NCBI RefSeq assembly: GCF_013340845.1
Contig: NZ_AP020335.1
Location: 1,364,001-1,428,000 of the forward strand
Origin: Hydrogenovibrio marinus
GTDB lineage: Bacteria > Pseudomonadota > Gammaproteobacteria > Thiomicrospirales > Thiomicrospiraceae
DNA: 64,000 bases
Direction: 5' to 3'
The position numbers were made by a program, and so were the translations under genes. The notes under the pieces were generated by a model. The model did no database searches and was not told where the DNA came from. It was given only the letters and a program-made list of their open reading frames with translations. Numbering within the stretch: position 1 is the stretch's first letter; every line of letters starts with the position of its first letter. Below, in pieces: positions 1-64,000 of the stretch.

Positions 1-990
1 GAAAGGCTTGAGGCCCTCCTCTATCTTTTTAAGGCAATCAAGAATCGCGTCCAAGCCATCTATTGATTTGGCGTGTGCCGAAAAACTTTCCCAATTCCAA
101 CGTTTTTCCCATTTACCGAGTATTTCATTAAACTGCTGCACTGAGAGCTCTAACTGCTTGGCTGCATCCAACATGTCTGCCGATTCTTTTGCCTCTTGAA
201 CAACAGCATTCCGCATATCTCTAGCCAGTTCATCAAACTGTCCCCTGGACAAGGTAAAGCCAAGAAATTGTGCTGCAATATCAGGTAGCTGATGTGCTTC
301 ATCAAAAATATAAACATCAGCCTCTGGAAGTAACTCACCGAAGCCATTTTCTCTTAATGCCAAATCCGCACAAAACAGGTGGTGATTGACTATCAAGACA
401 TCTGACTCAACAGCGTCTTGCTTCACTTTAGGATAAAAACAATCTGAGTCAGCATGACAACCATTTGCCTGACAAAACTCTAATCTGGCGCACACCTTAT
501 GCCATATAGGATCGTTTTCATCAAGAGTGTTTAATTCTGCTTTATCACCAGCATGCGTTTTCTCCATCCAGTCATGAATTAGAGATAGTTTCTGCCAGAC
601 AGAACGTGTATTTTGTTCTGTTGTTTCGGCAATCTCAAGCCGTTGCGGGCAAAGATAGTTTTCTCGACCTTTCAAAAGCTTAACTGAGCCCTTAAAGCCA
701 CACAATTGTTTGATTAATGGAATATCTTTTGAAAGTAGTTGTTCTTGCAAATTCTTGGTTGCGGTCGAAATAATGACCTTTTTACCGGAAAGCAAAGCGG
801 GAATGAGATAGGCGAAGGTTTTTCCTGTCCCTGTCCCTGCTTCCGCCAACAAAACACTTTTTTCTTCAATGGACTTCGCGACCTCTAAAGACATTTCTAG
901 CTGAGAAGATCGCACTTCAAAATCTGTAATCAACCGCTTAAGCTTAGCGTCGTTTGTTAGCAGATCTTGAGTTTCTGTTATTAAAGACAA
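1..990 (-). CDS. ATP-dependent DNA helicase, DinG/YoaA family (3' part cut by window edge)
   Basis: Superfamily 2 helicase of the XPD-like, iron-sulfur DinG/YoaA group, acting on DNA in repair or replication-fork rescue. The visible N-terminal ~330 residues contain a Walker A motif (AGTGTGKT), a run of cysteines typical of the 4Fe-4S domain (LCPQ, then VCARLEFC, GCHADSDC) and a DEAH box (IFDEAHQ). The frame is open to the left edge, so the helicase C-terminal domain is missing only because of the window. No in-frame ATG exists near the start: an in-frame stop lies just upstream, leaving TTG (988-990, complement) or the preceding ATT as start, with an AAAGG purine run upstream. It is divergent from rpmJ2. 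YoaA is more likely than classical DinG by the short N-terminus, but I cannot separate them. Confidence 0.85.
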   Translation of the reverse strand, partial: MSLITETQDLLTNDAKLKRLITDFEVRSSQLEMSLEVAKSIEEKSVLLAEAGTGTGKTFAYLIPALLSGKKVIISTATKNLQEQLLSKDIPLIKQLCGFKGSVKLLKGRENYLCPQRLEIAETTEQNTRSVWQKLSLIHDWMEKTHAGDKAELNTLDENDPIWHKVCARLEFCQANGCHADSDCFYPKVKQDAVESDVLIVNHHLFCADLALRENGFGELLPEADVYIFDEAHQLPDIAAQFLGFTLSRGQFDELARDMRNAVVQEAKESADMLDAAKQLELSVQQFNEILGKWEKRWNWESFSAHAKSIDGLDAILDCLKKIEEGLKPF

Positions 991-1070
991 AATTTAGTCT
1001 AGCCTTTCATGAAGAGGTTTAGTGTTCCGTTTTTACAGACCGTAGACGAGATTATGACTTGTGGACGAAA

Positions 1071-1088
1071 CGAAAATCATTATTTTCG
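1071..1088. repeat. Inverted repeat in helicase-rpmJ2 intergenic region
   Basis: CGAAAAT, a four-base spacer (CATT), then ATTTTCG, a perfect 7-bp inverted repeat between the divergent helicase and rpmJ2 genes. It has no T-run of its own and could be an operator for either gene. Function is not known. Confidence 0.3.
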
Positions 1089-1151
1089 CCGAATTCTAAT
1101 AAAAAACCTACGCTAAAACTAGACATTTCGTTGAAAATCGGTAAAATTCCC

Positions 1152-1189
1152 ACTTTCAAATTTGAAAGTCTTGAAGAAGACACTAAACT
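1152..1189 (+). promoter_or_regulatory. Candidate rpmJ2 promoter with overlapping 18-bp palindrome
   Basis: ACTTTCAAATTTGAAAGT at 1152-1169 is a perfect 18-bp palindrome. It overlaps a possible -35 hexamer TTGAAA (1162-1167), followed after 16 bases by TAAACT (1184-1189) as -10. The gene starts at 1210. A palindrome over the -35 is a natural repressor position. Genes for cysteine-poor L36 paralogues are often repressed by Zur in relatives, but this palindrome does not obviously match the enteric Zur consensus, so the regulator is unknown. Confidence 0.45.
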
Positions 1190-1209
1190 TAAAAATTGGA
1201 TATCTAGTT

Positions 1210-1335
1210 ATGAAAATTTTATCATCATTAAAATCAGCAAAAACACGTCATAAAGACTGCCAAGTCGTTAGACGTCGTGGAAAGGTTTATGTTATCAACA
1301 AAACCAACCCACGTTTCAAAGCACGTCAGCGCTAA
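1210..1335 (+). CDS. rpmJ2: 50S ribosomal protein L36, zinc-independent type B
   Basis: A 41-residue L36 paralogue (ykgO type), too short for a long-ORF screen. It begins [16 protein letters not shown] and ends NPRFKARQR, the typical C-terminus of this family. The zinc-ribbon form of L36 carries a C-x2-C...C-x4-H zinc site. This one has a single cysteine (DCQVVRRRG), so it is the C-minus type that can replace the zinc form in the 50S subunit when zinc is scarce. The Shine-Dalgarno signal is weak (TTGGA, nine bases before ATG). It stands alone, divergent from the helicase gene and convergent with cheV, followed by a strong terminator. Confidence 0.93.
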
Positions 1336-1353
1336 TTTAAAAGCATGGCGAAT

Positions 1354-1384
1354 AAAAAAGGCACCTGATCAGTGCCTTTTTTTA
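1354..1384 (+). terminator. Rho-independent terminator of rpmJ2
   Basis: AAAAAAGGCAC, seven-base loop, GTGCCTTTTTTT. A GC-containing stem is flanked by A and T tracts 18 bases after the rpmJ2 stop, so it may work in both directions. Confidence 0.9.
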
Positions 1385-1405
1385 TACCTGTCGTTCAGGG
1401 TTATA

Positions 1406-1425
1406 CCCCCAACCTGGCAGATTTT
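1406..1425 (-). repeat. Copy 1 of the AAAATCTGCCAGGTTGGGG repeat (single arm)
   Basis: On the minus strand AAAATCTGCCAGGTTGGGGG begins at the last base pairs of the cheV stop codon and runs into the rpmJ2/cheV convergent gap. Only one arm is present. The sequence after it (TATAACCC) may be a remnant of the second arm. See the other copies at 30470, 39431, 41896, 49762 and 56747. Confidence 0.85.
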
Positions 1426-2395
1426 ATGCAAAATACTTTTCCTCGACCTTTTTGATGGTCTCGACGATTAAAGCAGTATCGACCTTCCCTACAAAAAAGT
1501 CAGCCCCCATCGAAAGTACTTCTCGGCTATTGTTTTCACTGGTCATAGAGGTATGAACAATAATCGGTAGCGCACTTGTCTTTTTATTTTGGCGGATTTC
1601 TTTAATCACTGTGTGCCCTGAAGCAACTGGCATCTCCAGGTCGGTAAAAACCATTGAAACACTGCTCGTATCTTCAAGACTATCCAAGTAGTTCAACAAC
1701 AACCTACCATTATCAAACGATTGATATTTCAACCCTAACTGCTCAAACACCATGCCCATGTATTTTTGTATTGCCTTGCTGTCCTCAGCAAAGAGAATGG
1801 TTCTCTCTTTAACTTGATCACAAAAATCATAACTTTCATTACCCACCGATTTTGCTGAAGAAAAGATTTTTTCAGCCATAGTAGGCATAGCTTCAATTAG
1901 TAGCTTTTCAATATCTAGGATGAAGCAAAGCTTGTCACTGTTTTCGAGGTAGGTGTGGTTGATTACTTGATTGGTATTTACATTGATATTGTAGTTTGAT
2001 GCTGGCTTGATATCTGACCAGTTCTTTTCTTCAACACCATGAATGTGGGCGACCCTCAATCCAACAAAATTATGACTGAAATCAGATACGATAATGATGG
2101 ACTTTTCTTTTTCTTCCTCGGTCATATCAAAGCCCATCCATTTCGGCAAATCAATAACAGGAAGGTAGACGCCCCGTAATTCAACCATTCCTTCTATCAA
2201 AGGATTGGCTTCAGGCATTTCAGAGACTTCAAAGGCGCGTCCCTCAAGGACTTCTCTAACTTTAAATACATTCATTCCATAATAAGGTGGCTCATACCCT
2301 TCTCTTGGGAACTGAACTTGGAAAACCATCAGGCTCAGCTGATTGTTCTTACTAAGCTGAGCCGTTTTTTCAACTTGTTCTAGTGTTGTACTCAT
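1424..2395 (-). CDS. cheV: Chemotaxis protein CheV (CheW domain plus receiver domain)
   Basis: Couples chemoreceptors to CheA like CheW, with a phosphorylatable receiver domain thought to tune adaptation. Residues ~20-170 form the CheW-like domain (FKVREVLEG, GMVELRG, LPVIDLP). Residues ~197-323 form the receiver: acidic pair Glu204/Asp205, phospho-acceptor Asp252 in VFTDLEMP, and Lys304 in FVGKVD. The 323-residue length is normal. A strong GGAAGGA Shine-Dalgarno precedes the ATG. No other chemotaxis gene is nearby, so it is a solitary cheV. It lies downstream of rnhB on the same strand with a 79-bp gap, and dnaE, the usual neighbour of rnhB, is not there. Confidence 0.93.
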   Translation of the reverse strand: MSTTLEQVEKTAQLSKNNQLSLMVFQVQFPREGYEPPYYGMNVFKVREVLEGRAFEVSEMPEANPLIEGMVELRGVYLPVIDLPKWMGFDMTEEEKEKSIIIVSDFSHNFVGLRVAHIHGVEEKNWSDIKPASNYNINVNTNQVINHTYLENSDKLCFILDIEKLLIEAMPTMAEKIFSSAKSVGNESYDFCDQVKERTILFAEDSKAIQKYMGMVFEQLGLKYQSFDNGRLLLNYLDSLEDTSSVSMVFTDLEMPVASGHTVIKEIRQNKKTSALPIIVHTSMTSENNSREVLSMGADFFVGKVDTALIVETIKKVEEKYFA

Positions 2396-2474
2396 GTCCT
2401 TCCACCTTTGGAAATCATATTCAAACCAAATATAAATATTAGATTAACAAAAATTACGTAAGGCGCAAGCAATA

Positions 2475-3077
2475 TCAAATGCTTCCGTTCTCCAAAAGGG
2501 ATTTTATTGGCTTAAAACTTTGCCGATATCCATCAATCAAACCGTGCATTTCAATTGCTTCCAAATGCATTTTTGTCGGATACCCTTTATGCCTGGCATA
2601 ACCATATTGAGGGTACATTTTATCCAACTCAATCATCTCTTCATCACGTGCAACTTTGGCCAATATCGAAGCCGCACTGATTGAGGGAACTTTAGCATCC
2701 CCTTTTACCACCGCTTCACATGCATAGTCGATTTTCGGACATCTATTCCCGTCAACCAGAACTTTATCGAAGTCCAGCTTCAAGCCATCTACAGCTCTCT
2801 TCATTGCCAACATCGTGGCATGGAGAATATTCAACTCGTCAATTTCATCAGGTGATGCAGAGGCAATCACATAATCCAGGGCAACTGATTTAATTTCATC
2901 AGACAACAGTCTAAGTTTTTGCTCACTAAGTTTTTTGGAGTCGACTAGTCGCAAATTGCAGTCTGCCGGCAAAATAACTGCCGCCGCAACCACATTTCCA
3001 ACGAGAGGGCCTCTTCCAACTTCATCAACGCCCACCAAACGTTCAACAGGTAAGTCAAGCTGGTAATCCAAGTCCAT
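2475..3077 (-). CDS. rnhB: Ribonuclease HII
   Basis: Removes RNA from RNA/DNA hybrids and single ribonucleotides from DNA. The acidic active site is visible: Asp18-Glu19 in GVDEVGRG and Asp109 in LVDGNR, plus the [13 protein letters not shown] region. The reading frame extends to a GTG at 3086, but the sequence TAAGG (3090-3086, which includes the lpxB stop) makes a good ribosome site exactly eight bases before the ATG at 3077. MDLDYQLD is therefore the likely start, giving 200 residues. It is the last gene of the lpx block, as in many gammaproteobacteria. Confidence 0.95.
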
Positions 3078-3087
3078 CAACATCACC

Positions 3088-4245
3088 TTATCTTTTTAAG
3101 TCGGCCCAAGACTCAATAGCATCCGCTGCCAGTTCAGATGCATTCTGCTTGAGTTGTTTATACTGTTGCTCAAAAGCTTCAATTTGCTGCTGTCTCAACT
3201 CTGGTGTAGAGATTAAAACGCCTAATGCATGGGCTATTTTTTCAGGCGTCGCATCTTGTTGTATTAATTCAGGAACGATAGACCTTTGTGCCAAAATATT
3301 TGGCAAACCTATCCATTGAGTGGTTGCCAAAGACTTCATTATCCAATAAGAAATTTGATGTAACTTGATTGCCAAGACCAATGGTTTCTTGTGTAGCGCG
3401 ACTTCCAATGTCGCCGTACCAGAGGTAACAATAAGTTGATTTGAGGCGGCAATAACTTTATCTGACTGACGATCAAATAGGTGAACATTCAATTCCTTGC
3501 CATACTTGTCGACAGCTTCTTGAATGCGTTGTCTTGCTTTGTCATGCACACAAGGAACAATAAATATCATATCCGGATAGATTTTCGCAAGGATCACCGC
3601 AGCCTTAACATAAACTTCAGCCATCATATTGATTTCAGACATTCTTGAACCAGGCATAAGCCCAGTTATATTTGCCTCTAAGGGCAAACGAAGTGTATTT
3701 CTAGCATCCTGCACATCAGATGTTTCGGGAATCTGATTCGCTAACGGATGTCCTACAAACTTTACTGGAATATCATATTTATCATAGTAAGGAATTTCAA
3801 AAGGAAACAAAACCAGCACGCCGTCTACTTGGTGCTTAATTTTGTTTAAGCGCTTTTCTCGCCATGCCCAAACCGATGGACCTACATAATGTACAGATGT
3901 TATCCCAGACTTTTTCAGGGTTTCTTCAACTTTAAAATTAAAGTCTGGCGCATCAATACCAATAAACACATTTGGCTTTAATTGTAAGAGAGTTTGAATA
4001 ATCTCTTTACGAATTTTAAGCAGTTCTGGCAAGTGCTTGAGGACCTCAGAAAACCCCATCACAGAAAGTTTTTCCATTGGATACAGGCTTTCAAAGCCTT
4101 CCGCGATCATTCTTGGACCACCGATACCAATAAACCTAGCACCAGAATAACGGCGCTTAAGGGATTTTATTAACCCTGCCGCCAATAAATCTCCCGAAGC
4201 TTCGCCTGCAATCATTGCAAAAACAGGCTTTTCGGCTTCAGTCAT
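3088..4245 (-). CDS. lpxB: Lipid-A-disaccharide synthase
   Basis: Glycosyltransferase (GT19) joining UDP-2,3-diacylglucosamine and lipid X to make the lipid A disaccharide at the inner membrane. The family signature IAGEASGD is at the N-terminus. Later motifs are [20 protein letters not shown] and GTATLEVAL. The frame opens seven codons earlier at a GTG (4266) inside lpxA. The ATG at 4245 gives MTEAEKPVF, which lines up with the E. coli start (MTEQRPLT) and begins five bases after the lpxA stop, so I chose it. The 385-residue length is normal. Translationally coupled to lpxA. Confidence 0.96.
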
Positions 4246-4249
4246 AATA

Positions 4250-5029
4250 TTATCTGACGATTCCACGAGAAGAGTTTTTGAGGAATTTGATTAGAGATGA
4301 AAGCGTATCCTTCTCATCGTTGATACATTCGATTTCTTTGATAGCTTCTTCTAGACGATAGCCAGTTCGATACAAAGCACGGTAAGCTTTTTTGACCAAG
4401 TTAATTTGCTCGCGGGAAAAACCTCGTCGCTTTAAACCTTCGACATTTAGTCCTCTTGGCCCCGCAAGGTTTCCTGAAACAGTAATAAAGTTTGGTACAT
4501 CCTGGTTGATCACACTTCCCATTCCACAGAAGCTGTGTTCACCGATATGGCAAAATTGGTGAACCAAAGTATAACCACCTAAAATAGCCCAGTCATTTAC
4601 CGTGACATGTCCGGCCAATGCTGATGCATTAGCCATAATGGTGTTATTCCCTACAATACAATCATGGGCAATATGTACACCTGCCATAATCCAGTTATTA
4701 TCACCGATAGTAGTCTCGCCTCTATCTTGTACGGTACCACGATTGACAGTTACATTCTCTCGAAAGGTATTGTTATTGCCGATGGTTAGTTTTGTCGGCT
4801 CATTGGTGTACTTTTTGTCCTGCGGCGCTGCACCGATTGAACAAAACTGGAAAAAGTGGTTTCCCTCTCCAATCATTGTCGGACCAGAAATAACCACATG
4901 AGGCTCAACAATAGTGTTTTTTCCAATCATAACGTTCCCTTGAATGACTGCATAGGCGCCTACTGACACGCCTTCATCCAAAGTTACGCTATCATCAATT
5001 ATTGCTGTCGGATGAATCAAAACTCTCAT
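4250..5029 (-). CDS. lpxA: UDP-N-acetylglucosamine acyltransferase
   Basis: First step of lipid A synthesis: transfers a 3-hydroxyacyl chain from ACP to UDP-GlcNAc in the cytoplasm. The left-handed beta-helix hexapeptide repeats fill residues ~5-190 and a helical C-terminal domain follows. His119 and His122 in GVHIAHDC correspond to the conserved pair of E. coli LpxA, whose second His is catalytic. The 259 residues are the family length. It sits between fabZ and lpxB in the conserved lpxD-fabZ-lpxA-lpxB order. Confidence 0.97.
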   Translation of the reverse strand: MRVLIHPTAIIDDSVTLDEGVSVGAYAVIQGNVMIGKNTIVEPHVVISGPTMIGEGNHFFQFCSIGAAPQDKKYTNEPTKLTIGNNNTFRENVTVNRGTVQDRGETTIGDNNWIMAGVHIAHDCIVGNNTIMANASALAGHVTVNDWAILGGYTLVHQFCHIGEHSFCGMGSVINQDVPNFITVSGNLAGPRGLNVEGLKRRGFSREQINLVKKAYRALYRTGYRLEEAIKEIECINDEKDTLSSLIKFLKNSSRGIVR

Positions 5030-5042
5030 TCCTTAAAAGTCA

Positions 5043-5483
5043 TTAAACTTTACGTTCTGCACACAACATGTCACACGACGCAATAATTTTCCCTTCAACA
5101 AAAGTTTTACACTCAAACTTCCAAATGCCTTTTTTATTATTAACAGTCTTAACTTCAAACTCTAGCTTATCACCCGGTACTGCTGGCTTTCTAAAACGAC
5201 AATTATCAACTGCAGCTAAATAGTACATAGATGTACCGTCTGGCTTAACTTCTTGTGTTTTAAACGCAAGAATCCCAGTACATTGAGCCATGGCTTCAAT
5301 AATCATGACGCCAGGCATAATAGGGTTATCCGGAAAATGCCCTGTAAATTGAGGTTCATTATATGTGACGTTCTTATACCCTTTTAAGTGACTACCCGCT
5401 TCAAACTCGGTAACGCGATCAACAAGCAAAAACGGATAGCGGTGAGGTAAATACTCAAAAATTTCTTTAACGTCTAATAACAT
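5043..5483 (-). CDS. fabZ: 3-hydroxyacyl-ACP dehydratase FabZ
   Basis: Dehydrates 3-hydroxyacyl-ACP in fatty acid elongation and competes with LpxA for 3-hydroxyacyl-ACP, which fits its place between lpxD and lpxA. Hot-dog fold protein of 146 residues. The N-terminal [11 protein letters not shown] motif is present, and the catalytic His49 and Glu63 lie in [19 protein letters not shown]. Two bases separate it from lpxD upstream and 13 from lpxA downstream, so it is within one transcription unit. Confidence 0.97.
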
Positions 5484-5485
5484 GG

Positions 5486-6526
5486 TTAATCTTCCAATTG
5501 TTTTTTTATACTTTCCAATTCTTTTTCTAACTGCTTAATCTGCTTACTCATTTTTTCCAGATTCTTCAGCCTTACGGTTGTTTTTTGCCAACTTCCAGTT
5601 TCTACAGCAGGAAACCCAGAATAACTTCCGGACGTTTTGATTGAGTGTGTGACGCCTGATTTTGCATTAAACATTGCTTTGTCCGCAACCTCAATATGGC
5701 CATTTACGCCAACTTGGCCTGCAAACACACAATAATTTCCAATTTTTGTACTGCCGGCAATCCCAACCTGACCGGCTATGGCACAGCCAGCTCCAATCTC
5801 TACGTTATGTGCGATATGAATCAAGTTATCTAATATACAGTTATCACCAATAACTGTGTCCCCCAACGCACCGCGATCAATCGCGCAATTATTACCAATC
5901 CAGCAATTATTCCCAATTATGACGCGCCCTAGTTGAGGAATTCTAATCCACTTCCCCTTTTGGTTTGCAAAGCCAAAACCTTGTCCACCAATAACCGTTC
6001 CAGACTCAACGGTTACAGCGTTGCCCAGTACACAATCATTCATAACGGTTACATTAGGATAAACCCGACAGTCATCGCCTAAAACAGTCCCTTTTTCAAT
6101 CACAGAACCATAGTTGATGATACAGTTTTCTCCCATTTGAACACCTTCAGCAATATAAACGCCGGCGTCGACTTGGCAACTACTTGGAATAACGGCACTA
6201 GAAGCAACAAAACTTTCTGGGTGAATTCCCGGATAAGTTTTTTCGGGGTTCAGTTTTTGCGCGATGTATGCATAAGCGACATAAGGAACATCTACAACTA
6301 TTTTATTTGCACTCGTTTGATTAGCCATCTCTTTGGTAATCAAAACAGCAGAAGCTTTTGTAGCTTTGAGCTGATTGAGTCGGCGCTTATCGGAAAAAAA
6401 GCTAATTTGCCCTCCCTGCGCTTCTGCCAAACCAGCAATTTGAACTATTTCTTGTGTTTCATCCCCTATTAAATAAGAGCTAATTTCACATTCAGACAAC
6501 CATTCAACGACTTCAGAAAGTTTCAA
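5486..6526 (-). CDS. lpxD: UDP-3-O-(3-hydroxyacyl)glucosamine N-acyltransferase
   Basis: Third step of lipid A synthesis: N-acylates UDP-3-O-acylglucosamine. The N-terminal uridine-binding domain (~1-100) is followed by hexapeptide repeats (~105-300) and a C-terminal helix rich in Lys/Glu (~315-346). The conserved His pair is in [11 protein letters not shown] (His237, His240). The 346 residues match the family. Eleven bases downstream of skp and two bases before fabZ. Confidence 0.97.
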
Positions 6527-6537
6527 ACTAATTCCTT

Positions 6538-7071
6538 TTATTTATTAAAACCTGCTCGTTGCTGCTTGTCTTCTTCTCTCAAGTAATCCAAAACTTTTTG
6601 CGTGACATCTAGACTATTGTTGGTATAAGCAATTCCTTCATACAAAATCAGGTCAAACCCTTCTTTTTTACCGATAGCCTTAATACCCTGATTGACGATT
6701 TTCTGTAGCTTAGCCAGCTCTTCATTTCTGCGGATATTTACAAGTTCTTGAATATCATTCCTTTTTCTTTGAATATCCCTAGTCATTAGGCTAATTTCTC
6801 GCTCTGACGCACTTTTTTGAGCATCCGAAAGGATTAGTTTATTTTTTTGATAATCTTTTTGCTTTGCTTCAAGCTTTTTTGCAAGCTGAGTTAACTCAGC
6901 CTGTTGAGGCCCAAACTCTTTTTCTAGGCTTTTGCTCGCACTTTGTGCTTGAGGCGCTTTCTCCAATAATAATCCGACATTTACGACGCCAAGCTTCATG
7001 TCCTTAGCTTGAACATTGGCTGAAAGGGAAAACAGCATAATGCTTGTTAGAACCACAAGTAAACGACGCAT
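6538..7071 (-). CDS. skp: Periplasmic chaperone Skp/OmpH
   Basis: Holds unfolded outer-membrane proteins in the periplasm on their way to BamA. The signal peptide is clear (MRRLLVVLTSIMLFSLSANVQA, cut before KDMKLG). The mature part is a basic, glutamine-rich alpha-helical coiled coil (~50-130), as expected for the tentacles of the Skp trimer. 177 residues, slightly longer than E. coli Skp. Immediately downstream of bamA and upstream of lpxD, the standard order. Confidence 0.93.
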   Translation of the reverse strand: MRRLLVVLTSIMLFSLSANVQAKDMKLGVVNVGLLLEKAPQAQSASKSLEKEFGPQQAELTQLAKKLEAKQKDYQKNKLILSDAQKSASEREISLMTRDIQRKRNDIQELVNIRRNEELAKLQKIVNQGIKAIGKKEGFDLILYEGIAYTNNSLDVTQKVLDYLREEDKQQRAGFNK

Positions 7072-7152
7072 ACCAATTCCTTATTTATTTAAATCAAACG
7101 GATTAATTGTAAACGATTTTTTTTAAGCATACCTAGCTTTATAGACAGCAAA

Positions 7153-9441
7153 TTAAAGCGGAACACCGAGGTTAAACTGGAACACTTGCGTTTTGTCCCC
7201 AGGTTTATCGTTAAGTGCTCTTGCTAAACTGAATGCCAATGGCCCTACTGGGGTAATCCACGCCATAGATATCCCTGTAGAAGCACGGAAATCTTCTGCT
7301 TTTACATTGTCAAAACCATTAAAAACATTACCGGCATCCAAAAATACACTCATTCTGATATTGCTCGAATCTTCAATAAATGGCATTGGGAAAATCAACT
7401 CTGCATTCGCAATCAGTTTTACATTACCACCTGTCGGCCTATCTGACCCTTGAGTTGCCAAATCATAAACAGGACCTAAAGAGTTTGGTTCATACCCTCT
7501 AACTGACCCCATACCTCCAGCATAGAAGTTTTCATAAAATGGCAGCCCTTTATAGCTCCCTAAACCATCACCATAAGCTGCATTTCCCTTGACCTTAAAT
7601 GTAAAGTTATCTGACATCGGAAAATAAACACTTTCATCTAAGTACAATTTATAGAATGAGACCTCTGAACTGGTTGGAATAGTGACTTCTCCAGTTACAC
7701 CTGTTGACTGACCGTCAGTTGGGAAATAGAACGAATTCTTCGAGTCATAACTCCAACCCATTGAGTAACGCACCGAGTTAAAATGACTTCCATAGATTGC
7801 TGTGTAATCTTTACAAACACTGAAAGTATCAATACATACGAGTTTTTGATCATCGAACTTCAAGCCATAACTCAAGTTACTAAACTCACTTGTTGGATAC
7901 CCCATATTTACACGAACACCATAGTTATTCGTCGTATAGTCTGATACCCCTAGTTGCGCCGCATCAATTTCACTAGCATAAATTCCACCGCCCAGCGAAA
8001 CGCCATCAGGAGTGAAATAAGGATTGGTAACGCCTAGATCCAAGGATTTTGTTGAACTACTATAAGTACTGTTAATATTGGCTTTATAACCACTTCCAAT
8101 TACGTTACGCTCTGTAACACCAATCGTAAAATTCACACCATCAACTTGCGAATATCCAATCCCGGCATTGAATGAGCCTGTAGATTGTTCATCAACATTT
8201 ACAACCAAGTCAACCTGATCTCGAGAGATGCGTTGGGTATCAATCTTAACCTTCTTAAAATACCCCAACCTGTTCAATCGAGTATTGGAACGTCGAACTC
8301 CTTTTAAAGAATATGGCGCACTTTCAAACTGACGCAGTTCGCGACGTATAACATAATCTCTGGTTCGAGTATTTCCCTTAATAATAATTCGTCGAACGTA
8401 CACTCTATCTTTAGGTTCAACCCTGAAATCAATACTGACCAATCGATTGTTTTTGTCCAGAATAGTAATAGGCTCAACATTCGCAAATGCATACCCTTCT
8501 TCACTCAATCTATCTCTCAAAGCATTCACGGTTGCAACGATATGGCTGCGAGAAAATAATTCCCCAGGGTGAATCCTAAGCAACTTATTAAGTTCCTCTT
8601 TACTAAGAATGGTTTCTCCGGAGAACTTCACATTAGAAACTGTATATTGAGGACCTTCGTTCATATTGATGGTGATAAAAACCTGAGTTTTATCAAGTGA
8701 TAAGCTGACCTGTGTGGATTCAAGCTTAAACTCTGCAAAACCACGATCCATATAATATGATCTAAGAGATTCTTCATCAGACTGAAGCTTTGGCTTTGAA
8801 TATTTATCATTACTACCAATGACCACAGACTCTGAAAGCATCATAGTGCCTTTGAGTTTATTATCACTGTAAGTTTTATTTCCCACTAGAGTAATACGAC
8901 CAATATTGGCAGGTTGACCTTCCTCGACCTTAACTTTCAATGAAACTCGATTTCTAGGCAGGTTTTCCACATCAATCTTAACATCGGCAGCATAATAGCC
9001 TTGATTTTGATACTGTCGACGCAAATCTACAATGATTTTTACTAGTTGATTCTTGTTAAAAATACGACCTTTCTTCACGCCAAGGCCATCGAGTGCCTGC
9101 TTCAAGTCATCTGTTTTTATTAGCTCATTACCTTCGAACGTAATATCAGAAATTGAAGGTCTTTCTTTCACAACGACCTTTAGTAGCCCATTAGGAAGCT
9201 GGTAAAGTGCAATGTCCTGAAAAAACTTTGTCGCATATAATTGCTTTAAGCTCTCTCTTGTAAGTTTCGTAGTCAACGTGTCGCCGACATCAATTGGTAA
9301 ATAGCTTCTGACTGTTTCAAAGCTAATTCTATGATTCCCTTCAACCTCAATTTTTTGTATTTTGAAATCTGTTGCATATGCAACGGGCCCCAGTAAACAG
9401 GAAGCCATCAACCCAAGTATAAGAAAAACACGTTTAATCAT
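7153..9441 (-). CDS. bamA: Outer membrane protein assembly factor BamA
   Basis: Omp85-family core of the beta-barrel assembly machine. After a signal peptide ending GPVAYA come five POTRA domains (to residue ~420), then a 16-strand barrel with motifs such as GGMGSVRGYE. The last strand is FQFNLGVPL. The frame opens at 9462, but the ATG at 9441 gives MIKRVFLILGLM, a cleaner signal peptide, and overlaps the rseP stop by eight bases (ATGATTAA), so I prefer it (762 residues). The C-terminus ends in Leu instead of the common aromatic residue. Confidence 0.96.
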   Translation of the reverse strand: MIKRVFLILGLMASCLLGPVAYATDFKIQKIEVEGNHRISFETVRSYLPIDVGDTLTTKLTRESLKQLYATKFFQDIALYQLPNGLLKVVVKERPSISDITFEGNELIKTDDLKQALDGLGVKKGRIFNKNQLVKIIVDLRRQYQNQGYYAADVKIDVENLPRNRVSLKVKVEEGQPANIGRITLVGNKTYSDNKLKGTMMLSESVVIGSNDKYSKPKLQSDEESLRSYYMDRGFAEFKLESTQVSLSLDKTQVFITINMNEGPQYTVSNVKFSGETILSKEELNKLLRIHPGELFSRSHIVATVNALRDRLSEEGYAFANVEPITILDKNNRLVSIDFRVEPKDRVYVRRIIIKGNTRTRDYVIRRELRQFESAPYSLKGVRRSNTRLNRLGYFKKVKIDTQRISRDQVDLVVNVDEQSTGSFNAGIGYSQVDGVNFTIGVTERNVIGSGYKANINSTYSSSTKSLDLGVTNPYFTPDGVSLGGGIYASEIDAAQLGVSDYTTNNYGVRVNMGYPTSEFSNLSYGLKFDDQKLVCIDTFSVCKDYTAIYGSHFNSVRYSMGWSYDSKNSFYFPTDGQSTGVTGEVTIPTSSEVSFYKLYLDESVYFPMSDNFTFKVKGNAAYGDGLGSYKGLPFYENFYAGGMGSVRGYEPNSLGPVYDLATQGSDRPTGGNVKLIANAELIFPMPFIEDSSNIRMSVFLDAGNVFNGFDNVKAEDFRASTGISMAWITPVGPLAFSLARALNDKPGDKTQVFQFNLGVPL

Positions 9442-10834
9442 TTGAAATACGAACCAAATCATTTATTAAAGCAAAAATAGTCAAGCTGACAATTATTATA
9501 AAACCCAGCTTTTGCACAAAAAGCTCTGTACCATCACTGACGGGCACACCTTTTATGGCTTCTATTGAATACAGCACTAAGTGCCCGCCATCTAACATAG
9601 GAATGGGCAATAAGTTCAATATTCCCAAGCTCAAACTTAACAATCCCAATAAACTCAAAAAGCTTATCCATCCATTTTCTAAAGCTTTCCCAGAGTAATC
9701 AGCTATCGAAATTGGACCGGACAAATTTCGAGGAGAAACTTCACTGCTGAACATCTTTTGAATCATGTCTAACGTCATTTCTATTAGATTGACGGAATGC
9801 GTAAAACCTTCTTGAACAGCATCAAAAAATGGAAATGAAACAACCGTTTGATATGGAGAAAACAGCTTCTCATCTATATGAAGTTTTGCTCCAAAAAGTC
9901 CTTTAGGCTTACCTTCGACAACCTGCTCACCTAGCTTCAAACTGATAAAATGGCGATTTCCATTTCTTAAAAAAACAACACTAATCTCTTTGCCTGGATT
10001 AGCACGAACTTCAGTCGCAAACTCAGCCCAATTTGACAACTTCTTCCCATTAAATTCTTCTAACCGATCCCCTGGTAAGAAACCTGCCGCAAAAGCTGGC
10101 GAACTAGGAATGACCTCCCCAATAACAGGAGGGAAGCTTGGCGAAAAAGGCACAAAACCAAGTTGGGTTAACCAATCTTGTTTAGGGTTATTTAAGTCCA
10201 ACTCATTGATTGAAAGCAGAATATTTTTTTGAATTGACACCTCTTGAGGGTGGGTGCCTTCCGAAAAATTTCTTAATGTTAACGCAACACTGTCTTTACC
10301 AGAAAGCTTTTCCAACAGTAACTTTTGGTGCACTGCTCTCCACGTTTGCGTAACCTTTTGATCTACCGCTTCAATTTGCCATAGATTGCTCGAAACACTT
10401 TGGAAAGAAGATGACAATGCTGAGTTCGGAACAACCTTTTCAAAAATAGGCTTCATTCCCGGTACACCCCAAAAGTATAACCACGAAAAGACCATCCAAG
10501 CAAAAATCAGATTAATCAAAGGCCCTGCTAATACAATTGCAAACCGCTTGAATACTGTTTGGCGATTAAATGCTCTAGTCAGATCATCATTAACAGATAC
10601 TGCATCACCATTTCGCTCATCAAGAAACTTTACATATCCTCCTAGTGGAAACATTGCAATTTGATACTGTGTCTCGCCAATTCTTTTCCTTAACAGAGGC
10701 TTTCCAAAACCAATGGAAAAAGTCAGAACTTTAACATTAAAAAGTTTAGCAACAATAAAATGCCCCCACTCATGTATTGCGACAAGTAGCCCCATAGCAA
10801 TAACAAACCCAAGTGCTGACCAAAGAAATGTCAT
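9434..10834 (-). CDS. rseP: RIP metalloprotease RseP (site-2 protease)
   Basis: Inner-membrane zinc protease that cuts the anti-sigma factor RseA (MucA) in the envelope stress response and clears signal peptides. HEWGH at residues 21-25 binds zinc in the first membrane segment. The third ligand is in the C-terminal LLPIPMLDGGH. PDZ regions lie between, with GEVIPSSPAFAAGFLPGD in the second. 466 residues, near the family length. It directly follows cdsA with a four-base gap. In many relatives dxr would sit at this junction, but there is no room for it here. Confidence 0.95.
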   Translation of the reverse strand: MTFLWSALGFVIAMGLLVAIHEWGHFIVAKLFNVKVLTFSIGFGKPLLRKRIGETQYQIAMFPLGGYVKFLDERNGDAVSVNDDLTRAFNRQTVFKRFAIVLAGPLINLIFAWMVFSWLYFWGVPGMKPIFEKVVPNSALSSSFQSVSSNLWQIEAVDQKVTQTWRAVHQKLLLEKLSGKDSVALTLRNFSEGTHPQEVSIQKNILLSINELDLNNPKQDWLTQLGFVPFSPSFPPVIGEVIPSSPAFAAGFLPGDRLEEFNGKKLSNWAEFATEVRANPGKEISVVFLRNGNRHFISLKLGEQVVEGKPKGLFGAKLHIDEKLFSPYQTVVSFPFFDAVQEGFTHSVNLIEMTLDMIQKMFSSEVSPRNLSGPISIADYSGKALENGWISFLSLLGLLSLSLGILNLLPIPMLDGGHLVLYSIEAIKGVPVSDGTELFVQKLGFIIIVSLTIFALINDLVRISND

Positions 10835-10838
10835 TAAA

Positions 10839-11642
10839 CTAACTCACCCAAAGCCAAAAAACATAGAAGACTGGCATCGCTAGCAATAAGCTATCAACCC
10901 TATCAAGAATCCCACCATGCCCAGGCAACAAAAAACCACTATCCTTAATATTAGCTTGACGCTTTAATAGACTCTCAAACAGGTCTCCATAAATTGATAG
11001 AAGACCAATACCTGCCAGCAGTAAAGTGACTTGTAAAGCACTTGATAGAATATAGGGTTGAATAAAATACAAACCTAAATAGGCAACAACGATAGCAAAG
11101 AGAAAACCACCAAGCACACCTTCCCATGTTTTACCTGGACTAACATAAGAAGCAAGTTTCCGCTTACCAAAGCGTCTGCCAGAAAAAAATGCACCGATAT
11201 CAATTGCCCAGATAATTGCTAGACACAACAACAACAACTCAGGTGAAAATGTTTGTCTGAAAGTAATCATTGAGAGCGCGAACGGAAGGATAGAAAAGAA
11301 TCCAAGCAATAAAACTAATGAATTATCAACGAGTCGCTTCCCTTTTTTCAATTGGTAGACAGTCACCATCGAGATCATGACAACAACCTCAACCGGAACT
11401 AAAAGAAAAATAAAGCTGTCATCGAAGTAAACATACAGTAGGTATGATGATACTGTGACAATAAATGCATAGATCAACTTGAATAGTTTGTTATTAACAC
11501 TAGCCAGCCCAGCCCATTCCCAGCCAGCCCAAAAAGTAGCAAACAAAATAAATCCGACCCACTGCAACAAGTCAAACTTAAACAACGCTGCTCCAAAGAT
11601 CAGTACTAAAACTATTGCCGTCAAAACCCTAGTCTGAATCAT
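10839..11642 (-). CDS. cdsA: Phosphatidate cytidylyltransferase
   Basis: Makes CDP-diacylglycerol from phosphatidic acid and CTP, the branch point of phospholipid synthesis. Several hydrophobic segments span the protein. The C-terminal family signature is visible as SPGKTWEGVLGG and later KRQANIKDSG...LPGHGGILDRVDSLL with its metal-binding aspartates. 267 residues. Its start overlaps the end of uppS by 14 bases, so the two are translationally coupled. Confidence 0.95.
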   Translation of the reverse strand: MIQTRVLTAIVLVLIFGAALFKFDLLQWVGFILFATFWAGWEWAGLASVNNKLFKLIYAFIVTVSSYLLYVYFDDSFIFLLVPVEVVVMISMVTVYQLKKGKRLVDNSLVLLLGFFSILPFALSMITFRQTFSPELLLLCLAIIWAIDIGAFFSGRRFGKRKLASYVSPGKTWEGVLGGFLFAIVVAYLGLYFIQPYILSSALQVTLLLAGIGLLSIYGDLFESLLKRQANIKDSGFLLPGHGGILDRVDSLLLAMPVFYVFWLWVS

Positions 11643-12348
11643 GGCTTACCTGTTCACTGGTCTTTCCAAAGCGCCTCTCTCTATTTGAAAAAGACCTAAT
11701 CGCCGAATCAATGGATTTTTCATTAAAATCCGGCCATAACTCATCTGTAAAATAGAACTCTGCATAAGCCATTTGCCAAATCAAAAAGTTACTGATTCTT
11801 TGCTCTCCGCCTGTTCTAATTAACAGGTCTGGCTCACTTTGCCCCGCAAGAGAAAGCTTTCCTGAAATATCTTCTTCTGTTAAATCATCAATTGAACAGC
11901 TTGGGTTTAACTTCTGCCAAGCTTTTACAGCTTGGAGAATATCCCACCTTCCACCGTAATTCGCAGCAATATTCAGCTTCAAACCGGAATTATCTTCCGT
12001 TAATTTTTCTGCCTCGACAATGTGTCTTTTTATTTCTTCCGAAAATGGCGTTTGGTCACCTATTACTGTCAACTTAACATTATTCTTATGCAGCTTTCCG
12101 ACTTCACTTTGAAGTGCTGTTAAGAAAAGTCCCATTAATTTTGAAACTTCGTCTTGAGGGCGCTTCCAATTTTCCGTACTAAACGCAAACAGTGTTAAGG
12201 ATTCAACACCTAGTTCAGCACAATGAGAAACGACTTTTTTGACAGCCTTAAGCCCTTTTTGGTGGCCGACAAAACGAGGCAAAAAACGTTTTTTTGCCCA
12301 GCGTCCATTTCCATCCATAATAATGGCTATATGTTTAGGCTGATTCAT
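11629..12348 (-). CDS. uppS: Undecaprenyl pyrophosphate synthase
   Basis: cis-Prenyltransferase making the C55 carrier lipid for peptidoglycan and O-antigen. The signature MDGNGRWAKKR (catalytic Asp12) is at the N-terminus. LFAFSTENW and the C-terminal RTGGEQRISNFLIWQ ... AEFYF motif complete the active site. 239 residues. It is first in the uppS-cdsA-rseP-bamA-skp-lpxD-fabZ-lpxA-lpxB-rnhB run and is separated from frr by a terminator. Confidence 0.96.
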   Translation of the reverse strand: MNQPKHIAIIMDGNGRWAKKRFLPRFVGHQKGLKAVKKVVSHCAELGVESLTLFAFSTENWKRPQDEVSKLMGLFLTALQSEVGKLHKNNVKLTVIGDQTPFSEEIKRHIVEAEKLTEDNSGLKLNIAANYGGRWDILQAVKAWQKLNPSCSIDDLTEEDISGKLSLAGQSEPDLLIRTGGEQRISNFLIWQMAYAEFYFTDELWPDFNEKSIDSAIRSFSNRERRFGKTSEQVSHDSD

Positions 12349-12393
12349 GAGGGTAAATATTTAATAAAACTTATGCTTTCAAATAAAACAAAA

Positions 12394-12417
12394 CGGCCCA
12401 CCATTTTGGGTAGGCCG
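12394..12417 (-). terminator. Terminator between frr and uppS
   Basis: On the minus strand CGGCCTACC, six-base loop, GGTGGGCCG, then TTTTGTTTTATT. One C-A mismatch breaks the nine-pair stem. It lies ~50 bases after the frr stop and should separate most pyrH-frr transcription from uppS. Confidence 0.8.
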
Positions 12418-12466
12418 ATTATACGACTAGCGAACCATTATGCCGTAAAAGCATTCTAAATTCAGC

Positions 12467-13024
12467 TTATATTTCCATGAGACTGGCTTCTTTTTCAGAT
12501 AGAAGCTTGTCAATTTCAGCAATAAAAGAGTCTGTCGTTTTTTGAATATTTTCTTCAGCTCTTCTCAGCTCATCATCGGTAATTTCTTTATCTTTGTTTA
12601 AGTCTTTCAAATCTGAATTAGCATCTCTTCTAACATTTCTAATAGCAACTCTTGCTGACTCAGCTTCAGCTCTAGCTAGACGGATAAACTCTTTACGTCT
12701 TTCCTCTGTTAGCGGGGGCATTGGAATTCTTAGCATATGGCCATTTGAAACAGGATTCACTCCCAGCTCAGACTGCATAATAGCTTTTTCAATCGGCGCT
12801 ACCATTGGCTGTTCCCATGGCTGAACTACTAAGGTTCTAGCGTCCTCTATATTAATATTTGCTACTTGGCTAATCGGGACTTCAGAACCATAATATTCAA
12901 CCATTACAGCATCTAAAATACTTGGATGAGCTCGCCCTGTACGAATTTTGGCAAAATTAGATTCTAGATTTTCAACAGACTTTGACATGCGCCCTTTTGC
13001 ATCGTCATGAATCTCATTTATCAT
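12467..13024 (-). CDS. frr: Ribosome recycling factor
   Basis: Splits post-termination ribosomes together with EF-G. All of the 185 residues match the RRF two-domain fold: a three-helix bundle (KSVENLESNFAKIRTGRAHPS at the first helix) and the small domain with PWEQPMVAPIEKAI. The conserved RIPMPPLTEERRKEF motif is intact. A strong AAGGAGAG ribosome site precedes the ATG. It follows pyrH by 18 bases as usual and ends before a terminator. Confidence 0.97.
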   Translation of the reverse strand: MINEIHDDAKGRMSKSVENLESNFAKIRTGRAHPSILDAVMVEYYGSEVPISQVANINIEDARTLVVQPWEQPMVAPIEKAIMQSELGVNPVSNGHMLRIPMPPLTEERRKEFIRLARAEAESARVAIRNVRRDANSDLKDLNKDKEITDDELRRAEENIQKTTDSFIAEIDKLLSEKEASLMEI

Positions 13025-13042
13025 TTTTCTCTCCTTAAACTA

Positions 13043-13756
13043 TTATGGACGAACAAGAGTGCCTTCATCTTCACCCTTAACAATTCTGACTACTGCGTCT
13101 TTTTTAAACATATCAAACACGCGTATTGGCATATTATGTTCTCTACAAAGAACAAAGGCCGCCATATCCATTACTTGTAAATTTTTAGCAATCACCTCAT
13201 CAAATGAAAGCTCAGAGTAACGTTCGGCACTAGGGTCTTTCATTGGATCTGCTGTGTAAATACCATCAACCTTTGTTGCTTTCATCACCAGCTGCGCATC
13301 TATCTCTATTCCTCTAAGAGCAGCGGCTGTATCTGTTGTAAAGAAAGGACTACCAGTTCCTGCAGCAAAAATAACCACTTTACCTTGCTTCAAATCTTTT
13401 TGAACTTGATTAGCATGAAACCCGTGACTAACCCCTTCTATCGACATAGCGGAATACACAACCGCATCCATTTCCATATCTTCAACAACGTCTCTTAAGG
13501 CCAGCGCATTAATAACCGTTGCCATCATTCCCATTTGATCACCCGTTGTTCTAGCAATACCCGCCCCAGCAATTTGAGCACCACGGAAAATATTACCACC
13601 ACCAACAACAATACCTACTTCGACACCCAAGCCTCTAAGCGTCTTTACTTCTCCAACCACTTGACGCAATGTTGCTGAATCCAGACCAAAATCACCAGAC
13701 CCCATCAGCGCTTCTCCACTAAACTTCAGCAACACTCTTGAATACTTCAATGACAT
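13043..13756 (-). CDS. pyrH: Uridylate kinase
   Basis: Phosphorylates UMP to UDP, a hexameric bacterial-type amino-acid-kinase-fold enzyme. Key motifs are LLKFSGEAL near the start, VGGGNIFRG, GDQMGMMATVINALAL, and GTGSPFFTTDTAAALR. The frame extends four codons upstream to a TTG, but that TTGAGGG is the ribosome-binding site of the ATG at 13756 (MSLKYSR), so the shorter 237-residue start is right. Located between tsf and frr in the conserved order. Confidence 0.96.
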   Translation of the reverse strand: MSLKYSRVLLKFSGEALMGSGDFGLDSATLRQVVGEVKTLRGLGVEVGIVVGGGNIFRGAQIAGAGIARTTGDQMGMMATVINALALRDVVEDMEMDAVVYSAMSIEGVSHGFHANQVQKDLKQGKVVIFAAGTGSPFFTTDTAAALRGIEIDAQLVMKATKVDGIYTADPMKDPSAERYSELSFDEVIAKNLQVMDMAAFVLCREHNMPIRVFDMFKKDAVVRIVKGEDEGTLVRP

Positions 13757-13842
13757 ACGCGCCCTCAACCAATTATTTTCTAAAAACTATTTTTAAAGTA
13801 ACCCAAAACAACAGGTCTAATTTAAAAATATCTTTTTACATA

Positions 13843-13888
13843 TAAAAAAAGCCACAGTATGCACAAAATAAATATGCACGCTGTGACT
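13843..13888 (-). terminator. Terminator after tsf
   Basis: On the minus strand AGTCACAGCGTGCATA pairs with TGCATACTGTGGCT across a loop. The stem includes G-U wobbles and one mismatch, and seven T residues follow. It starts just after the tsf stop and closes the rpsB-tsf unit. Confidence 0.9.
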
Positions 13889-13900
13889 TCAGAAAAGGAA

Positions 13901-14785
13901 TTAACCTTTTATTGCTGCTGCAGCTGCTGCAACTTCATCAGCGAAGTTTGTTTGCTCAATTTCAATACCTTCACCAACTTCCAAACGTACAAAAGATTTT
14001 ACTTCTGCATTGTTTGATTTAAGAAGCTTCTCAACAGTTTGGTCAGGATCTTTAACAAACGCTTGACCCAATAAAGTGATCTCTTCAAGATACTTACGCA
14101 TACGCCCTTCAATCATTTTTTCAATGATTTCCATTGGCTTACCAGAACTTTGCGCTTGTTCGATTTGGAAGTTACGCTCTTTTTCAATCACTTCAGCATC
14201 AACATCATTCGCAGAAATTGCTGTTGGCTTAGAAGCAGCAACATGCATTGCTACATCACGAATCAGTGAGTCATCACCGCCTTCCATCGCAACAACAACA
14301 CCAATCTTTTCACCATGCTGATATTGACCGATTTGGCCATTTGTTTCAACCAATTCAATACGGCGCACCCCCATGTTTTCACCAATTTTTGCAATCAGTT
14401 CACGACGAGTTTCGTCAATTGATTTACCGCTAGACATTGTTTGCCCCATAAGAGCTTCTACATCTGTAATATCAGTGTTCAAAACAATTTTTGCGATTTC
14501 ATCTGCAAAACCTTTAAACTCATCGCCTTTTGCAACAAAGTCAGTTTCACAGTTTACTTCAACGATTGCAGCTTTTTTCTTGTCATCAGAAATAGCTATC
14601 GCGATTACGCCTTCAGCAGCGATACGTCCAGCTTTTTTATCAGCACCAGCCATACCTTTCTTGCGCAAATACTCGATTGCCGCATCCATATCTCCATCAG
14701 TTTCAGACAGAGCTTTTTTACAATCCATCATTCCTGCGCTTGTAATTTCACGCAGCTCTTTTACCATAGAAGCTGTAACTGCCAT
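13901..14785 (-). CDS. tsf: Translation elongation factor Ts
   Basis: Nucleotide exchange factor for EF-Tu. The N-terminal UBA-like region reads ASMVKELREITSAGMMDCKKAL, almost the family consensus, followed by the core domains (VNCETDFVAKGDEF). The frame opens five codons earlier with TTGAGGAAA, which is the ribosome site, so the ATG at 14785 (MAVTASMVK) is chosen, giving 294 residues. The C-terminus carries an alanine-rich tail. Cotranscribed with rpsB through a partial terminator. Confidence 0.97.
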   Translation of the reverse strand: MAVTASMVKELREITSAGMMDCKKALSETDGDMDAAIEYLRKKGMAGADKKAGRIAAEGVIAIAISDDKKKAAIVEVNCETDFVAKGDEFKGFADEIAKIVLNTDITDVEALMGQTMSSGKSIDETRRELIAKIGENMGVRRIELVETNGQIGQYQHGEKIGVVVAMEGGDDSLIRDVAMHVAASKPTAISANDVDAEVIEKERNFQIEQAQSSGKPMEIIEKMIEGRMRKYLEEITLLGQAFVKDPDQTVEKLLKSNNAEVKSFVRLEVGEGIEIEQTNFADEVAAAAAAIKG

Positions 14786-14820
14786 TCTTAATTTCCTCAA
14801 TATTTAGATTTAAAAATAAG

Positions 14821-14844
14821 AAAGCCCAGCAAATGCCAGGCCTT
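14821..14844 (-). terminator. rpsB-tsf intergenic attenuating hairpin
   Basis: On the minus strand AAGGCCTGGC, four-base loop, GCTGGGCTTT, followed by CTTATTTTT. The stem has three G-U pairs. A leaky terminator between rpsB and tsf is known in relatives and would set the S2 to EF-Ts ratio. Confidence 0.7.
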
Positions 14845-14861
14845 GTAAAAGTGAGTCTGTA

Positions 14862-15602
14862 TTACTCTGCTGCTTCAGCTTTCTCTTCTACGAAGTCATC
14901 ACCTTCAACCGCAGTTGTAATAGTTGATTTACCTTCGTTAATTGCATCTGCCGCCGCAGACAAATATAGAGAAACCGCTCTTACAGCGTCATCATTCCCA
15001 GGAATTACATAGTCAATACCACTAGGGTCGTTATTAGTATCAACAACACCAACTACAGGAATCCCCAAGTTTTTAGCTTCTTGAATAGCAATTTTTTCAT
15101 TACCTGTATCGATAATAAAGATAGCATCAGGCATTGCACGCATATCTTTGATACCACCTAGAGACAACTCTAGCTTTTCTTTTTGACGCGTACGCATCAA
15201 AGCTTCTTTTTTGGTAATTTTTTCGAAAGTACCGTCTTGCTCTTGTGTTTCTAAGTCTTTTAAACGCTTAATTGATTGCTTGATGGTTTTAAAGTTTGTC
15301 AACATACCACCCAACCAACGGTGGTTTATATAAGGCATTCCACAACGTTGAGCTTCTTGAGCAACCAATTCACCAGCAGCTCTTTTTGTACCTACGAAAA
15401 GGATATTTCCCTTTTTCGCAGCAACACCACCTAGAAAGTTCAAAGCATCGTTAAACAGTGGTAAAGTTTTTTCCAAGTTTACGATATGAATTTTGTTTCG
15501 AGCACCGAAAATGTACTCACCCATTTTTGGGTTCCAATAACGAGTTTGATGTCCGAAGTGAACACCCGCTTCAAGCATTTGGCGCATAGTAACTTTTGCC
15601 AT
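14862..15602 (-). CDS. rpsB: 30S ribosomal protein S2
   Basis: Ribosomal protein of the small-subunit body/head junction. Family motifs include [20 protein letters not shown] at the N-terminus, [22 protein letters not shown] and [14 protein letters not shown]. 246 residues with an acidic tail (VEEKAEAAE). Ribosome site GGAG seven bases before ATG. It heads the rpsB-tsf unit, with a long leader and a strong stringent-type promoter upstream. Confidence 0.98.
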
Positions 15603-15770
15603 GATTTTTCTCCATTTCTTGGGTTAAGCCTCCGCATCTCCCATCATTCGAACCTTTTTAACAAAGCAGTTTCGCTTGGCTTACCGCTATCGGGTAATTA
15701 AGGCACCCCAAATGATGTATTGGAAAGCGTGTGGTTTTTTCTGTTAAAATTGCCATCAAACTTTGATGGG
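15603..15770 (-). promoter_or_regulatory. rpsB 5' leader with 5'-terminal hairpin
   Basis: About 168 bases lie between the predicted start of transcription and the rpsB ATG, long enough for S2 autoregulation as known in gammaproteobacteria. Right at the 5' end CCATCAAA-G-TTTGATGG (15753-15769) is a perfect inverted repeat. Further down, GGTAAGCC...GGCTTAACCC-type complementary segments and a GC-rich part suggest more folding. I cannot confirm a match to the described rpsB leader motif without a covariance model. Confidence 0.5.
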
Positions 15771-15777
15771 CGGCGCA

Positions 15778-15806
15778 TTTATACCATAACGCCACACTTA
15801 TTTCAA
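15778..15806 (-). promoter_or_regulatory. rpsB promoter (sigma-70 type)
   Basis: On the minus strand TTGAAA, a 17-base spacer, then TATAAA. The discriminator after the -10 is very GC-rich (TGCGCCGCCC), as at promoters repressed by ppGpp. The other 120 bases up to map (15807-15927) show no clear structure apart from the weak upstream region of map. Confidence 0.75.
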
Positions 15807-15927
15807 TTTAAACCTTGTAGTTTCATAAAAGATTAAAGTCACATGTCTTTTGTCACACGGCAAACTCGGCATTTCTTTTGAAGATCACTAATGAAACTTC
15901 AGGTTCCAAACTCATGGTTCCCGAACA

Positions 15928-16710
15928 ATGGCAATAAAGATAAAAACACAGGAAGAAATCGAAAAGCTTCGCATAGCGGGTAAACTCGCTGCGGACGTGC
16001 TTGACATGTTAACCCCCCATGTTGTCGCTGGAATCTCAACCGGAGAGCTGAATGAAATTGCTCACAACTACATGGTCAACGAGCAACAAACCATTCCTGC
16101 AACTTTAGGCTACCATGGATTTCCAGCATCAAGTTGCATATCAATCAATCACGTCGTCTGCCACGGCATTCCAGATTACAGCAAGCGTCTTAAAAAAGGG
16201 GATATTGTCAACATAGATATCACAGTTATTAAAGATGGATACCACGGGGATACCAGCATGATGTTTGAAGTTGGCGAAGTAAAACCTTATGCAAGCCGTC
16301 TTTGCCGAGTTGCAAGAGAATGCATGTGGCTTGGGATAGAGCAAGTTAAGCCGGAAGCAACACTGTATGATGTCGCCGCAGCCATAGAAGATCACGCCCA
16401 CAAAAACAACTTTTCTGTTGTAAAAGAATATTGTGGTCACGGCATCGGTGCAGACTTTCACGAAGAACCACAAGTCTTGCACTATAGAACACCCGAATTA
16501 AAAAACATTGTACTTAAGCCGGGAATGGTCTTTACAATTGAACCAATGATCAACCTAGGTAAATCAGATATCCGCCTCTTAGGCGATAACTGGACGGTTG
16601 TCACAAAAGATAAAAAGCTATCTGCCCAGTGGGAACACACTATTCTGGTAACGGAAAGTGGCTATGAAGCATTTACACTCAGACAAAACGAAACCCCTAT
16701 CCTTCCTTAA
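15928..16710 (+). CDS. map: Methionine aminopeptidase type I
   Basis: Removes the N-terminal methionine from nascent proteins. The two-metal site is visible: Asp in NIDITVIKDG, Asp in HGDTSMMF, His in GHGIGADFHEEP, Glu in TIEPMINLG and Glu in QWEHTILVT. 260 residues, normal for the family. Divergent from rpsB, as in E. coli, and 21 bases before glnD on the same strand. Its ribosome-binding site is poor. Confidence 0.96.
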   Translation: MAIKIKTQEEIEKLRIAGKLAADVLDMLTPHVVAGISTGELNEIAHNYMVNEQQTIPATLGYHGFPASSCISINHVVCHGIPDYSKRLKKGDIVNIDITVIKDGYHGDTSMMFEVGEVKPYASRLCRVARECMWLGIEQVKPEATLYDVAAAIEDHAHKNNFSVVKEYCGHGIGADFHEEPQVLHYRTPELKNIVLKPGMVFTIEPMINLGKSDIRLLGDNWTVVTKDKKLSAQWEHTILVTESGYEAFTLRQNETPILP

Positions 16711-16731
16711 ACTTTAATGGACTAAAGATAC

Positions 16732-19365
16732 ATGTCTGACACCCCCGTTCTGCCAAATTTCATCTCTAGCCTACAGCATGATGCAAGAAAAATTTCTCTG
16801 CAAAACGGGAGAATGCTGTTGGAACATTTCAACCAACAGCAATTTGAAAAATTTGATAATAATGTATCTATTGAATCTTTATTGAAGGAGCGCACCTCCT
16901 TTGTAGATCAGCTTATCATCAAGATATGGAACCATTTTGTGCCGAAGGAAAATCAGCAAGATGTTTCTCTAGTCGCCATCGGGGGCTATGGCCGCAAAGA
17001 ATTACAGCCCTTTTCCGATATCGACCTACTTATCTTGGGTGATAATTGCGACAAACTACAAGAACCCATATCCACTTTTATTACTTATCTATGGGATTTA
17101 GGATTTCACGTTGGCCACTCGGTAAGAAGCATTGCCGAATGTATAGCGGATGCTAAAGAAGATGTATCAACAGCAACTAGCTTAATCGAGTCTCGCTGGC
17201 TTGCTGGCGATTATGAAACTTCACAAAAACTCCAAAAAATCTGGCTTAACAAATCATTTTGGCCAAGCAAAGAGTTTTTTGAAGCAAAACTAGAAGAGCA
17301 ACAAGCACGACATAAGCGCTACCTAGACACCTTCTATCAACTTGAACCAAACGTTAAAGAGAGCCCTGGCGGTTTACGTGATTTACACAGCATTTTTTGG
17401 ATTGCTAAAAGGCATTTTGGCGCGCACTCTCTTCAAGGATTGCTTGAACATGATTTCATTTCCTTACGAGAGTTCCAAGAAATTCACAAAGCTTACTGGT
17501 ACCTAAATAAAATTCGTTTCGGCTTACACCGATTAAAAAAACGCCATGAAGACCGTTTGCTATTCGAATATCAACAACAACTGGCAGAATTATTTGGCTT
17601 CCACGAAGAAGATATCAATAAAACTGTAGAAAGCTTCATGAAACCTTACTATCAAAACGTTGGCACAATCGCCCGTTTAAATGAAATACTGATTCAGCAT
17701 TTTAAGGAAGAAATTTTTAAGCCGGAACATGAAGTCATCGAGACGATAAACCCTAGGTTTCAGCTAATCGACAGTTATCTTGATGCAAAGCAGGACAACC
17801 TTTTTGACAAGAATCCGACCGCCCTTCTCGAAATTTTTATCATTCTCGAAAACTATAAGCAATCCATACAAGGCATTCGTTCTAGGACAATACGTTTAAT
17901 TAGAAACAGTCTACATTTAATCAATGATGAGTTTCGTTCAGACCCTATCAATAAAGCGCTGTTTATCGAAATTTTTAGACAGCCAAAGGGCGTCTACACG
18001 TCATTAAAACGAATGTATGCTTATGGCATTCTAGGTGCTTACCTTCCTGTTTTTCAAAAAATATCAGGACTGATGCAGTTCAATATTTTTCATGCCTATA
18101 CAGTGGACGAACACACATTACTAGTAATTAGAAATATTAGACGTTTCTTTTTGGAAGAACATGCCTATGAATTCCCTACGGCTTACCAGATAGCTAAGAA
18201 CATTTGTAAGCCCGAAATACTTCTTTTATCCGGTTTATTCCACGATATTGCCAAAGGGCGTGATGGTGCACACGAAGAACTCGGAGCCATTGATGCAAAA
18301 AACTTTAGCTTCAAACACAACTTATCTGAAAAAGACACCGAACTCTTAAGCTGGCTTGTTCTCAAACACTTGGAATTCTCTTATGTTGCTCAAAAGAAGG
18401 ACTTGTCTGACCCTTACGTCATAAATCAGTTTGCAAAATTAGTGGGTACACAAGAACAACTGGACTACTTATACCTTTTGACTTTAGCGGATGTTCTCGC
18501 AACATCAAAAGAAGTTTGGAGTGACTGGAAAAACCAACTTTTTCTCCAATTGTACCACAGCACAACACAGGCATTGGACAAGTCAACAGTTCTGCCTCGA
18601 GACAAAACAAAACAAGCCATTTTGAACAAAGAACGAGCGCGCGAGCTTTTACAAAAAAGAGAATTAGATACAAGCGAATACCAAGAGTTTTGGGCAGCAT
18701 TCGACAACACAGAATTCTTCAACCAGCTAACTTCAGCAGAAATATCAAGAATCACCAAACTACTTTACAAAGCAGAGACGAAAGCGACCCTTGTTAATCT
18801 AGAAAGTAAAACTCAACGTGGCGCAACCGAATTAATTATCTACATGCCTGATCGTAATTATCTCTTTGCGCAAATCACAAATGTCATTGATAAATTAGGG
18901 TTAAACATAGTAGAGGCGAAAATTTACTCCGGCATGAACAAGCAAACACTCGTCATCATCTACTTGCTGGATAGAGATAACCAGTATGTCGAGGCTGAAG
19001 ACGACTTACATCAAATTTCAGAAACACTTCGCTATGAGCTAAGTTTATCCACCCCAACACCAAGAGTTCAACAACCACAGCCAAGAAGAATTCGTGTGTT
19101 CGAGACACCTACTGAAATACAACTAATGGAAGTGAATGACAAACTGACAGAGCTAACCATCCACACTAAGGATATTCCAGGCTTGCTGGCAAAAATTGGT
19201 TTAGCATTCAAACAATGTGAAATCAGAGTTCATGGTGCAAAAATCAACACGGTTGGTGAAAAAGCCGAAGATGTTTTTCTAATCAGCTCAACAACCAATG
19301 CTCAGATGAATGATGCCAGTTTTAAAGAAAATTTAACTGCAACCCTACTGGAACATATCGAATAG
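16732..19365 (+). CDS. glnD: Bifunctional PII uridylyltransferase / uridylyl-removing enzyme
   Basis: Nitrogen sensor that adds UMP to PII proteins when glutamine is low and removes it when glutamine is high. Domains in order: nucleotidyltransferase with GGYGRKELQPFSDIDLL (residues 84-100, metal-binding Asp96/Asp98), a helical linker, an HD hydrolase domain with LFHDIAKG (~residue 503), and two ACT domains at ~705-780 and ~800-877 that bind glutamine. 877 residues, close to E. coli GlnD (890). All catalytic motifs intact. It converges on the VOC gene with a two-base gap. Confidence 0.97.
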   Translation: MSDTPVLPNFISSLQHDARKISLQNGRMLLEHFNQQQFEKFDNNVSIESLLKERTSFVDQLIIKIWNHFVPKENQQDVSLVAIGGYGRKELQPFSDIDLLILGDNCDKLQEPISTFITYLWDLGFHVGHSVRSIAECIADAKEDVSTATSLIESRWLAGDYETSQKLQKIWLNKSFWPSKEFFEAKLEEQQARHKRYLDTFYQLEPNVKESPGGLRDLHSIFWIAKRHFGAHSLQGLLEHDFISLREFQEIHKAYWYLNKIRFGLHRLKKRHEDRLLFEYQQQLAELFGFHEEDINKTVESFMKPYYQNVGTIARLNEILIQHFKEEIFKPEHEVIETINPRFQLIDSYLDAKQDNLFDKNPTALLEIFIILENYKQSIQGIRSRTIRLIRNSLHLINDEFRSDPINKALFIEIFRQPKGVYTSLKRMYAYGILGAYLPVFQKISGLMQFNIFHAYTVDEHTLLVIRNIRRFFLEEHAYEFPTAYQIAKNICKPEILLLSGLFHDIAKGRDGAHEELGAIDAKNFSFKHNLSEKDTELLSWLVLKHLEFSYVAQKKDLSDPYVINQFAKLVGTQEQLDYLYLLTLADVLATSKEVWSDWKNQLFLQLYHSTTQALDKSTVLPRDKTKQAILNKERARELLQKRELDTSEYQEFWAAFDNTEFFNQLTSAEISRITKLLYKAETKATLVNLESKTQRGATELIIYMPDRNYLFAQITNVIDKLGLNIVEAKIYSGMNKQTLVIIYLLDRDNQYVEAEDDLHQISETLRYELSLSTPTPRVQQPQPRRIRVFETPTEIQLMEVNDKLTELTIHTKDIPGLLAKIGLAFKQCEIRVHGAKINTVGEKAEDVFLISSTTNAQMNDASFKENLTATLLEHIE

Positions 19366-19367
19366 AT

Positions 19368-19748
19368 CTATAAACCGGATACTTCAAAAAGCTCAAATGC
19401 ATTATCGTCAGCATCTCTGACAAAAAGGGCTTTCCTACCCGACCGGCTAGCGGTATAACTCACACCCTTTTCTTCAAGGCGTTTCTGAAATACCTCTATA
19501 TCATCAACTCTTAGCGCAAAATGAAAGTCTCTTCCGCCATGCTCGGGTCTTTCAACGCCTAAACTTGGGTTCTCCAGTTGCATCAAATGCAGGCTTTGCC
19601 CCTGTGACAAGTCCAACCAATAACCAGGAAACCCTAAGTTTGGTCGCTCTAGCACTTTGAGATCAAGCAGACTTTGATAAAACTCGAGAGATGCTTCTGC
19701 ATCTTTAACAAGAATACTGACGTGATCAAGTCCTAATATCCTAGACAT
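19368..19748 (-). CDS. VOC-superfamily (glyoxalase-fold) protein
   Basis: A single vicinal-oxygen-chelate domain of 126 residues (GLDHVSILVKDAEASLEFYQ ... FHFALRVDDI ... RDADDNAFELFE). The His near the start, the central His and the C-terminal Glu could form a metal site. The family includes glyoxalase I, dioxygenases, epimerases and resistance proteins, and I cannot assign a substrate. Single gene facing the end of glnD. A hairpin and dapD lie upstream. Confidence 0.8.
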   Translation of the reverse strand: MSRILGLDHVSILVKDAEASLEFYQSLLDLKVLERPNLGFPGYWLDLSQGQSLHLMQLENPSLGVERPEHGGRDFHFALRVDDIEVFQKRLEEKGVSYTASRSGRKALFVRDADDNAFELFEVSGL

Positions 19749-19775
19749 TTAAAACCCTTGAGATGAGGAAAGTAT

Positions 19776-19802
19776 ATTACCCGGCAAGAACTGCCGAGTA
19801 AT
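19776..19802. terminator. Hairpin between dapD and VOC gene
   Basis: ATTACCCGGCA, five-base loop AGAAC, TGCCGAGTAAT: 11 pairs with one G-U. It lies 43 bases after the dapD stop on the minus strand. There is no long T-run, so termination efficiency is uncertain. Confidence 0.6.
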
Positions 19803-19845
19803 TCAATAGATTACTTAGCAGAACGCCAAGTACACAACCTAACGA

Positions 19846-20745
19846 TTAATCGTTACTGTGAAGAACGCTGTTTAGGCCACTCCAAACTGTACCATCAGTC
19901 ATAATTGCCTGAACTTGGCCTGTTTGGCTATGGCGACGGAAAAGCAACTTCGATTGACCTGACAGATCACGAGCGGAAACGATAGAACCATCAGGCATCT
20001 TCACCTTGGTACCCGCAGTCAGATAAAGGCCTGACTCAACAATACAGTCATCTCCAAGAGAAATGCCTAATCCAGCGTTAGCTCCTAACAGATTACGTTG
20101 TCCCATAGAGATGACTTGCTTACCGCCACCAGACAATGTGCCCATAATGGACGCACCACCGCCAATATCAGTATGATCACCGACTACAACACCAGCTGAA
20201 ATACGGCCCTCAACCATTGATTGACCTAAAGTCCCTGCATTAAAGTTCACAAACCCTTCATGCATGATAGTTGTTCCTGGTGCTAAATGCGCTCCAAGTC
20301 GAACACGATCTGCATCTCCGATGCGAACACCCTCAGGAACGACATAATCCACCATACGAGGGAATTTATCGATAGAAGTAATTGTTAACTGAATTGGTTG
20401 ATCAGCAATTGCTTCACGAAGACTTTCTACTTCGGGTGGCAATACCGGACCAGCGTTAGTCCAAGCAACGTTCGTTAAAAGTCCAAACACACCATCAAGA
20501 TTAATTTCATGCGGCTTATAAGCACACTCAGACAATAAATGAAGGCGTAAATAAGCATCTTCTGCTGACTCAGGCACACTATCAACAGAATCAATTTCAA
20601 CTGTTACAAAATCAGCTTTAATGATACCCGCTTGTAATGCTAAGCAATTACGAGCAATTTCTTTGTTAGAACGTGGAAACCATACATCCAAAGTCGCCCC
20701 AGTTTTAGCATCGCTATAACGGTGTCCAATTCGCTTGATTGTCAT
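19846..20745 (-). CDS. dapD: Tetrahydrodipicolinate N-succinyltransferase
   Basis: Succinylates tetrahydrodipicolinate in the lysine/diaminopimelate pathway. An N-terminal region of ~150 residues is followed by hexapeptide repeats of a left-handed beta-helix (RVRLGAHLAPGTTIMHEGFV, then GVVVGDHTDIGGGASIMG). At 299 residues it is the longer DapD form found in Pseudomonas and actinobacteria, not the 274-residue enteric form. It is transcribed divergently from yffB-dapE, so two steps of the same pathway flank one control region. Confidence 0.93.
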   Translation of the reverse strand: MTIKRIGHRYSDAKTGATLDVWFPRSNKEIARNCLALQAGIIKADFVTVEIDSVDSVPESAEDAYLRLHLLSECAYKPHEINLDGVFGLLTNVAWTNAGPVLPPEVESLREAIADQPIQLTITSIDKFPRMVDYVVPEGVRIGDADRVRLGAHLAPGTTIMHEGFVNFNAGTLGQSMVEGRISAGVVVGDHTDIGGGASIMGTLSGGGKQVISMGQRNLLGANAGLGISLGDDCIVESGLYLTAGTKVKMPDGSIVSARDLSGQSKLLFRRHSQTGQVQAIMTDGTVWSGLNSVLHSND

Positions 20746-20785
20746 ATATCTAGTCTCTTAAAAATCAAAAATACATAAGCCGGTA

Positions 20786-20814
20786 AGTATACCCTCTTGA
20801 TGGATTAGATACAA
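20786..20814 (-). promoter_or_regulatory. dapD promoter (sigma-70 type)
   Basis: On the minus strand TTGTAT, exactly 17 bases, TATACT, about 40 bases before the dapD ATG. The remaining divergent region to yffB (20815-20926) carries a TATAAT on the plus strand (near 20888) without a convincing -35. Confidence 0.65.
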
Positions 20815-20926
20815 AACTACATCAATGTAAAACACGGATTTTATAGGTTTTTTATTGCTTTTAAGGAAATAGAGAAGAATAAACTATATAATCATCGACT
20901 TTTCCCGTTATCAGGTATGAAGTAAC

Positions 20927-21268
20927 ATGAAAATGTATGGCATCCCAAATTGTGATACTGTCCGTAAGGCACGTAAATTCTTAGAATCTCATGATATCGA
21001 CTATGAATTTCATGACTTTAAAAAGCAAGGACTAGACATTGATACCATTCAAACATGGCTAAACAAACAACCGCTTGATACTCTAGTCAATAAAAGAAGC
21101 ACAAGCTGGAAGCAACTATCTGACGAACAGAAAGCAGCATTAACATCTGGAAGTGATTTATCTGTCTTAACAGAAATGCCTACATTAATTAAAAGACCTG
21201 TTCTAGAAATCAATGCATCTCTGTTAATTGGTTTTAGCCAAGCAGAATATGAAGAACTCTTAAATTAA
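20927..21268 (+). CDS. yffB: ArsC/Spx-family thioredoxin-fold protein YffB
   Basis: Small thioredoxin-fold protein of the ArsC/Spx family. Residues 1-12 read MKMYGIPNCDTV with one cysteine (Cys9) in the position of the ArsC catalytic cysteine. KKQGLD and LIKRPVLE are the other family segments. 113 residues. YffB is regularly found next to dapE in gammaproteobacteria, as here. Arsenate reductase activity should not be assumed: family members of this type lack demonstrated arsenate activity, and a glutathione-dependent reductase role has been suggested. Confidence 0.85.
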   Translation: MKMYGIPNCDTVRKARKFLESHDIDYEFHDFKKQGLDIDTIQTWLNKQPLDTLVNKRSTSWKQLSDEQKAALTSGSDLSVLTEMPTLIKRPVLEINASLLIGFSQAEYEELLN

Positions 21269-21364
21269 GTCATGTAATCTGACACATAAGGATTATTTGC
21301 TTCTCAAAGCCCCGATGAAAGCCTAAAATAACTCGGAATTTAAGAAGCTATAAAAACATTGAAC

Positions 21365-22498
21365 ATGAGTGAAACAATCAAACTCGCGCAACAACTGATC
21401 CAAATCGACTCAGTCACACCTGATGACAAAGGTTGCCAGAAACTCATCTCTGATTTTCTTACTCCTTTAGGCTTTAAAACTGAACAAATGAACTTTGGTG
21501 ATGTATCTAACCTGTGGGCTCGTCATGGAACTGAGACACCATTTATTGTATTTGCTGGTCATACTGATGTAGTTCCCACTGGTCCTGTAGAAAAATGGTC
21601 TCACCCGCCTTTCTCTGCCTCGGTAGAAAATGAAATGTTGATTGGCCGTGGCTCTGCGGATATGAAAAGCAGTATCGCGTGTTTTATGATTGCTACACAG
21701 CGTTTCTTAAACAACTATCCTAACTGCAAGGGCTCTATTGGTTTTTTGATTACCAGTGATGAAGAAGGTCCTGCGATTGATGGCACCGTAAAAGTTATCG
21801 AAACACTTGAAGCCAGAAACGAAAAGTTCGACTACTGCCTAGTTGGAGAACCATCAAGCAGTAAAAAACTTGGAGACTCCATTAAAAACGGACGCCGAGG
21901 CTCTCTTAGCGGAAAGCTGCGTATTAAAGGCATTCAAGGGCATATAGCTTACCCAGAACTGGCTCTCAACCCTATTCACACGCTCGCACCGGCATTGCAA
22001 AAACTGACGGAAACTGTCTGGGATAATGGGAATGAATATTTTCCTCCGACATCTTTCCAAGTATCCAACATTCACTCGGGCACAGGCGCCACCAATGTCA
22101 TTCCTGGTGATTGTGTTTTAGATTTTAATTTCCGTTTCTCAACTGAACAAACGCCCGATTCACTTAAGTCTGGTGTCCACGCAATACTGGATAGTTACCA
22201 GTTAAACTATGAACTGGATTGGAATTTGTCAGGCATGCCGTTTATTACACCTGCTGAAGGTGAACTCATTCAAGCTATTAACAAAGCGGTTCAATCGGAA
22301 ATGGGTTACGAGCCAGAACTTTCAACCGGTGGCGGAACATCTGATGGTCGTTTTATTGCCCCTACTGGTGCACAAGTAATTGAGCTAGGTCCACTAAACG
22401 ACACCATTCATAAGGTTAATGAACAAGTTAGTGTCAAAGACTTAGAAAAATTAACGGATATTTATTACCAAACATTGATAAACCTATTGGTAAACTAA
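21365..22498 (+). CDS. dapE: Succinyl-diaminopimelate desuccinylase
   Basis: Zinc-dependent M20-family hydrolase making LL-diaminopimelate and succinate for lysine and peptidoglycan. Metal and catalytic residues are seen in FAGHTDVVPTG (His, Asp), RGSADMKSS (Asp), TSDEEGPAIDGT (Glu-Glu) and the C-terminal GPLNDTIHKVNE (His). 377 residues. The frame can start at TTG (21359), but the ATG two codons later (MSETIKLAQ) matches the family start. Followed after four bases by a small membrane protein gene. Confidence 0.95.
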   Translation: MSETIKLAQQLIQIDSVTPDDKGCQKLISDFLTPLGFKTEQMNFGDVSNLWARHGTETPFIVFAGHTDVVPTGPVEKWSHPPFSASVENEMLIGRGSADMKSSIACFMIATQRFLNNYPNCKGSIGFLITSDEEGPAIDGTVKVIETLEARNEKFDYCLVGEPSSSKKLGDSIKNGRRGSLSGKLRIKGIQGHIAYPELALNPIHTLAPALQKLTETVWDNGNEYFPPTSFQVSNIHSGTGATNVIPGDCVLDFNFRFSTEQTPDSLKSGVHAILDSYQLNYELDWNLSGMPFITPAEGELIQAINKAVQSEMGYEPELSTGGGTSDGRFIAPTGAQVIELGPLNDTIHKVNEQVSVKDLEKLTDIYYQTLINLLVN

Positions 22499-22502
22499 GC
22501 TT

Positions 22503-22718
22503 ATGTATATAGCCATCGAACTTCTGGTTCTAGTATTGTTCCTCATCGTCATCTGGCCCAACATTAAGAATGAGGAATGGAAAGAAAAATTTATTGATAA
22601 CAAACTGGCTCGGTCTATCTTGATTATTTTTGTAATCATCCTGCTGTTTTCTCTGGGAATCGGGCTGTTTTTTGATATTTTCTTTCCAGTCGAAAGACTG
22701 GATGTGATCCAAAAATAA
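22503..22718 (+). CDS. Small membrane protein of unknown function
   Basis: 71 residues with two hydrophobic helices (~3-20 and ~37-61) and a charged middle segment (NEEWKEKFIDNK). Not a family I recognise. It is supported by tight spacing: four bases after dapE and a good AAGGAG ribosome site of the next gene overlapping its stop. Codon use looks normal. It could be an inner-membrane partner of the cyclic-nucleotide-binding protein that follows, but that is only inference from position. Confidence 0.65.
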   Translation: MYIAIELLVLVLFLIVIWPNIKNEEWKEKFIDNKLARSILIIFVIILLFSLGIGLFFDIFFPVERLDVIQK

Positions 22719-22732
22719 GGAGACTCTTAACT

Positions 22733-23218
22733 ATGGCGAAAGCTGATGTACAAGTCATTGCGCAATCCCTTTTAGGCAGCGATCTACTTGAAGAAGATTG
22801 CGAAGTTCTGTCTAAAGTGGTTAAACACAAAAAATTGACGCAAAACGAAATATTATTTGATGCAGATACCGTTGACGGTAGTCTTTATATTCTTGTGAAT
22901 GGCAAGCTTGATATTCTCAAGGTCGTTGGCCCGGGCAAAGAATTAAGCATCAATGCATTAAAGCCAGGTTCAATGATTGGTGAATTAAGCTTTATTGATG
23001 GTGTTGCACACACCATGCGTTTAAGAGCACGTATTGACTCTGAAGTGCTTGTTTTGCACAGGGATGACTTCGAAGCTTTGGCAGAAAGTAACAACAGAGT
23101 TGTTTTCAATGTAATGAAGTCAATTCTGAGATATTCACATACGCTACAACGCAAGATGCTTCAAGAAAATATCGAAATGCAGCGTATGGTATTGAACGAG
23201 TACACTTCACAATACTAA
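22733..23218 (+). CDS. Cyclic-nucleotide-binding (Crp-like sensor) domain protein without DNA-binding domain
   Basis: A single cNMP-binding beta-roll of 161 residues (DGSLYILVNGKLDIL, then PGSMIGELSFIDGVAHTMRLRA). The phosphate-binding cassette region GELSFIDGVAHTMRLRA resembles CRP (GELGLFEEGQERSAWVRA in E. coli), but Arg is displaced, so real cyclic-nucleotide binding is uncertain. No helix-turn-helix follows, only a helical tail. It is therefore a stand-alone sensor or adaptor, not a transcription factor. Strong AAGGAG ribosome site. Likely cotranscribed with dapE and the small membrane protein. Confidence 0.8.
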   Translation: MAKADVQVIAQSLLGSDLLEEDCEVLSKVVKHKKLTQNEILFDADTVDGSLYILVNGKLDILKVVGPGKELSINALKPGSMIGELSFIDGVAHTMRLRARIDSEVLVLHRDDFEALAESNNRVVFNVMKSILRYSHTLQRKMLQENIEMQRMVLNEYTSQY

Positions 23219-23234
23219 ACAAAGCCTGTTCAAT

Positions 23235-23262
23235 GGTCTCTTAGGAGCTTTCCTAGGTGACC
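23235..23262. terminator. Hairpin between convergent genes
   Basis: GGTCTCTTAGGA, loop GCTT, TCCTAGGTGACC: 12 positions with one mismatch and one G-U. It lies between the convergent cNMP-domain gene and the symporter gene. There is no long T-run. Confidence 0.6.
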
Positions 23263-23287
23263 ACTACCCTCTAAAAACTTTCCTGCT

Positions 23288-24640
23288 TTAAAGTAAGTTG
23301 TATAGAAATACGATTAAGATTGCCAATGGAGTGATGTACTTAAGAACATTACGGTACAGATCCTTCCAAGGTGAAGCCAAAGACATTTCATCATCACGCT
23401 GAGCCTGTGTCATCACCCAAGCGACAAACAGAGCCATCAACAACCCACCAAGAGGCAACATGATATTTGTCGTTAGAAAATCAAGTGACTCAAAGATGGT
23501 TCGATTTCCTATGAGATGAAAATCTTTCCATTCATTAAAAGACAAAATCGTTCCAATTCCCATTACCCAAGTGGTTGAACCAATTAATAGGGATGCTTTC
23601 TGGCGCTTAATACCCCAATTCTGCTCAAACCAGCTCACAGCAGGCTCAATTAACGAAATAGCTGAGCTTAACGCTGCCAAGATAACCAAGGCAAAAAACA
23701 AGGTTCCAAAAAACCAACCGCCTGACATCTTCCCAAAAGCTACCGGTAATGTCTGAAATAATAAGCCAGGTCCCGACCCTGGCTGCAAATGATTGGCAAA
23801 TACCACTGAGAAGATGACCAATCCAGCCATTAACGCTACCAAGGTATCTATCCCAGCAATCCAAAGTCCTGCTTTTGGGATGGAGTATTCCTTCGATAAA
23901 TAAGAACCATAAACCATCATGGCTCCCATCCCGATACTCAGGGTAAAGAAGGCATGTCCCATGGCGACTAGCACACCGTCCCATGTCAGCTTAGAAAAAT
24001 CAGGATAAAACAAGAAGTGAAAACTCTCCGCAAACGCCGCTGAGGAAGCTGCATACCCCAACAGAATCAGCAATATGACAAATAAACCGGGCATCATGAT
24101 ATTAATTGCCCTTTCCAACCCGCTTTTTACACCTTTTGACACCACGTAAACGGTAAACACCATTGCAAGGGTGTGCCATAAAGCTAGCTCCCATGGCGAA
24201 GCAATCAGGTTTGAAAATCGTTCCCCAACGGATTTCGCAGAAATATCAATGAAATCACCGGACAAGCTTTCAAAAAAGTACGCTATCCCCCAACCTGCGA
24301 TTACCGTATAAAAGGATAGAATAAGACAGCCTGCAATCAGCCCATTTAAGCCTAATAGCCACCACCACTTTGAAGACTTTGTTTCAAGTGCAAGGTTAAG
24401 AAGTGCTTGAGGAGGGTTGGCTCCACCTCTCCTACCTAAAGTGATTTCTGCCATCAAGACAGGCAACCCAATAAAGAGTACGCAGAGCAGGTAAACTATC
24501 ACAAAGGCACCACCGCCATTCTCTCCAGTGATATAAGGAAATTTCCACAAGTTTCCAAGTCCAACCGCCGAACCGGTCGCAGCCATAATAAACGCCGTTT
24601 GGTTCGACCAAGATGAAGTGGAAAGTTTCAACCGTGACAT
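23288..24640 (-). CDS. Sodium-dependent transporter of the neurotransmitter:sodium symporter (SNF/NSS) family
   Basis: Inner-membrane LeuT-fold symporter that imports amino acids or related amines with sodium. TM1 carries the family signature FIMAATGSAVGLGNLWKFPY, followed by NGGGAFVIVYL. About 11-12 hydrophobic segments are visible over 450 residues, as for prokaryotic 11/12-TM members such as TnaT and MhsT. The substrate cannot be read from sequence. Good AAGGAA ribosome site. Divergent from murB with a 59-bp gap. Confidence 0.9.
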   Translation of the reverse strand: MSRLKLSTSSWSNQTAFIMAATGSAVGLGNLWKFPYITGENGGGAFVIVYLLCVLFIGLPVLMAEITLGRRGGANPPQALLNLALETKSSKWWWLLGLNGLIAGCLILSFYTVIAGWGIAYFFESLSGDFIDISAKSVGERFSNLIASPWELALWHTLAMVFTVYVVSKGVKSGLERAINIMMPGLFVILLILLGYAASSAAFAESFHFLFYPDFSKLTWDGVLVAMGHAFFTLSIGMGAMMVYGSYLSKEYSIPKAGLWIAGIDTLVALMAGLVIFSVVFANHLQPGSGPGLLFQTLPVAFGKMSGGWFFGTLFFALVILAALSSAISLIEPAVSWFEQNWGIKRQKASLLIGSTTWVMGIGTILSFNEWKDFHLIGNRTIFESLDFLTTNIMLPLGGLLMALFVAWVMTQAQRDDEMSLASPWKDLYRNVLKYITPLAILIVFLYNLL

Positions 24641-24699
24641 GAGGTTTCCTTTATAATTGCCCTAATTGTGATTAAAATTTTCAAAAAATTATAACAGAT

Positions 24700-25731
24700 A
24701 TGCGTATTCAGGCTAATTATTCCCTAAAAAACCGAAATACTTTCCATATTGATGTCAAAGCGCATTATTTTGTTGAAATAGAAAAACAATCAGACATCAC
24801 CACTTTGCGCTCTGACCTTAAAATTGCCGCCCTTCCCTGGATGATTATGGGGTGTGGAAGTAACCTGCTTTTTACCCATGATCTGGACAAAGTGGTTGTC
24901 ACCTGTCGTTTTAAAAAAATTAAGATTGTTAAAGAAGATGCTGATAATGTCTGGTTATCGGTTGGTGCAGGGTTAGACTGGCACACTTTTGTGGAACACA
25001 CCGTTGATCAAGGTTACTGGGGATTGGAAAATCTTGCCCTTATTCCTGGCACCGTCGGTGCAGCGCCCGTACAAAACATTGGTGCTTATGGTGCAGAAGC
25101 TGAGGATACCATTACTCGCGTTCAAACCCTTAACCTGTTCAATGGCGAAAGAAGAGAATTCCGACATTCAGACTGCCAATTCGGCTACCGCCAAAGTATC
25201 TTTAAAACCGAATATGAAAATTCATTATTAGTACACCGAGTCACCTTTAGATTAAGAAAAGCTCATGCAGGGCAACCTAATCTTTACTATGAACCTTTGA
25301 AAGAAGCACTGAGTGACAAGGAAAAAGGCGAGCTAACATCCCGCGACATTTTCGATGCGGTAGTGAAGATAAGACAGAATCGCATCCCTGACCCCCATAT
25401 TTACGGTAATGCAGGCAGTTTCTTTAAGAACCCTATTGTTTCAGAAGAATATTTCCAAGAACTCGTTGAGAAACACGGTGATATTCCCTATCACAAGACA
25501 CTGGATAACCAATATAAGATTCCAGCAGCTTGGTTAATAGAAAAAGCTGGCTGGAAAGGCAAAAGATGTGTTAACAAAAAAGCTGGTGTTTCCGAGAAGC
25601 ATGCGCTGTTCTTAGTGAATTACGGTGATGCCAAGGGAGAAGACATTGTTATGCTATCCCAACATATTCGTGAAGATATTGATCATAAGTTCGGCATTCA
25701 CTTGGAGTGTGAAGTGATCATATTGAAGTAA
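24700..25731 (+). CDS. murB: UDP-N-acetylenolpyruvoylglucosamine reductase
   Basis: FAD enzyme making UDP-MurNAc, second committed step of peptidoglycan synthesis. FAD-binding domain with GCGSNLLFT and GTVGAAPVQNIGAYGAE. Catalytic region NAGSFFKNP (proton-donating Ser) and the C-terminal Glu in LECEVI. At 343 residues with the GYRQSIFK insert it is the long type I MurB as in E. coli. The ATG is only a few bases after a TATAAC, and I see no clear ribosome site. Converges on the MscS gene. Confidence 0.96.
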   Translation: MRIQANYSLKNRNTFHIDVKAHYFVEIEKQSDITTLRSDLKIAALPWMIMGCGSNLLFTHDLDKVVVTCRFKKIKIVKEDADNVWLSVGAGLDWHTFVEHTVDQGYWGLENLALIPGTVGAAPVQNIGAYGAEAEDTITRVQTLNLFNGERREFRHSDCQFGYRQSIFKTEYENSLLVHRVTFRLRKAHAGQPNLYYEPLKEALSDKEKGELTSRDIFDAVVKIRQNRIPDPHIYGNAGSFFKNPIVSEEYFQELVEKHGDIPYHKTLDNQYKIPAAWLIEKAGWKGKRCVNKKAGVSEKHALFLVNYGDAKGEDIVMLSQHIREDIDHKFGIHLECEVIILK

Positions 25732-25746
25732 CCACTAAGTTAATGA

Positions 25747-26985
25747 TTACTTTTTCTTCCCCTGCTCAGCATTCGCCACCTGCTCAAGTTTGACTGAGTC
25801 TTCCATATAAAGCGTTCTGGTCGGGAAGGCAATTTCCGCACCGTGGTTATCAATGATTTCCGCGATTTTAAGCAGTATCTTTTCTTTCACTTCATGGTAC
25901 TCAATCCAAACTATCGTTTTGGTAAAGGTGTAAACCAATAAATCCAGAGACGATGCGCCAAACCCGTTGAAACTGACAATCAGGGTTTGATTGCTGTCTA
26001 TGTCTGGATCCTCCTGAAGCATAGTTTTAATTTCAGACGTGATTTTCGACACCTGACCGATATCACAATATCGAACACCAATCGTTTCTTTGATACGACG
26101 ATTAGTCATTCGCGATGGGTTTTCAATAGAAATGGTGGCAAACATGCCGTTTGGGATATACAGCGGGCGCTTATCAAATGTTCTGACGATCGTCATTCGC
26201 CAACCGATGCTTTCTACAGTCCCTTCAATTTCTTTATCAGGTGATCGAATCCAATCTCCAGTCACGAATGGCTTATCCATATAAAGCATCAAACCACCCA
26301 GCACATTACTAACCAAGTCCTTGGCAGCGAAACCGACAGCCACACCACCAATACCACCAAAGGCAATCAGTCCAGTCAGATTAACCCCTAGACCACTCAG
26401 TACAAAAATACCGGTAATGATAAAAACCGTCAGCTTGAATATTTTTGCCAAAGCTTCAAGTGTCACTGGATCCCACTTGCTGTTCGAACGCTCTAAACGC
26501 TTTAAATAACTCTCGATCCGCTGAACCCAGCGAATCGAGAACCAAGCCACCGCAATCAGCGCGAGGGAAGATTTAAAGCCATTGATATAAGGAACAAAAT
26601 CGGTAAAGACCTTAAAAGTTACCAGTATTGTATTCAGAGCGAATACTGTCCCAGACAACCATATGTAGAAGGAAAACGGCGATTTCAACGCAACAAAAAA
26701 GGTCTTCGCCACTTCCTTTTTTCGATGCTGAAGATAGCGAACCACACGAGACAATACCATGCGAATCACAAAATCGATAACGAAGGTAAAGCCTAGAATA
26801 ATTAGCAACAGCAAGAGCCAGGCATAAGAGCCAAAAAACTGTGTCAACGCAAGCCAAGTGTCTGGGAACATTTTAATCAGCTCAGAAAACCCTGAAAAAG
26901 TAATATCCTCAAACAATGTTGGAGAATGATGTTTCACCGGCTCCGTTACCAAATCAACTGTGGATGGATCTTGCAAACTACTCAT
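25747..26985 (-). CDS. MscS-family mechanosensitive channel
   Basis: Inner-membrane small-conductance channel opening under membrane tension. About five hydrophobic segments precede the conserved pore helix and beta domain: GGIGGVAVGFAAKDLVSNVLGGLMLYMDKPF (pore glycine/alanine pattern), then GDWIRSPDKEIEGTVESIGWR and YIPNGMFATISIENPSR. 412 residues, longer than MscS (286) and nearer YbdG/YnaI-type channels. Eight bases separate it from nagZ upstream, so the two may be cotranscribed. Confidence 0.9.
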   Translation of the reverse strand: MSSLQDPSTVDLVTEPVKHHSPTLFEDITFSGFSELIKMFPDTWLALTQFFGSYAWLLLLLIILGFTFVIDFVIRMVLSRVVRYLQHRKKEVAKTFFVALKSPFSFYIWLSGTVFALNTILVTFKVFTDFVPYINGFKSSLALIAVAWFSIRWVQRIESYLKRLERSNSKWDPVTLEALAKIFKLTVFIITGIFVLSGLGVNLTGLIAFGGIGGVAVGFAAKDLVSNVLGGLMLYMDKPFVTGDWIRSPDKEIEGTVESIGWRMTIVRTFDKRPLYIPNGMFATISIENPSRMTNRRIKETIGVRYCDIGQVSKITSEIKTMLQEDPDIDSNQTLIVSFNGFGASSLDLLVYTFTKTIVWIEYHEVKEKILLKIAEIIDNHGAEIAFPTRTLYMEDSVKLEQVANAEQGKKK

Positions 26986-26993
26986 AAAACTTC

Positions 26994-28043
26994 TTACCCT
27001 AACAATGCCTGTTGATTGGATTCGTTAACAAAATGGTTGACTGCATAAGACTTTGATTGCCATGTTGGGTCTTTATGCAACTGTACATAGCTTAAGTGTG
27101 GCTTGCCATGTAGGCGGATCAGTCTTGCATGAGACAAAGCATCTCCTTCCCAGTGCACATTTGCCAATACATCATCAGCCGCCATAGAATCATTGCAAAC
27201 CAAAACCAAATCACAGCCTGCTTCCAACGCCATTGTCACACGCTTAGCCGGCGTGCCGAAAACCTCAGCGGCTTTCATTGACAAGTCATCACTGATAATC
27301 GCCCCTTCAAAATGACATTGCTTGCGCAGTACATCTTGCAACCAATGCTTGGAGAAGCCCGCAGGTAACGCGTCCACTTTCGGGTAAATAACATGTGCCG
27401 GCATCACCGCTTCCACTTGATTTTCAATCAAGCGTAAAAACGGCTGTAAATCGTGTTGAGCGATTTCATTGAAACCTCTCTCATCCACTGCAATTTCATA
27501 GTGGGTGTCAGCTTCAATATAACCGTGCCCAGGAAAATGCTTTGCGACTGATGCCATTCCTGCTTTATGCATACCATTCATCAAATGCCAAGTTAAGTCA
27601 GCAACCACTTGAGGATTAGAGTGAAATGCACGATCGCCGATTACTCGACTACCACCAAAATCCAAATCGACTACTGGCGCAAAGCTGAAGTCTACCCCTA
27701 CCGCCAAAAGCTCCGTTGCCATCAGCCAACCAACATTTGATGCCACTTCTTTTGCCTTTTCGGGCGACGTATCATAGAGGTGCCCAATCAAACGCATGGC
27801 TGGCAAGCGGCTAAATCCTTCTTTAAACCTTTGTACCCGCCCACCTTCATGGTCAACGGCTATCAACAACCTAGGGTGACGCAAGCTATGGATTTCTTGT
27901 GTTAGCTTCTGTAACTGCTCAACTGATTCAAAGTGACGAGAAAATAAAATCACGCCCGCAACCAAAGGGGTCATCAATCGTTCACGGTCGACCTCCGTCA
28001 GACGTGTACCTTCAATATCAATCATGACACTACCAAGTGACAT
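26994..28043 (-). CDS. nagZ: Beta-N-acetylhexosaminidase NagZ
   Basis: Cytoplasmic GH3 enzyme that removes GlcNAc from GlcNAc-1,6-anhydroMurNAc peptides in peptidoglycan recycling. Seen: VDHEGGRVQRF, AKHFPGHGYIEADTHYE (catalytic His/Asp loop) and AIISDDLSMKAA (Asp nucleophile). The frame opens at 28070, but AAGGA lies just before the ATG at 28043, and MSLGSVMIDIEG aligns with E. coli MGPVMLDVEG, so that start is chosen (349 residues). It lies downstream of the peptide permease genes and a YkuD gene, which supports a recycling cluster. Confidence 0.95.
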   Translation of the reverse strand: MSLGSVMIDIEGTRLTEVDRERLMTPLVAGVILFSRHFESVEQLQKLTQEIHSLRHPRLLIAVDHEGGRVQRFKEGFSRLPAMRLIGHLYDTSPEKAKEVASNVGWLMATELLAVGVDFSFAPVVDLDFGGSRVIGDRAFHSNPQVVADLTWHLMNGMHKAGMASVAKHFPGHGYIEADTHYEIAVDERGFNEIAQHDLQPFLRLIENQVEAVMPAHVIYPKVDALPAGFSKHWLQDVLRKQCHFEGAIISDDLSMKAAEVFGTPAKRVTMALEAGCDLVLVCNDSMAADDVLANVHWEGDALSHARLIRLHGKPHLSYVQLHKDPTWQSKSYAVNHFVNESNQQALLG

Positions 28044-28126
28044 GGCTTTTCCTTGGACGGTTTTTTCCATAAATTTATCGTACTTTCTCGCGTTACTTTT
28101 TAAACATTATAAATAGCTTTCGGGTA

Positions 28127-28144
28127 AAAACCGAAATCGGTTTT
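28127..28144 (-). terminator. Terminator between permease genes and nagZ
   Basis: On the minus strand AAAACCG, loop ATTT, CGGTTTTT. Short but with a T-run; it lies about 20 bases after the permease stop. Confidence 0.6.
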
Positions 28145-28162
28145 AGGAAATCTGTTGGGTAA

Positions 28163-29020
28163 TCATTCTCTGCGGGACTTTGCCTTCACATCCAAGTGAT
28201 CTCGCCACTGATCTCCCAGCAAATTAACAGCTAAGACCACCATCATCAACGCTAGACCTGGGGCCAGCACCAAATGTGGCGCAACCAGAAGGTAACGAGT
28301 TCCTTCTCTAATCATGCTTCCCCAAGACGCATCTGGAGCTTGTACCCCCAACCCAAGGAAAGAAAGCCCCGCCTCTGAAATCACCGCACCGGCAATACCA
28401 AAAGTGGCTTCAACCCCTAAAGGCGCCAATATTAATGGCAACAAGTGGCGCCATAAAATCAAATAAGTCGGTACTCCAAAAGCCTTAGCTGCTTGAATAT
28501 GCTCGCGGTTACGTAAACTTAGCGTCTGTGCCCGTGCCAATCTCGCGTAACTTACCCAACCTACCGTCACCAAAGCAAAGACAACATTTTCAATTCCTGG
28601 CCCTAAAATAGCCGCCAAAGCAATTGCCAGCAACAAACCTGGAAAGGCCAAAAAGACATCTATTATCTTCAGGATAACCTTATCCGTCCAACCGCCAACA
28701 TAAGCACTATAAACACCAATAGTTGTGCCGATGATTGAAGAGAAGACCACAACACCCAGCGCCACCAAAAAAGAGGTTTGTGCGCCCATAAGCAGTCTAT
28801 CCCACACAGGACGCCCTAATTCGTCATACCCCAACCAGCTTTGATCAACACCAAAAGCGAGTAGTTTCTTCAAATCAATTTGCGTTGCTTCATCGCCGAC
28901 AAACGCACCCGATACGGCCATCATTAGCCATATAAGCACCACCAACAATGGCAGCACCTTAAAGCTAACCAGGTAATTTCGTAAATCGCGAATAGATTGA
29001 AACTGCATTGACTTCATCAT
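28163..29020 (-). CDS. Peptide/nickel-type ABC transporter permease (DppC/OppC family)
   Basis: Inner-membrane permease with about six hydrophobic helices in 285 residues. The N-terminal OppC region is followed by the ABC coupling motif (EHIQAAKAFGVPTYLILWRHLLPL: EAA loop) and SEAGLSFLGLGVQAPDASWGSMI, typical of DppC/OppC. Its start overlaps the end of the DppB-like gene by four bases (ATGA). No ATP-binding subunit is in the window, so the transporter must use ATPases encoded elsewhere. Context with nagZ and a YkuD gene suggests murein peptides as cargo (inference). Confidence 0.9.
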   Translation of the reverse strand: MMKSMQFQSIRDLRNYLVSFKVLPLLVVLIWLMMAVSGAFVGDEATQIDLKKLLAFGVDQSWLGYDELGRPVWDRLLMGAQTSFLVALGVVVFSSIIGTTIGVYSAYVGGWTDKVILKIIDVFLAFPGLLLAIALAAILGPGIENVVFALVTVGWVSYARLARAQTLSLRNREHIQAAKAFGVPTYLILWRHLLPLILAPLGVEATFGIAGAVISEAGLSFLGLGVQAPDASWGSMIREGTRYLLVAPHLVLAPGLALMMVVLAVNLLGDQWRDHLDVKAKSRRE

Positions 29021-29940
29021 TTTGCTAAACGTATCCTAGGGTCTAACCAAGCATAAACCACTTCCGTCAAACCATTCACCAAAATATAAGCCACACTGAT
29101 AATCAAAATACAGGCTTGGACAACAGGATAGTCGCGACGCTGTATCGACTCCACCAAGAGTTGTCCCAGTCCTGGCCAATCAAACACCACTTCCGTAATA
29201 ACCGCTCCACCAAGCAACGTTCCAAGTTGCAAACCCAACACAGTGATAACAGGCAACATGGCATTCATCAATGCATGCTTGCCGTAAACCGCAGCGCCAG
29301 ACAGACCTTTTGCTCTTGCCGTTCTTATAAAATCTTCATGGTAGATTTCCAATAACGACGCACGCAGCATTCTCGCCAATATCGCAGCCAACGCCGTTCC
29401 CAAGGTTATGGCAGGCAATACCCATGAAAAAGGTTGCTCGGCACCACTCACTGGTAGCAATGACAAACCAATGGAAAACGCCAGAATCAGCATTGGTCCC
29501 AACCAAAAGTTAGGCACAGAAACCCCGATCAAAGAAACCGACATTGCCAGATGGTCGGGCCATTTTCCCGCACGGATAGATGCCCAAATACCTAATGGAA
29601 AGGCAATCAATACCGCTATCAGTAAAGACAGTAATGCCAACTGCAAAGTGTATGGAAAACGATTGGTGATCAACTCGGATACCGGTTGTTGATAAAACAA
29701 TGACTGGCCAAAATCACCCTGGACGATACCCGTCAGATAATGAATATATTGCTGAAATAGCGGCAAGTCCAAGCCCAATTGATGGCGCAGTGCGTCAGCA
29801 TCAGCCGGACTTGCCCAATCACCCAGCATGACCTCAACAGGATCGCCCGGTACAAGATGAATCAAGAAGAAAACCATCGAACCGACGACCCAGGAAATGA
29901 AGATAAGTGAACCTACCAAACGAACGAGGTACTGGAGCAT
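29017..29940 (-). CDS. Peptide/nickel-type ABC transporter permease (DppB/OppB family)
   Basis: Partner permease of the DppC-like protein. Residues ~10-60 hold TM1 and the family segment LVPGDPVEVMLGDWASPADADALRHQLGLD. The coupling loop is EDFIRTARAKGLSGAAVYGKHALMNAMLPV, and the C-terminus has GAVITEVVFDWPGLGQLLVESI. 307 residues. It follows the YkuD gene by 18 bases on the same strand. Confidence 0.9.
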   Translation of the reverse strand: MLQYLVRLVGSLIFISWVVGSMVFFLIHLVPGDPVEVMLGDWASPADADALRHQLGLDLPLFQQYIHYLTGIVQGDFGQSLFYQQPVSELITNRFPYTLQLALLSLLIAVLIAFPLGIWASIRAGKWPDHLAMSVSLIGVSVPNFWLGPMLILAFSIGLSLLPVSGAEQPFSWVLPAITLGTALAAILARMLRASLLEIYHEDFIRTARAKGLSGAAVYGKHALMNAMLPVITVLGLQLGTLLGGAVITEVVFDWPGLGQLLVESIQRRDYPVVQACILIISVAYILVNGLTEVVYAWLDPRIRLAK

Positions 29941-29958
29941 TAAACAGTCACCCCATTC

Positions 29959-30438
29959 TTAACCATTAACAATCTCCACTTCACTGCCAACAGGCACTCT
30001 ATCAAATAAATCCATCACATCTTCATTGCGCATACGAATACAGCCGTGCGACAACGCAACGCCCATTGGTTCGGTATCTGGTGTGCCATGAATGTAAATA
30101 TAACGTTGCATCGTATCTTGATTACCTAAACGATTCGTCCCTTTTTCCAGACCGGACAACCATAATATACGGGTCAATATCCAGTCTCTATCCGGGAACT
30201 CTTGTCTCAAAGCATCGTTATAGATTTCTCCCGTTGGACGGCGCCCTATAAGAACACTATTCTTTTGTAATCCGTCACCAATCTTCGCACGAATCTTGTG
30301 TTTACCCAAAGGCGTTTGCCCTGAGTTTTTTTCATTGCCAATCCCTGCCAAAGCAGTACTCACAGAATAACGCTTAACTTCTTTTTCGCCGTCAAGTAAC
30401 GTTAACGTCTGTTGTGGAATAGAAATGAGAATCTTCAA
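29959..30438 (-). CDS. YkuD-family L,D-transpeptidase/carboxypeptidase without signal peptide (ElsL-like)
   Basis: A bare YkuD catalytic domain of 159 residues. The catalytic motif is complete: HG (His117) and SHGCIRM with Cys133 as nucleophile. It has no signal peptide, transmembrane segment or LysM domain, so it should stay in the cytoplasm, unlike cross-linking periplasmic Ldt enzymes. Acinetobacter baumannii ElsL is a small cytoplasmic YkuD protein shown to be an L,D-carboxypeptidase in peptidoglycan recycling, doing the LdcA job. The neighbours here (peptide permeases, binding protein, nagZ) support the same role. The enzyme assignment is inference; the domain is clear. Confidence 0.8.
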   Translation of the reverse strand: MKILISIPQQTLTLLDGEKEVKRYSVSTALAGIGNEKNSGQTPLGKHKIRAKIGDGLQKNSVLIGRRPTGEIYNDALRQEFPDRDWILTRILWLSGLEKGTNRLGNQDTMQRYIYIHGTPDTEPMGVALSHGCIRMRNEDVMDLFDRVPVGSEVEIVNG

Positions 30439-30469
30439 AATAAATTATCCGGATGCACTAAATTCGCTA

Positions 30470-30496
30470 AAAATCTACCAGGTTGGGTTAAAACCC
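30470..30496 (+). repeat. Copy 2 of the AAAATCTGCCAGGTTGGGG repeat (variant single arm)
   Basis: AAAATCTACCAGGTTGGG at 30470-30487, one base different from the core over 18 positions, followed by TTAAAACCC, so that GGGTT-AA-AACCC can pair. It lies in the 70-base gap between yjdF and the YkuD gene. On the minus strand it ends in a T-run and may act as a weak terminator or attenuator. Confidence 0.75.
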
Positions 30497-30513
30497 TTTC
30501 TTTAAAGTTTATA

Positions 30514-31149
30514 CTAACGGTTTGAAAAATAAAGCAATTGCTTGTCATGCAGCTTAGACAGCGTGACCAACGCGGCAATACCACCTATCAATGCAAATAA
30601 CATATCTGTTTGCGTGTCCCATTCATCGCCCTGCGTTCCGAGAAAAGCTTCGGCACCCGTTTCCGAAATCATGGCCGCGCTCCATTCTACCAACTCGTAA
30701 AATGCGCTGAAAGCCAGTACAAAGCAGACAATAAAAAAATTCATCCATGCCTTCGATGAAAGTACTTTTTGCCTTAAAAGCAGCTCTCTAGCAATCATTA
30801 CGGGGACAAATCCTTGCAGAAAGTGCCCTACCTTATCGTAATTGTTTCGGCTTTGTTGCAGCCAATGTTCCAAATCTGAAAACAACGGAACTTCTGCATA
30901 GGTGTAATGGGCACCGACCATCAAGACAATGCAATGCAATAAAATCAGCCAATATACCAATGGCGTGATACCGACAGTCACTCTATATCGCAACACCAGC
31001 AAAAAGCCAATCAATGCAGGCAGTGCTTCCATCCACCATGTGAGCCAGTCTTTAGGTTGATAGGTTGACCACAATAAGACCGCAATGAATATTCCAGCCC
31101 ATAAACCAACTGCGCCATAATAATGTTCTTTACGAATCGCAGCCGGCAT
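30514..31149 (-). CDS. YjdF-like DUF2238 inner-membrane protein
   Basis: Integral membrane protein with about six hydrophobic segments in 211 residues. Features typical of the DUF2238/YjdF family: NNYDKVGHFLQGFVPVMIARELLLR, FSAFYELVEW and GTQGDEWDTQTDMLFALIGG, with conserved acidic and His residues that could bind a metal or lipid head group. Function of the family is unknown. The frame can begin at TTG (31155); the ATG at 31149 starts two bases after the binding-protein stop, so translation is coupled to it. Confidence 0.8.
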   Translation of the reverse strand: MPAAIRKEHYYGAVGLWAGIFIAVLLWSTYQPKDWLTWWMEALPALIGFLLVLRYRVTVGITPLVYWLILLHCIVLMVGAHYTYAEVPLFSDLEHWLQQSRNNYDKVGHFLQGFVPVMIARELLLRQKVLSSKAWMNFFIVCFVLAFSAFYELVEWSAAMISETGAEAFLGTQGDEWDTQTDMLFALIGGIAALVTLSKLHDKQLLYFSNR

Positions 31150-31151
31150 AT

Positions 31152-32687
31152 TCAAACCATTTTTTTGACTTTAAGCAGCCCGTCGAAACGGCCGTCGGAA
31201 TATAGCTGATAGCCTTCTACGCCCTTTCTCATTACAGCATACTGGTTTTCATACCATAAGGGCATTGCCGCCAGTGTATCTTGTAAATGACGTTGTAGCT
31301 GTCGATAGAGTTTAGCTTCTTCCGCTAAGGATTGTGCCTCTCCTGCTTCACGAATCAAGGTGTCCGCTTCCGCATCACGATAACGCCCTCGGTTCGCGCC
31401 TCTGGGCGGAATGGCATCTGAGTCAAACACGTACTGAAAAATGTCCGGGCTCTTAATCCCCACCCACGCAAGGCTATACAACTGGAAACGCCCTTTTTTG
31501 ATGTCGCTGTAAAAGGTTCCCCAGTCATAACTTTGAATATCGAGCGCGATACCGATTTTCTTCAACTCAGCTTGATAGATGGTCGCCAGCCGAATTCGCG
31601 TCGGATCCGATGAAGTTTTATAGCTCAGCTGGATTTCTCCAGCTTCGTTTAGATAAGGTTTGATTAAATCGGTTTGTTTCCTTAGCTCCGACAACAAAGC
31701 TCGTGCCTTATCAGGATCATAATCAAACCCTTTTAAATCAGGCACACCACACCAATGCTCCGGCACCAATAACCCGCCAGCCAAGCGCGCTTCGCCAGCG
31801 AACAGCGTATCAATTATCAATGGTCGATTAATACCGTGCGCCAGCGCCTGCCGCATCTCAAGTTTGGATAACAAAGGGTCTTCAAAATTAAAGCCAATAT
31901 AGGCAAAGCTGGTACCGAAATGAGACGATACGACCAAATCATCGCGGTGATGGCAGTAATTCAACAATTCAGGCGACAAATCGTTTTGTATGAGATCCAG
32001 TTCTCCCTTACGGAGTTTCAACACTCTGACAGTCGCATCCTTAACCGGGATGAACTCTAGCGTTGTTTTATCCGGCCTTTGTAATACAAGCCTTTGTTCG
32101 TCCATAGAGAGAAAACGACAGGCACCGCAGCCAATTGGTGACGACAAAAACGAATGGTCTTGCTCAATCAGATCTTTCGGCAAAATACCAATCACCAAAC
32201 GACCAACAAATAACGTATCAGGATGTGCCAAATGAAAATCAAACTGGGTGTCGTTAAGCGCCACGGCTGAAGTGATGTGCTTCAACGATCCTCTAAGAGG
32301 AGAACCTTGCTTGGGATCCAGAATCGAATCAAATGTCGCCACCACATCTTCAGAAGACAACTGCTTACCATGGTGAAACCTTGGACGCACTTTGAGTGTA
32401 AAACGATATTGCGTGGGTGAAACCATTTCCCAAGTCGCTAAATCTGGAATCGGCTCAAAAGACTCGTTGAAATCGATTAGTTGACGGTAAATCAGACGAT
32501 TAAGTCGGCTCGACAAAGCATCTGTCGCTTGCCTCGGATCCAGCACACGTGTTCTTGAGGTAACACCAACCAGAATTTGACTCGCACTAGAGTGAGTTTC
32601 ACAACCCGCCAATAGCGATATGGACGGCCAAACGGCTAAGCCAGCCAGTCCACTAGACGTTCGTTTAAAAAAAGTTCGCCTATCCAT
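31152..32687 (-). CDS. Peptide-type ABC transporter substrate-binding lipoprotein (family 5)
   Basis: Periplasmic solute-binding protein of the DppA/OppA/MppA class. The N-terminus MDRRTFFKR has twin arginines of a Tat signal, and SLLAGC ends in a lipobox (Cys29), so it is probably a Tat-exported lipoprotein. Family 5 segments include PIPDLATWEMVSPTQYRFTLK, GKQLSSEDVVATF and EMRQALAHGINR. 511 residues. It starts a run with yjdF, the YkuD gene and the two permease genes, and probably feeds those permeases. Substrate unknown; murein tripeptide or tetrapeptide is a reasonable guess. Confidence 0.88.
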   Translation of the reverse strand: MDRRTFFKRTSSGLAGLAVWPSISLLAGCETHSSASQILVGVTSRTRVLDPRQATDALSSRLNRLIYRQLIDFNESFEPIPDLATWEMVSPTQYRFTLKVRPRFHHGKQLSSEDVVATFDSILDPKQGSPLRGSLKHITSAVALNDTQFDFHLAHPDTLFVGRLVIGILPKDLIEQDHSFLSSPIGCGACRFLSMDEQRLVLQRPDKTTLEFIPVKDATVRVLKLRKGELDLIQNDLSPELLNYCHHRDDLVVSSHFGTSFAYIGFNFEDPLLSKLEMRQALAHGINRPLIIDTLFAGEARLAGGLLVPEHWCGVPDLKGFDYDPDKARALLSELRKQTDLIKPYLNEAGEIQLSYKTSSDPTRIRLATIYQAELKKIGIALDIQSYDWGTFYSDIKKGRFQLYSLAWVGIKSPDIFQYVFDSDAIPPRGANRGRYRDAEADTLIREAGEAQSLAEEAKLYRQLQRHLQDTLAAMPLWYENQYAVMRKGVEGYQLYSDGRFDGLLKVKKMV

Positions 32688-32761
32688 CTGTTAAAACATC
32701 ATAACTTGAAACACATTGTAATGGCGACTTCATAGAAAACAGCTCAGACAGAAACCTATTA

Positions 32762-34168
32762 CTAGGAACTGCTACCCGAATCCACGGGTGGATTTGCATC
32801 GTCAACCGGATCAGACAAAATACTGTCATATCTTTGTAGCTTATCGGCATCTAGTGTTCCCACTGCCGCCTCTAATTTCAAGCGGCTCAATACAACATTT
32901 TGTAACGACTGTGCCAAGTTACGTCTTGCCTGGAACTTATTGGTACGCGCAGTCAGGACTTCCAACAAGTCTTTCAAACCGACTTTGTATCCTTCTTCGG
33001 CAGCTTCAAGGAAGGCATCATTCGACTTCACCGCAGCACGGTTGGCAGCGACCAATTCAACCCCTCTTTCAACATTACGCACTTGAACACGTGCATTCAA
33101 CTTGGCGTTTTCTCTTGCATCTCGCACCCCGATTTCTGCAGCTTGATAGTTTGAACGGGCTTGAGAGACCAATGCTGACGTTCCACCACCTGAATACAGT
33201 GGCAACGAAGCGACAATACTGGCACTTGCATTATTAGGATACTTTGCACTGAACGAATAACTCGGGATAGCCGACCCTTCGGTATGTTCATATTGTGCTT
33301 GTAAGCTTAGATTAAACCAATGCCCTGACTTCTGAACTTCAACTTCTTCACTAGCGACCTTAGCTTGTTCTTCTGCTTGTAGAACAGTCAAGTTGCTATC
33401 TAGCGCTTGTTGTTCATAGGTATTGATATTCAATTGTGGTTGAGGCAACTTCACGCTTAAAGCGATGACTTTTAAGTCTTTTACTGGCTTGCCTGTCAAC
33501 TTGGTCAACTCTTCGTAAGCCACATCCAAGTTGTTCTCAGCAGAGATGCGGTCGGATTTTGACAAGTCATAACTCGACTTGGCTTGCAACACATCTGTTC
33601 TACTCGCCAGACCAACCTGAGCGGAAGCTTTAGCGCGATCCCACTGAGTTTCATCAGCCTTCTCTTTCGCCTTGGCTAGTTTGACATCTTCTTGCGCCAA
33701 CAACACTTTGAAGTAAGCATCCGCCACACGGACAATAATGTCTTGCTCCGCGCTCTTAATCGTGTATTCAGCCTTCTTCAAACTGTATTTTGCTTGAGAG
33801 TATTTTGCCCAGGAATCATGCTGGTAAAGAGACTGCTTCAAAGTGATATCAGCGGTTTTGGTATCCACCGATTTTTCATTCAGGTAGCTGTCAGTATAGG
33901 CTGCATTGGCACTGACTTGAGGTAATAACGACGCACGTGCGATTTTGACCAGTTGTTGATTAGCCTGATACGTCGCTTGTGCTTGCGCCAACGTCGCATC
34001 ATGGGCGACAGCCATCTGATAAACATCAAATAGGCTATAAGCTGCTTGCGACTGAAACGAAGTCATCGCTAAACCCGCAGCCATCATGCTGGAGACCACT
34101 AATGTGACGGCTTTCTTTTTAAATGGATTCGCTGGTCTAACTGAATTATTCAAAGCTGTTTTTTTCAT
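32762..34168 (-). CDS. tolC: TolC-family outer membrane channel
   Basis: Trimeric outer-membrane exit duct for efflux pumps and type I secretion. Signal peptide ends SFQSQA; mature protein starts AYSLFDVYQMAVAHD, the TolC family start. Two outer-membrane-efflux repeats with long coiled helices (~60-230, ~260-440) follow. 469 residues. The frame opens at GTG 34174, but GGAG lies five bases before the ATG at 34168. It overlaps the CYTH gene end by 23 bases. No inner-membrane partner is adjacent, so it is probably the general TolC of the cell, distinct from the metal-pump channel at 50.4 kb. Confidence 0.9.
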   Translation of the reverse strand: MKKTALNNSVRPANPFKKKAVTLVVSSMMAAGLAMTSFQSQAAYSLFDVYQMAVAHDATLAQAQATYQANQQLVKIARASLLPQVSANAAYTDSYLNEKSVDTKTADITLKQSLYQHDSWAKYSQAKYSLKKAEYTIKSAEQDIIVRVADAYFKVLLAQEDVKLAKAKEKADETQWDRAKASAQVGLASRTDVLQAKSSYDLSKSDRISAENNLDVAYEELTKLTGKPVKDLKVIALSVKLPQPQLNINTYEQQALDSNLTVLQAEEQAKVASEEVEVQKSGHWFNLSLQAQYEHTEGSAIPSYSFSAKYPNNASASIVASLPLYSGGGTSALVSQARSNYQAAEIGVRDARENAKLNARVQVRNVERGVELVAANRAAVKSNDAFLEAAEEGYKVGLKDLLEVLTARTNKFQARRNLAQSLQNVVLSRLKLEAAVGTLDADKLQRYDSILSDPVDDANPPVDSGSSS

Positions 34169-34652
34169 CTTCACTCCAGGTGGTGTAGGGCTTCTGGGTC
34201 AGACTGATATTGTAATAACGAACGATATTCGTCACTTCGCGCCCAATCCATTCAGGTAGTTCCAGCGCTTCATCTTCGCTGTCCAGTTCCACTTCCGCGA
34301 CAATCAATCCGTCATTATCCCCTAAAAATTCGTCGATTTCCCAGGTATGTTCTTCAATGTCTACTAAATAACGCACCTTCTCGATTACAGGGCCAACAGC
34401 AAGTGTTTTAAGCATTTTCTCTGCATCTGAGACATCAACCGGATATTCATATTCATCCCGACTGAGACCAATTTCCAAACTCTTGATGTTGATAGTCGCT
34501 TCATCTCCCTCCAAACGGATACGAATGGAACTTTTACTACCAGGCTGCTGAATATCATTCAAATAGCCTTGTGCCATGTGCGTTTTCTTTTTCGCAAGCT
34601 GTTTCCAGTCAAGGTTTGCAACCAGAAACTTTCTTTCAATCTCTCTTGCCAT
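34146..34652 (-). CDS. CYTH-domain protein (inorganic triphosphatase-like)
   Basis: Single CYTH tunnel-fold domain of 168 residues, starting MAREIERKFLV with the ExExK signature of triphosphate-binding enzymes. The alternating charged strands (SIRIRLEGDEATINIK, WEIDEFLGDNDGLIVAEVELDSEDE) complete the tunnel. Small bacterial members hydrolyse tripolyphosphate or, rarely, thiamine triphosphate. The upstream frame to 34733 runs into cysM and lacks family similarity, so the internal ATG is used. Lies 22 bases after cysM. Confidence 0.88.
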   Translation of the reverse strand: MAREIERKFLVANLDWKQLAKKKTHMAQGYLNDIQQPGSKSSIRIRLEGDEATINIKSLEIGLSRDEYEYPVDVSDAEKMLKTLAVGPVIEKVRYLVDIEEHTWEIDEFLGDNDGLIVAEVELDSEDEALELPEWIGREVTNIVRYYNISLTQKPYTTWSEDEKNSFE

Positions 34653-34674
34653 ATTTTTATATTTTCTTCTGTGT

Positions 34675-35568
34675 TTAGTTTTTTGGGTTAAAAACACCCG
34701 TTGAAAGGTAACGATCTCCTCTATCGCAAACAATTGTCACGATCAGCGCATTTTCCGTTTCATTGGCAATTTGCAAAGCCGCAGCCATCGCTCCACCCGA
34801 AGAGACACCAGCGAAAATACCCTCTTCTTTCGCCATGCGTTTCATGGTGTCTTCAGCAAGAGCTTGAGACATATCAATGGTGCGGTCTACGCGAGAGTCA
34901 TCATAGATACTGGGTAAATATTCTTTCGGCCAGCGGCGAATGCCGGGAATGGAAGAGCCCTCGGTTGGCTGTACGCCAACCACCTGAATATCTGGATTTT
35001 GTTCTTTAAGGTACATGGAGGTTCCCATAATGGTTCCCGTCGTTCCCATTGCACTGACAAAATGCGTGATATTGCCTTCGGTTTCATCCCAAATTTCTGG
35101 ACCGGTGGTGAAATAGTGCGCCAATGGATTATCTGGATTGGCAAATTGATCGAGAACGGTTCCTTGTCCTTCTGACTGCATTTTCTGTGCTAGGTCTCGA
35201 GCACCTTCCATGCCCTCTTCTTTTGACACCAAAATCAATTCAGCGCCATAGGCCGCCATAGATGCCTTACGCTCCATAGACATATTGTCCGGCATAATCA
35301 ATTTCATCTTATAACCCAACATCGCGGCAACCATCGCCAAAGCAATCCCTGTGTTGCCACTTGTCGCTTCAATCAGCGTATCGCCCGGCTTGATTTCTCC
35401 GCGTAGCTCGGCCTGCTTGATCATGTTTAGAGCGGGTCGATCTTTCACCGAACCGGCCGGGTTATTTCCTTCAAGCTTTGCCAGAATCACACTATTGGTA
35501 TTCGCATTCACCAAACGTTGGATTTTAATCAAGGGGGTGTTTCCAACGACATCCATTAAAGTTTTCAT
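34675..35568 (-). CDS. cysM: Cysteine synthase B
   Basis: PLP enzyme forming cysteine from O-acetylserine and sulfide or thiosulfate. PLP-binding Lys42 in NNPAGSVKDRPA, the substrate loop EATSGNTG, and the phosphate loop SAMGTTGTIMG. The C-terminal IVCDRGDRYLSTGVF is typical of CysM. 297 residues, close to E. coli CysM (303). The CysM form accepts thiosulfate in some bacteria, which would suit a sulfur oxidiser, but that is inference. Confidence 0.93.
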   Translation of the reverse strand: MKTLMDVVGNTPLIKIQRLVNANTNSVILAKLEGNNPAGSVKDRPALNMIKQAELRGEIKPGDTLIEATSGNTGIALAMVAAMLGYKMKLIMPDNMSMERKASMAAYGAELILVSKEEGMEGARDLAQKMQSEGQGTVLDQFANPDNPLAHYFTTGPEIWDETEGNITHFVSAMGTTGTIMGTSMYLKEQNPDIQVVGVQPTEGSSIPGIRRWPKEYLPSIYDDSRVDRTIDMSQALAEDTMKRMAKEEGIFAGVSSGGAMAAALQIANETENALIVTIVCDRGDRYLSTGVFNPKN

Positions 35569-35589
35569 AAACTATCCACTTTTAATTTT

Positions 35590-36579
35590 TTAAATCAACG
35601 ACAGATATATGCCCGTCGCAACAGCTATTGGCAATAAAATCGTCACGCCGACATTCAATGCCATCACAGAATTCAGTTTATCTTTCCAAACTGCGGTGTT
35701 CTGGATGCTTTCAAACTCTTTTAATGCATCGTCACCAGCTTCTTTTGAGACAACGGGTTGCAGATATTCTACCTTATGCGCCATAGGCACAAACAACAAT
35801 AGCAACAAAAATCCAGTGCTTCCCGCCACCGGTAGCGCACCTAGAAAAATCGCCATCGCCAAAACCACAAACGCCAGCACGCCCTGTAAAACGAAAAGCT
35901 TCAACCCAAAGGCAACGCCATATCTATGCCACAGGTTAAAACGCCCAAACTGCTTATCTGCTGCCCTATCCGGTAATTGATTGATGAGTAATAGGTTGTT
36001 CACCAAAAGAAACGGAATTAAAGAAACCAAAGCCACTTGCCACGAAAACTCACCAAACAGCACGAAATAACCACCGACCATCATCAAAGGACCAAACCCT
36101 AAGCCGGGTGCCATAAAGCACAACCAAGGGAAGCGCGTCAGCAATGAAGTGTAAGACAGGATGACAAACACTCCTAACAAGCCTAGCGGTAATAAGCTCC
36201 AGCCTCTCAAATAAACAAAATAGGCGCCCAATGCGATAATCAATCCAATCAATGCGTAGGCAACTGCCGCTACCCATTCTTGTGCGCCAGAAAATGCCTG
36301 CAAACCGCCACTACCACCACTAAAGGACGTTCTATCAGTAGTCGCATCCAACCCAGATTGATAATCTTCGTATTCGTTCAGCATATTGACACTGATATGC
36401 GCTGCCAAAGCACCAATACATACCAACGCAAACAGTCCAAACGAAAAGTGTAATATCCTTATGCCCGCCTGCTCAATCGACACTGCCAGCAGTAACAACA
36501 TAATGGATAACGTCAGCACCAGAAATGGCGGTCGCATCGTCATGAAAACGGTTTTTAACTTTAAAGAAGTGTCGTTCAT
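35590..36579 (-). CDS. UbiA-family membrane prenyltransferase (MenA-like)
   Basis: Polytopic protein with about nine hydrophobic helices in 329 residues. The two metal/diphosphate motifs are present: NEYEDYQSGLD (residues 68-78, the Nx3Dx3GxD form seen in MenA) and NQLPDRAADKQFGR in a later loop. It transfers a prenyl chain to an aromatic or related acceptor, but the acceptor is not evident. No other quinone gene is nearby. ATG at 36579 chosen because GAGG precedes it; the frame opens seven codons earlier. Confidence 0.8.
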   Translation of the reverse strand: MNDTSLKLKTVFMTMRPPFLVLTLSIMLLLLAVSIEQAGIRILHFSFGLFALVCIGALAAHISVNMLNEYEDYQSGLDATTDRTSFSGGSGGLQAFSGAQEWVAAVAYALIGLIIALGAYFVYLRGWSLLPLGLLGVFVILSYTSLLTRFPWLCFMAPGLGFGPLMMVGGYFVLFGEFSWQVALVSLIPFLLVNNLLLINQLPDRAADKQFGRFNLWHRYGVAFGLKLFVLQGVLAFVVLAMAIFLGALPVAGSTGFLLLLLFVPMAHKVEYLQPVVSKEAGDDALKEFESIQNTAVWKDKLNSVMALNVGVTILLPIAVATGIYLSLI

Positions 36580-36618
36580 CCAACCCTCATAGCATGGCAA
36601 TATCTTGCGCTGATCAAC

Positions 36619-37473
36619 TTATTCAATAGCATGCTCTTTAGCCAACTTAAGATAAGCGTCCAATCGATGATTCCAACCCGTTAACCATTTCTGCTCAATG
36701 GCACGTTGTTTTTCTGTCGGCGCATTATTCGCTCTATCTTTTAACAGTGTCTTCGCCGTAGTGACAAAAGCCTCCAACCGTGTTTGTTTAGTGACGGATG
36801 GCATCGCCAACAATACATCCAACAAGCCCCACCCTTGCCCTTTATAACGCTCTTTAGAATTATTACCTAACCCTTTGAAATTAAAGTAATCCAATAATGC
36901 ATAAGCACTCACTTTATGGGCTGACATCAATTCAATGGTTTCTTTTACTTTCCACTGATCGGTTAAGGATAAATTCGCTATTGATTCGTTCAATGTCTGC
37001 TGAAATCGCTGCAAAATAAATGCCGCCTGCTCATCTTTGGTTTGCAACAACCAGTGACGAAGCATCTGCATTTTGGAAGAGTTTTGTTCACGAATAAATG
37101 CTTCTCGGTTTGACCAAGGTGGTTGCATTGGATTTAGTTCGACCAACCAGTCCGGGGGAGGATTTTTTTGAGAAACAAACCGCACCATTTTTGGAAAGGT
37201 TTCCTCAAACGGTACATCAACGCCTTTTGGAAGCCAAATAAAATGCCCTATTCCAAAAGAAGGAAAAGACTCTTTCGGATTCCAGAACGTCAGATTTTCA
37301 ACTTTATCTGCCGTTTCATTGAAAGAAATGCGCTCCGCTATCCAATGTAAGTCCGCGGAACTTAGATGAAACTTAACCTTTGGTGATGCCTTCGCATTTA
37401 GTGCCAGCACCAACAAAGCAACCATAAAGCCGAGAGGCGCTAACTCCATTTTCTTCATTCTTTTAAACACCAT
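36619..37473 (-). CDS. Conserved secreted protein of unknown function, possible lysozyme-like fold
   Basis: 284 residues with an N-terminal hydrophobic signal (~11-29, cut after ALNAKA). The mature part has ERISFNETADKVENLTFWNPKESFPSFGIGHFIWLP, a pattern of Glu and a GIGH segment that recalls bacteriophage-type lysozymes and related hydrolases. Three large helical parts follow. I have no family name for it and no proof of enzyme activity. Eight bases from the GST gene, so probably cotranscribed. Start uncertain between MVFK, MKKM and MELA. Confidence 0.65.
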   Translation of the reverse strand: MVFKRMKKMELAPLGFMVALLVLALNAKASPKVKFHLSSADLHWIAERISFNETADKVENLTFWNPKESFPSFGIGHFIWLPKGVDVPFEETFPKMVRFVSQKNPPPDWLVELNPMQPPWSNREAFIREQNSSKMQMLRHWLLQTKDEQAAFILQRFQQTLNESIANLSLTDQWKVKETIELMSAHKVSAYALLDYFNFKGLGNNSKERYKGQGWGLLDVLLAMPSVTKQTRLEAFVTTAKTLLKDRANNAPTEKQRAIEQKWLTGWNHRLDAYLKLAKEHAIE

Positions 37474-37481
37474 AACTCAGC

Positions 37482-38144
37482 TTAAAACGCCAGTGACGCA
37501 AGATAGCCGTCAGTCCTTTGCAAGGCGCCAGCATAGAGTTGCGGCAATTCATCCACTACGGACTCTTTTACACAAGGCATTGCCAATAAAGTATCCGCCC
37601 AACGTTTGATTTTCGGCAAACTATCCAAGAAACTTACACCGCAGAGCTTCTCGAAAATCTCCAACCGCATCAACAATGGCGCATAGGCCGCATCAATCAA
37701 AGCAAAGTCATCACCATTGAAATAGGTTCCAGCGGAATGCACAACCTCCAAGCGAGACAGTTTATCGATCAATCCCGCTTTTGCTTCTTCAAAAGCCTCT
37801 TCCGTCTTGGCTTGCATCATTTGAGGCACATACATCATCATCTCGCCACCGAAGGCAATCCATGCACGGTTTTTAGCTTTAACAAGCGGGTCGGAAGGCA
37901 TTAAACAAGGTGGGGTGATTTCATCCAGATACTCCTGGATAACCGATGACTCAAACAACACTTCATCACCCACCTTCAAAACCGGTACTTTACCGAGTGG
38001 AGAAAGCGTATTAAACCAATCCGGTGGATCACTCAAATCGATATAGGTAACATCGAAGTCAACATTTTTGTAATTCAAGATAATGACGGCTCTTTGTACA
38101 AAAGGACACAGCTTAAAACTGATGAGTTCGAGTTTTTCCGACAT
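37482..38144 (-). CDS. Glutathione S-transferase family protein
   Basis: Thioredoxin-like N-terminal domain with KLCPFVQRAVI (Cys13 active-site position, as in omega-class GSTs), cis-Pro region GKVPVLKV and the glutathione-binding FESSVIQEYL. A helical C-terminal domain (~90-220) follows. 220 residues. Cysteine-type GSTs act as thiol transferases or dehydroascorbate reductases; the substrate is unknown. The ~180 bases upstream (38145-38324) contain no gene or clear structure. Confidence 0.88.
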   Translation of the reverse strand: MSEKLELISFKLCPFVQRAVIILNYKNVDFDVTYIDLSDPPDWFNTLSPLGKVPVLKVGDEVLFESSVIQEYLDEITPPCLMPSDPLVKAKNRAWIAFGGEMMMYVPQMMQAKTEEAFEEAKAGLIDKLSRLEVVHSAGTYFNGDDFALIDAAYAPLLMRLEIFEKLCGVSFLDSLPKIKRWADTLLAMPCVKESVVDELPQLYAGALQRTDGYLASLAF

Positions 38145-38324
38145 AGAAAACCACCTCTGGATTGGACTAGCAGGTTTGAATTTGGCACTAAAAGATAAAA
38201 TTTAAGGCTCAATTAATGCCGTTACTTTTGTCATCATACAAAGAATAAAGGTGAGGTCAACCGTTGTGCAGTGAGATTCACAGAGATTTAAGAGTGCTGT
38301 TTGCTTTCAGGTCTATTTGTTGAT

Positions 38325-38882
38325 TTACTTCAAATATTTGTCAGGGTGATCAAACAATTCATCTCGTTGCTGTTTATCGAGCTGTCGAATTGTCACGACC
38401 GTGTAACCCAAGGCTTTATAGTCATTCAACTGCGCCATACCTGAAGTGGAAAAACTCACTAAGTCAGGAAAGTCTTCCTGAGTAAGTTTCTTTAACCCGG
38501 CGACTGCGCCGCACACATGCACACTCACCCCTTCATCTTTGACCATTTGATTGAACAAGTCATGCAACTTGTGATTTTTTGCTTCTTCTTTTTTCTGTAA
38601 TGCAAACTCTTCCGCACCATGCGTCACCACCGCGATATCAACATCCGGAAACTTTTTACGGATCATCTGGATTTGCTTACTGACATAAGGCGCAAAGGCG
38701 GGTAAGGCATTCTCGTCCAGTGTTTCAATATCAAACACCACTCCATCTGGTTGATGCTGCATAGCAAGGATTTTTGCCACTGCCGGTGCAACTTCAGGCA
38801 ATGATTGCTGCTGTGGGTAAGCGCCCGTGGCAAAAAACAGCATCACAAAGAACAAACCGGCAAGCCATTTAACATTTAACAT
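38325..38882 (-). CDS. Periplasmic DsrE/DsrF-like protein
   Basis: 185 residues with a signal peptide (MLNVKWLAGLFFVMLFFATGAYPQ). The mature domain has the DsrE/TusD fold: DGVVFDIETLDENALPAFAP, IAVVTHGAEEFAL and VSVHVCGAVAGL with one conserved cysteine (Cys124) in the sulfur-carrier position. DsrE proteins relay sulfur, but the secreted single-domain forms found in many sulfur oxidisers are not characterised. Transcribed alone, divergent from the GGCT gene. Confidence 0.78.
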   Translation of the reverse strand: MLNVKWLAGLFFVMLFFATGAYPQQQSLPEVAPAVAKILAMQHQPDGVVFDIETLDENALPAFAPYVSKQIQMIRKKFPDVDIAVVTHGAEEFALQKKEEAKNHKLHDLFNQMVKDEGVSVHVCGAVAGLKKLTQEDFPDLVSFSTSGMAQLNDYKALGYTVVTIRQLDKQQRDELFDHPDKYLK

Positions 38883-38994
38883 CTCAACCTCCTTTCCAAC
38901 TTTGGACTAGGGTTATATTTATATTTTAAATAGCGTGGTATTTTTCCGCGAACACATTAATATAGACTTATATTTAGTCACAAAGAGCAAACAC

Positions 38995-39417
38995 ATGAAA
39001 AAGCACATTTTTACTTATGGTTCACTTATGTACCCTGAAGTCTGGCAGCAACTTGTTACAGGCAATTATGAATCTTGCCAAGCCACGCTTAATGGATTTC
39101 ACAGAAAGTGTGTTATTGATCAAGATTACCCTGCTGTTTATAAAGATGACAGTTCGCTAGATAATCAAGTTCTTGGACGAGTGTACTTTGATGTTTCACC
39201 AGAAGACCAAGTTTCACTAGATAAGTTTGAAGGCGAGGAATATCTTCGTCTGACAGAAACAGCTATAACAACTGATAACAACGAAATCACGATTGAAATC
39301 TATGTCATCAAACCGGATTTCTTGCATCGTGTTTCTGAAAGAGATTGGGATGTACAAGCTTTTGAGGCGGAAGGATTACAGCGCTTCCTACAGCAATATA
39401 AAGGTTTCGAAAGTTAA
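38995..39417 (+). CDS. Gamma-glutamylcyclotransferase-like (AIG2/GGCT) protein
   Basis: 140 residues starting MKKHIFTYGSLMYPEVW. The YGSLM substrate-binding loop near the N-terminus is the hallmark of the fold, and FEGEEY carries the catalytic-type Glu. Members release 5-oxoproline from gamma-glutamyl amines or peptides, but many are uncharacterised. The frame is open 20 codons upstream without any start signal or similarity, so the internal ATG is used. It converges on the ferredoxin gene with a repeat element between. Confidence 0.82.
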   Translation: MKKHIFTYGSLMYPEVWQQLVTGNYESCQATLNGFHRKCVIDQDYPAVYKDDSSLDNQVLGRVYFDVSPEDQVSLDKFEGEEYLRLTETAITTDNNEITIEIYVIKPDFLHRVSERDWDVQAFEAEGLQRFLQQYKGFES

Positions 39418-39430
39418 GTTGCATGAGAAT

Positions 39431-39475
39431 ATCTGCCAGGTTGGGGGAGTGATACGTTCCCCCAACCTGGCAGAT
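39431..39475. repeat. Copy 3 of the AAAATCTGCCAGGTTGGGG repeat: perfect 17-bp inverted repeat
   Basis: Left arm 39431-39447 (ATCTGCCAGGTTGGGGG), 11-base loop, right arm 39459-39475 (exact complement), then TTT. It lies between the convergent GGCT and ferredoxin genes. A 17-pair GC-rich stem next to T residues should terminate transcription in both directions. Confidence 0.92.
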
Positions 39476-39508
39476 TTTAAAGATAAAACAGCGTTTCAAA
39501 CTGAGTGA

Positions 39509-39766
39509 TTAAATCTTGTCAGTCAGTACCAGATGCTCAAACTTCTTAAGCAAAGTATCCTGATCTTCAACCCGATTCGGGTCGGTAATAATACAATCCA
39601 CCGGGCAGACACTCACACAGGTTGGCGTGTCATAATAACCGACACACTCCGTACATAAATCAGGATTGATTTCGTAGATTTTCTCGCCGTAGTAGATTGC
39701 TTGATTCGGGCACTCCGGCTCGCACATATCGCAATTGGTACAGCCTTCAAGAATTTTTAACGCCAT
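39509..39766 (-). CDS. 2[4Fe-4S] ferredoxin, YfhL family
   Basis: 85 residues with two iron-sulfur clusters: C9-x2-C12-x2-C15-x3-C19 and C38-x2-C41-x8-C50-x3-C54, with an extra Cys58, the arrangement of YfhL-type (Alvin) ferredoxins with the eight-residue insert. Start MALKILEGCTNC, preceded by GGGAA. It follows trhP by 13 bases in an apparent operon and is a good candidate electron donor for the U32 hydroxylase. Confidence 0.92.
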   Translation of the reverse strand: MALKILEGCTNCDMCEPECPNQAIYYGEKIYEINPDLCTECVGYYDTPTCVSVCPVDCIITDPNRVEDQDTLLKKFEHLVLTDKI

Positions 39767-39779
39767 GTTATTTCCCGAA

Positions 39780-41273
39780 TCAAACCTGAGCCGCTTGCTG
39801 TTCTTTTTGCTTCTTCGCAGCCGCGTCACGCTTAGCATCACCACCCCAAGCTTCGTTACGCATAATCAAACCGAATTTCAAAACATCAATATCAATATTC
39901 TTAAACGGGTTTGGAATACGTGCAACCCAGCCGGAGCCTAATGCCGCTTCAATGTCTTTATCGTGCTGATCACGCATTTCAGGCAATACCATGGTGACGT
40001 TTCCTGCTGGCGTCATGACTTCGATTGAATCTCCAACGCAGAATTTGTTTTTCACATCGATTTCCAAGAAGCTTTTGCCATCACGTTCAATAACATCCAC
40101 CACTTCACCGACAAAACGCTGGCGATCTGACTTGGACACACCGTATTCGTAGTTTTGATATTCAGAATGCACGTGACGACGCAAGAAACCTTCGGTATAA
40201 CCTCGGCTTGCCAAACTTTCTAAGTCTGCCAGCAAATTGGTGTCAAAAGGTTTACCTTCTGCCGCATCATCAATCGCTTGACGATACACCTGAGCGGTAC
40301 GCGCTACATAATAGTGAGACTTGGTGCGCCCTTCGATTTTCAATGAGTCCACACCCATATCAACCAATTCTGGAATCAACTCCACTGCACGAAGGTCTTT
40401 CGAGTTCATGATGTAAGTACCATGCTCGTCCTCAAACGCAGGCATATATTCACCCGGACGCCCTTCTTCTTCCAACAACATCACTGTATCAGTCGTTTCA
40501 CCAAGGCCTAAAGTCGGCTCGTTGTAATCTTCCGCTTCATGAGTAGCAACTGCATCCCCCGTCAAATCAGTGATATTGCCGATTTTCTCGACTGGAATCC
40601 CAACAATGTCACCTGACTCGTCTTCTTTACCTTCATAAGTGTTGTAGTTCCAACGGCAAGCATTGGTGCAAGTCCCTTGGTTGGCATCACGCTTGTTGAT
40701 ATAACCAGACAGCAAACAACGCCCAGAGTAGGCAATACACAAAGCACCGTGAACAAATACTTCCAGCTCCATGCCTGGCACAGCTTCACCGATTTCACGG
40801 ATTTCCTGAATTGACAATTCGCGAGACAAGACCACACGGCTAATGCCTTGGTCATACCAGAATTTTACGGTCGCCCAGTTCACCGCATTCGACTGAACTG
40901 ACAAATGGATTTCCTGTTCAGGATATTCCGCACGCACCATCGCAATCAGCCCCGGATCAGACATAATCAACGCATCCGGCTTCATCGCGATAATCGGGGC
41001 AATGTCACGCATATAGGTTTTGATTTTCGAGTTATGCGCCGCGATGTTACTCACCACATAAAACTTTTTCCCCAACTCATGCGCGCGCTTGATACCTTTT
41101 TCCAAGGTAGCTTCATCAAACTCGTTATTACGAACACGCAAGCTGTAACGTGGCTGACCGGCATAAACCGCATCCGCACCATACGCAAAAGCGTATTCCA
41201 TGTTTTTATAAGTACCGGCAGGCGACAAAAGTTCGGGTCTGAACTTTTCTACTTTTAGGTTTTCTGCTTCCAA
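39780..41273 (-). CDS. trhP: Peptidase-U32-family tRNA 5-hydroxyuridine synthase TrhP (YegQ)
   Basis: U32 proteins of this type hydroxylate uridine 34 of tRNAs and depend on iron-sulfur biogenesis and prephenate in E. coli. PELLSPAGTYKNMEYAFAYGAD at the N-terminus and VFVHGALCIAYSGRCLLSGY followed by NQGTCTNACRW give the four clustered cysteines. It aligns closely with E. coli YegQ over the parts I can compare. 497 residues, about 40 longer through the acidic insert near residues 225-270 and the lysine/glutamine-rich tail. Confidence 0.9.
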   Translation of the reverse strand: MEAENLKVEKFRPELLSPAGTYKNMEYAFAYGADAVYAGQPRYSLRVRNNEFDEATLEKGIKRAHELGKKFYVVSNIAAHNSKIKTYMRDIAPIIAMKPDALIMSDPGLIAMVRAEYPEQEIHLSVQSNAVNWATVKFWYDQGISRVVLSRELSIQEIREIGEAVPGMELEVFVHGALCIAYSGRCLLSGYINKRDANQGTCTNACRWNYNTYEGKEDESGDIVGIPVEKIGNITDLTGDAVATHEAEDYNEPTLGLGETTDTVMLLEEEGRPGEYMPAFEDEHGTYIMNSKDLRAVELIPELVDMGVDSLKIEGRTKSHYYVARTAQVYRQAIDDAAEGKPFDTNLLADLESLASRGYTEGFLRRHVHSEYQNYEYGVSKSDRQRFVGEVVDVIERDGKSFLEIDVKNKFCVGDSIEVMTPAGNVTMVLPEMRDQHDKDIEAALGSGWVARIPNPFKNIDIDVLKFGLIMRNEAWGGDAKRDAAAKKQKEQQAAQV

Positions 41274-41311
41274 GGCAAACTTCCTTTAAGTTAAAAGTGG
41301 TGAAAAAGTGA

Positions 41312-41331
41312 TGCCGGAATCATGTCCGGCA
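41312..41331 (-). terminator. Hairpin after the hypoxanthine-DNA glycosylase gene
   Basis: TGCCGGA, six-base loop, TCCGGCA, seven perfect pairs. On the minus strand it is followed by CACTTTTTC. Lies ~30 bases past the glycosylase stop and before trhP. Confidence 0.65.
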
Positions 41332-41362
41332 AATACTTGACTAAATAACCGGGTATTTTACT

Positions 41363-41869
41363 TTATTTGGATAACACTTGCTCAAGTGTTTCATGCCATA
41401 AAACCCTTTTGTTTTCAAAGGTTAATTGGGCATTTGCAGGGCTGGTTGAAGGGAGTGAAAAGAAAACCAAATCATCCGGTAAAGCTTGCTTTTTGGTCAC
41501 CTGTTTTTCAAACAGGTTTTGGGCTGCCTTGCCATTAAATAGAATGGTTTTCAGACTGGGATATTGTTGAAAAAGCGATGCAAAATCATTGGCTTCGGGT
41601 TGTTTAATCGCGGAGTCCAAACTCCCCTGCCGCTCACAGCTTGAGAGCACATCCCACAATAAAATACCACTTTGCTTACAGAGCGCGACTTTCTGCTCAG
41701 TGCTCTCAATCGGCAGTTTAAAGTAATCAGACAGTATCGGCCAAAAGGCATTGCGCGGATGCGCATAATAAAAAGACTCTTCCAAGGAAGCGACACTCGG
41801 CATGGTGCCAAGTACCATGCATTTTGGTTCGTCAGAAAGTATGGGGTTGAAACCGTTACATTTAAACAT
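41363..41869 (-). CDS. Hypoxanthine-DNA glycosylase (UDG superfamily, family 6)
   Basis: 168 residues. The family motifs are VLGTMPSVASLEESFYYAHPRNAFWPIL near the N-terminus and LPSTSPANA near the C-terminus. This group removes deoxyinosine (deaminated adenine) from DNA in base excision repair. The asparagine in HPRNAFW corresponds to the catalytic position used in family 6. Repeat copy 4 lies immediately upstream of its start codon, between it and the preceding gene. Confidence 0.88.
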   Translation of the reverse strand: MFKCNGFNPILSDEPKCMVLGTMPSVASLEESFYYAHPRNAFWPILSDYFKLPIESTEQKVALCKQSGILLWDVLSSCERQGSLDSAIKQPEANDFASLFQQYPSLKTILFNGKAAQNLFEKQVTKKQALPDDLVFFSLPSTSPANAQLTFENKRVLWHETLEQVLSK

Positions 41870-41895
41870 TGCGCTATTTTATAATGAAAGCTCAA

Positions 41896-41914
41896 CCCCA
41901 ACCTGGCAGATTTT
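41896..41914 (-). repeat. Copy 4 of the AAAATCTGCCAGGTTGGGG repeat (single arm, exact 19-base core)
   Basis: On the minus strand AAAATCTGCCAGGTTGGGG begins ten bases after the stop of the gene at 41925 and ends about 26 bases before the glycosylase start. There is no second arm, so it cannot form the long hairpin. Confidence 0.88.
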
Positions 41915-41924
41915 GAGCGCTTTC

Positions 41925-42416
41925 TTAGTTGGAAATAGACATTAAGAAATCTTCTAAAGACAATTTGCTTGGAAAGGTCTTCGTCTCAACAATCTTTAGG
42001 TTCTCTAGCTTGTAGACAGAAACGGTATCTTCTTTTTCCGGCCAGTTTTGAGTGTTGACTTCATCATCAGACAAAGCAATTGGGAAATCATATTTACGCA
42101 TTTTTGGAAGTGCAAATAGCTTGGTCACGAAGCTTGGCATACCGGAAATATCGGCAACATAAAGCCAATGACGCTCTTCCAGGTTTTTAATCCCCAATTC
42201 ATTTAGTGCATCTCTAACCCATTCGTTACCATCTTTGTGGTGAGAGAAAATCACCCACTGAACAGAAGCATCGAGTTTTGCAGGCTTATCCCACTGGTTT
42301 TTGAATTCGTGCGCGGTGAGTTGCACAGCATCTGCTTGACCAGCGTGAGCAAAATTTAAAAAGCCAAAGCTAAGAACCAACAACAGAAAGGATGTAAAAA
42401 TCGGGCGTTGAAACAT
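41925..42416 (-). CDS. Periplasmic protein of unknown function, possibly thioredoxin-like
   Basis: 163 residues with a signal peptide (ends NFAHA). The mature part (VQWVIFSHHKDGNEWVRDALNELGI, RHWLYVADISGMPSFV, PIALSDDEVNTQNWP) has the alternating strand-helix order and a cis-Pro-like GMPSF segment of thioredoxin-fold proteins such as YtfJ. It has no cysteine in the usual redox position. I cannot name the family. Single gene between rimO and the glycosylase, with repeat copy 4 right after its stop. Confidence 0.68.
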   Translation of the reverse strand: MFQRPIFTSFLLLVLSFGFLNFAHAGQADAVQLTAHEFKNQWDKPAKLDASVQWVIFSHHKDGNEWVRDALNELGIKNLEERHWLYVADISGMPSFVTKLFALPKMRKYDFPIALSDDEVNTQNWPEKEDTVSVYKLENLKIVETKTFPSKLSLEDFLMSISN

Positions 42417-42430
42417 AATCTATATCTCCA

Positions 42431-42467
42431 AAAAGTAAAAAGCCGCCAGTAAGAATACAGGCGGCTT
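42431..42467 (-). terminator. rimO terminator
   Basis: On the minus strand AAGCCGCC, twelve-base loop, GGCGGCTT, followed by TTTACTTTT. Eight perfect GC-rich pairs about 33 bases after the rimO stop. Confidence 0.92.
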
Positions 42468-42500
42468 AAGACTAAAGCATTGAAACAGCGTTAAAGGCGA

Positions 42501-43877
42501 TTAACCCAATTCAATAAATGACGTTTCCTGAGGTACGAAATCACCAACAGGGTTTGCCCACAAATCATATTCATCCGCAGCAAAAACTTCGACCTCGACA
42601 AACTCACCCGGGTTAAGGTGATGCCCGTCTGGAATGAAAACCAATCCATCAATTTCAGGGGCATCCGCTCTTGAGCGAGCAATCGCACCCTCTTCGTCCA
42701 CTTCATCTACCAGTACTTGGATACGCTTGCCAATTTTGGCTTGCATCTTCTCTGCACTGATTTGTTGCTGTAGTTGCATAAAGCGATCGAAACGGTCTTG
42801 TTTGACGTCATCCGGCACCTGTTCCGCCAAGTCATTCGCCACAGCCCCTTCAACCGGAGAGTATTGGAAACACCCGACTCTATCCAGCCTTGCTTCTGCA
42901 ATGAAATCCAATAGAGTTTGAAACTCTTCTTCCGTTTCCCCCGGGAAGCCGACAATGAATGTAGAGCGAATGGTCAGGTCTGGTACCTGCTCACGCCACT
43001 TTTGGATACGTTCCAGAGTCTTTTCGACATTGCCCGGGCGCTTCATTGCTTTAAGCACGCGCGGGTGAGCATGCTGCAATGGCATATCCAGATAAGGCAG
43101 GATTTTGCCTTCCGCCATCAACGGAATAACATCCTCTACATTCGGGTAAGGGTAAACATAATGCAAACGCACCCAGAACTCATCAACCCCACCCAGTTCA
43201 CCAAGCGCTTCAGACAAGCCAACCATTGAGGTTTTGGTAGGACGTCCATCCGCAAACTCGGTTTTGTATTTCACATCCACACCATAAGCCGCAGTGTCTT
43301 GTGACACCACCAACAACTCTTTAACACCGGCTTCTTTCAGGCGTTTGGCTTCAGCAATGACATCCGACACAGGTCGGCTGACCAAATCCCCCCGCATGGA
43401 CGGGATAATGCAGAAAGTACAACGGTGGTTACAGCCTTCGGATATTTTCAGATAAGCATAGTGTTTTGGTGTCAGCTTAATGCCTTGAGGGGGAACCAAA
43501 TCCACGAATGGATTATGTTGTGGCGGCGCAATCACATTGTGAACGGCGGTCAACACTTCTTCGTAAGCAGCCGGGCCGGAAACCGCCAATACCTTAGGAT
43601 GGATTTCCTTAATTTGATTGTCTTCCTTACCACCCAAACAACCAGTAACGATTACCTTGCCGTTCTCAGCCAATGCCTCACCGATGGTATCCAATGACTC
43701 CTGCACAGCGCTGTCGATAAACCCGCACGTATTGACGATGACGGTATCGGCATCCTGATAACTATTTGTCAGGTGATACCCTTCTGCTTTCAATTGCGTC
43801 AGAATGCGTTCCGAGTCGACCGTAGCTTTAGGGCAGCCTAAGCTGACGATACCGACCGTAGGTTGTGATTGCGACAT
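42501..43877 (-). CDS. rimO: Ribosomal protein S12 (aspartate) methylthiotransferase
   Basis: Radical-SAM enzyme adding a methylthio group to Asp89 of S12. Order: UPF0004 domain with three cluster cysteines ([25 protein letters not shown]), radical SAM domain with [18 protein letters not shown], and a C-terminal TRAM domain ([12 protein letters not shown]). [12 protein letters not shown] distinguishes RimO from MiaB. 458 residues, a little longer than E. coli (441). Transcribed away from exbB. Confidence 0.96.
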
Positions 43878-44130
43878 AAAACTCTCTTCTTCTTAAAACT
43901 GTATTCGGGCTGCCTTTTGCTCTGGTAACCGCCAATAAATAAACTGCGCCTATTTTACTCGATTTGTCTTGATATTTTGCGGATTGCTTTCCGGTACTTT
44001 TCAATTGTTCTTCGATAAATTTCGCTTTTGCTAAATGATGATTAACCCTACAATTTATATATGATATTCTGAGCGCTCTGAATTGCGCCGTACACTCGGT
44101 GATTTCTGCGGTGTTTTTTTCAATAGAACC
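43878..44130. other. rimO-exbB divergent intergenic region, no gene seen
   Basis: The gap between the two start codons is 315 bases. The part next to rimO is AT-rich, with TATATATGATAT-like stretches around 44055-44070 that could hold a rimO promoter. One minus-strand open frame (43828-44151) covers it, but it overlaps the rimO start and lacks any family resemblance. The part next to exbB holds the promoter described separately. Confidence 0.5.
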
Positions 44131-44170
44131 TTGCACGCAATTCATTTTCAAAATATAATAATTCTCATTT
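44131..44170 (+). promoter_or_regulatory. exbB promoter with Fur-box-like site
   Basis: TTGCAC (44131-44136), 17 bases, TATAAT (44154-44159), a near-consensus sigma-70 promoter. Overlapping the -10 is ATAATAATTCTCATTT (44155-44170), which looks like a Fur box (7-1-7 pattern of ATAAT and TCATT). Iron repression of exbBD-tonB is expected from other bacteria; a match to a Fur matrix was not computed. Confidence 0.7.
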
Positions 44171-44192
44171 AAAGATTAACAAAGACATTTTC

Positions 44193-44648
44193 ATGGACAT
44201 TCTTAAGCATTATTTAGACTTCAGTGTTTTCTCCATATTGGGGTTGATGGCTTTTATCGCAACTTGGTTCATCATTGAACGCCTTCTTTTCTTCAGACAA
44301 GTGAATGTCTCAGACTATGATCACTTTGATTTACTGACGATTGACCTGACCAAGAACCTGACCTATATCTCTACCGTGGGTGCCAACGCCCCTTACGTCG
44401 GTCTATTGGGAACAGTGTTGGGGATATTGATTACTTTCTTTGATTTGGGAACAACCAAAACCATCGACACCGGGCAAATCATGGTTGGGCTTGCCTTGGC
44501 GCTAAAAGCAACGGCTGGCGGTATCGCGCTTGCAATTCCAAGCATCATTGCCTACAACGCATTGATGCGAAAAGTTGAGGTTCAACAAGCAAAGTTCCGG
44601 GCTCACCGGGATTTTTTGGTAGAAAAATCTGCACATGAAAAAGTTTGA
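44193..44648 (+). CDS. exbB: TonB-system energizer ExbB (short type)
   Basis: MotA/TolQ/ExbB proton channel protein, 151 residues, about 90 shorter than E. coli ExbB. It keeps the three membrane helices (~12-30, ~65-85, ~100-120) and the channel domain (GANAPYVGLLGTVLGILITF, AGGIALAIPSIIAYNAL). The short form is typical of systems where exbB-exbD-tonB are adjacent. Its end overlaps exbD by 14 bases. Confidence 0.92.
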   Translation: MDILKHYLDFSVFSILGLMAFIATWFIIERLLFFRQVNVSDYDHFDLLTIDLTKNLTYISTVGANAPYVGLLGTVLGILITFFDLGTTKTIDTGQIMVGLALALKATAGGIALAIPSIIAYNALMRKVEVQQAKFRAHRDFLVEKSAHEKV

Positions 44649-45021
44649 TTCCATCAACGTCATTCCGCTCATCGACGTTATGTTGGTGTTATTGGCGATC
44701 GTGCTGACAACGGCAAGCTTTATTGTGCATGATGCGCTGAAACTGGATTTGCCTGATACACAAAGCACGTCATCCTATCAACCGACAGATAACCCCACCA
44801 AGCATTTGGCAATTAACGATAAAGGGATTTTGTTTTTGGAAGATAAGCCGATTAGTTTTGGAGATTTCAAAGCAGAGGCGGCTAAGATTAACCAGAAATC
44901 TGACATTGTCATCAAGGTAGACCGCCAGGCAACTTTCGGTAAAGTGGTTGAATTGGTCGATATTCTAAAATCAAACCACCTCAATCGACTCACGTTCCTG
45001 ACGGATAAAGCGACAGATTAA
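44635..45021 (+). CDS. exbD: ExbD/TolR-family biopolymer transport protein
   Basis: Single membrane helix at ~10-30 with the essential Asp in VIPLIDVMLVLLAIV, then a periplasmic domain (~40-128) ending LTFLTDKATD. 128 residues, normal for ExbD. With ExbB it uses the proton gradient to energise TonB. One base separates it from tonB. Confidence 0.95.
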   Translation: MKKFDSINVIPLIDVMLVLLAIVLTTASFIVHDALKLDLPDTQSTSSYQPTDNPTKHLAINDKGILFLEDKPISFGDFKAEAAKINQKSDIVIKVDRQATFGKVVELVDILKSNHLNRLTFLTDKATD

Positions 45022-45022
45022 C

Positions 45023-45883
45023 ATGACAGCAGCGACATCCGACATGTATTACAGCTATAACGCGCCAACGCTTTCACTTTCCAACAGTCAGAAAGCGTTT
45101 GTGATCACGTTGGCGCTATATACTTCTGTTGTCGGCGCGTTTTATGTTTCCTTTCAGCACTTTGCCCATAACACGGAACAAAAATCGGATTTAAAGCAGG
45201 TAGCCATTAGTGCCAGTATGTTCTCCGTTGCGCCACCGACCCCTAAAGTAGAACCTGTCACTAAGCCTGTTCAAAAAATACAACCACCAACCCCGGTCAA
45301 ACCTGTGCACAAACCGGAAAAGCAAGTAGTGAAAAAAGTGAAGCCGGTACACAAGCCAGTTGAAAAAGTTATTCCAAAGCCTGCACCTGTCAAAAAAGTG
45401 GTCAAACCTACTCCCGTGAAACCCATTGAGCCTGCCAAGGTAGAACCACAAAAGACAATGACCAAACCCGTGACTAAACCTGTTGAACAGCCGGCACAGA
45501 AAACACCGGCGCCACCAGTGAGCCAAGCGCAGACCGTAACCAAACAACAGTCATCTGGTGTGTCACCGGCGCAACAAGCCAAAGCTGAAAAAGTATACCT
45601 TGCAGAGTTACAGGAAGCTTTGTCCCGCTATGCTCAAAACACCTATCCATTTATGGCCAAACGCCGCCACTGGGAAGGTAATGTGCAAATCAGCTTCACG
45701 CTACATCACAACGGTGACATTTCGGATGTAAGAGTTTCCAAACCGGACATGCACGATATGTTCAACGATGCCGCACTGAGCATCTTCACTGACGAAATGC
45801 AGATGCATTACAAACCTTTTCCAAAGGAAATTACTCGAAACAGCTGGGATATCAGTGTACCCATTAGCTATTTCCTACGCTAA
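45023..45883 (+). CDS. tonB: Energy transducer TonB
   Basis: Links the proton-driven ExbBD complex to outer-membrane transporters. A membrane anchor near residues 25-45 (FVITLALYTSVVGAFYVSF), then a long periplasmic linker of KP/VKP/KPV repeats (~75-175), and a C-terminal TonB domain (~190-286) with WEGNVQISFTLHHNGDISDVRV and a YFLR end. 286 residues. The linker's repeats are the source of many false long open frames on the other strand. Confidence 0.94.
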   Translation: MTAATSDMYYSYNAPTLSLSNSQKAFVITLALYTSVVGAFYVSFQHFAHNTEQKSDLKQVAISASMFSVAPPTPKVEPVTKPVQKIQPPTPVKPVHKPEKQVVKKVKPVHKPVEKVIPKPAPVKKVVKPTPVKPIEPAKVEPQKTMTKPVTKPVEQPAQKTPAPPVSQAQTVTKQQSSGVSPAQQAKAEKVYLAELQEALSRYAQNTYPFMAKRRHWEGNVQISFTLHHNGDISDVRVSKPDMHDMFNDAALSIFTDEMQMHYKPFPKEITRNSWDISVPISYFLR

Positions 45884-45911
45884 CACCTTCTTTTTCTAGA
45901 CAAAAATTAAT

Positions 45912-47108
45912 ATGAAAAGACAGACAACTATCAAACAGCACACACCAACGATAACTAAAATTCTCAATTGCACTTCGATTTGTATTAATAATGGTATTTT
46001 AACTATTGATAAATACCGTATATTTCTACTGTCTATTTTAACCTTATCTATCAGTATGCACGCGCAAGCAAAAAAGCCCTCCCCGTTAGAGTTTCATGCT
46101 TACGCGACGGCAATCTACCAACACTCTTTTGACAAGTCGATAGAAGATGACACAAGTCTGTCTGGCGACTTATATACCCGCTACTTAGCCAAAAACTTCA
46201 TTGTGAACTCTCATATTGAAGTGAACTCCACGCCCAAGACAAAAGGAATGGCATCGGTCATTCGTCAAAGTAATGCGGATGCCGGCACCGCGCTGTCAAA
46301 GAACAACCAAGGCAGGCTTCAACTTTCAGAACTGTATCTAAGTCTTTCTTATGAAAAAAACACCTCTTTTCATGTTGGACTTTTAAACTCTACAGTTTTC
46401 TTTGATACCAGTCTTATCGGTAACAATGAGAACACACAATTTATTGCCTCAGACTTCGTCAATAACCCGGTCATTGACTTCCCCGACTATGCACTGGCTG
46501 GCGTTGTTGAATATCAGTTTTCTGCCACCAACACCACACGATTCATGGCCTCTTCAACCAATGGATTGGCAGATAACCCAAACCGTGATTACAGTAGTCT
46601 TTTTGAAGTGAATAGTGATAATAAAGGGATTTTCTGCATTTTAGAAACCCAGTGGCAAACCGACAACACTTTATTTGAAACAGGCGTCTGGCTACACAAT
46701 GGCGATCACCGAGCTTTGGACGATGCTAACAACAAACACCTAAAGAACTATGGAGCATATCTAACAGCGGCACAAAGTTTTGGGAAACAAACCGTGGAAG
46801 CGCGCGCGGGTATTGCCAATGCAAGAGTGTCGGCAACGAAAGACTTTGTCTCATTGGCCTATCAAATTACCTTGAGCGACTGGACGCTAGGTACTGCCTA
46901 TGGATACACGGAAATTTCAAAGTATTCGTCAATGCGCCATGACGCTGCACAAGAGGTGGAAGTTTACGGAAAACACATGGTTGGCAAATATTTTTCGTTA
47001 ACGCCTTCCGTGCAATACTTCAAAAATCCGTTCCATAATTCAACGGTTGCGCCTAGTCTTGCCAATGAAGTTTGGGCCGCCAACTTAAGAGTTAATTTTG
47101 CGTTTTGA
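45912..47108 (+). CDS. Outer-membrane porin-like beta-barrel protein
   Basis: 398 residues. The N-terminus is unusually long before the signal (hydrophobic FLLSILTLSISMHAQA at ~38-53), so the true start may be a later codon. The mature part is rich in alternating strands (FHAYATAIYQHSF, LSLSYEKNTSFHVGLLN, NLRVNFAF) and ends in Phe, as outer-membrane barrels do. It lacks the plug domain of TonB-dependent receptors. Its place at the end of the exbB-exbD-tonB run suggests iron-linked expression. Family not identified. Confidence 0.75.
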   Translation: MKRQTTIKQHTPTITKILNCTSICINNGILTIDKYRIFLLSILTLSISMHAQAKKPSPLEFHAYATAIYQHSFDKSIEDDTSLSGDLYTRYLAKNFIVNSHIEVNSTPKTKGMASVIRQSNADAGTALSKNNQGRLQLSELYLSLSYEKNTSFHVGLLNSTVFFDTSLIGNNENTQFIASDFVNNPVIDFPDYALAGVVEYQFSATNTTRFMASSTNGLADNPNRDYSSLFEVNSDNKGIFCILETQWQTDNTLFETGVWLHNGDHRALDDANNKHLKNYGAYLTAAQSFGKQTVEARAGIANARVSATKDFVSLAYQITLSDWTLGTAYGYTEISKYSSMRHDAAQEVEVYGKHMVGKYFSLTPSVQYFKNPFHNSTVAPSLANEVWAANLRVNFAF

Positions 47109-47112
47109 ATGT

Positions 47113-47146
47113 AAAAAAGGTTTTAAACGATATTTAAAACCCTTTC
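47113..47146. terminator. Bidirectional terminator between porin and hemJ
   Basis: AAAAGGTTTTAAA, short loop, TTTAAAACCCTT, with one mismatch. A-run before and T-rich sequence after, between convergent genes. Confidence 0.8.
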
Positions 47147-47162
47147 TAAAGACTTGATTTTA

Positions 47163-47579
47163 TTAAAAAGGCTTAATAACAACCAAAATCAGAATGCCAA
47201 TTGTCAGTACCAACGGAATCTCATTTGCCCAGCGGTAATAAATGCCCGAATGATCCAAGTGACCTTCTTGCATTTCCTTCACTCGGCGCTTCGTCCACAA
47301 GTGGTAAACCAACATCAAAACCACCAGCGTTACCTTGGCGTGAATCCAACCCGTAGCATGTGGAAAGTAAGCGACCCACAGCCATAACCCTGTACCGATA
47401 GCCAACATCATCATAATGGTCATAAACTTATAGAGTTTTTGCCCCATGATGGCCAAACGCGTTACCTGTTCACCAGCCGCTTGTCCTTCTACAAAATGCA
47501 CAAAGATACGTGGCAAATAAAAAATACCCGCCATCCATGACATAACAAACAAAATATGGAAGGTTTTCAGCCACAACAT
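47163..47579 (-). CDS. hemJ: Protoporphyrinogen IX oxidase HemJ-type membrane protein
   Basis: 138-residue inner-membrane protein with four hydrophobic helices. The start MLWLKTFHILFVMSWMAGIFYLPRIFV is the HemJ (UPF0093) signature with its conserved His and Trp. WVAYFPHATGWIHAKVTLV and the WTKRR loop follow. HemJ oxidises protoporphyrinogen in many proteobacteria without HemG/HemY. Single gene, divergent from slyD. Confidence 0.88.
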   Translation of the reverse strand: MLWLKTFHILFVMSWMAGIFYLPRIFVHFVEGQAAGEQVTRLAIMGQKLYKFMTIMMMLAIGTGLWLWVAYFPHATGWIHAKVTLVVLMLVYHLWTKRRVKEMQEGHLDHSGIYYRWANEIPLVLTIGILILVVIKPF

Positions 47580-47649
47580 CAGTTTTCTCCTAATTTCTTT
47601 TTGAATTTTGTATGATACCTATTTTAAAAAAGCAAAACAGGAATCTGTC

Positions 47650-48132
47650 ATGAAAATCGAAAAAAACAAAGTCGGACTTTTCAACTATACCCTTACGGAT
47701 AACGATGGAAATGTAATCGATGCCTCGAACGGTCAGCCTCTGGCCTATCTTCACGGATACTCGAATCTGATTCCTGGTTTGGAAAATGAGTTGGAAGGCA
47801 AAACTGTAGGCGATAAATTCTCTACAACGGTCAAGGCTGCTGAAGGCTATGGTGAAATCGAGCCGCATTTGATTCAAACTGAAGTACCAAAAGCCATGTT
47901 TCAAGGTGTTGAGAACCTGGAAGTCGGTATGCGCTTTGAAGCGCAATCAGAGCACGGGGTACACTCAGTTGTTATCACTGAGGTTTCTGAAGAGCACGTC
48001 ACTGTTGATGGAAACCATCCTCTTGCTGGCCAAGACTTAACCTTTGAAGTGGAAGTTACAGGTGTTCGTGATGCAACTGACGAAGAAATCGAACACGGTC
48101 ACGCACATGGCGATGGCGGTCATCACCACTAA
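47650..48132 (+). CDS. slyD: FKBP-type peptidyl-prolyl isomerase SlyD
   Basis: Cytoplasmic prolyl isomerase, chaperone and nickel-binding protein. FKBP domain (IDASNGQPLAYLHGYSNLIPGLENEL, KTVGDKFS) with the inserted IF chaperone flap (~70-120) and a short His-rich tail (EHGHAHGDGGHHH) that should bind Ni/Zn. 160 residues. The frame opens 14 codons upstream, but AGGA seven bases before the ATG at 47650 fixes the start. Confidence 0.93.
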   Translation: MKIEKNKVGLFNYTLTDNDGNVIDASNGQPLAYLHGYSNLIPGLENELEGKTVGDKFSTTVKAAEGYGEIEPHLIQTEVPKAMFQGVENLEVGMRFEAQSEHGVHSVVITEVSEEHVTVDGNHPLAGQDLTFEVEVTGVRDATDEEIEHGHAHGDGGHHH

Positions 48133-48143
48133 CTGCCCTATCC

Positions 48144-48180
48144 ACACCTTTCAGACCAAGCGTTTGAAAGGTGTTGTCTT
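48144..48180 (+). terminator. slyD terminator
   Basis: ACACCTTTCA, eleven-base loop, TGAAAGGTGT (ten perfect pairs), then TGTCTTT. Twelve bases after the slyD stop. Confidence 0.85.
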
Positions 48181-48202
48181 TCCTACAAAACCTCTCTATA
48201 TA
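48174..48202 (+). promoter_or_regulatory. Promoter of the two-component operon
   Basis: TTGTCT, 17 bases, TATATA, directly after the slyD terminator and about 17 bases before the response-regulator ATG. Confidence 0.6.
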
Positions 48203-48218
48203 AAATGATGATTAAGCC

Positions 48219-48914
48219 ATGAAACTGCTACTCGTAGAAGACGAACTCTGGTTAGTTAATCATTTGCAGACACAGCTTGAGCAAGCTGATTTTGTTGTCG
48301 ACACAGCAACAGATGGCGACCAAGCCTCTTATCTTATTCAAGAGTACGACTACGACATTATCATTCTGGATTTAGGGCTACCCAAAAAACCGGGATTAAC
48401 CGTGTTATCAGAAATCCGTGACATGGGAAATACAACCCCGGTACTGATTCTCACTGCGCGTAATTCATGGCAAGAGCGTGTTGAAGGTCTGAAAAAAGGG
48501 GCTGATGACTATCTCGGCAAACCGTTTCATTTCGAGGAATTACTCGCTCGCATTGAGGTCTTGCTGAAGCGCCCTCACAATCGAATTGATGATACCCTTC
48601 AAGCTGGCCCTTTTCAATTAGATCTCAACACCCGCGAACTCAAAACACCTGAGGCAAGCCACGCCTTAACCAAGACCGAATTCGGGTTAGCGAGGCTCTT
48701 AATGAGTCATCCAAATAAAGTGTTTGCCAAGGATACCTTATTGCAACAGGTGACTGATCAGCACTATGACCGAGAAAGTAATGTGATAGAAGTCTATATC
48801 AGTAAACTGCGCCATTATTTTGGCAAACCTAGCATTGAGACTTTGCGAGGGCAAGGGTATCGCTTTGTTCTGCCTGAAAACATCACTAGTGACAACAAGG
48901 TCTCGGCACCATGA
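48219..48914 (+). CDS. OmpR-family response regulator, PhoP-like
   Basis: Receiver domain with phospho-acceptor Asp51 (IILDLGLPKKPG), acidic pocket (VEDE), and Lys101 (ADDYLGKPFHFEELLAR). LTARNSWQERVEGLKKGADDY is very close to PhoP. A winged-helix DNA-binding domain follows (~125-222), with LTKTEFGLARLLM and RESNVIEVYISKLRHYF. 231 residues. It overlaps its sensor kinase by four bases. Genes for a metal efflux pump follow. Confidence 0.92.
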   Translation: MKLLLVEDELWLVNHLQTQLEQADFVVDTATDGDQASYLIQEYDYDIIILDLGLPKKPGLTVLSEIRDMGNTTPVLILTARNSWQERVEGLKKGADDYLGKPFHFEELLARIEVLLKRPHNRIDDTLQAGPFQLDLNTRELKTPEASHALTKTEFGLARLLMSHPNKVFAKDTLLQQVTDQHYDRESNVIEVYISKLRHYFGKPSIETLRGQGYRFVLPENITSDNKVSAP

Positions 48915-50263
48915 AATCTATTGAGAAAAGCCTCAACCTCTCACTGTTTGTCAGCCTGCTGATTATCTTCGTGGTGTTTTGGATGATTTCTGTCTTCAGT
49001 ATCCATCACCTGACTGAAGACTATGTTGTTACACGTCTTCATCATGATAATGACTCCATTACCGAGCATTTGAAGGTTGAGCCCGATCGCTTAACCATCA
49101 ACCTCAACAACATCAACCCAATTTATTCACGCAAGGACTCCGGTCATTATTTTGTGGCAAAGGTTTCACTACGCACGCTTGCTTCCCCTTCTCTTGAAGG
49201 CTACCCGCTTTACCTAAAACCAATTCATCGTAATCCGGAAGTTTACGAGACACTTGGGCCGAATAAACAAACCGTACTCGTCCGCGCTTACCAGAGCGAA
49301 TTCCATGGTAAAACACTTACACTCTACGTTGCTGAAGACCACAGTCCAATTCAGCACATGATTCACCTGTTTGATATTGTCTTTGCAGTATTAACCCTGC
49401 TCAGCTTGATAACACTCTATCTATTGCAACGTTACCTGTTGCAAAACGGCTTTAACCGCCTGACCCCTATCAACAAAACCTTGCAAGCGCTTCACAAAGG
49501 AAAAGCGGTCAGACTGATACCGGAAGACTACCCTACTGAAGTCACCAGTTTAATCGAAAGCTTAAACCAAGCAATTTCCAGTGCCACTGCGCTATTGGAA
49601 AAATCCCGTCAATCCAATGCAAACCTCGCGCATAGTTTGAAAACACCATTGAATATCATCTTTCAAATCTCAGACAGCCCGATTCTCACAGATTATCCGG
49701 AACTACAAAAAACACTGTCGGAACAATCGCAAAAAATCCTGCGTTTGATTGAGCGGGAGCTAAAATCTGCCAGGTTGGCCTCAGGTATGATTTCGATGAT
49801 TCCCTTTTCCCTCAAGGTACAAAATACACCTGATGCTTCGCCAAGCGATTTGGAAGATTTGCTCAGCTCATTCGCGCAGCTTTATCCTCAACGTCATATT
49901 GAAGTCATCGACAACACCGAACAAAAACAACTTCCTTTGGAGAAAGAGGATGGTTTCGAATTGCTGGGCAATCTTATCGATAATGCCTGTAAATACGGAA
50001 ACCATCATGTGCGCTTGACTCTAAACGGCAGTGACAAGCAATTAACCATTCAAGTTGAAGATGATGGCACAGGCGTTCCTCCAGAAGCCGTTGAACAGAT
50101 TCAACAACGAGGTTTCCGTTTAGATGAAGAGCAACCCGGGCATGGTATCGGGCTGTCCATCGTCAAACAAATCGTCTCAGCTTACCGCGGCAACATTGAC
50201 TTCCAACTTTCCGAACTGGGCGGTTTATCCGTCACTCTCTCTTTTAATCTGGATAACGACTGA
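48911..50263 (+). CDS. Sensor histidine kinase, PhoQ-like
   Basis: Inner-membrane sensor: TM1 (~11-32), a periplasmic domain of ~130 residues, TM2 (~155-175), HAMP-like linker, then HisKA with the phospho-accepting His241 (NLAHSLKTPLNII) and HATPase (NLIDNACKYG, EDDGTGVP, GHGIGLSIVKQI). 450 residues. The signal sensed is not evident. One odd feature: codons for KSARL in the HisKA helix coincide exactly with the core of the window's repeat family (49762-49778). Confidence 0.93.
   Translation: MKSIEKSLNLSLFVSLLIIFVVFWMISVFSIHHLTEDYVVTRLHHDNDSITEHLKVEPDRLTINLNNINPIYSRKDSGHYFVAKVSLRTLASPSLEGYPLYLKPIHRNPEVYETLGPNKQTVLVRAYQSEFHGKTLTLYVAEDHSPIQHMIHLFDIVFAVLTLLSLITLYLLQRYLLQNGFNRLTPINKTLQALHKGKAVRLIPEDYPTEVTSLIESLNQAISSATALLEKSRQSNANLAHSLKTPLNIIFQISDSPILTDYPELQKTLSEQSQKILRLIERELKSARLASGMISMIPFSLKVQNTPDASPSDLEDLLSSFAQLYPQRHIEVIDNTEQKQLPLEKEDGFELLGNLIDNACKYGNHHVRLTLNGSDKQLTIQVEDDGTGVPPEAVEQIQQRGFRLDEEQPGHGIGLSIVKQIVSAYRGNIDFQLSELGGLSVTLSFNLDND
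49762..49778 (+). repeat. Copy 5: 17-base repeat core inside the kinase coding sequence
   Basis: AAAATCTGCCAGGTTGG matches the first 17 bases of the intergenic repeat, in frame as LKSARLA in the dimerisation helix of the sensor kinase. Protein constraint explains part of the match (kinases of this type often have RxARLAG), but the exact 17-base identity, including an AGG arginine codon, is striking. Confidence 0.7.
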
Positions 50264-50286
50264 ACAACTTTTTAATCTTTTTTAAG

Positions 50287-50301
50287 GTTCAATTCAGTTT
50301 A
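50287..50301 (+). promoter_or_regulatory. Possible PhoP-like direct-repeat site upstream of the RND operon
   Basis: GTTCA, five bases, GTTTA, which resembles the PhoP box pattern (GTTTA-N5-GTTTA). It lies ~100 bases before the efflux operon and just after the sensor kinase gene. It could be how the upstream regulator controls the pump. A T-rich -10 candidate (TATTAA, 50324-50329) follows. Short and degenerate, so weak. Confidence 0.35.
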
Positions 50302-50400
50302 CTTTTCTAAGCTTAGCCATAAGTATTAAAAAAACCGCTTTGATTCAATGAGCCATCGGCGCAGAATTAAAGCGATAAATTCACTTTTTATGGAAAACAT

Positions 50401-51660
50401 ATGAAAAGTATCAGCACGACACCTAACTTTGGAACCGCTCTAAAGAAACCTTTGTTGATTGCCTCCTTCGTGGCCATGTCATCATTCGGTTCTTTGACAA
50501 TGGCGGCAGAAAGCACCAATCAAGTGGCGCCAAGTCTTCAACAATTGTTGGAGCACGTCAAAACCCAACTTCCCGAACAAGAGAAAAAGCAGGCATTGCA
50601 ACAGTTGACGCAAGCCAACGGCAATGCCGCTGACTCATGGATTGCCGGTGATGTGGATTTGGTCGTTCGCCATGAGAATGATGGCATGACCGGCAATCAG
50701 GGTTATCAATCCTGGGAAGTCGGTGCGGCTTTCCCTATCTGGTTACCGGGTCAAAGTGGCGCTAAACAACAGCTTTCAGAAGACTATCGATCTTTGCAAA
50801 GTGCGCAAACTGCACGCTTGGCACTGATGGCTTCCGGCAAGATACGCAACTTGGTCTGGCAGTTGAAAAAGGCGGAAACAACTCTTGCCTATCGCCAAAA
50901 AAGCCACCAACAAGCGCAAGCTTTGGAACAATTGGTCAAACAGCGTGTCGATGCGGGCGAAAACCCAAAAATGGACTTATTGATGGCGCAGCAAGTCACA
51001 CTTAACGCCATGAAACAACTGACACTTGCTGAACAGGATTATCGTATCGCCTTGAACGCCTATTCAACTTGGACAGGGAGCGAGCAATTACCTAAAACCT
51101 TTGCCGAACATGAACAATCGTTACCTCTAGCGGAACACCCTGACATAGCTTTCCTGCAAAGCCTTCAATCCATAGAGACTGAAAAACTGCAACTGACCAA
51201 ATACAGCCAAAAACAAAATCCAAATCTTTATTTGGGCTCCAAAACAGAAAAAAGCCACCAAATGTCGGACAACACTATGTTGATTGCGCAAATCAGCTTT
51301 CCTCTGGGCGTTAACAAACAAAGTGCCATTGCGGTTTCAGAACAAAACCAAAACAAGGTGAATGCCGATATCGCATTGGCTAAAGCAAAACAGCAGATTG
51401 CCATCGACCGTCGTAATGCCGAAACCCGTTTACAACAAGCACAGCAGACACAAACGTTGGCAAAGTCACAATTTGACCTTTCCAGCCAAAGCGTCTTACT
51501 TGCCAAACAGGCTTACCAGCAAGGAGAAACTTCCATTCAGATCTTGCTTCAAGCCACACAACAGCTTTATGACAACGAACTGAACTATCGTCTCAGCCAG
51601 TTAAACACACAACAATCACTTTCAGACTATAACCAAGCACAGGGAGTTAGCCTACAATGA
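50401..51660 (+). CDS. Outer-membrane channel of heavy-metal efflux system (CzcC/CusC-like)
   Basis: TolC-superfamily protein of 419 residues with a signal peptide ending SLTMAA. Two long helical outer-membrane-efflux regions, rich in Gln and Ala, follow. It is shorter and less alike TolC than the protein at 32.8 kb. First gene of an operon with membrane-fusion and RND genes, its last codons overlapping the next gene (ATGA). Likely forms the outer duct of the metal pump. Confidence 0.88.
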   Translation: MKSISTTPNFGTALKKPLLIASFVAMSSFGSLTMAAESTNQVAPSLQQLLEHVKTQLPEQEKKQALQQLTQANGNAADSWIAGDVDLVVRHENDGMTGNQGYQSWEVGAAFPIWLPGQSGAKQQLSEDYRSLQSAQTARLALMASGKIRNLVWQLKKAETTLAYRQKSHQQAQALEQLVKQRVDAGENPKMDLLMAQQVTLNAMKQLTLAEQDYRIALNAYSTWTGSEQLPKTFAEHEQSLPLAEHPDIAFLQSLQSIETEKLQLTKYSQKQNPNLYLGSKTEKSHQMSDNTMLIAQISFPLGVNKQSAIAVSEQNQNKVNADIALAKAKQQIAIDRRNAETRLQQAQQTQTLAKSQFDLSSQSVLLAKQAYQQGETSIQILLQATQQLYDNELNYRLSQLNTQQSLSDYNQAQGVSLQ

Positions 51661-52853
51661 GCGCGCTGCAAACCCCATCCATGAAGATTTCATCTAAATT
51701 CAACACAGACGCATTGAACCGTCACCTAAGAGCTTCTTTGCTGCTGGTATCTCTCGGTATGGCGCCGATGGCATCGCATGCGGCTGAGCCTTTGGTTTTT
51801 TCCAGTCAACAAATCACCACATTGGGCATTGCCACCGCACCGGTGAAAAGAATTCACCAATACCCTAATGAAACCTACCCTGCGGAAGCCGTGGTGCCAC
51901 TTAGCCAAACCCACTTGGTGACGACTCCTATTTCTGGCTTGGTGACCAAAATCGATCACGTGCATGGTCCAATCAAAAAAGGCGAAGTGATTGTGGAAAT
52001 CCTCAGCCCAGAGTTGCTGAATGCACAGAAAAACTATCTGAACACGCTATCGGACTTGTCTACTGCACAGAACAATCTTGCCCGTGCAATGAAACTGACT
52101 CAGAACGGTGTGGTCTCGGTCAAAAACAAGCAACAAGCACAATCAGACGTCAACAAGCTGTCACAAATCAAACGCCAACAACGACAAGACCTGACGTTGA
52201 TGGGGATGGCAGAAACCGCTATTGAAAAACTGGAAAAGACCAGAAAACAGCAACCCGCCATCATTCAAGTGCCTGCGCCGGTAACGGGCGAACTTTTCAA
52301 TCTTAAAATCAAGGTCGGTGAGCGCTTGACCGCTAACCAAACATTGATTTCCATCGGTATCGTCGACCCAATCGTTGTTGACGTGAGACTACCTGCTTCG
52401 CAACTGTCACAGGTCAACGAAGGCATGACTTCCCTGGCTTTGACAACCAGCGGCGAGATCATCTCAAAAGGGATTGTCGCCCATATCTCTAGTTTCATCG
52501 ACCCGATGACACAATCGGTTGAGATTCATAACCGTTTCAACAATGGCGAAGGGAAAATTCATCCAGGACAATTACTGCAAATTGAGTTCGTCAATGATGT
52601 CGCAGATGGTGAGTATGTTTATCAAGCACCGGGTTCAGCTATCGGTAATTATGACGGGCATGATGTCGTGTTCTTGATGCACCAACGCCAAATCACCGTT
52701 CAGCCTATTCAAGTGCTTCTACAGCAAGACGGCGTGATGGTATTTAAAACCCAGCAACCTATCGACGATGCACAACAAATCGTCTCGCAAAGCACTTCTG
52801 CGGTTAAAGCCGCACTGCTTTCTGCTAGCGAACCTTCAAACGGAGAAGAATAA
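51657..52853 (+). CDS. Periplasmic adaptor of heavy-metal RND efflux (CzcB/CusB-like)
   Basis: Membrane-fusion protein of 398 residues. A signal sequence near residues 25-43 ends SHAAEP. Lipoyl half-motifs flank a helical hairpin (TTPISGLVTKIDHVHGPIKKGEVIVEI, later VPAPVTGELFNLKIKVGERL), then the beta-barrel (VVDVRLPASQLSQVNEG) and membrane-proximal domains. It lacks the N-terminal Met cluster or an obvious His-rich metal-binding extension. Translationally coupled to the channel gene. Confidence 0.9.
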   Translation: MSALQTPSMKISSKFNTDALNRHLRASLLLVSLGMAPMASHAAEPLVFSSQQITTLGIATAPVKRIHQYPNETYPAEAVVPLSQTHLVTTPISGLVTKIDHVHGPIKKGEVIVEILSPELLNAQKNYLNTLSDLSTAQNNLARAMKLTQNGVVSVKNKQQAQSDVNKLSQIKRQQRQDLTLMGMAETAIEKLEKTRKQQPAIIQVPAPVTGELFNLKIKVGERLTANQTLISIGIVDPIVVDVRLPASQLSQVNEGMTSLALTTSGEIISKGIVAHISSFIDPMTQSVEIHNRFNNGEGKIHPGQLLQIEFVNDVADGEYVYQAPGSAIGNYDGHDVVFLMHQRQITVQPIQVLLQQDGVMVFKTQQPIDDAQQIVSQSTSAVKAALLSASEPSNGEE

Positions 52854-52855
52854 TC

Positions 52856-55800
52856 ATGCTATCTCGATTGATTCAGTTTTTTCTGACCCAACGTATGATG
52901 GTGGTGTTGATTATTTTCTCCATTACCGCCGGTGGCTGGGTCGCCTTTAAAAATACGCCAATTGATGCTTTTCCGGAAGTCTCTCCGACTCAAGTTAAAA
53001 TGATTTTCAAAGCGCCGGGAATGACACCTTCCGAAGTGGAACAACGGATTATTACGCCCATTGAAATGGAGATGCTGGGTCTTCCTAACCAAAAACTACT
53101 GCGCTCCATGGGAAAATATTCAATTGCGGACATCACCATTGACTTCAAAGAAGGCACCGATATTTATTGGGCTCGCCAACAAGTGGCGGAAAAGCTCAAC
53201 GGCATTACCTTGCCTGAGGGCGTGACAGGTGGTATCTCACCACTATCGACACCTTTGGGTGATATTTTCATGTTCACTATTGATGGAAACACCCTGAACA
53301 ACCAAGAGAAGCGTACTCTATTAGACTGGGTAATCCGCCCTGCTCTGCGCTCAGTACAGGGGGTTGCGGACGTCAACTCACTGGGCGGTGAAGTGAAGGT
53401 CTATAGTGTCGAACCGAACTTCACTAAATTACAAGCCTACAAGATTCCTTTGGAAAAGCTGATTGCCGCAGTGAAAGCAAACAACCGAAACGATGGTGCC
53501 GGTCGTTTGAATCAGGGCGAAGAAGTCTTGCTGGTAAGAACACAAGGCAACCTCACATCAGTGAAAGACATTGAAAACACCGTTGTCGCTTACCAAAACG
53601 AATACCCGGTCAAGGTAAAGGATGTCGCCAAAGTCAGAATCGACTCCCTTTATCGTAATGGTGCGGTAACCGACAGCGGGAAAGGTGAAGCGGTTCAAGG
53701 GTTGGTTATTGCCTTACGTGGTGCCAATGCCAAGCAGGTAGTAGAATCTGTTCAGAAACGGCTGGACGAACTGAAACCCTCTTTGCCAAAAGGCATTTCC
53801 CTTAGTGTCTTCTACAATCGTAGCGCACTGGTGGACAAAGCCATCTCTACCGTGTCCAGCGCCTTGATTGAAGCCGTTATATTGGTGGTATTGGTTCTGG
53901 TTGTCTTCCTTGGTAACTTGAGAGCAGCCATTACGGTATCGCTGATTCTGCCAATGGCAGCATTGATGACCTTTATCCTGATGAATACCTTTGGATTATC
54001 TGCCAACCTCATGTCATTGGGAGGGCTGGCAATTGCCGTGGGTATGCTAGTGGATGCTGCCGTGGTGGTGGTTGAAAACATCGTCACCATGCAGGAAAAA
54101 GACAAAGCCAATCTCCCTAAACTGCATTTGATTTACCGTGCATTACAGGAAGTCTCTATTCCGGTAGTTTCAGGTATCTTGATTATCATGACGGTATTCC
54201 TGCCTTTATTGACGCTCACAGGTCTGGAAGGCAAGCTGTTCGTTCCGGTAGCCTTAACGATTATCTTTGCCCTTGGTAGCTCATTGATTCTGTCTTTGAC
54301 GGTAATTCCGACCTTGGCATCTTTCATCCTTGGCAAACCTTCTCATAAAGAACCTTGGTTGATTCGTAAGCTCACTAACTTCTATCGTCCTGTGCTGGAG
54401 TGGAGTCTGATACATGACCGAATCGTCATTGGTTCAGCCATCGGTGCGCTGGTCATTGCCGGTGTGGTTTATACCCAAGTTGGTAAAACCTTTATGCCGA
54501 CCATGGATGAAGGTGGCCTGATTCTGCAGGTTGAGAAAACGCCTGCTATCGGCTTAAAAGAAACCGTGAAATTGGATTTACGCATCCAGCGCGAAATCAT
54601 GAAACAGGTTCCTGAAGTTAAGCGTATCGTTGCACGTGTCGGCTCTGATGAGCTGGGACTTGATCCCATGAGTCTAAACAATACCGACACTTACCTTGTG
54701 TTGAAGCCAAAATCTGAATGGCGTGTAAAAACCAAGGAAGAACTGATTAGTGAAATTCGTCGTGTTATGGAAGAAAACTTCCCTGGCTTCAACTTTGCCT
54801 TCACGCAACCTATTCAGATGCGTGTCGATGAAATGTTAACGGGTGCGCGTGGTGACCTTGCCATCAAAATCTTTGGTGACGATACCCAAACCCTTAACCA
54901 TGCAGCAGAACAGCTCGTCAACCTAGTGAAGAAAATTCCGGGTGCCACGGATGTTTATACACCGCAAAACGATGGGTTACGCTATCTGAAGCTCACTGTT
55001 AATCGCGTGATGGCAGGAAGACTCGGGTTAACCGTCGAGCAAGTGCAAGATATTCTGCGCGTAGAAGTCAATGGTTTGCCTGTTGGGATTATTTATGAGG
55101 GCATCCGCCAGGTACCGCTCATCATTCGTGGTCCAGATGCCTACAAGTCGTCCAAACAAGAAATGTTGAAGCAACCTATCGCTCTGCCTAACGGTGAAAG
55201 TGTGCAACTTGGACAGCTAGTCAATGCAGAAGAAATCGAAGGCCCTGTTTCTATCAAACGTGAACAGAGCAAACGCTTCTCGACTGTGGTTGCCAACGTG
55301 ACTGGTCGTGACTTGGTCAGCTTCGTAGAAGAAGCCAAACAAGTCGCCAAACAAGTGGCGCTGCCTCCTGGTTATTACTTTGAGTGGGGTGGACAGTTTG
55401 AAAACCAACAACGTGCCGCTGCGAAACTTGCTGTGGTCGTACCGATTGCATTGGTATTGATTTTCATCATCCTGTTCAGCACCTTCCAATCTGTCTCTCA
55501 GGCGGTAATGGTACTCACCAACGTACCTTTCGCACTGATTGGTGGGATTCTTGCGCTCTGGATGACGGGACAGTACTTATCGGTGCCGGCATCGGTCGGA
55601 TTCATTGCGCTACTCGGTATCGCGGTATTGAATGGCGTGGTGATGATCAGTTACTTTAACCAGCTGGCTGCGAAAATTGATGATGCAAAAACCATCGTTG
55701 TCGAGGGCGCTTTGAGACGTTTAAGACCTGTCTTGATGACCGCATCCATTGCTGCATTGGGTCTGGTGCCTTTGGTTTTCGCAACCGGTCCGGGTTCTGA

Positions 55801-55945
55801 GATTCAGAAACCTTTGGCGATAGTTGTTATCGGTGGCTTGATTTCATCTACCCTGTTGACACTGTTAATCTTACCGATCATCTATCAGCGATTCGGATTG
55901 AAGTCACTTTCAGCCAAATCCGTTTCAAATAAAGAACAGGAGTAA
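52856..55945 (+). CDS. Heavy-metal efflux RND transporter (CzcA/CusA family)
   Basis: Inner-membrane proton-driven pump of 1029 residues with two repeats of six membrane helices and large periplasmic loops. The HME signature is in TM4: LGGLAIAVGMLVDAAVVVVENI. Divalent-metal pumps (CzcA) usually have DFG-x3-DG/SA here, and Cu/Ag pumps (CusA) have A-I/V-G-x3-DAA, so this one looks like the monovalent-metal type. The real metal cannot be settled without the central methionine positions. GGAG ribosome site precedes the ATG. Confidence 0.92.
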   Translation: MLSRLIQFFLTQRMMVVLIIFSITAGGWVAFKNTPIDAFPEVSPTQVKMIFKAPGMTPSEVEQRIITPIEMEMLGLPNQKLLRSMGKYSIADITIDFKEGTDIYWARQQVAEKLNGITLPEGVTGGISPLSTPLGDIFMFTIDGNTLNNQEKRTLLDWVIRPALRSVQGVADVNSLGGEVKVYSVEPNFTKLQAYKIPLEKLIAAVKANNRNDGAGRLNQGEEVLLVRTQGNLTSVKDIENTVVAYQNEYPVKVKDVAKVRIDSLYRNGAVTDSGKGEAVQGLVIALRGANAKQVVESVQKRLDELKPSLPKGISLSVFYNRSALVDKAISTVSSALIEAVILVVLVLVVFLGNLRAAITVSLILPMAALMTFILMNTFGLSANLMSLGGLAIAVGMLVDAAVVVVENIVTMQEKDKANLPKLHLIYRALQEVSIPVVSGILIIMTVFLPLLTLTGLEGKLFVPVALTIIFALGSSLILSLTVIPTLASFILGKPSHKEPWLIRKLTNFYRPVLEWSLIHDRIVIGSAIGALVIAGVVYTQVGKTFMPTMDEGGLILQVEKTPAIGLKETVKLDLRIQREIMKQVPEVKRIVARVGSDELGLDPMSLNNTDTYLVLKPKSEWRVKTKEELISEIRRVMEENFPGFNFAFTQPIQMRVDEMLTGARGDLAIKIFGDDTQTLNHAAEQLVNLVKKIPGATDVYTPQNDGLRYLKLTVNRVMAGRLGLTVEQVQDILRVEVNGLPVGIIYEGIRQVPLIIRGPDAYKSSKQEMLKQPIALPNGESVQLGQLVNAEEIEGPVSIKREQSKRFSTVVANVTGRDLVSFVEEAKQVAKQVALPPGYYFEWGGQFENQQRAAAKLAVVVPIALVLIFIILFSTFQSVSQAVMVLTNVPFALIGGILALWMTGQYLSVPASVGFIALLGIAVLNGVVMISYFNQLAAKIDDAKTIVVEGALRRLRPVLMTASIAALGLVPLVFATGPGSEIQKPLAIVVIGGLISSTLLTLLILPIIYQRFGLKSLSAKSVSNKEQE

Positions 55946-55948
55946 ATC

Positions 55949-56251
55949 ATGGCAAATAACTACCTATTGCAATTGATTGTCGATGGTAAGGTCGTTCATG
56001 AAGTGATTGACCAGCTCCTGACATTTGAAACATCTCTAAAGTTCAATGTCGAAGACATCAATGCCTACCACTCGTCACAAAGACTTAGCTCAACCAGTGA
56101 GCAGGTTTCAGGGCATGTGAAGAGAGTCAAAATCGAGGTGTTGGTGACTGAAGACAATTATCGAGCGGTCATTGAGCATGCAAAACAGCCTCTGACCTAT
56201 TCGGAAATGCAGTATATCCTCATGCCGATTGCCGATTTGGGGATTGCTTGA
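55949..56251 (+). CDS. DUF3240 protein (PII-like fold)
   Basis: 100 residues, starting three bases after the RND stop. Alternating beta/alpha pattern (YLLQLIVDGKVVHEVIDQLL, VKRVKIEVLVTEDNYRAVIE) fits the ferredoxin-like PII superfamily that DUF3240 belongs to. DUF3240 genes are regularly found at the end of Czc-type operons, so a regulatory or metal-sensing role for the pump is likely, but the family is uncharacterised. Confidence 0.8.
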   Translation: MANNYLLQLIVDGKVVHEVIDQLLTFETSLKFNVEDINAYHSSQRLSSTSEQVSGHVKRVKIEVLVTEDNYRAVIEHAKQPLTYSEMQYILMPIADLGIA

Positions 56252-56308
56252 GTCAGTCTGAAGTAACCATTATAGGGTGTTGAAGACTGACCGCTTTAAC
56301 CTATAATG
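56252..56308 (+). promoter_or_regulatory. DUF302 promoter with interleaved inverted repeats
   Basis: Two perfect inverted repeats alternate: GTCAGTCT (56252-56259) with AGACTGAC (56284-56291), and CATTATAGG (56268-56276) with CCTATAATG (56300-56308). Spacers are 8, 7 and 8 bases. The second half overlaps a promoter TTGAAG (56280-56285), 16 bases, TATAAT (56302-56307). Either a compound operator or, if transcribed from upstream, an A-B-A'-B' pseudoknot. Confidence 0.7.
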
Positions 56309-56348
56309 TGAACGACAAATAAAACTTAAAAATGCATTGGAGAGAAAA

Positions 56349-56732
56349 ATGAAATATGTTGTTACTTCGGATAAATCAGTCGATGAAGTTTGCCAGGCAA
56401 TGGAAGAAGCCGTACCTGCGCATAAATTCGGTATCGTCGGCATCCATGATTTGAAAGCCACTATGGCAAAAAAAGGTGTGGAATTCGGAAACGAAGTCCG
56501 AGTATTTGAAATCTGTAACCCGATGAAAGCAAAAAGCGTCTTGGAAGTGGATATGGACTTGGCGTCTGCCCTACCTTGCCGTATTTCCGTTTACCAAGAC
56601 GGTGGTGTCACCAAAATCGGTATGATCAAACCGACTGACATGCTGAAAGCGTTGAACGACAGCCCAGCTCTAGTAGCCGTTGCCGAAGAAGTGGAAGCTA
56701 TTTCCGTCGATATCATCAACGCCGTTAAATAA
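56349..56732 (+). CDS. DUF302 protein
   Basis: 127 residues of the DUF302 fold (DEVCQAMEEAVPAHKFGIVGIHDLKATMAKKGVEF, RVFEICNPMKAKSVL, LPCRISVYQDGGVTKIG). The function of this widespread family is unknown; one conserved Cys-Asn-Pro and a second Cys could bind a ligand. The frame opens at TTG 56337, but that TTGGAGAG is the ribosome site of the ATG at 56349. It has its own promoter. Confidence 0.88.
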   Translation: MKYVVTSDKSVDEVCQAMEEAVPAHKFGIVGIHDLKATMAKKGVEFGNEVRVFEICNPMKAKSVLEVDMDLASALPCRISVYQDGGVTKIGMIKPTDMLKALNDSPALVAVAEEVEAISVDIINAVK

Positions 56733-56746
56733 CATCATTTCTGATT

Positions 56747-56799
56747 AAAATCTGCCAGGTTGGGGTCTCTGCCTTACAACCCCCAACCTGGTAGATTTT
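56747..56799. repeat. Copy 6 of the AAAATCTGCCAGGTTGGGG repeat: 19-bp inverted repeat
   Basis: Left arm 56747-56765 is the exact 19-base core. Right arm 56781-56799 (CCCCAACCTGGTAGATTTT) is its complement except for one base, which is a G-U pair in RNA. Loop of 15 bases. It lies between the convergent DUF302 and ycgN genes. The A/T ends make it a likely terminator in both directions. Confidence 0.92.
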
Positions 56800-56826
56800 C
56801 TACCTTATAGTTCTATTTCCAAACAC

Positions 56827-57276
56827 CTAAGGTTTATCCATTACGAAGTCTTCGTAATCTTCAATCTCGTCCGAATCCACAACCAGTAACGGTATCGCCA
56901 ACAAACCAACTCCAGCCAATTTGACCGACTCTTTCTTGCCCGAATTCAGGGGATGCCAGTCTGCAAGTTTGTCACCACGATAAATCACGCGATACGCGCA
57001 GGAGTCCGGCAACCAATCAAACTCCGCTATGCCCTGTAGTGTCAGAGGTACGCAGGTTGGTACATTGGTTGACCGGTTAGCATAATCACTGCATTGCCCG
57101 GTTTCCGTGTCTGAAAAACGACAAACCACCGAGGTATAGACAATTTCATCCGTGTCTTCATCCTGCAGTTTCGTTAAACAGCACAAACCACAACCATCGC
57201 ATAAAGACTCCCACTCTTCCTGAGTCATTTCTTCAAGCGTTTTGGTATCCCAATAACGTTTTGACGACTTCGTCAT
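56827..57276 (-). CDS. YcgN/UPF0260-type cysteine-cluster protein
   Basis: 149 residues. Metal-type cysteine pattern CDGCGLCC near residue 26, further Cys in VVCRFSDTETGQC, TCVPLT and SCAYR, the order seen in YcgN (UPF0260) and YkgJ-like proteins that bind iron or zinc. LPDSCAYRVIYRGDKLADWHPLNSG is the family C-terminal part. Function unknown. It is upstream of repeat copy 6 and downstream of the glgP terminator. Confidence 0.88.
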   Translation of the reverse strand: MTKSSKRYWDTKTLEEMTQEEWESLCDGCGLCCLTKLQDEDTDEIVYTSVVCRFSDTETGQCSDYANRSTNVPTCVPLTLQGIAEFDWLPDSCAYRVIYRGDKLADWHPLNSGKKESVKLAGVGLLAIPLLVVDSDEIEDYEDFVMDKP

Positions 57277-57291
57277 GTTAATTATCCTGTA

Positions 57292-57318
57292 ACAAAAAAC
57301 GCCTCGGAAGAGGCGTTT
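57292..57318 (-). terminator. glgP terminator
   Basis: On the minus strand AAACGCCTC, loop TTCC, GAGGCGTTT, followed by TTTTGTT. Nine perfect pairs about 30 bases after the glgP stop. Confidence 0.93.
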
Positions 57319-57348
57319 GTATAAGTCAGCTTTGAGGCTACAAAACCA

Positions 57349-59841
57349 TCAACCTAAATGAATAGGGTCTAGTTTCCAAATGCCATCATTATACTCTTTC
57401 ATAGTTCTATCCGTTGAGAAGATACCACTTCTCGCAGAGTTGATGATGCTCATGGTATTCCAATGTTCGTGGTCTTGGTAAGCTAAACCGATTTTATGCT
57501 GCGCATCAATGTAACTGCGGAAATCCGCCAATGTCATCCAAGGATCATGAGGGGATTTCAACGAGTTGATAATATCATTGAAGATATTTGGCTCAAACTG
57601 GCTGAAATGCCCCGACTCCAACAAAGTCATAACTGCTCGCAAATCTTCATCATTGTCAATGTGATGCTGAGGATTGTAGTGTTTTCTGATTTCCTCGACT
57701 TCGGCAGCTTTTAACCCAAACAGGAAGAAATTATCTTCCCCTACCGCTTCAAGAATCTCGACATTCGCACCATCCAAAGTACCAATCGTCACCGCACCAT
57801 TCATCATAAACTTCATGTTCCCGGTACCGGAGGCTTCTTTACCCGCTGTGGAAATTTGCTCTGAAACATCCGCACCTGGGCAAATCACCTCCATGGCTGA
57901 CACACGGTAGTTTGGAATAAAAGCAACTTTAAGCATATCACCGACTTCTGGATCGTCATTAATGATCTCAGCAACGTTGTTGACAAGCTTGATGATATTC
58001 TTAGCCATCGCGTATCCTGGTGCTGCTTTCCCGCCGATAATAACGCAGCGATTGGTCCATTTGTCGGTCTCACCGCGTTTGATTTTTGCATAAAGATGGA
58101 TGACATGAAGAATATTTAACAACTGACGTTTATATTCGTGAATACGCTTTACTTGTACATCGAATAAAGACTCTACGTTGAATTCCACGCCAGTGGTTTC
58201 CTTAACTAATTCTGCAAGGCGAGCTTTGTTCTCGCGTTTCACCGTCATCCAAGCCCTTCTGAAAGACTTGTCATGAACAAATTCTTCGATTTGGCTCAAC
58301 TGAGTCAAATCGGTAATCCAACCTTCGCCAATCTTATCTTTCAATAATGCACGTAACCCTGGGTTACAACCTGCCATCCAGCGTCTCTGAGTGACACCAT
58401 TCGTTTTGTTGTTGAAGCGCTCCGGCCAAAGCTCGTAAAAATCGTGGAACAGTCCTTCTTTCAACAACTGCGAGTGTAATGCCGCCACCCCATTGATGGA
58501 GAAACTACCGACAATCGCCAAATAAGCCATACAAACGTTATTGCCTTCGTCAATTAACGACATACGGCGAAACCTTGCCGAGTCACCAGGCCATTTCATC
58601 GCAACCTGCTTGAGGAAGCGTCTGTTGATTTCATAGATGATATCCAGCGGACGCGGTAGCAGCTTCTGGAACAACGGCACTGGCCAACGCTCCAAGGCTT
58701 CAGGCAGTAAAGTATGGTTGGTGTAAGCCATGCAACTGGAAACTATATTCCAGGCTTCATCCCACTCCATGGCATAGTCATCGAGCAAGATACGCATCAG
58801 CTCGGCAACCGCCAAACTTGGATGGGTGTCGTTCAATTGAAAAACATTGCACTCAGCAAAGTTGGTGAAATCTCCATCATGATTCTTATCCCACTGACAA
58901 ACGACATCCTGCAATGAAGCTGACACCAAAAAATATTGCTGCTTTAAACGAAGTTCTTTACCGTTCTCACTCACATCATTTGGATAGAGAACCATGGTGA
59001 TATTTTCTGCTTCAGACTTCTGGGCAACCGCTTCAAAATAAGAGCCCGCATTAAATTCTGTCAAATTAAAGGCTTCTTCAGCACACGCAGACCACAGTCG
59101 TAGCGTATTGACGGTTTTATTTTTGAAACCCGGGATAGGCACATCAAAAGGCACAGCAACCACGTCATCCGTACCTTCCCATAAAGTAGAAAGCTTGCCT
59201 GTATGAGGATCTTTGAACAAGTGTGTAGATCCACCAAACTTGACCTTTCTTGCATACTCAGTACGCTGTAACTCCCAAGGATAGAAACCAAATCCCAACC
59301 AATGATCTGGGTCTTCCACCTGATAACCGTTCTGAATACGTTGTTTAAACATCCCATATTCATAACGTAAACCATACCCCATCACCGGCAATTGCAAGGT
59401 TGCGCAAGAATCCATAAAACACGCTGCCAAGCGCCCTAAGCCACCATTGCCCAACCCTGCATCTTTTTCAGCGCTTTCAATTTCTTCCAAAGAAACACCA
59501 AGCTCATACATCGCCTGATGGGCTTCATCCTCAATGCCCAGGTTAAGAAGGTTGTTGCATAAGGAACGACCAATCAAAAACTCCATCGAAAGGTAATAGG
59601 CTTTTTTGCAGTCAGTTTCGTTATATTCATTCCACGTTTTTTTCCAATAACCGATTAATCGATCTCGAACAGCATAGGACAACGCTCGAAATTGATATTC
59701 GAGATCGGCATCAACATTTCGTCCCAGCGTGTTATAGAGGTAATGAACAAAACCATTTTCAATATCTTTTGTAGACATACCGAGGTCTTGTTGAACCTTG
59801 GCAACTTTTTTGGCGGTTTCGGTTTTCTTTGCAGCAGACAT
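57349..59841 (-). CDS. glgP: Glycogen phosphorylase
   Basis: GT35 enzyme releasing glucose 1-phosphate from glycogen with PLP. 830 residues, normal for the family. PLP-lysine region ASGTGNMKFMMNGAVTIGT, active-site segments LGNGGLGRLAACFMDS and NDTHPSLAVAELMR, and FHGYKRQL-like VKRIHEYKRQLLNI. Last gene of a malQ-glgB-glgA-glgP run with a strong terminator behind it. Confidence 0.97.
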   Translation of the reverse strand: MSAAKKTETAKKVAKVQQDLGMSTKDIENGFVHYLYNTLGRNVDADLEYQFRALSYAVRDRLIGYWKKTWNEYNETDCKKAYYLSMEFLIGRSLCNNLLNLGIEDEAHQAMYELGVSLEEIESAEKDAGLGNGGLGRLAACFMDSCATLQLPVMGYGLRYEYGMFKQRIQNGYQVEDPDHWLGFGFYPWELQRTEYARKVKFGGSTHLFKDPHTGKLSTLWEGTDDVVAVPFDVPIPGFKNKTVNTLRLWSACAEEAFNLTEFNAGSYFEAVAQKSEAENITMVLYPNDVSENGKELRLKQQYFLVSASLQDVVCQWDKNHDGDFTNFAECNVFQLNDTHPSLAVAELMRILLDDYAMEWDEAWNIVSSCMAYTNHTLLPEALERWPVPLFQKLLPRPLDIIYEINRRFLKQVAMKWPGDSARFRRMSLIDEGNNVCMAYLAIVGSFSINGVAALHSQLLKEGLFHDFYELWPERFNNKTNGVTQRRWMAGCNPGLRALLKDKIGEGWITDLTQLSQIEEFVHDKSFRRAWMTVKRENKARLAELVKETTGVEFNVESLFDVQVKRIHEYKRQLLNILHVIHLYAKIKRGETDKWTNRCVIIGGKAAPGYAMAKNIIKLVNNVAEIINDDPEVGDMLKVAFIPNYRVSAMEVICPGADVSEQISTAGKEASGTGNMKFMMNGAVTIGTLDGANVEILEAVGEDNFFLFGLKAAEVEEIRKHYNPQHHIDNDEDLRAVMTLLESGHFSQFEPNIFNDIINSLKSPHDPWMTLADFRSYIDAQHKIGLAYQDHEHWNTMSIINSARSGIFSTDRTMKEYNDGIWKLDPIHLG

Positions 59842-59909
59842 GGTTCACTCCTAACATTCAATCGTTTGGAAATCGCTTCGTTGCAACTTCAAGGTGGTTC
59901 AAAATAAGT

Positions 59910-61391
59910 TTACTTCTTTTTACCGGTTGCTTTAAACAGACTCAAATACTGCTTGGCACTTTTCTCCCAACCAAAATCTACAGACATTGCAGCTCTCTGA
60001 ATTTTCTGCCAAGTCCGTGTTTTGGTGTAAAGGTACAATGCATGCAATAGCGTCGACTTCAACGCATGGTAACTTGGGTCGTAGAATACAAATCCGGTCG
60101 CAGTCTCTTCTTTGATGTTTTCTTCCGTCGCATTCACCACGGTATCTGCCAAGCCCCCTGTGTGGTGAACAATCGGCAAAGTCCCATAGACCAGACTATA
60201 CATCTGATTCAAACCACAAGGCTCAAAGCGTGAAGGCATCAAAAACAAATCAGAACCCGCTTCTACTTTATGAGCCAAGGCTTCAGAATAACCAATATAA
60301 ACCATTACTCGGCTAGGGTATTGATGCGCTAGTTCGCTCAATAAATATTCGTAGGTTGAATCTCCTGAACCAACAAACACAAATCGAGCATCTGTTTGTT
60401 CAATCACTTCATGGATGACTTCAAGCACCAAATCTATACCCTTTTGAGGAACAAGGCGCCCAACAAAACCTACTACAGGTGCTGGCGATTCAATCACCTC
60501 GTCTGGCAAATCCCAAAATCGCAGCAAGTCTTTCTTATTTTCCTTTTTGGCTGCTACGCGCCCTTTCTCAAGGTCATAGTGGCGTTTAATGTAGGTGTCT
60601 TTTTTGGGGTTCCAAATTTCGGTATCAATACCATTCAAAATACCGACCAAACGTTCTTCATCCTGACGTTTTTGCAAGACACCTTCCAATCCGTAGGCAT
60701 ACTCTGGAAAACAAATTTCACGCGCATAGGTAGGGCTAACGGTGTTGACCCAATCCGCAAACAAAATACCGGCTTTCAACATCGACATGTTGTTGTAGAA
60801 TTCAATGCCTTCAAGTGTCCACCAATGCCATGGCAACGACAAACTCTCGAATAGCGATTTCGGGAACAGCCCTGCATACGCCATATTGTGAATGGTAAAT
60901 AAAGTCTGAGGACGCTCTTCTTCAATCGACAACAGCGCAGGTACCAAGCCTGTTTGCCAATCATTACTATGAACCAAGTCTGGTTTCCAATTTAAACCGA
61001 CTCTATCCATTGCGATTTCAACCACCGCTTTGGAAAAAACCGCAAAGCGCTCACCGTTATCCCACCAGTCATCTCCTTCTGGAGATAGATACGGATTACC
61101 TGGGCGGTTGAACAAGTCCGGCACATCGACTAACCATACAGGGGTGTCCAAACCTTCTGCTTTTGCTTTAAACACACGAACATGCACATCTCGGTTACAG
61201 CCACCGACCATGAAATCCGTTAGTTCTTTAACATCAGTAACTTTTTCCCAAACATCACCATAAGCGGGTAAAACCAGCTTAGTATGATGTTTAAATTTAG
61301 CATAAGCACTTGGCAAACTGCCTGACACATCCGCTAATCCACCAGTTTTGATTAAAGGATGCGCTTCTGAAGCTGCAAATAAAATCTTCAC
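59910..61391 (-). CDS. glgA: Glycogen synthase
   Basis: GT5 enzyme extending glycogen from ADP-glucose. KTGGLADVSG (ADP-glucose-binding Lys) at residues ~16-25, HSNDWQTGLVP, the C-terminal GRLVPQKGIDLV and EPCGLNQMYSLVYGTLPIV complete the GT-B fold. 493 residues. 68 bases from glgP and 32 from glgB. No ADP-glucose pyrophosphorylase (glgC) gene is in the window. Confidence 0.96.
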   Translation of the reverse strand: MKILFAASEAHPLIKTGGLADVSGSLPSAYAKFKHHTKLVLPAYGDVWEKVTDVKELTDFMVGGCNRDVHVRVFKAKAEGLDTPVWLVDVPDLFNRPGNPYLSPEGDDWWDNGERFAVFSKAVVEIAMDRVGLNWKPDLVHSNDWQTGLVPALLSIEEERPQTLFTIHNMAYAGLFPKSLFESLSLPWHWWTLEGIEFYNNMSMLKAGILFADWVNTVSPTYAREICFPEYAYGLEGVLQKRQDEERLVGILNGIDTEIWNPKKDTYIKRHYDLEKGRVAAKKENKKDLLRFWDLPDEVIESPAPVVGFVGRLVPQKGIDLVLEVIHEVIEQTDARFVFVGSGDSTYEYLLSELAHQYPSRVMVYIGYSEALAHKVEAGSDLFLMPSRFEPCGLNQMYSLVYGTLPIVHHTGGLADTVVNATEENIKEETATGFVFYDPSYHALKSTLLHALYLYTKTRTWQKIQRAAMSVDFGWEKSAKQYLSLFKATGKKK

Positions 61392-61423
61392 GTTAAATAT
61401 CTCTTCCTAAAAACGTCTTAAAA

Positions 61424-63646
61424 TCAATTTGTCAGTTTAAATACCAATACCGATAATGGCGGTAAGGTCAACTCTGCTGAATAAGGTCTGTTCATCCAAG
61501 CGACTTCTTGAGTGTGAATGCCACCACTATTACCGATATTCCCGCCGCCATAAACCTCAGAATCCGAGTTTAACAACTCCTGATAATGCCCAGCTTCCGG
61601 TAACCCTATACGGTAGTTTTCTCTAGGGACAGGTGTAAAGTTGCAGATACAAATGAGTTTTTCATGTTCGGCAATACGAATAAAACTCAAAATGGATTGC
61701 TCATAATCATGACAGTCTATCCACTCAAAACCACTAGACTCAAAATCACGTTGGTGCAATGCGGAGTGAGCCTGATACAAATGATTCATGTCTCGTACCC
61801 ACAGTTGAACACCGCGATTTGCTGGCTGATCACACAAGTACCAGTCCAATCCACGCTCTTCGGACCATTCGCCGTATTGCGCGAATTCACCGCCCATGAA
61901 CAACAATTTTTTACCCGGATTGACTAGCTGATATCCCAACAACAACTTCAAGTTCGCCATTTTCTGCCAGTGATCCCCTGGCATCTTGCTGACCAAAGCA
62001 TTTTTCATGTGCACCACTTCATCATGCGACAACGGCAAAATAAAGTTCTCCGAGTACGCGTACATCTGACTAAAGGTCAAATCGTTATGGTGATAAGGGC
62101 GATAAATGCAGTCCTTCTCGAAATAGCCGAGCGTATCGTTCATCCACCCCATGTTCCATTTCATAGAGAAACCGAGCCCGCCCATCCAAGTCGGTCTAGA
62201 TACCATCGGCCAGGAAGTGGATTCTTCTGCCATCATCACAATTCCCGGGCATTGTGAGTGAACTTCAGCATTCAATGTTTGCATAAATTCAATGGCTTCA
62301 AGGTTCTCACGACCGCCATGCTTATTGGCTATCCACTGTCCTTCTTCTCGCGAGTAATCAAGGTACAACATTGAAGCGACCGCATCGACTCGCAGTCCAT
62401 CAATATGAAACTCTTTCAACCAGTACAACGCGTTGGCAATCAGGAAGTTGCGAACTTCATTTCGACCAAAGTTGAAGATATATGTTCCCCAATCCTGATG
62501 CTCACCCTGCCTTGGATCTTCGTGTTCATAAAGTGCAGAACCGTCAAATCTCGCCAGAGCAAATTCATCTTTCGGAAAGTGCGCCGGCACCCAATCCAAA
62601 TACACACCAATGTCGTTTTTGTGGCAATGGTCAACGAAATAACGGAAGTCATCTGGTGAACCAAATCTGGAAGTCGGGGCAAAATACCCAGTCGTTTGAT
62701 AACCCCAGGACTGGTCCAAAGGGTGTTCAGTAATCGGTAATAGCTCTATATGAGAAAAGCCCATCCATTTCACATAGTCAACCAAACGGTGTGCCATTTC
62801 CCGGTAACTCAAAAAATTGCCGTAATCGTCTCTTTGCCATGATCCCAAGTGTACTTCGTATATATTCATCGGCAACGAAGCCCATTGGTCTTTAGCTCTT
62901 TGCAAAAGCCAAGTTTGATCTCCCCACTCATAAACTGAGTTATACACAACACTTCCAGTTTTGGGGCGCTCTTCCATCCATTGCGCGTAGGGATCAGTTT
63001 TGGTGTAGCAATAACCTGTGCGGGCATTTCGGATTTCAAATTTATAAATATCTCCAGGATGAAGTCCCGGGATAAAGATTTCCCACACACCACCGCCAAT
63101 AGTGCGCATAGGGTGACGCAAACCATGCCAACCGTTGAAGTCACCTACTACCGAAACACGATTGGCTGCAGGTGCCCAAACCGCAAATTGAACCCCCTCA
63201 ACACCATCAAAGGTTTTGTGGTGTGCCCCCAAAATATCGTAGACATCCCAGTGACGCCCTTCTTGAAATAGGTGTAAGTCCAGTTCACCTACCGTCGGTA
63301 AAAAGGTATAAGGAGAAACTGCTTCGTGAGTTGATCCATTCGCTTCAGTCCACTGTACTTTAAAATGCTGTGGGAGCGATTTTTTCGCTGTCTTGGTTAT
63401 TTTCGCTACAAATAAATCTGTACCATCTATGCGTGTCAGGCTATGAGTATTCTCTACAGTGGCTTCTTCAGCTGTTGGTAACCAAACACGAAGCATCCAG
63501 TGTTTGTCATCTTCATGGCAACCGAGCACTTGGAACGGATCATGGTGCGTACCGGACTGCAACCGGGCAATATCCGACTCAATTCTGTTCAATTCATCAT
63601 CCGTAACGACGGAAGTGGATTTTGAGGCTTTCGTGGTTCTTGCCAT
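61424..63646 (-). CDS. glgB: 1,4-alpha-glucan branching enzyme
   Basis: GH13/CBM48 enzyme adding alpha-1,6 branches. N-terminal N1 region and CBM48 (~120-230), then the catalytic barrel with [17 protein letters not shown] (Asp nucleophile), [11 protein letters not shown] (Glu acid/base) and [11 protein letters not shown] (His-Asp). 740 residues, close to E. coli (728). Good spacing in the glycogen run. Confidence 0.97.
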
Positions 63647-63682
63647 AACATCTCTTTGGTTTCGTAGTTAATTCAACAGCTC

Positions 63683-64000
63683 TTAAGCTATTCGTTCATA
63701 TTTCTTAATTAATGTTTTGATTCTAGCAGACAAATCATTGGGGATTTCCTGCCATTCAAATTGCCACGCCCAGTTTCCATCACAAGTACCGGGGATATTC
63801 ATACGCGCTTCCGTTGCTAACCCAAGATAGTCCTGCAAAGGCGCAATCATCGTCAAGGCGGGTGAAGACATCGCCGCTGCAATCAACGGCCAAGGCATAT
63901 CGCCAGCGAACTGAAAATCTGCTAACTGCAAGTCAACCCAGTGGCGTGTTTCATCGTCTAGGCTATCCCACCACCCCAAGGTGGTGTCGTTGTCATGCGT
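63683..64000 (-). CDS. malQ: 4-alpha-glucanotransferase MalQ (5' part cut by window edge)
   Basis: Amylomaltase (GH77), C-terminal ~105 residues only. The frame stays open to the right edge. It begins with THDNDTTLGWWDSL, the fourth conserved GH77 region, and continues LIAAAMSSPALTMIAPLQDYLGLATEARMNIPG. The stop is at 63683. It is the first visible gene of the glycogen run and supplies longer glucans from maltodextrins left by GlgP. Confidence 0.92.
   Translation of the reverse strand, partial: THDNDTTLGWWDSLDDETRHWVDLQLADFQFAGDMPWPLIAAAMSSPALTMIAPLQDYLGLATEARMNIPGTCDGNWAWQFEWQEIPNDLSARIKTLIKKYERIA

Follow-up and report, generated by a model that had tools for sequence, protein, structure and literature searches.

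How are the enzymes of cell-wall recycling supplied in a bacterium that has no AmpG? AmpG transports anhydromuropeptides and is the usual point of entry both for cell-wall recycling in Gram-negative bacteria and for AmpC-type resistance signalling. NagZ, AnmK and the amidase depend on imported anhydromuropeptides. Hydrogenovibrio marinus retains NagZ, AnmK and an AmpD-type amidase, and in its order, Thiomicrospirales, AnmK is found in 60/62 genomes and Amidase_2 in 61/62. A search with TIGR00901 found no AmpG in H. marinus and none above cut-off in the 62 order genomes, three of which gave weaker matches. LdcA (PF17676) was likewise not matched in H. marinus or in any of 50 high-quality order genomes; the single match among all 62 came from a genome that is 8% contaminated. 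The case named beforehand as a refutation, a genome with normal AmpG and LdcA, therefore did not arise. Absence of AmpG with retention of the recycling enzymes is the situation expected of bacteria in which an ABC importer replaces AmpG.

A candidate for such an importer lies in the window, the whole 64,000-nucleotide stretch of H. marinus DNA that was analysed. All six open reading frames are found where the first-pass annotation had placed them, in the minus-strand order SBP, YjdF, YkuD, DppB, DppC, NagZ:

31152..32687, minus strand: family-5 solute-binding lipoprotein (SBP), proposed to bind muropeptides (SBP_bac_5, 187.6 bits)
31455..31457, minus strand: codon of SBP Ile411, aligned to DppA Asp436 and MppA Asp439
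30514..31155, minus strand: YjdF/DUF2238 membrane protein, accessory (PF09997, 179.7 bits)
29959..30438, minus strand: ElsL-type leaderless YkuD protein, proposed cytoplasmic L,D-carboxypeptidase (YkuD, 86.9 bits, cut-off 23.4)
30040..30042, minus strand: codon of YkuD Cys133 in the SHGC-R motif, predicted to be catalytic (alignment of 19 sequences)
29017..29940, minus strand: DppB-type permease (BPD_transp_1, 136.5 bits; Opp2B, 358.8 bits, cut-off 350)
28163..29020, minus strand: DppC-type permease (BPD_transp_1, 107.7 bits)
26994..28070, minus strand: NagZ beta-N-acetylglucosaminidase (equivalog NF003740, 469.7 bits, cut-off 207)

The two permease genes, whose reading frames overlap by 4 bases, sit between elsL and nagZ.

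The YkuD protein scores 208.2 bits with the NCBIfam ElsL model NF040925, below its cut-off of 270, and is therefore ElsL-like rather than formally ElsL; the model is of the type "exception", which we take to be a narrow naming rule. The open frame extends to 161 amino acids, as compared with 159 in the ORF, whose TTG start thus has only two codons upstream of it. Two codons cannot conceal a signal peptide, and the proposed lack of an export signal is borne out. Cys133 and Arg135 are invariant in 19/19 aligned YkuD sequences, and the His preceding Cys133 is replaced by Arg in two of them. The window protein has both features of the ElsL class, a leaderless YkuD domain and the conserved catalytic Cys. 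ElsL of Acinetobacter baumannii trims tetrapeptide stems (PMC8649774); by family membership, the window protein would also be an L,D-carboxypeptidase.

The arrangement was followed in 40 loci taken from the 58 other order genomes with an ElsL match. ElsL, DppB and DppC are contiguous and in the same order in 40/40 of them; 39 also carry NagZ and 33 the SBP. In the other seven, one of which (L053) lies near a contig end, the SBP is not on the retrieved stretch. YjdF occurs on only 5/40 loci and was rejected as a core member. The first-pass annotation had proposed a recurring operon type that included YjdF; its ElsL-DppB-DppC core recurs, YjdF does not. A lack of conserved order, also named beforehand as a refutation, thus did not arise either. 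The reading of the cluster as serving peptidoglycan recycling, with a cytoplasmic ElsL-type YkuD protein at its centre, is supported by the kept gene order and by a genome with no LdcA or AmpG match. Elsewhere in the class, elsL-nagZ adjacency without ABC genes is common.

Outside the order, the importer genes follow the absence of AmpG. Counting any TIGR00901 match at E<=1e-10 as AmpG, we found none in 74 of the 377 genomes sampled from the class Gammaproteobacteria. ElsL was found in 288/377 class genomes, including the order; among the matches listed, coordinates were available for 144 best matches outside the order. We took 100 of these loci, namely 33 of the 34 AmpG-negative ones and 67 AmpG-positive ones that were hand-picked, not random; the omitted AmpG-negative genome has its match at a contig edge (G296). 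The SBP is near elsL in 29/33 AmpG-negative versus 19/67 AmpG-positive loci (Fisher p 1.2e-8), and DppBC in 23/33 versus 17/67 (p 3e-5). No such bias was found for the control neighbours NagZ (p 0.49), CysM (0.66) and MscS (1); for CYTH, also a control, p was 0.09. Exceptions among the AmpG-negative loci are 4/33 for the SBP and 10/33 for DppBC. The association holds when loci are collapsed by family and AmpG state, with counts of 16/18 versus 13/44 (SBP) and 11/18 versus 11/44 (DppBC). Six genomes with weak AmpG matches had been scored AmpG-positive; without them the SBP gives 29/33 versus 17/61 and DppBC 23/33 versus 15/61 (15 with, 46 without). Draft contigs were retained, and requiring 7 kb flanks on both sides gives 20/23 versus 18/60 for the SBP. 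It also holds in tree-based tests of correlated evolution (4 df, 110 tips), with LRT values of 34.9 for the SBP and 28.4 for DppBC. In the DppBC model the rate of AmpG loss sits at its lower bound in both states, so that loss of AmpG in the presence of the module is seen in the SBP model alone.

What powers the permeases has to be sought outside the cluster. No ABC ATPase gene was found in it, and YejF-like matches in the order and class neighbourhoods were weak and fell on other ABC genes. The cluster is therefore not a complete pathway on its own, contrary to the complete import-and-trim pathway proposed for it. In DppB, D203, T207 and K211 are nearly invariant and H222 and N226 invariant (20 sequences); by eye, their spacing matches that of the E. 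coli DppB residues contacting the ATPase DppD. A complete yejABEF operon is located elsewhere in the H. marinus genome (1273279-1279485), and YejF is found in 61/62 order genomes. As a general ATPase partner YejF was rejected: outside the order it occurs in only 6/23 AmpG-negative DppBC-positive genomes and is missing in the other 17, at a threshold (E<=1e-100) that would overlook unfused DppD/DppF pairs.

The presence of yejABEF also raises another explanation, in which YejABEF is the muropeptide importer and the window transporter carries other cargo or supplies a helper SBP to YejBEF. In Agrobacterium, YejBEF together with another SBP takes the place of AmpG (PMC9790009). Moreover, among AmpG-negative genomes YejF occurs in 5/7 of those having the SBP without adjacent DppBC, versus the 6/23 with DppBC, and four loci (L208, L216, L228 and L245) have a YejF homologue 7-8 kb upstream of the SBP. 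However, in H. marinus there is no linkage of YejABEF to elsL or nagZ, YejA of this genome retains the amino-group Asp discussed below, and YejF is missing from 17/23 AmpG-negative DppBC-positive genomes. We regard this explanation as unlikely, though it is the best placed of the rivals. A mixed mode, with the window SBP working with YejBEF or YejF, may also occur.

The SBP itself may point to the nature of the cargo. Its N-terminus reads MDRRTFFKR...LLAGC, with a presumed lipobox and a twin-arginine look, both judged by eye. In the alignment the window SBP falls in a subfamily of its own; at least 565 relatives were found among GTDB contigs, whereas viral contigs gave 40 pattern matches, with no relatives among them. 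Going by GTDB record titles, many of the relatives belong to uncultured sulfur-oxidising lineages. DppA Asp436 and MppA Asp439 hold the free amino group of the bound peptide (PMC12136057, PMC6022919). In the MAFFT alignment this column is Asp in DppA, MppA and H. marinus YejA, and Ile, Val or Leu in 161/161 sequences of the SBP subfamily (Ile411 in the window). Loss of the amino-group Asp fits a ligand with a blocked N-terminus, for example a muropeptide. An equivalent of DppA Arg383 was not assigned, the HMM alignment pairing it with a conserved Asp and MAFFT with another column. Within H. marinus, YejA gave no match line to the SBP at E<=1; a YejE/SBP match at E 0.44 is at chance level.

These data also bear on a second alternative, import of free murein tri- and tetrapeptides by SBP-DppBC in the manner of MppA-OppBCDF, with ElsL trimming them in the cytoplasm and the sugars entering otherwise. 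The SBP belongs to family 5, with MppA among its solved relatives, ElsL works on tetrapeptide stems (PMC8649774), and linkage to elsL is the tightest, with an SBP-to-ElsL gap below 200 bases in 48/53 loci. Yet the Asp by which MppA holds the free amino group of L-Ala is missing throughout the subfamily, NagZ and AnmK would be left without a disaccharide supply in an AmpG-less genome, and the association is with loss of a carrier of anhydromuropeptides. This alternative therefore appears improbable; with regard to the murein-peptide uptake first suggested, the cargo is more likely a muropeptide than a free peptide. Least probable of all is an ordinary peptide or nickel (Opp2/Nik-type) importer merely located in a conserved chromosomal stretch: NCBIfam does name the window DppB a nickel permease, its Opp2B score being above cut-off, and CysM, CYTH, TolC, MscS and MurB synteny is also kept in most of the order, but the SBP falls far below the NikA model (103.6 bits versus 393), the ABC genes track AmpG absence outside the order where CysM, MscS and NagZ do not, and ElsL-DppBC-NagZ remain linked even in those loci of the order in which no CysM, TolC or MscS was found.

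We therefore consider it likely that the cluster provides an AmpG-independent muropeptide recycling route, with an ABC importer standing in for AmpG; substrate, transport, ATPase partner and ElsL activity are the parts of it that we infer. Periplasmic muropeptides, probably GlcNAc-anhydroMurNAc-peptides, would be captured by the lipoprotein SBP and passed to DppB/DppC, powered by an ATPase encoded elsewhere, for which YejF is the only fitting candidate in H. marinus. In the cytoplasm, ElsL would take the terminal D-Ala off the tetrapeptide stem and NagZ would cleave off GlcNAc; processing would then be completed by AnmK and an AmpD-type amidase, whose genes lie elsewhere. More broadly, the chances seem even that Gammaproteobacteria hold an old second family of muropeptide importers, made of an Asp-less SBP and of DppBC borrowing an ATPase in trans, encoded between elsL and nagZ, with AmpG and this module covering for each other. 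If so, AmpG could be lost where the module is kept, as in Thiomicrospirales and others, and the module where AmpG is kept. A candidate importer linked to processing enzymes gives a testable answer to how AmpG-less bacteria recycle, would add a second case of AmpG being replaced, this one outside Alphaproteobacteria, and assigns a proposed function to the SBP subfamily.

ABC import of muropeptides is already known from YejBEF-YepA, which replaces AmpG in Agrobacterium tumefaciens and whose YepA is described as confined to Alphaproteobacteria (PMC9790009); the window cluster would be a different version of such import. In both cases, bacteria that have no AmpG but retain recycling enzymes possess an ABC importer whose SBP belongs to family 5. 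The window transporter has neither a YepA/YejA-like SBP nor YejBE, its DppB/DppC-type pair (H. marinus YejB/DppB 30% identical, YejE/DppC 26%) and other SBP adjoining elsL and nagZ. MppA-OppBCDF of E. coli shares a family-5 SBP for a cell-wall fragment and the same permease superfamily, but MppA binds free tripeptide via Asp439, where the window SBP has Ile411. DppABCDF of E. coli shares the permease and SBP fold families and the spacing of the ATPase-contact residues of DppB; it differs in that the window cluster is without ATPases and DppA Asp436 is replaced by Ile. Finally, the A. baumannii protein shares with ours a leaderless YkuD domain, a genome without LdcA and the conserved catalytic Cys (PMC8649774). 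The window protein differs in scoring below the NF040925 cut-off and in its setting: A. baumannii imports through AmpG (PMC9239154, PMC8630537), and the available text of these sources describes no linkage of ElsL to an ABC importer, the arrangement seen in H. marinus.

The cluster is a real, conserved recycling locus. Its ABC module, formed by the family-5 lipoprotein (SBP) and the permeases DppB and DppC, very probably substitutes for AmpG, with a putative substrate and ATPase and a predicted ElsL activity. The six genes follow one another on the minus strand (SBP, YjdF, a YkuD protein of the ElsL type, DppB, DppC and NagZ), at the positions and on the strand given by the first-pass annotation. 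Domain and family models identify SBP as SBP_bac_5, YjdF as DUF2238 and both permeases as BPD_transp_1. NagZ matches Glyco_hydro_3 and the NagZ equivalog model. The YkuD protein contains the YkuD domain and scores 208.2 bits with the ElsL model NF040925 (cut-off 270). It was said to be devoid of an export signal and, indeed, its open frame has no space for a leader. dppB and dppC share 4 bases, the SBP and YjdF frames also overlap, and 18 bases separate the end of elsL from dppB. A CYTH-domain-like gene is found at 34146-34733 of the window. Such a gene lies directly upstream of SBP or elsL in many genomes of the class and is carried by 54 of the 100 loci compared outside the order; it may be part of an older neighbourhood.

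ElsL-like matches occur in 59 of the 62 genomes of Thiomicrospirales (49 of the 50 of high quality). We compared stretches of at most 18 kb around elsL from 40 of the 58 other ElsL-positive genomes. The neighbourhood proved conserved, with ElsL, DppB and DppC contiguous in 40/40 loci. NagZ is present on 39, the exception being a locus that ends nearby and where the DppB match is split in two pieces (L049), and SBP is present on 33. Other neighbours are CYTH (33), MurB (32), TolC (31), MscS (31) and CysM (29). The idea that YjdF belongs to a recurring operon type did not hold, YjdF being found on only 5 of the 40 loci. Many genomes of one genus (18 loci) have an inverted gene of about 157 residues between dppC and nagZ. 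In six genomes of the genus (L037, L038, L041, L042, L043 and L046), a TetR-like regulator of about 189 residues immediately precedes elsL. Because the wider stretch is also syntenic, conservation within the order is by itself weak evidence, and comparison outside the order counts for more.

As anticipated, LdcA (PF17676) and AmpG (TIGR00901) have no match in the H. marinus genome, a single contig of 2.49 Mb. LdcA is found in 0 of the 50 high-quality genomes of the order and in 1 of all 62 (G041, listed at 8% contamination). No AmpG exceeds the cut-off in any of the 62, with lower matches of 143, 140 and 24 bits in G050, G026 and G009; the E. coli and Caulobacter positive controls were both above it. 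Of the 62 genomes, 60 have AnmK (49/50 of high quality) and 61 have an Amidase_2 protein (50/50), a Pfam match that alone cannot separate AmpD from AmiD. AnmK and NagZ act on anhydro-sugars imported into the cytoplasm. One would thus expect import by something other than a recognisable AmpG. A second YkuD protein of H. marinus (404-residue frame, L082:5172 onward, G000:C1 near 539645-540052) has a hydrophobic N-terminal stretch and SKGC in place of SHGC; from its sequence, it looks exported.

In the class, 288 of 377 genomes have ElsL-like matches and 303 have AmpG matches, 271 above the cut-off. In many of the AmpG-positive genomes examined, elsL directly precedes nagZ in the absence of ABC genes. 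In a non-random sample of 100 ElsL neighbourhoods outside the order, SBP is on the elsL stretch in 29/33 AmpG-negative versus 19/67 AmpG-positive genomes, and DppBC in 23/33 versus 17/67. The same procedure gave no significant bias for NagZ (21/33 versus 48/67), CYTH (22/33 versus 32/67), CysM (14/33 versus 24/67) or MscS (10/33 versus 22/67). Counting once per family and AmpG state, SBP is found in 16/18 versus 13/44 (p 4e-5) and DppBC in 11/18 versus 11/44 (p 0.01). A Pagel-type test used a tree of five concatenated proteins from the 100 loci and 10 loci of the order. Tested against AmpG, SBP gave LRT 34.9 (p 5e-7) and DppBC 28.4 (p 1e-5), p values to be taken as guides since the tree derives from neighbourhood genes, is midpoint-rooted and the sample is not random. 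The two models are mixed as to direction. With SBP, AmpG is lost only where SBP is present, the rate being otherwise at the lower bound, while the module is lost in both AmpG states and never gained with AmpG present. With DppBC, loss of the module is confined to the AmpG-positive state, and the rate at which AmpG is lost sits at the lower bound whether or not DppBC is present.

SBP is missing from the elsL neighbourhood of four AmpG-negative genomes: G292, where elsL is on a 10.8 kb contig, G303, G217, and G301, where DppBC is present. In seven others, SBP is near elsL without DppBC. One of these seven, G358, has DppB-DppC-NagZ (61, 64 and 46% identity) about 12 kb from SBP-ElsL, on the same contig and the other strand. 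The stretches compared around G254, G108, G222 and G314 gave no DppBC, and the contig of G103 carries a generic SBP-permease-ATPase set (24-39%).

Scanning GTDB contigs with the SBP alignment yielded at least 565 relatives. The 80 kept, some of which share a contig with one of the 100 loci, come from Thiomargarita, Parabeggiatoa, Thiotrichaceae, Chromatiaceae, Ectothiorhodospiraceae, Sedimenticola, Tenderia and many other Gammaproteobacteria. Among the 60 whose downstream sequence reaches 4.2 kb or more, SBP is followed by ElsL in 42 and by ElsL-DppB-DppC-NagZ in 19; in 14, none of these four is on the SBP strand within 6.5 kb. The gap between SBP and the start of ElsL is below 200 bases in 48 of 53 ElsL-carrying loci. 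Close relatives on L228, L232 and L244 are labelled Halobacteria archaeon, Nitrospirota and Nitrospirales, likely because of mis-binned metagenome contigs.

DppA, MppA and the H. marinus YejA have an Asp at a position where SBP has Ile, Val or Leu (161/161 sequences). In DppA and MppA, this Asp contacts the free amino group of the bound peptide (PMC12136057, PMC6022919). In muropeptides, L-Ala is bound to the lactyl group of MurNAc and so has no free amino end. The replacement fits a muropeptide ligand. It also fits any other ligand without a free amino end and is not specific proof.

The oligo_HPY domain (PF08352), which marks Dpp/Opp ATPases, is found in H. marinus only within YejF, a 556-residue double ATPase (two matches, E 2e-5, both slightly below the cut-off). 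YejF is encoded, with a 724-residue YejA-like protein, in an operon separate from the cluster:

G000:C1:1273279-1279485 (= L081:5279-11485), complete yejABEF operon

YejF is present in 61/62 genomes of the order. In DppB, D203, T207 and K211 are nearly invariant and H222 and N226 invariant. By eye, their spacing equals that of D235, T239, K243, H254 and N258, the E. coli DppB residues contacting DppD according to excerpts of PMC12136057. As the sole Dpp/Opp-type ATPase found, and given this spacing, YejF is the likeliest partner in H. marinus, where it would power DppB/DppC in trans. As a general partner outside the order YejF was rejected, with a match at E<=1e-100 in only 6 of 23 AmpG-negative DppBC-positive genomes. 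In four loci, a YejF-homologous double ATPase lies 7-8 kb upstream of SBP (L208:438-2444, L245:387-2396, L216:11-1732 and L228:39-476, the last two cut by the locus end), with aminotransferase and succinate-dehydrogenase-like genes between.

Searches of open-licence PMC papers, a set without subscription papers and preprints, turned up no description of an elsL-linked ABC importer, and the excerpts of the three papers that contain both ElsL and NagZ do not mention their linkage. From the excerpted sources, ElsL is the subject of PMC8649774, and recycling with ElsL in A. baumannii depends on AmpG (PMC9239154, PMC8630537). Excerpts also report murein-peptide uptake by ABC systems in E. coli and B. 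subtilis (PMC13204101, PMC10924461) and, in Agrobacterium, the replacement of AmpG by an ABC importer (PMC9790009).
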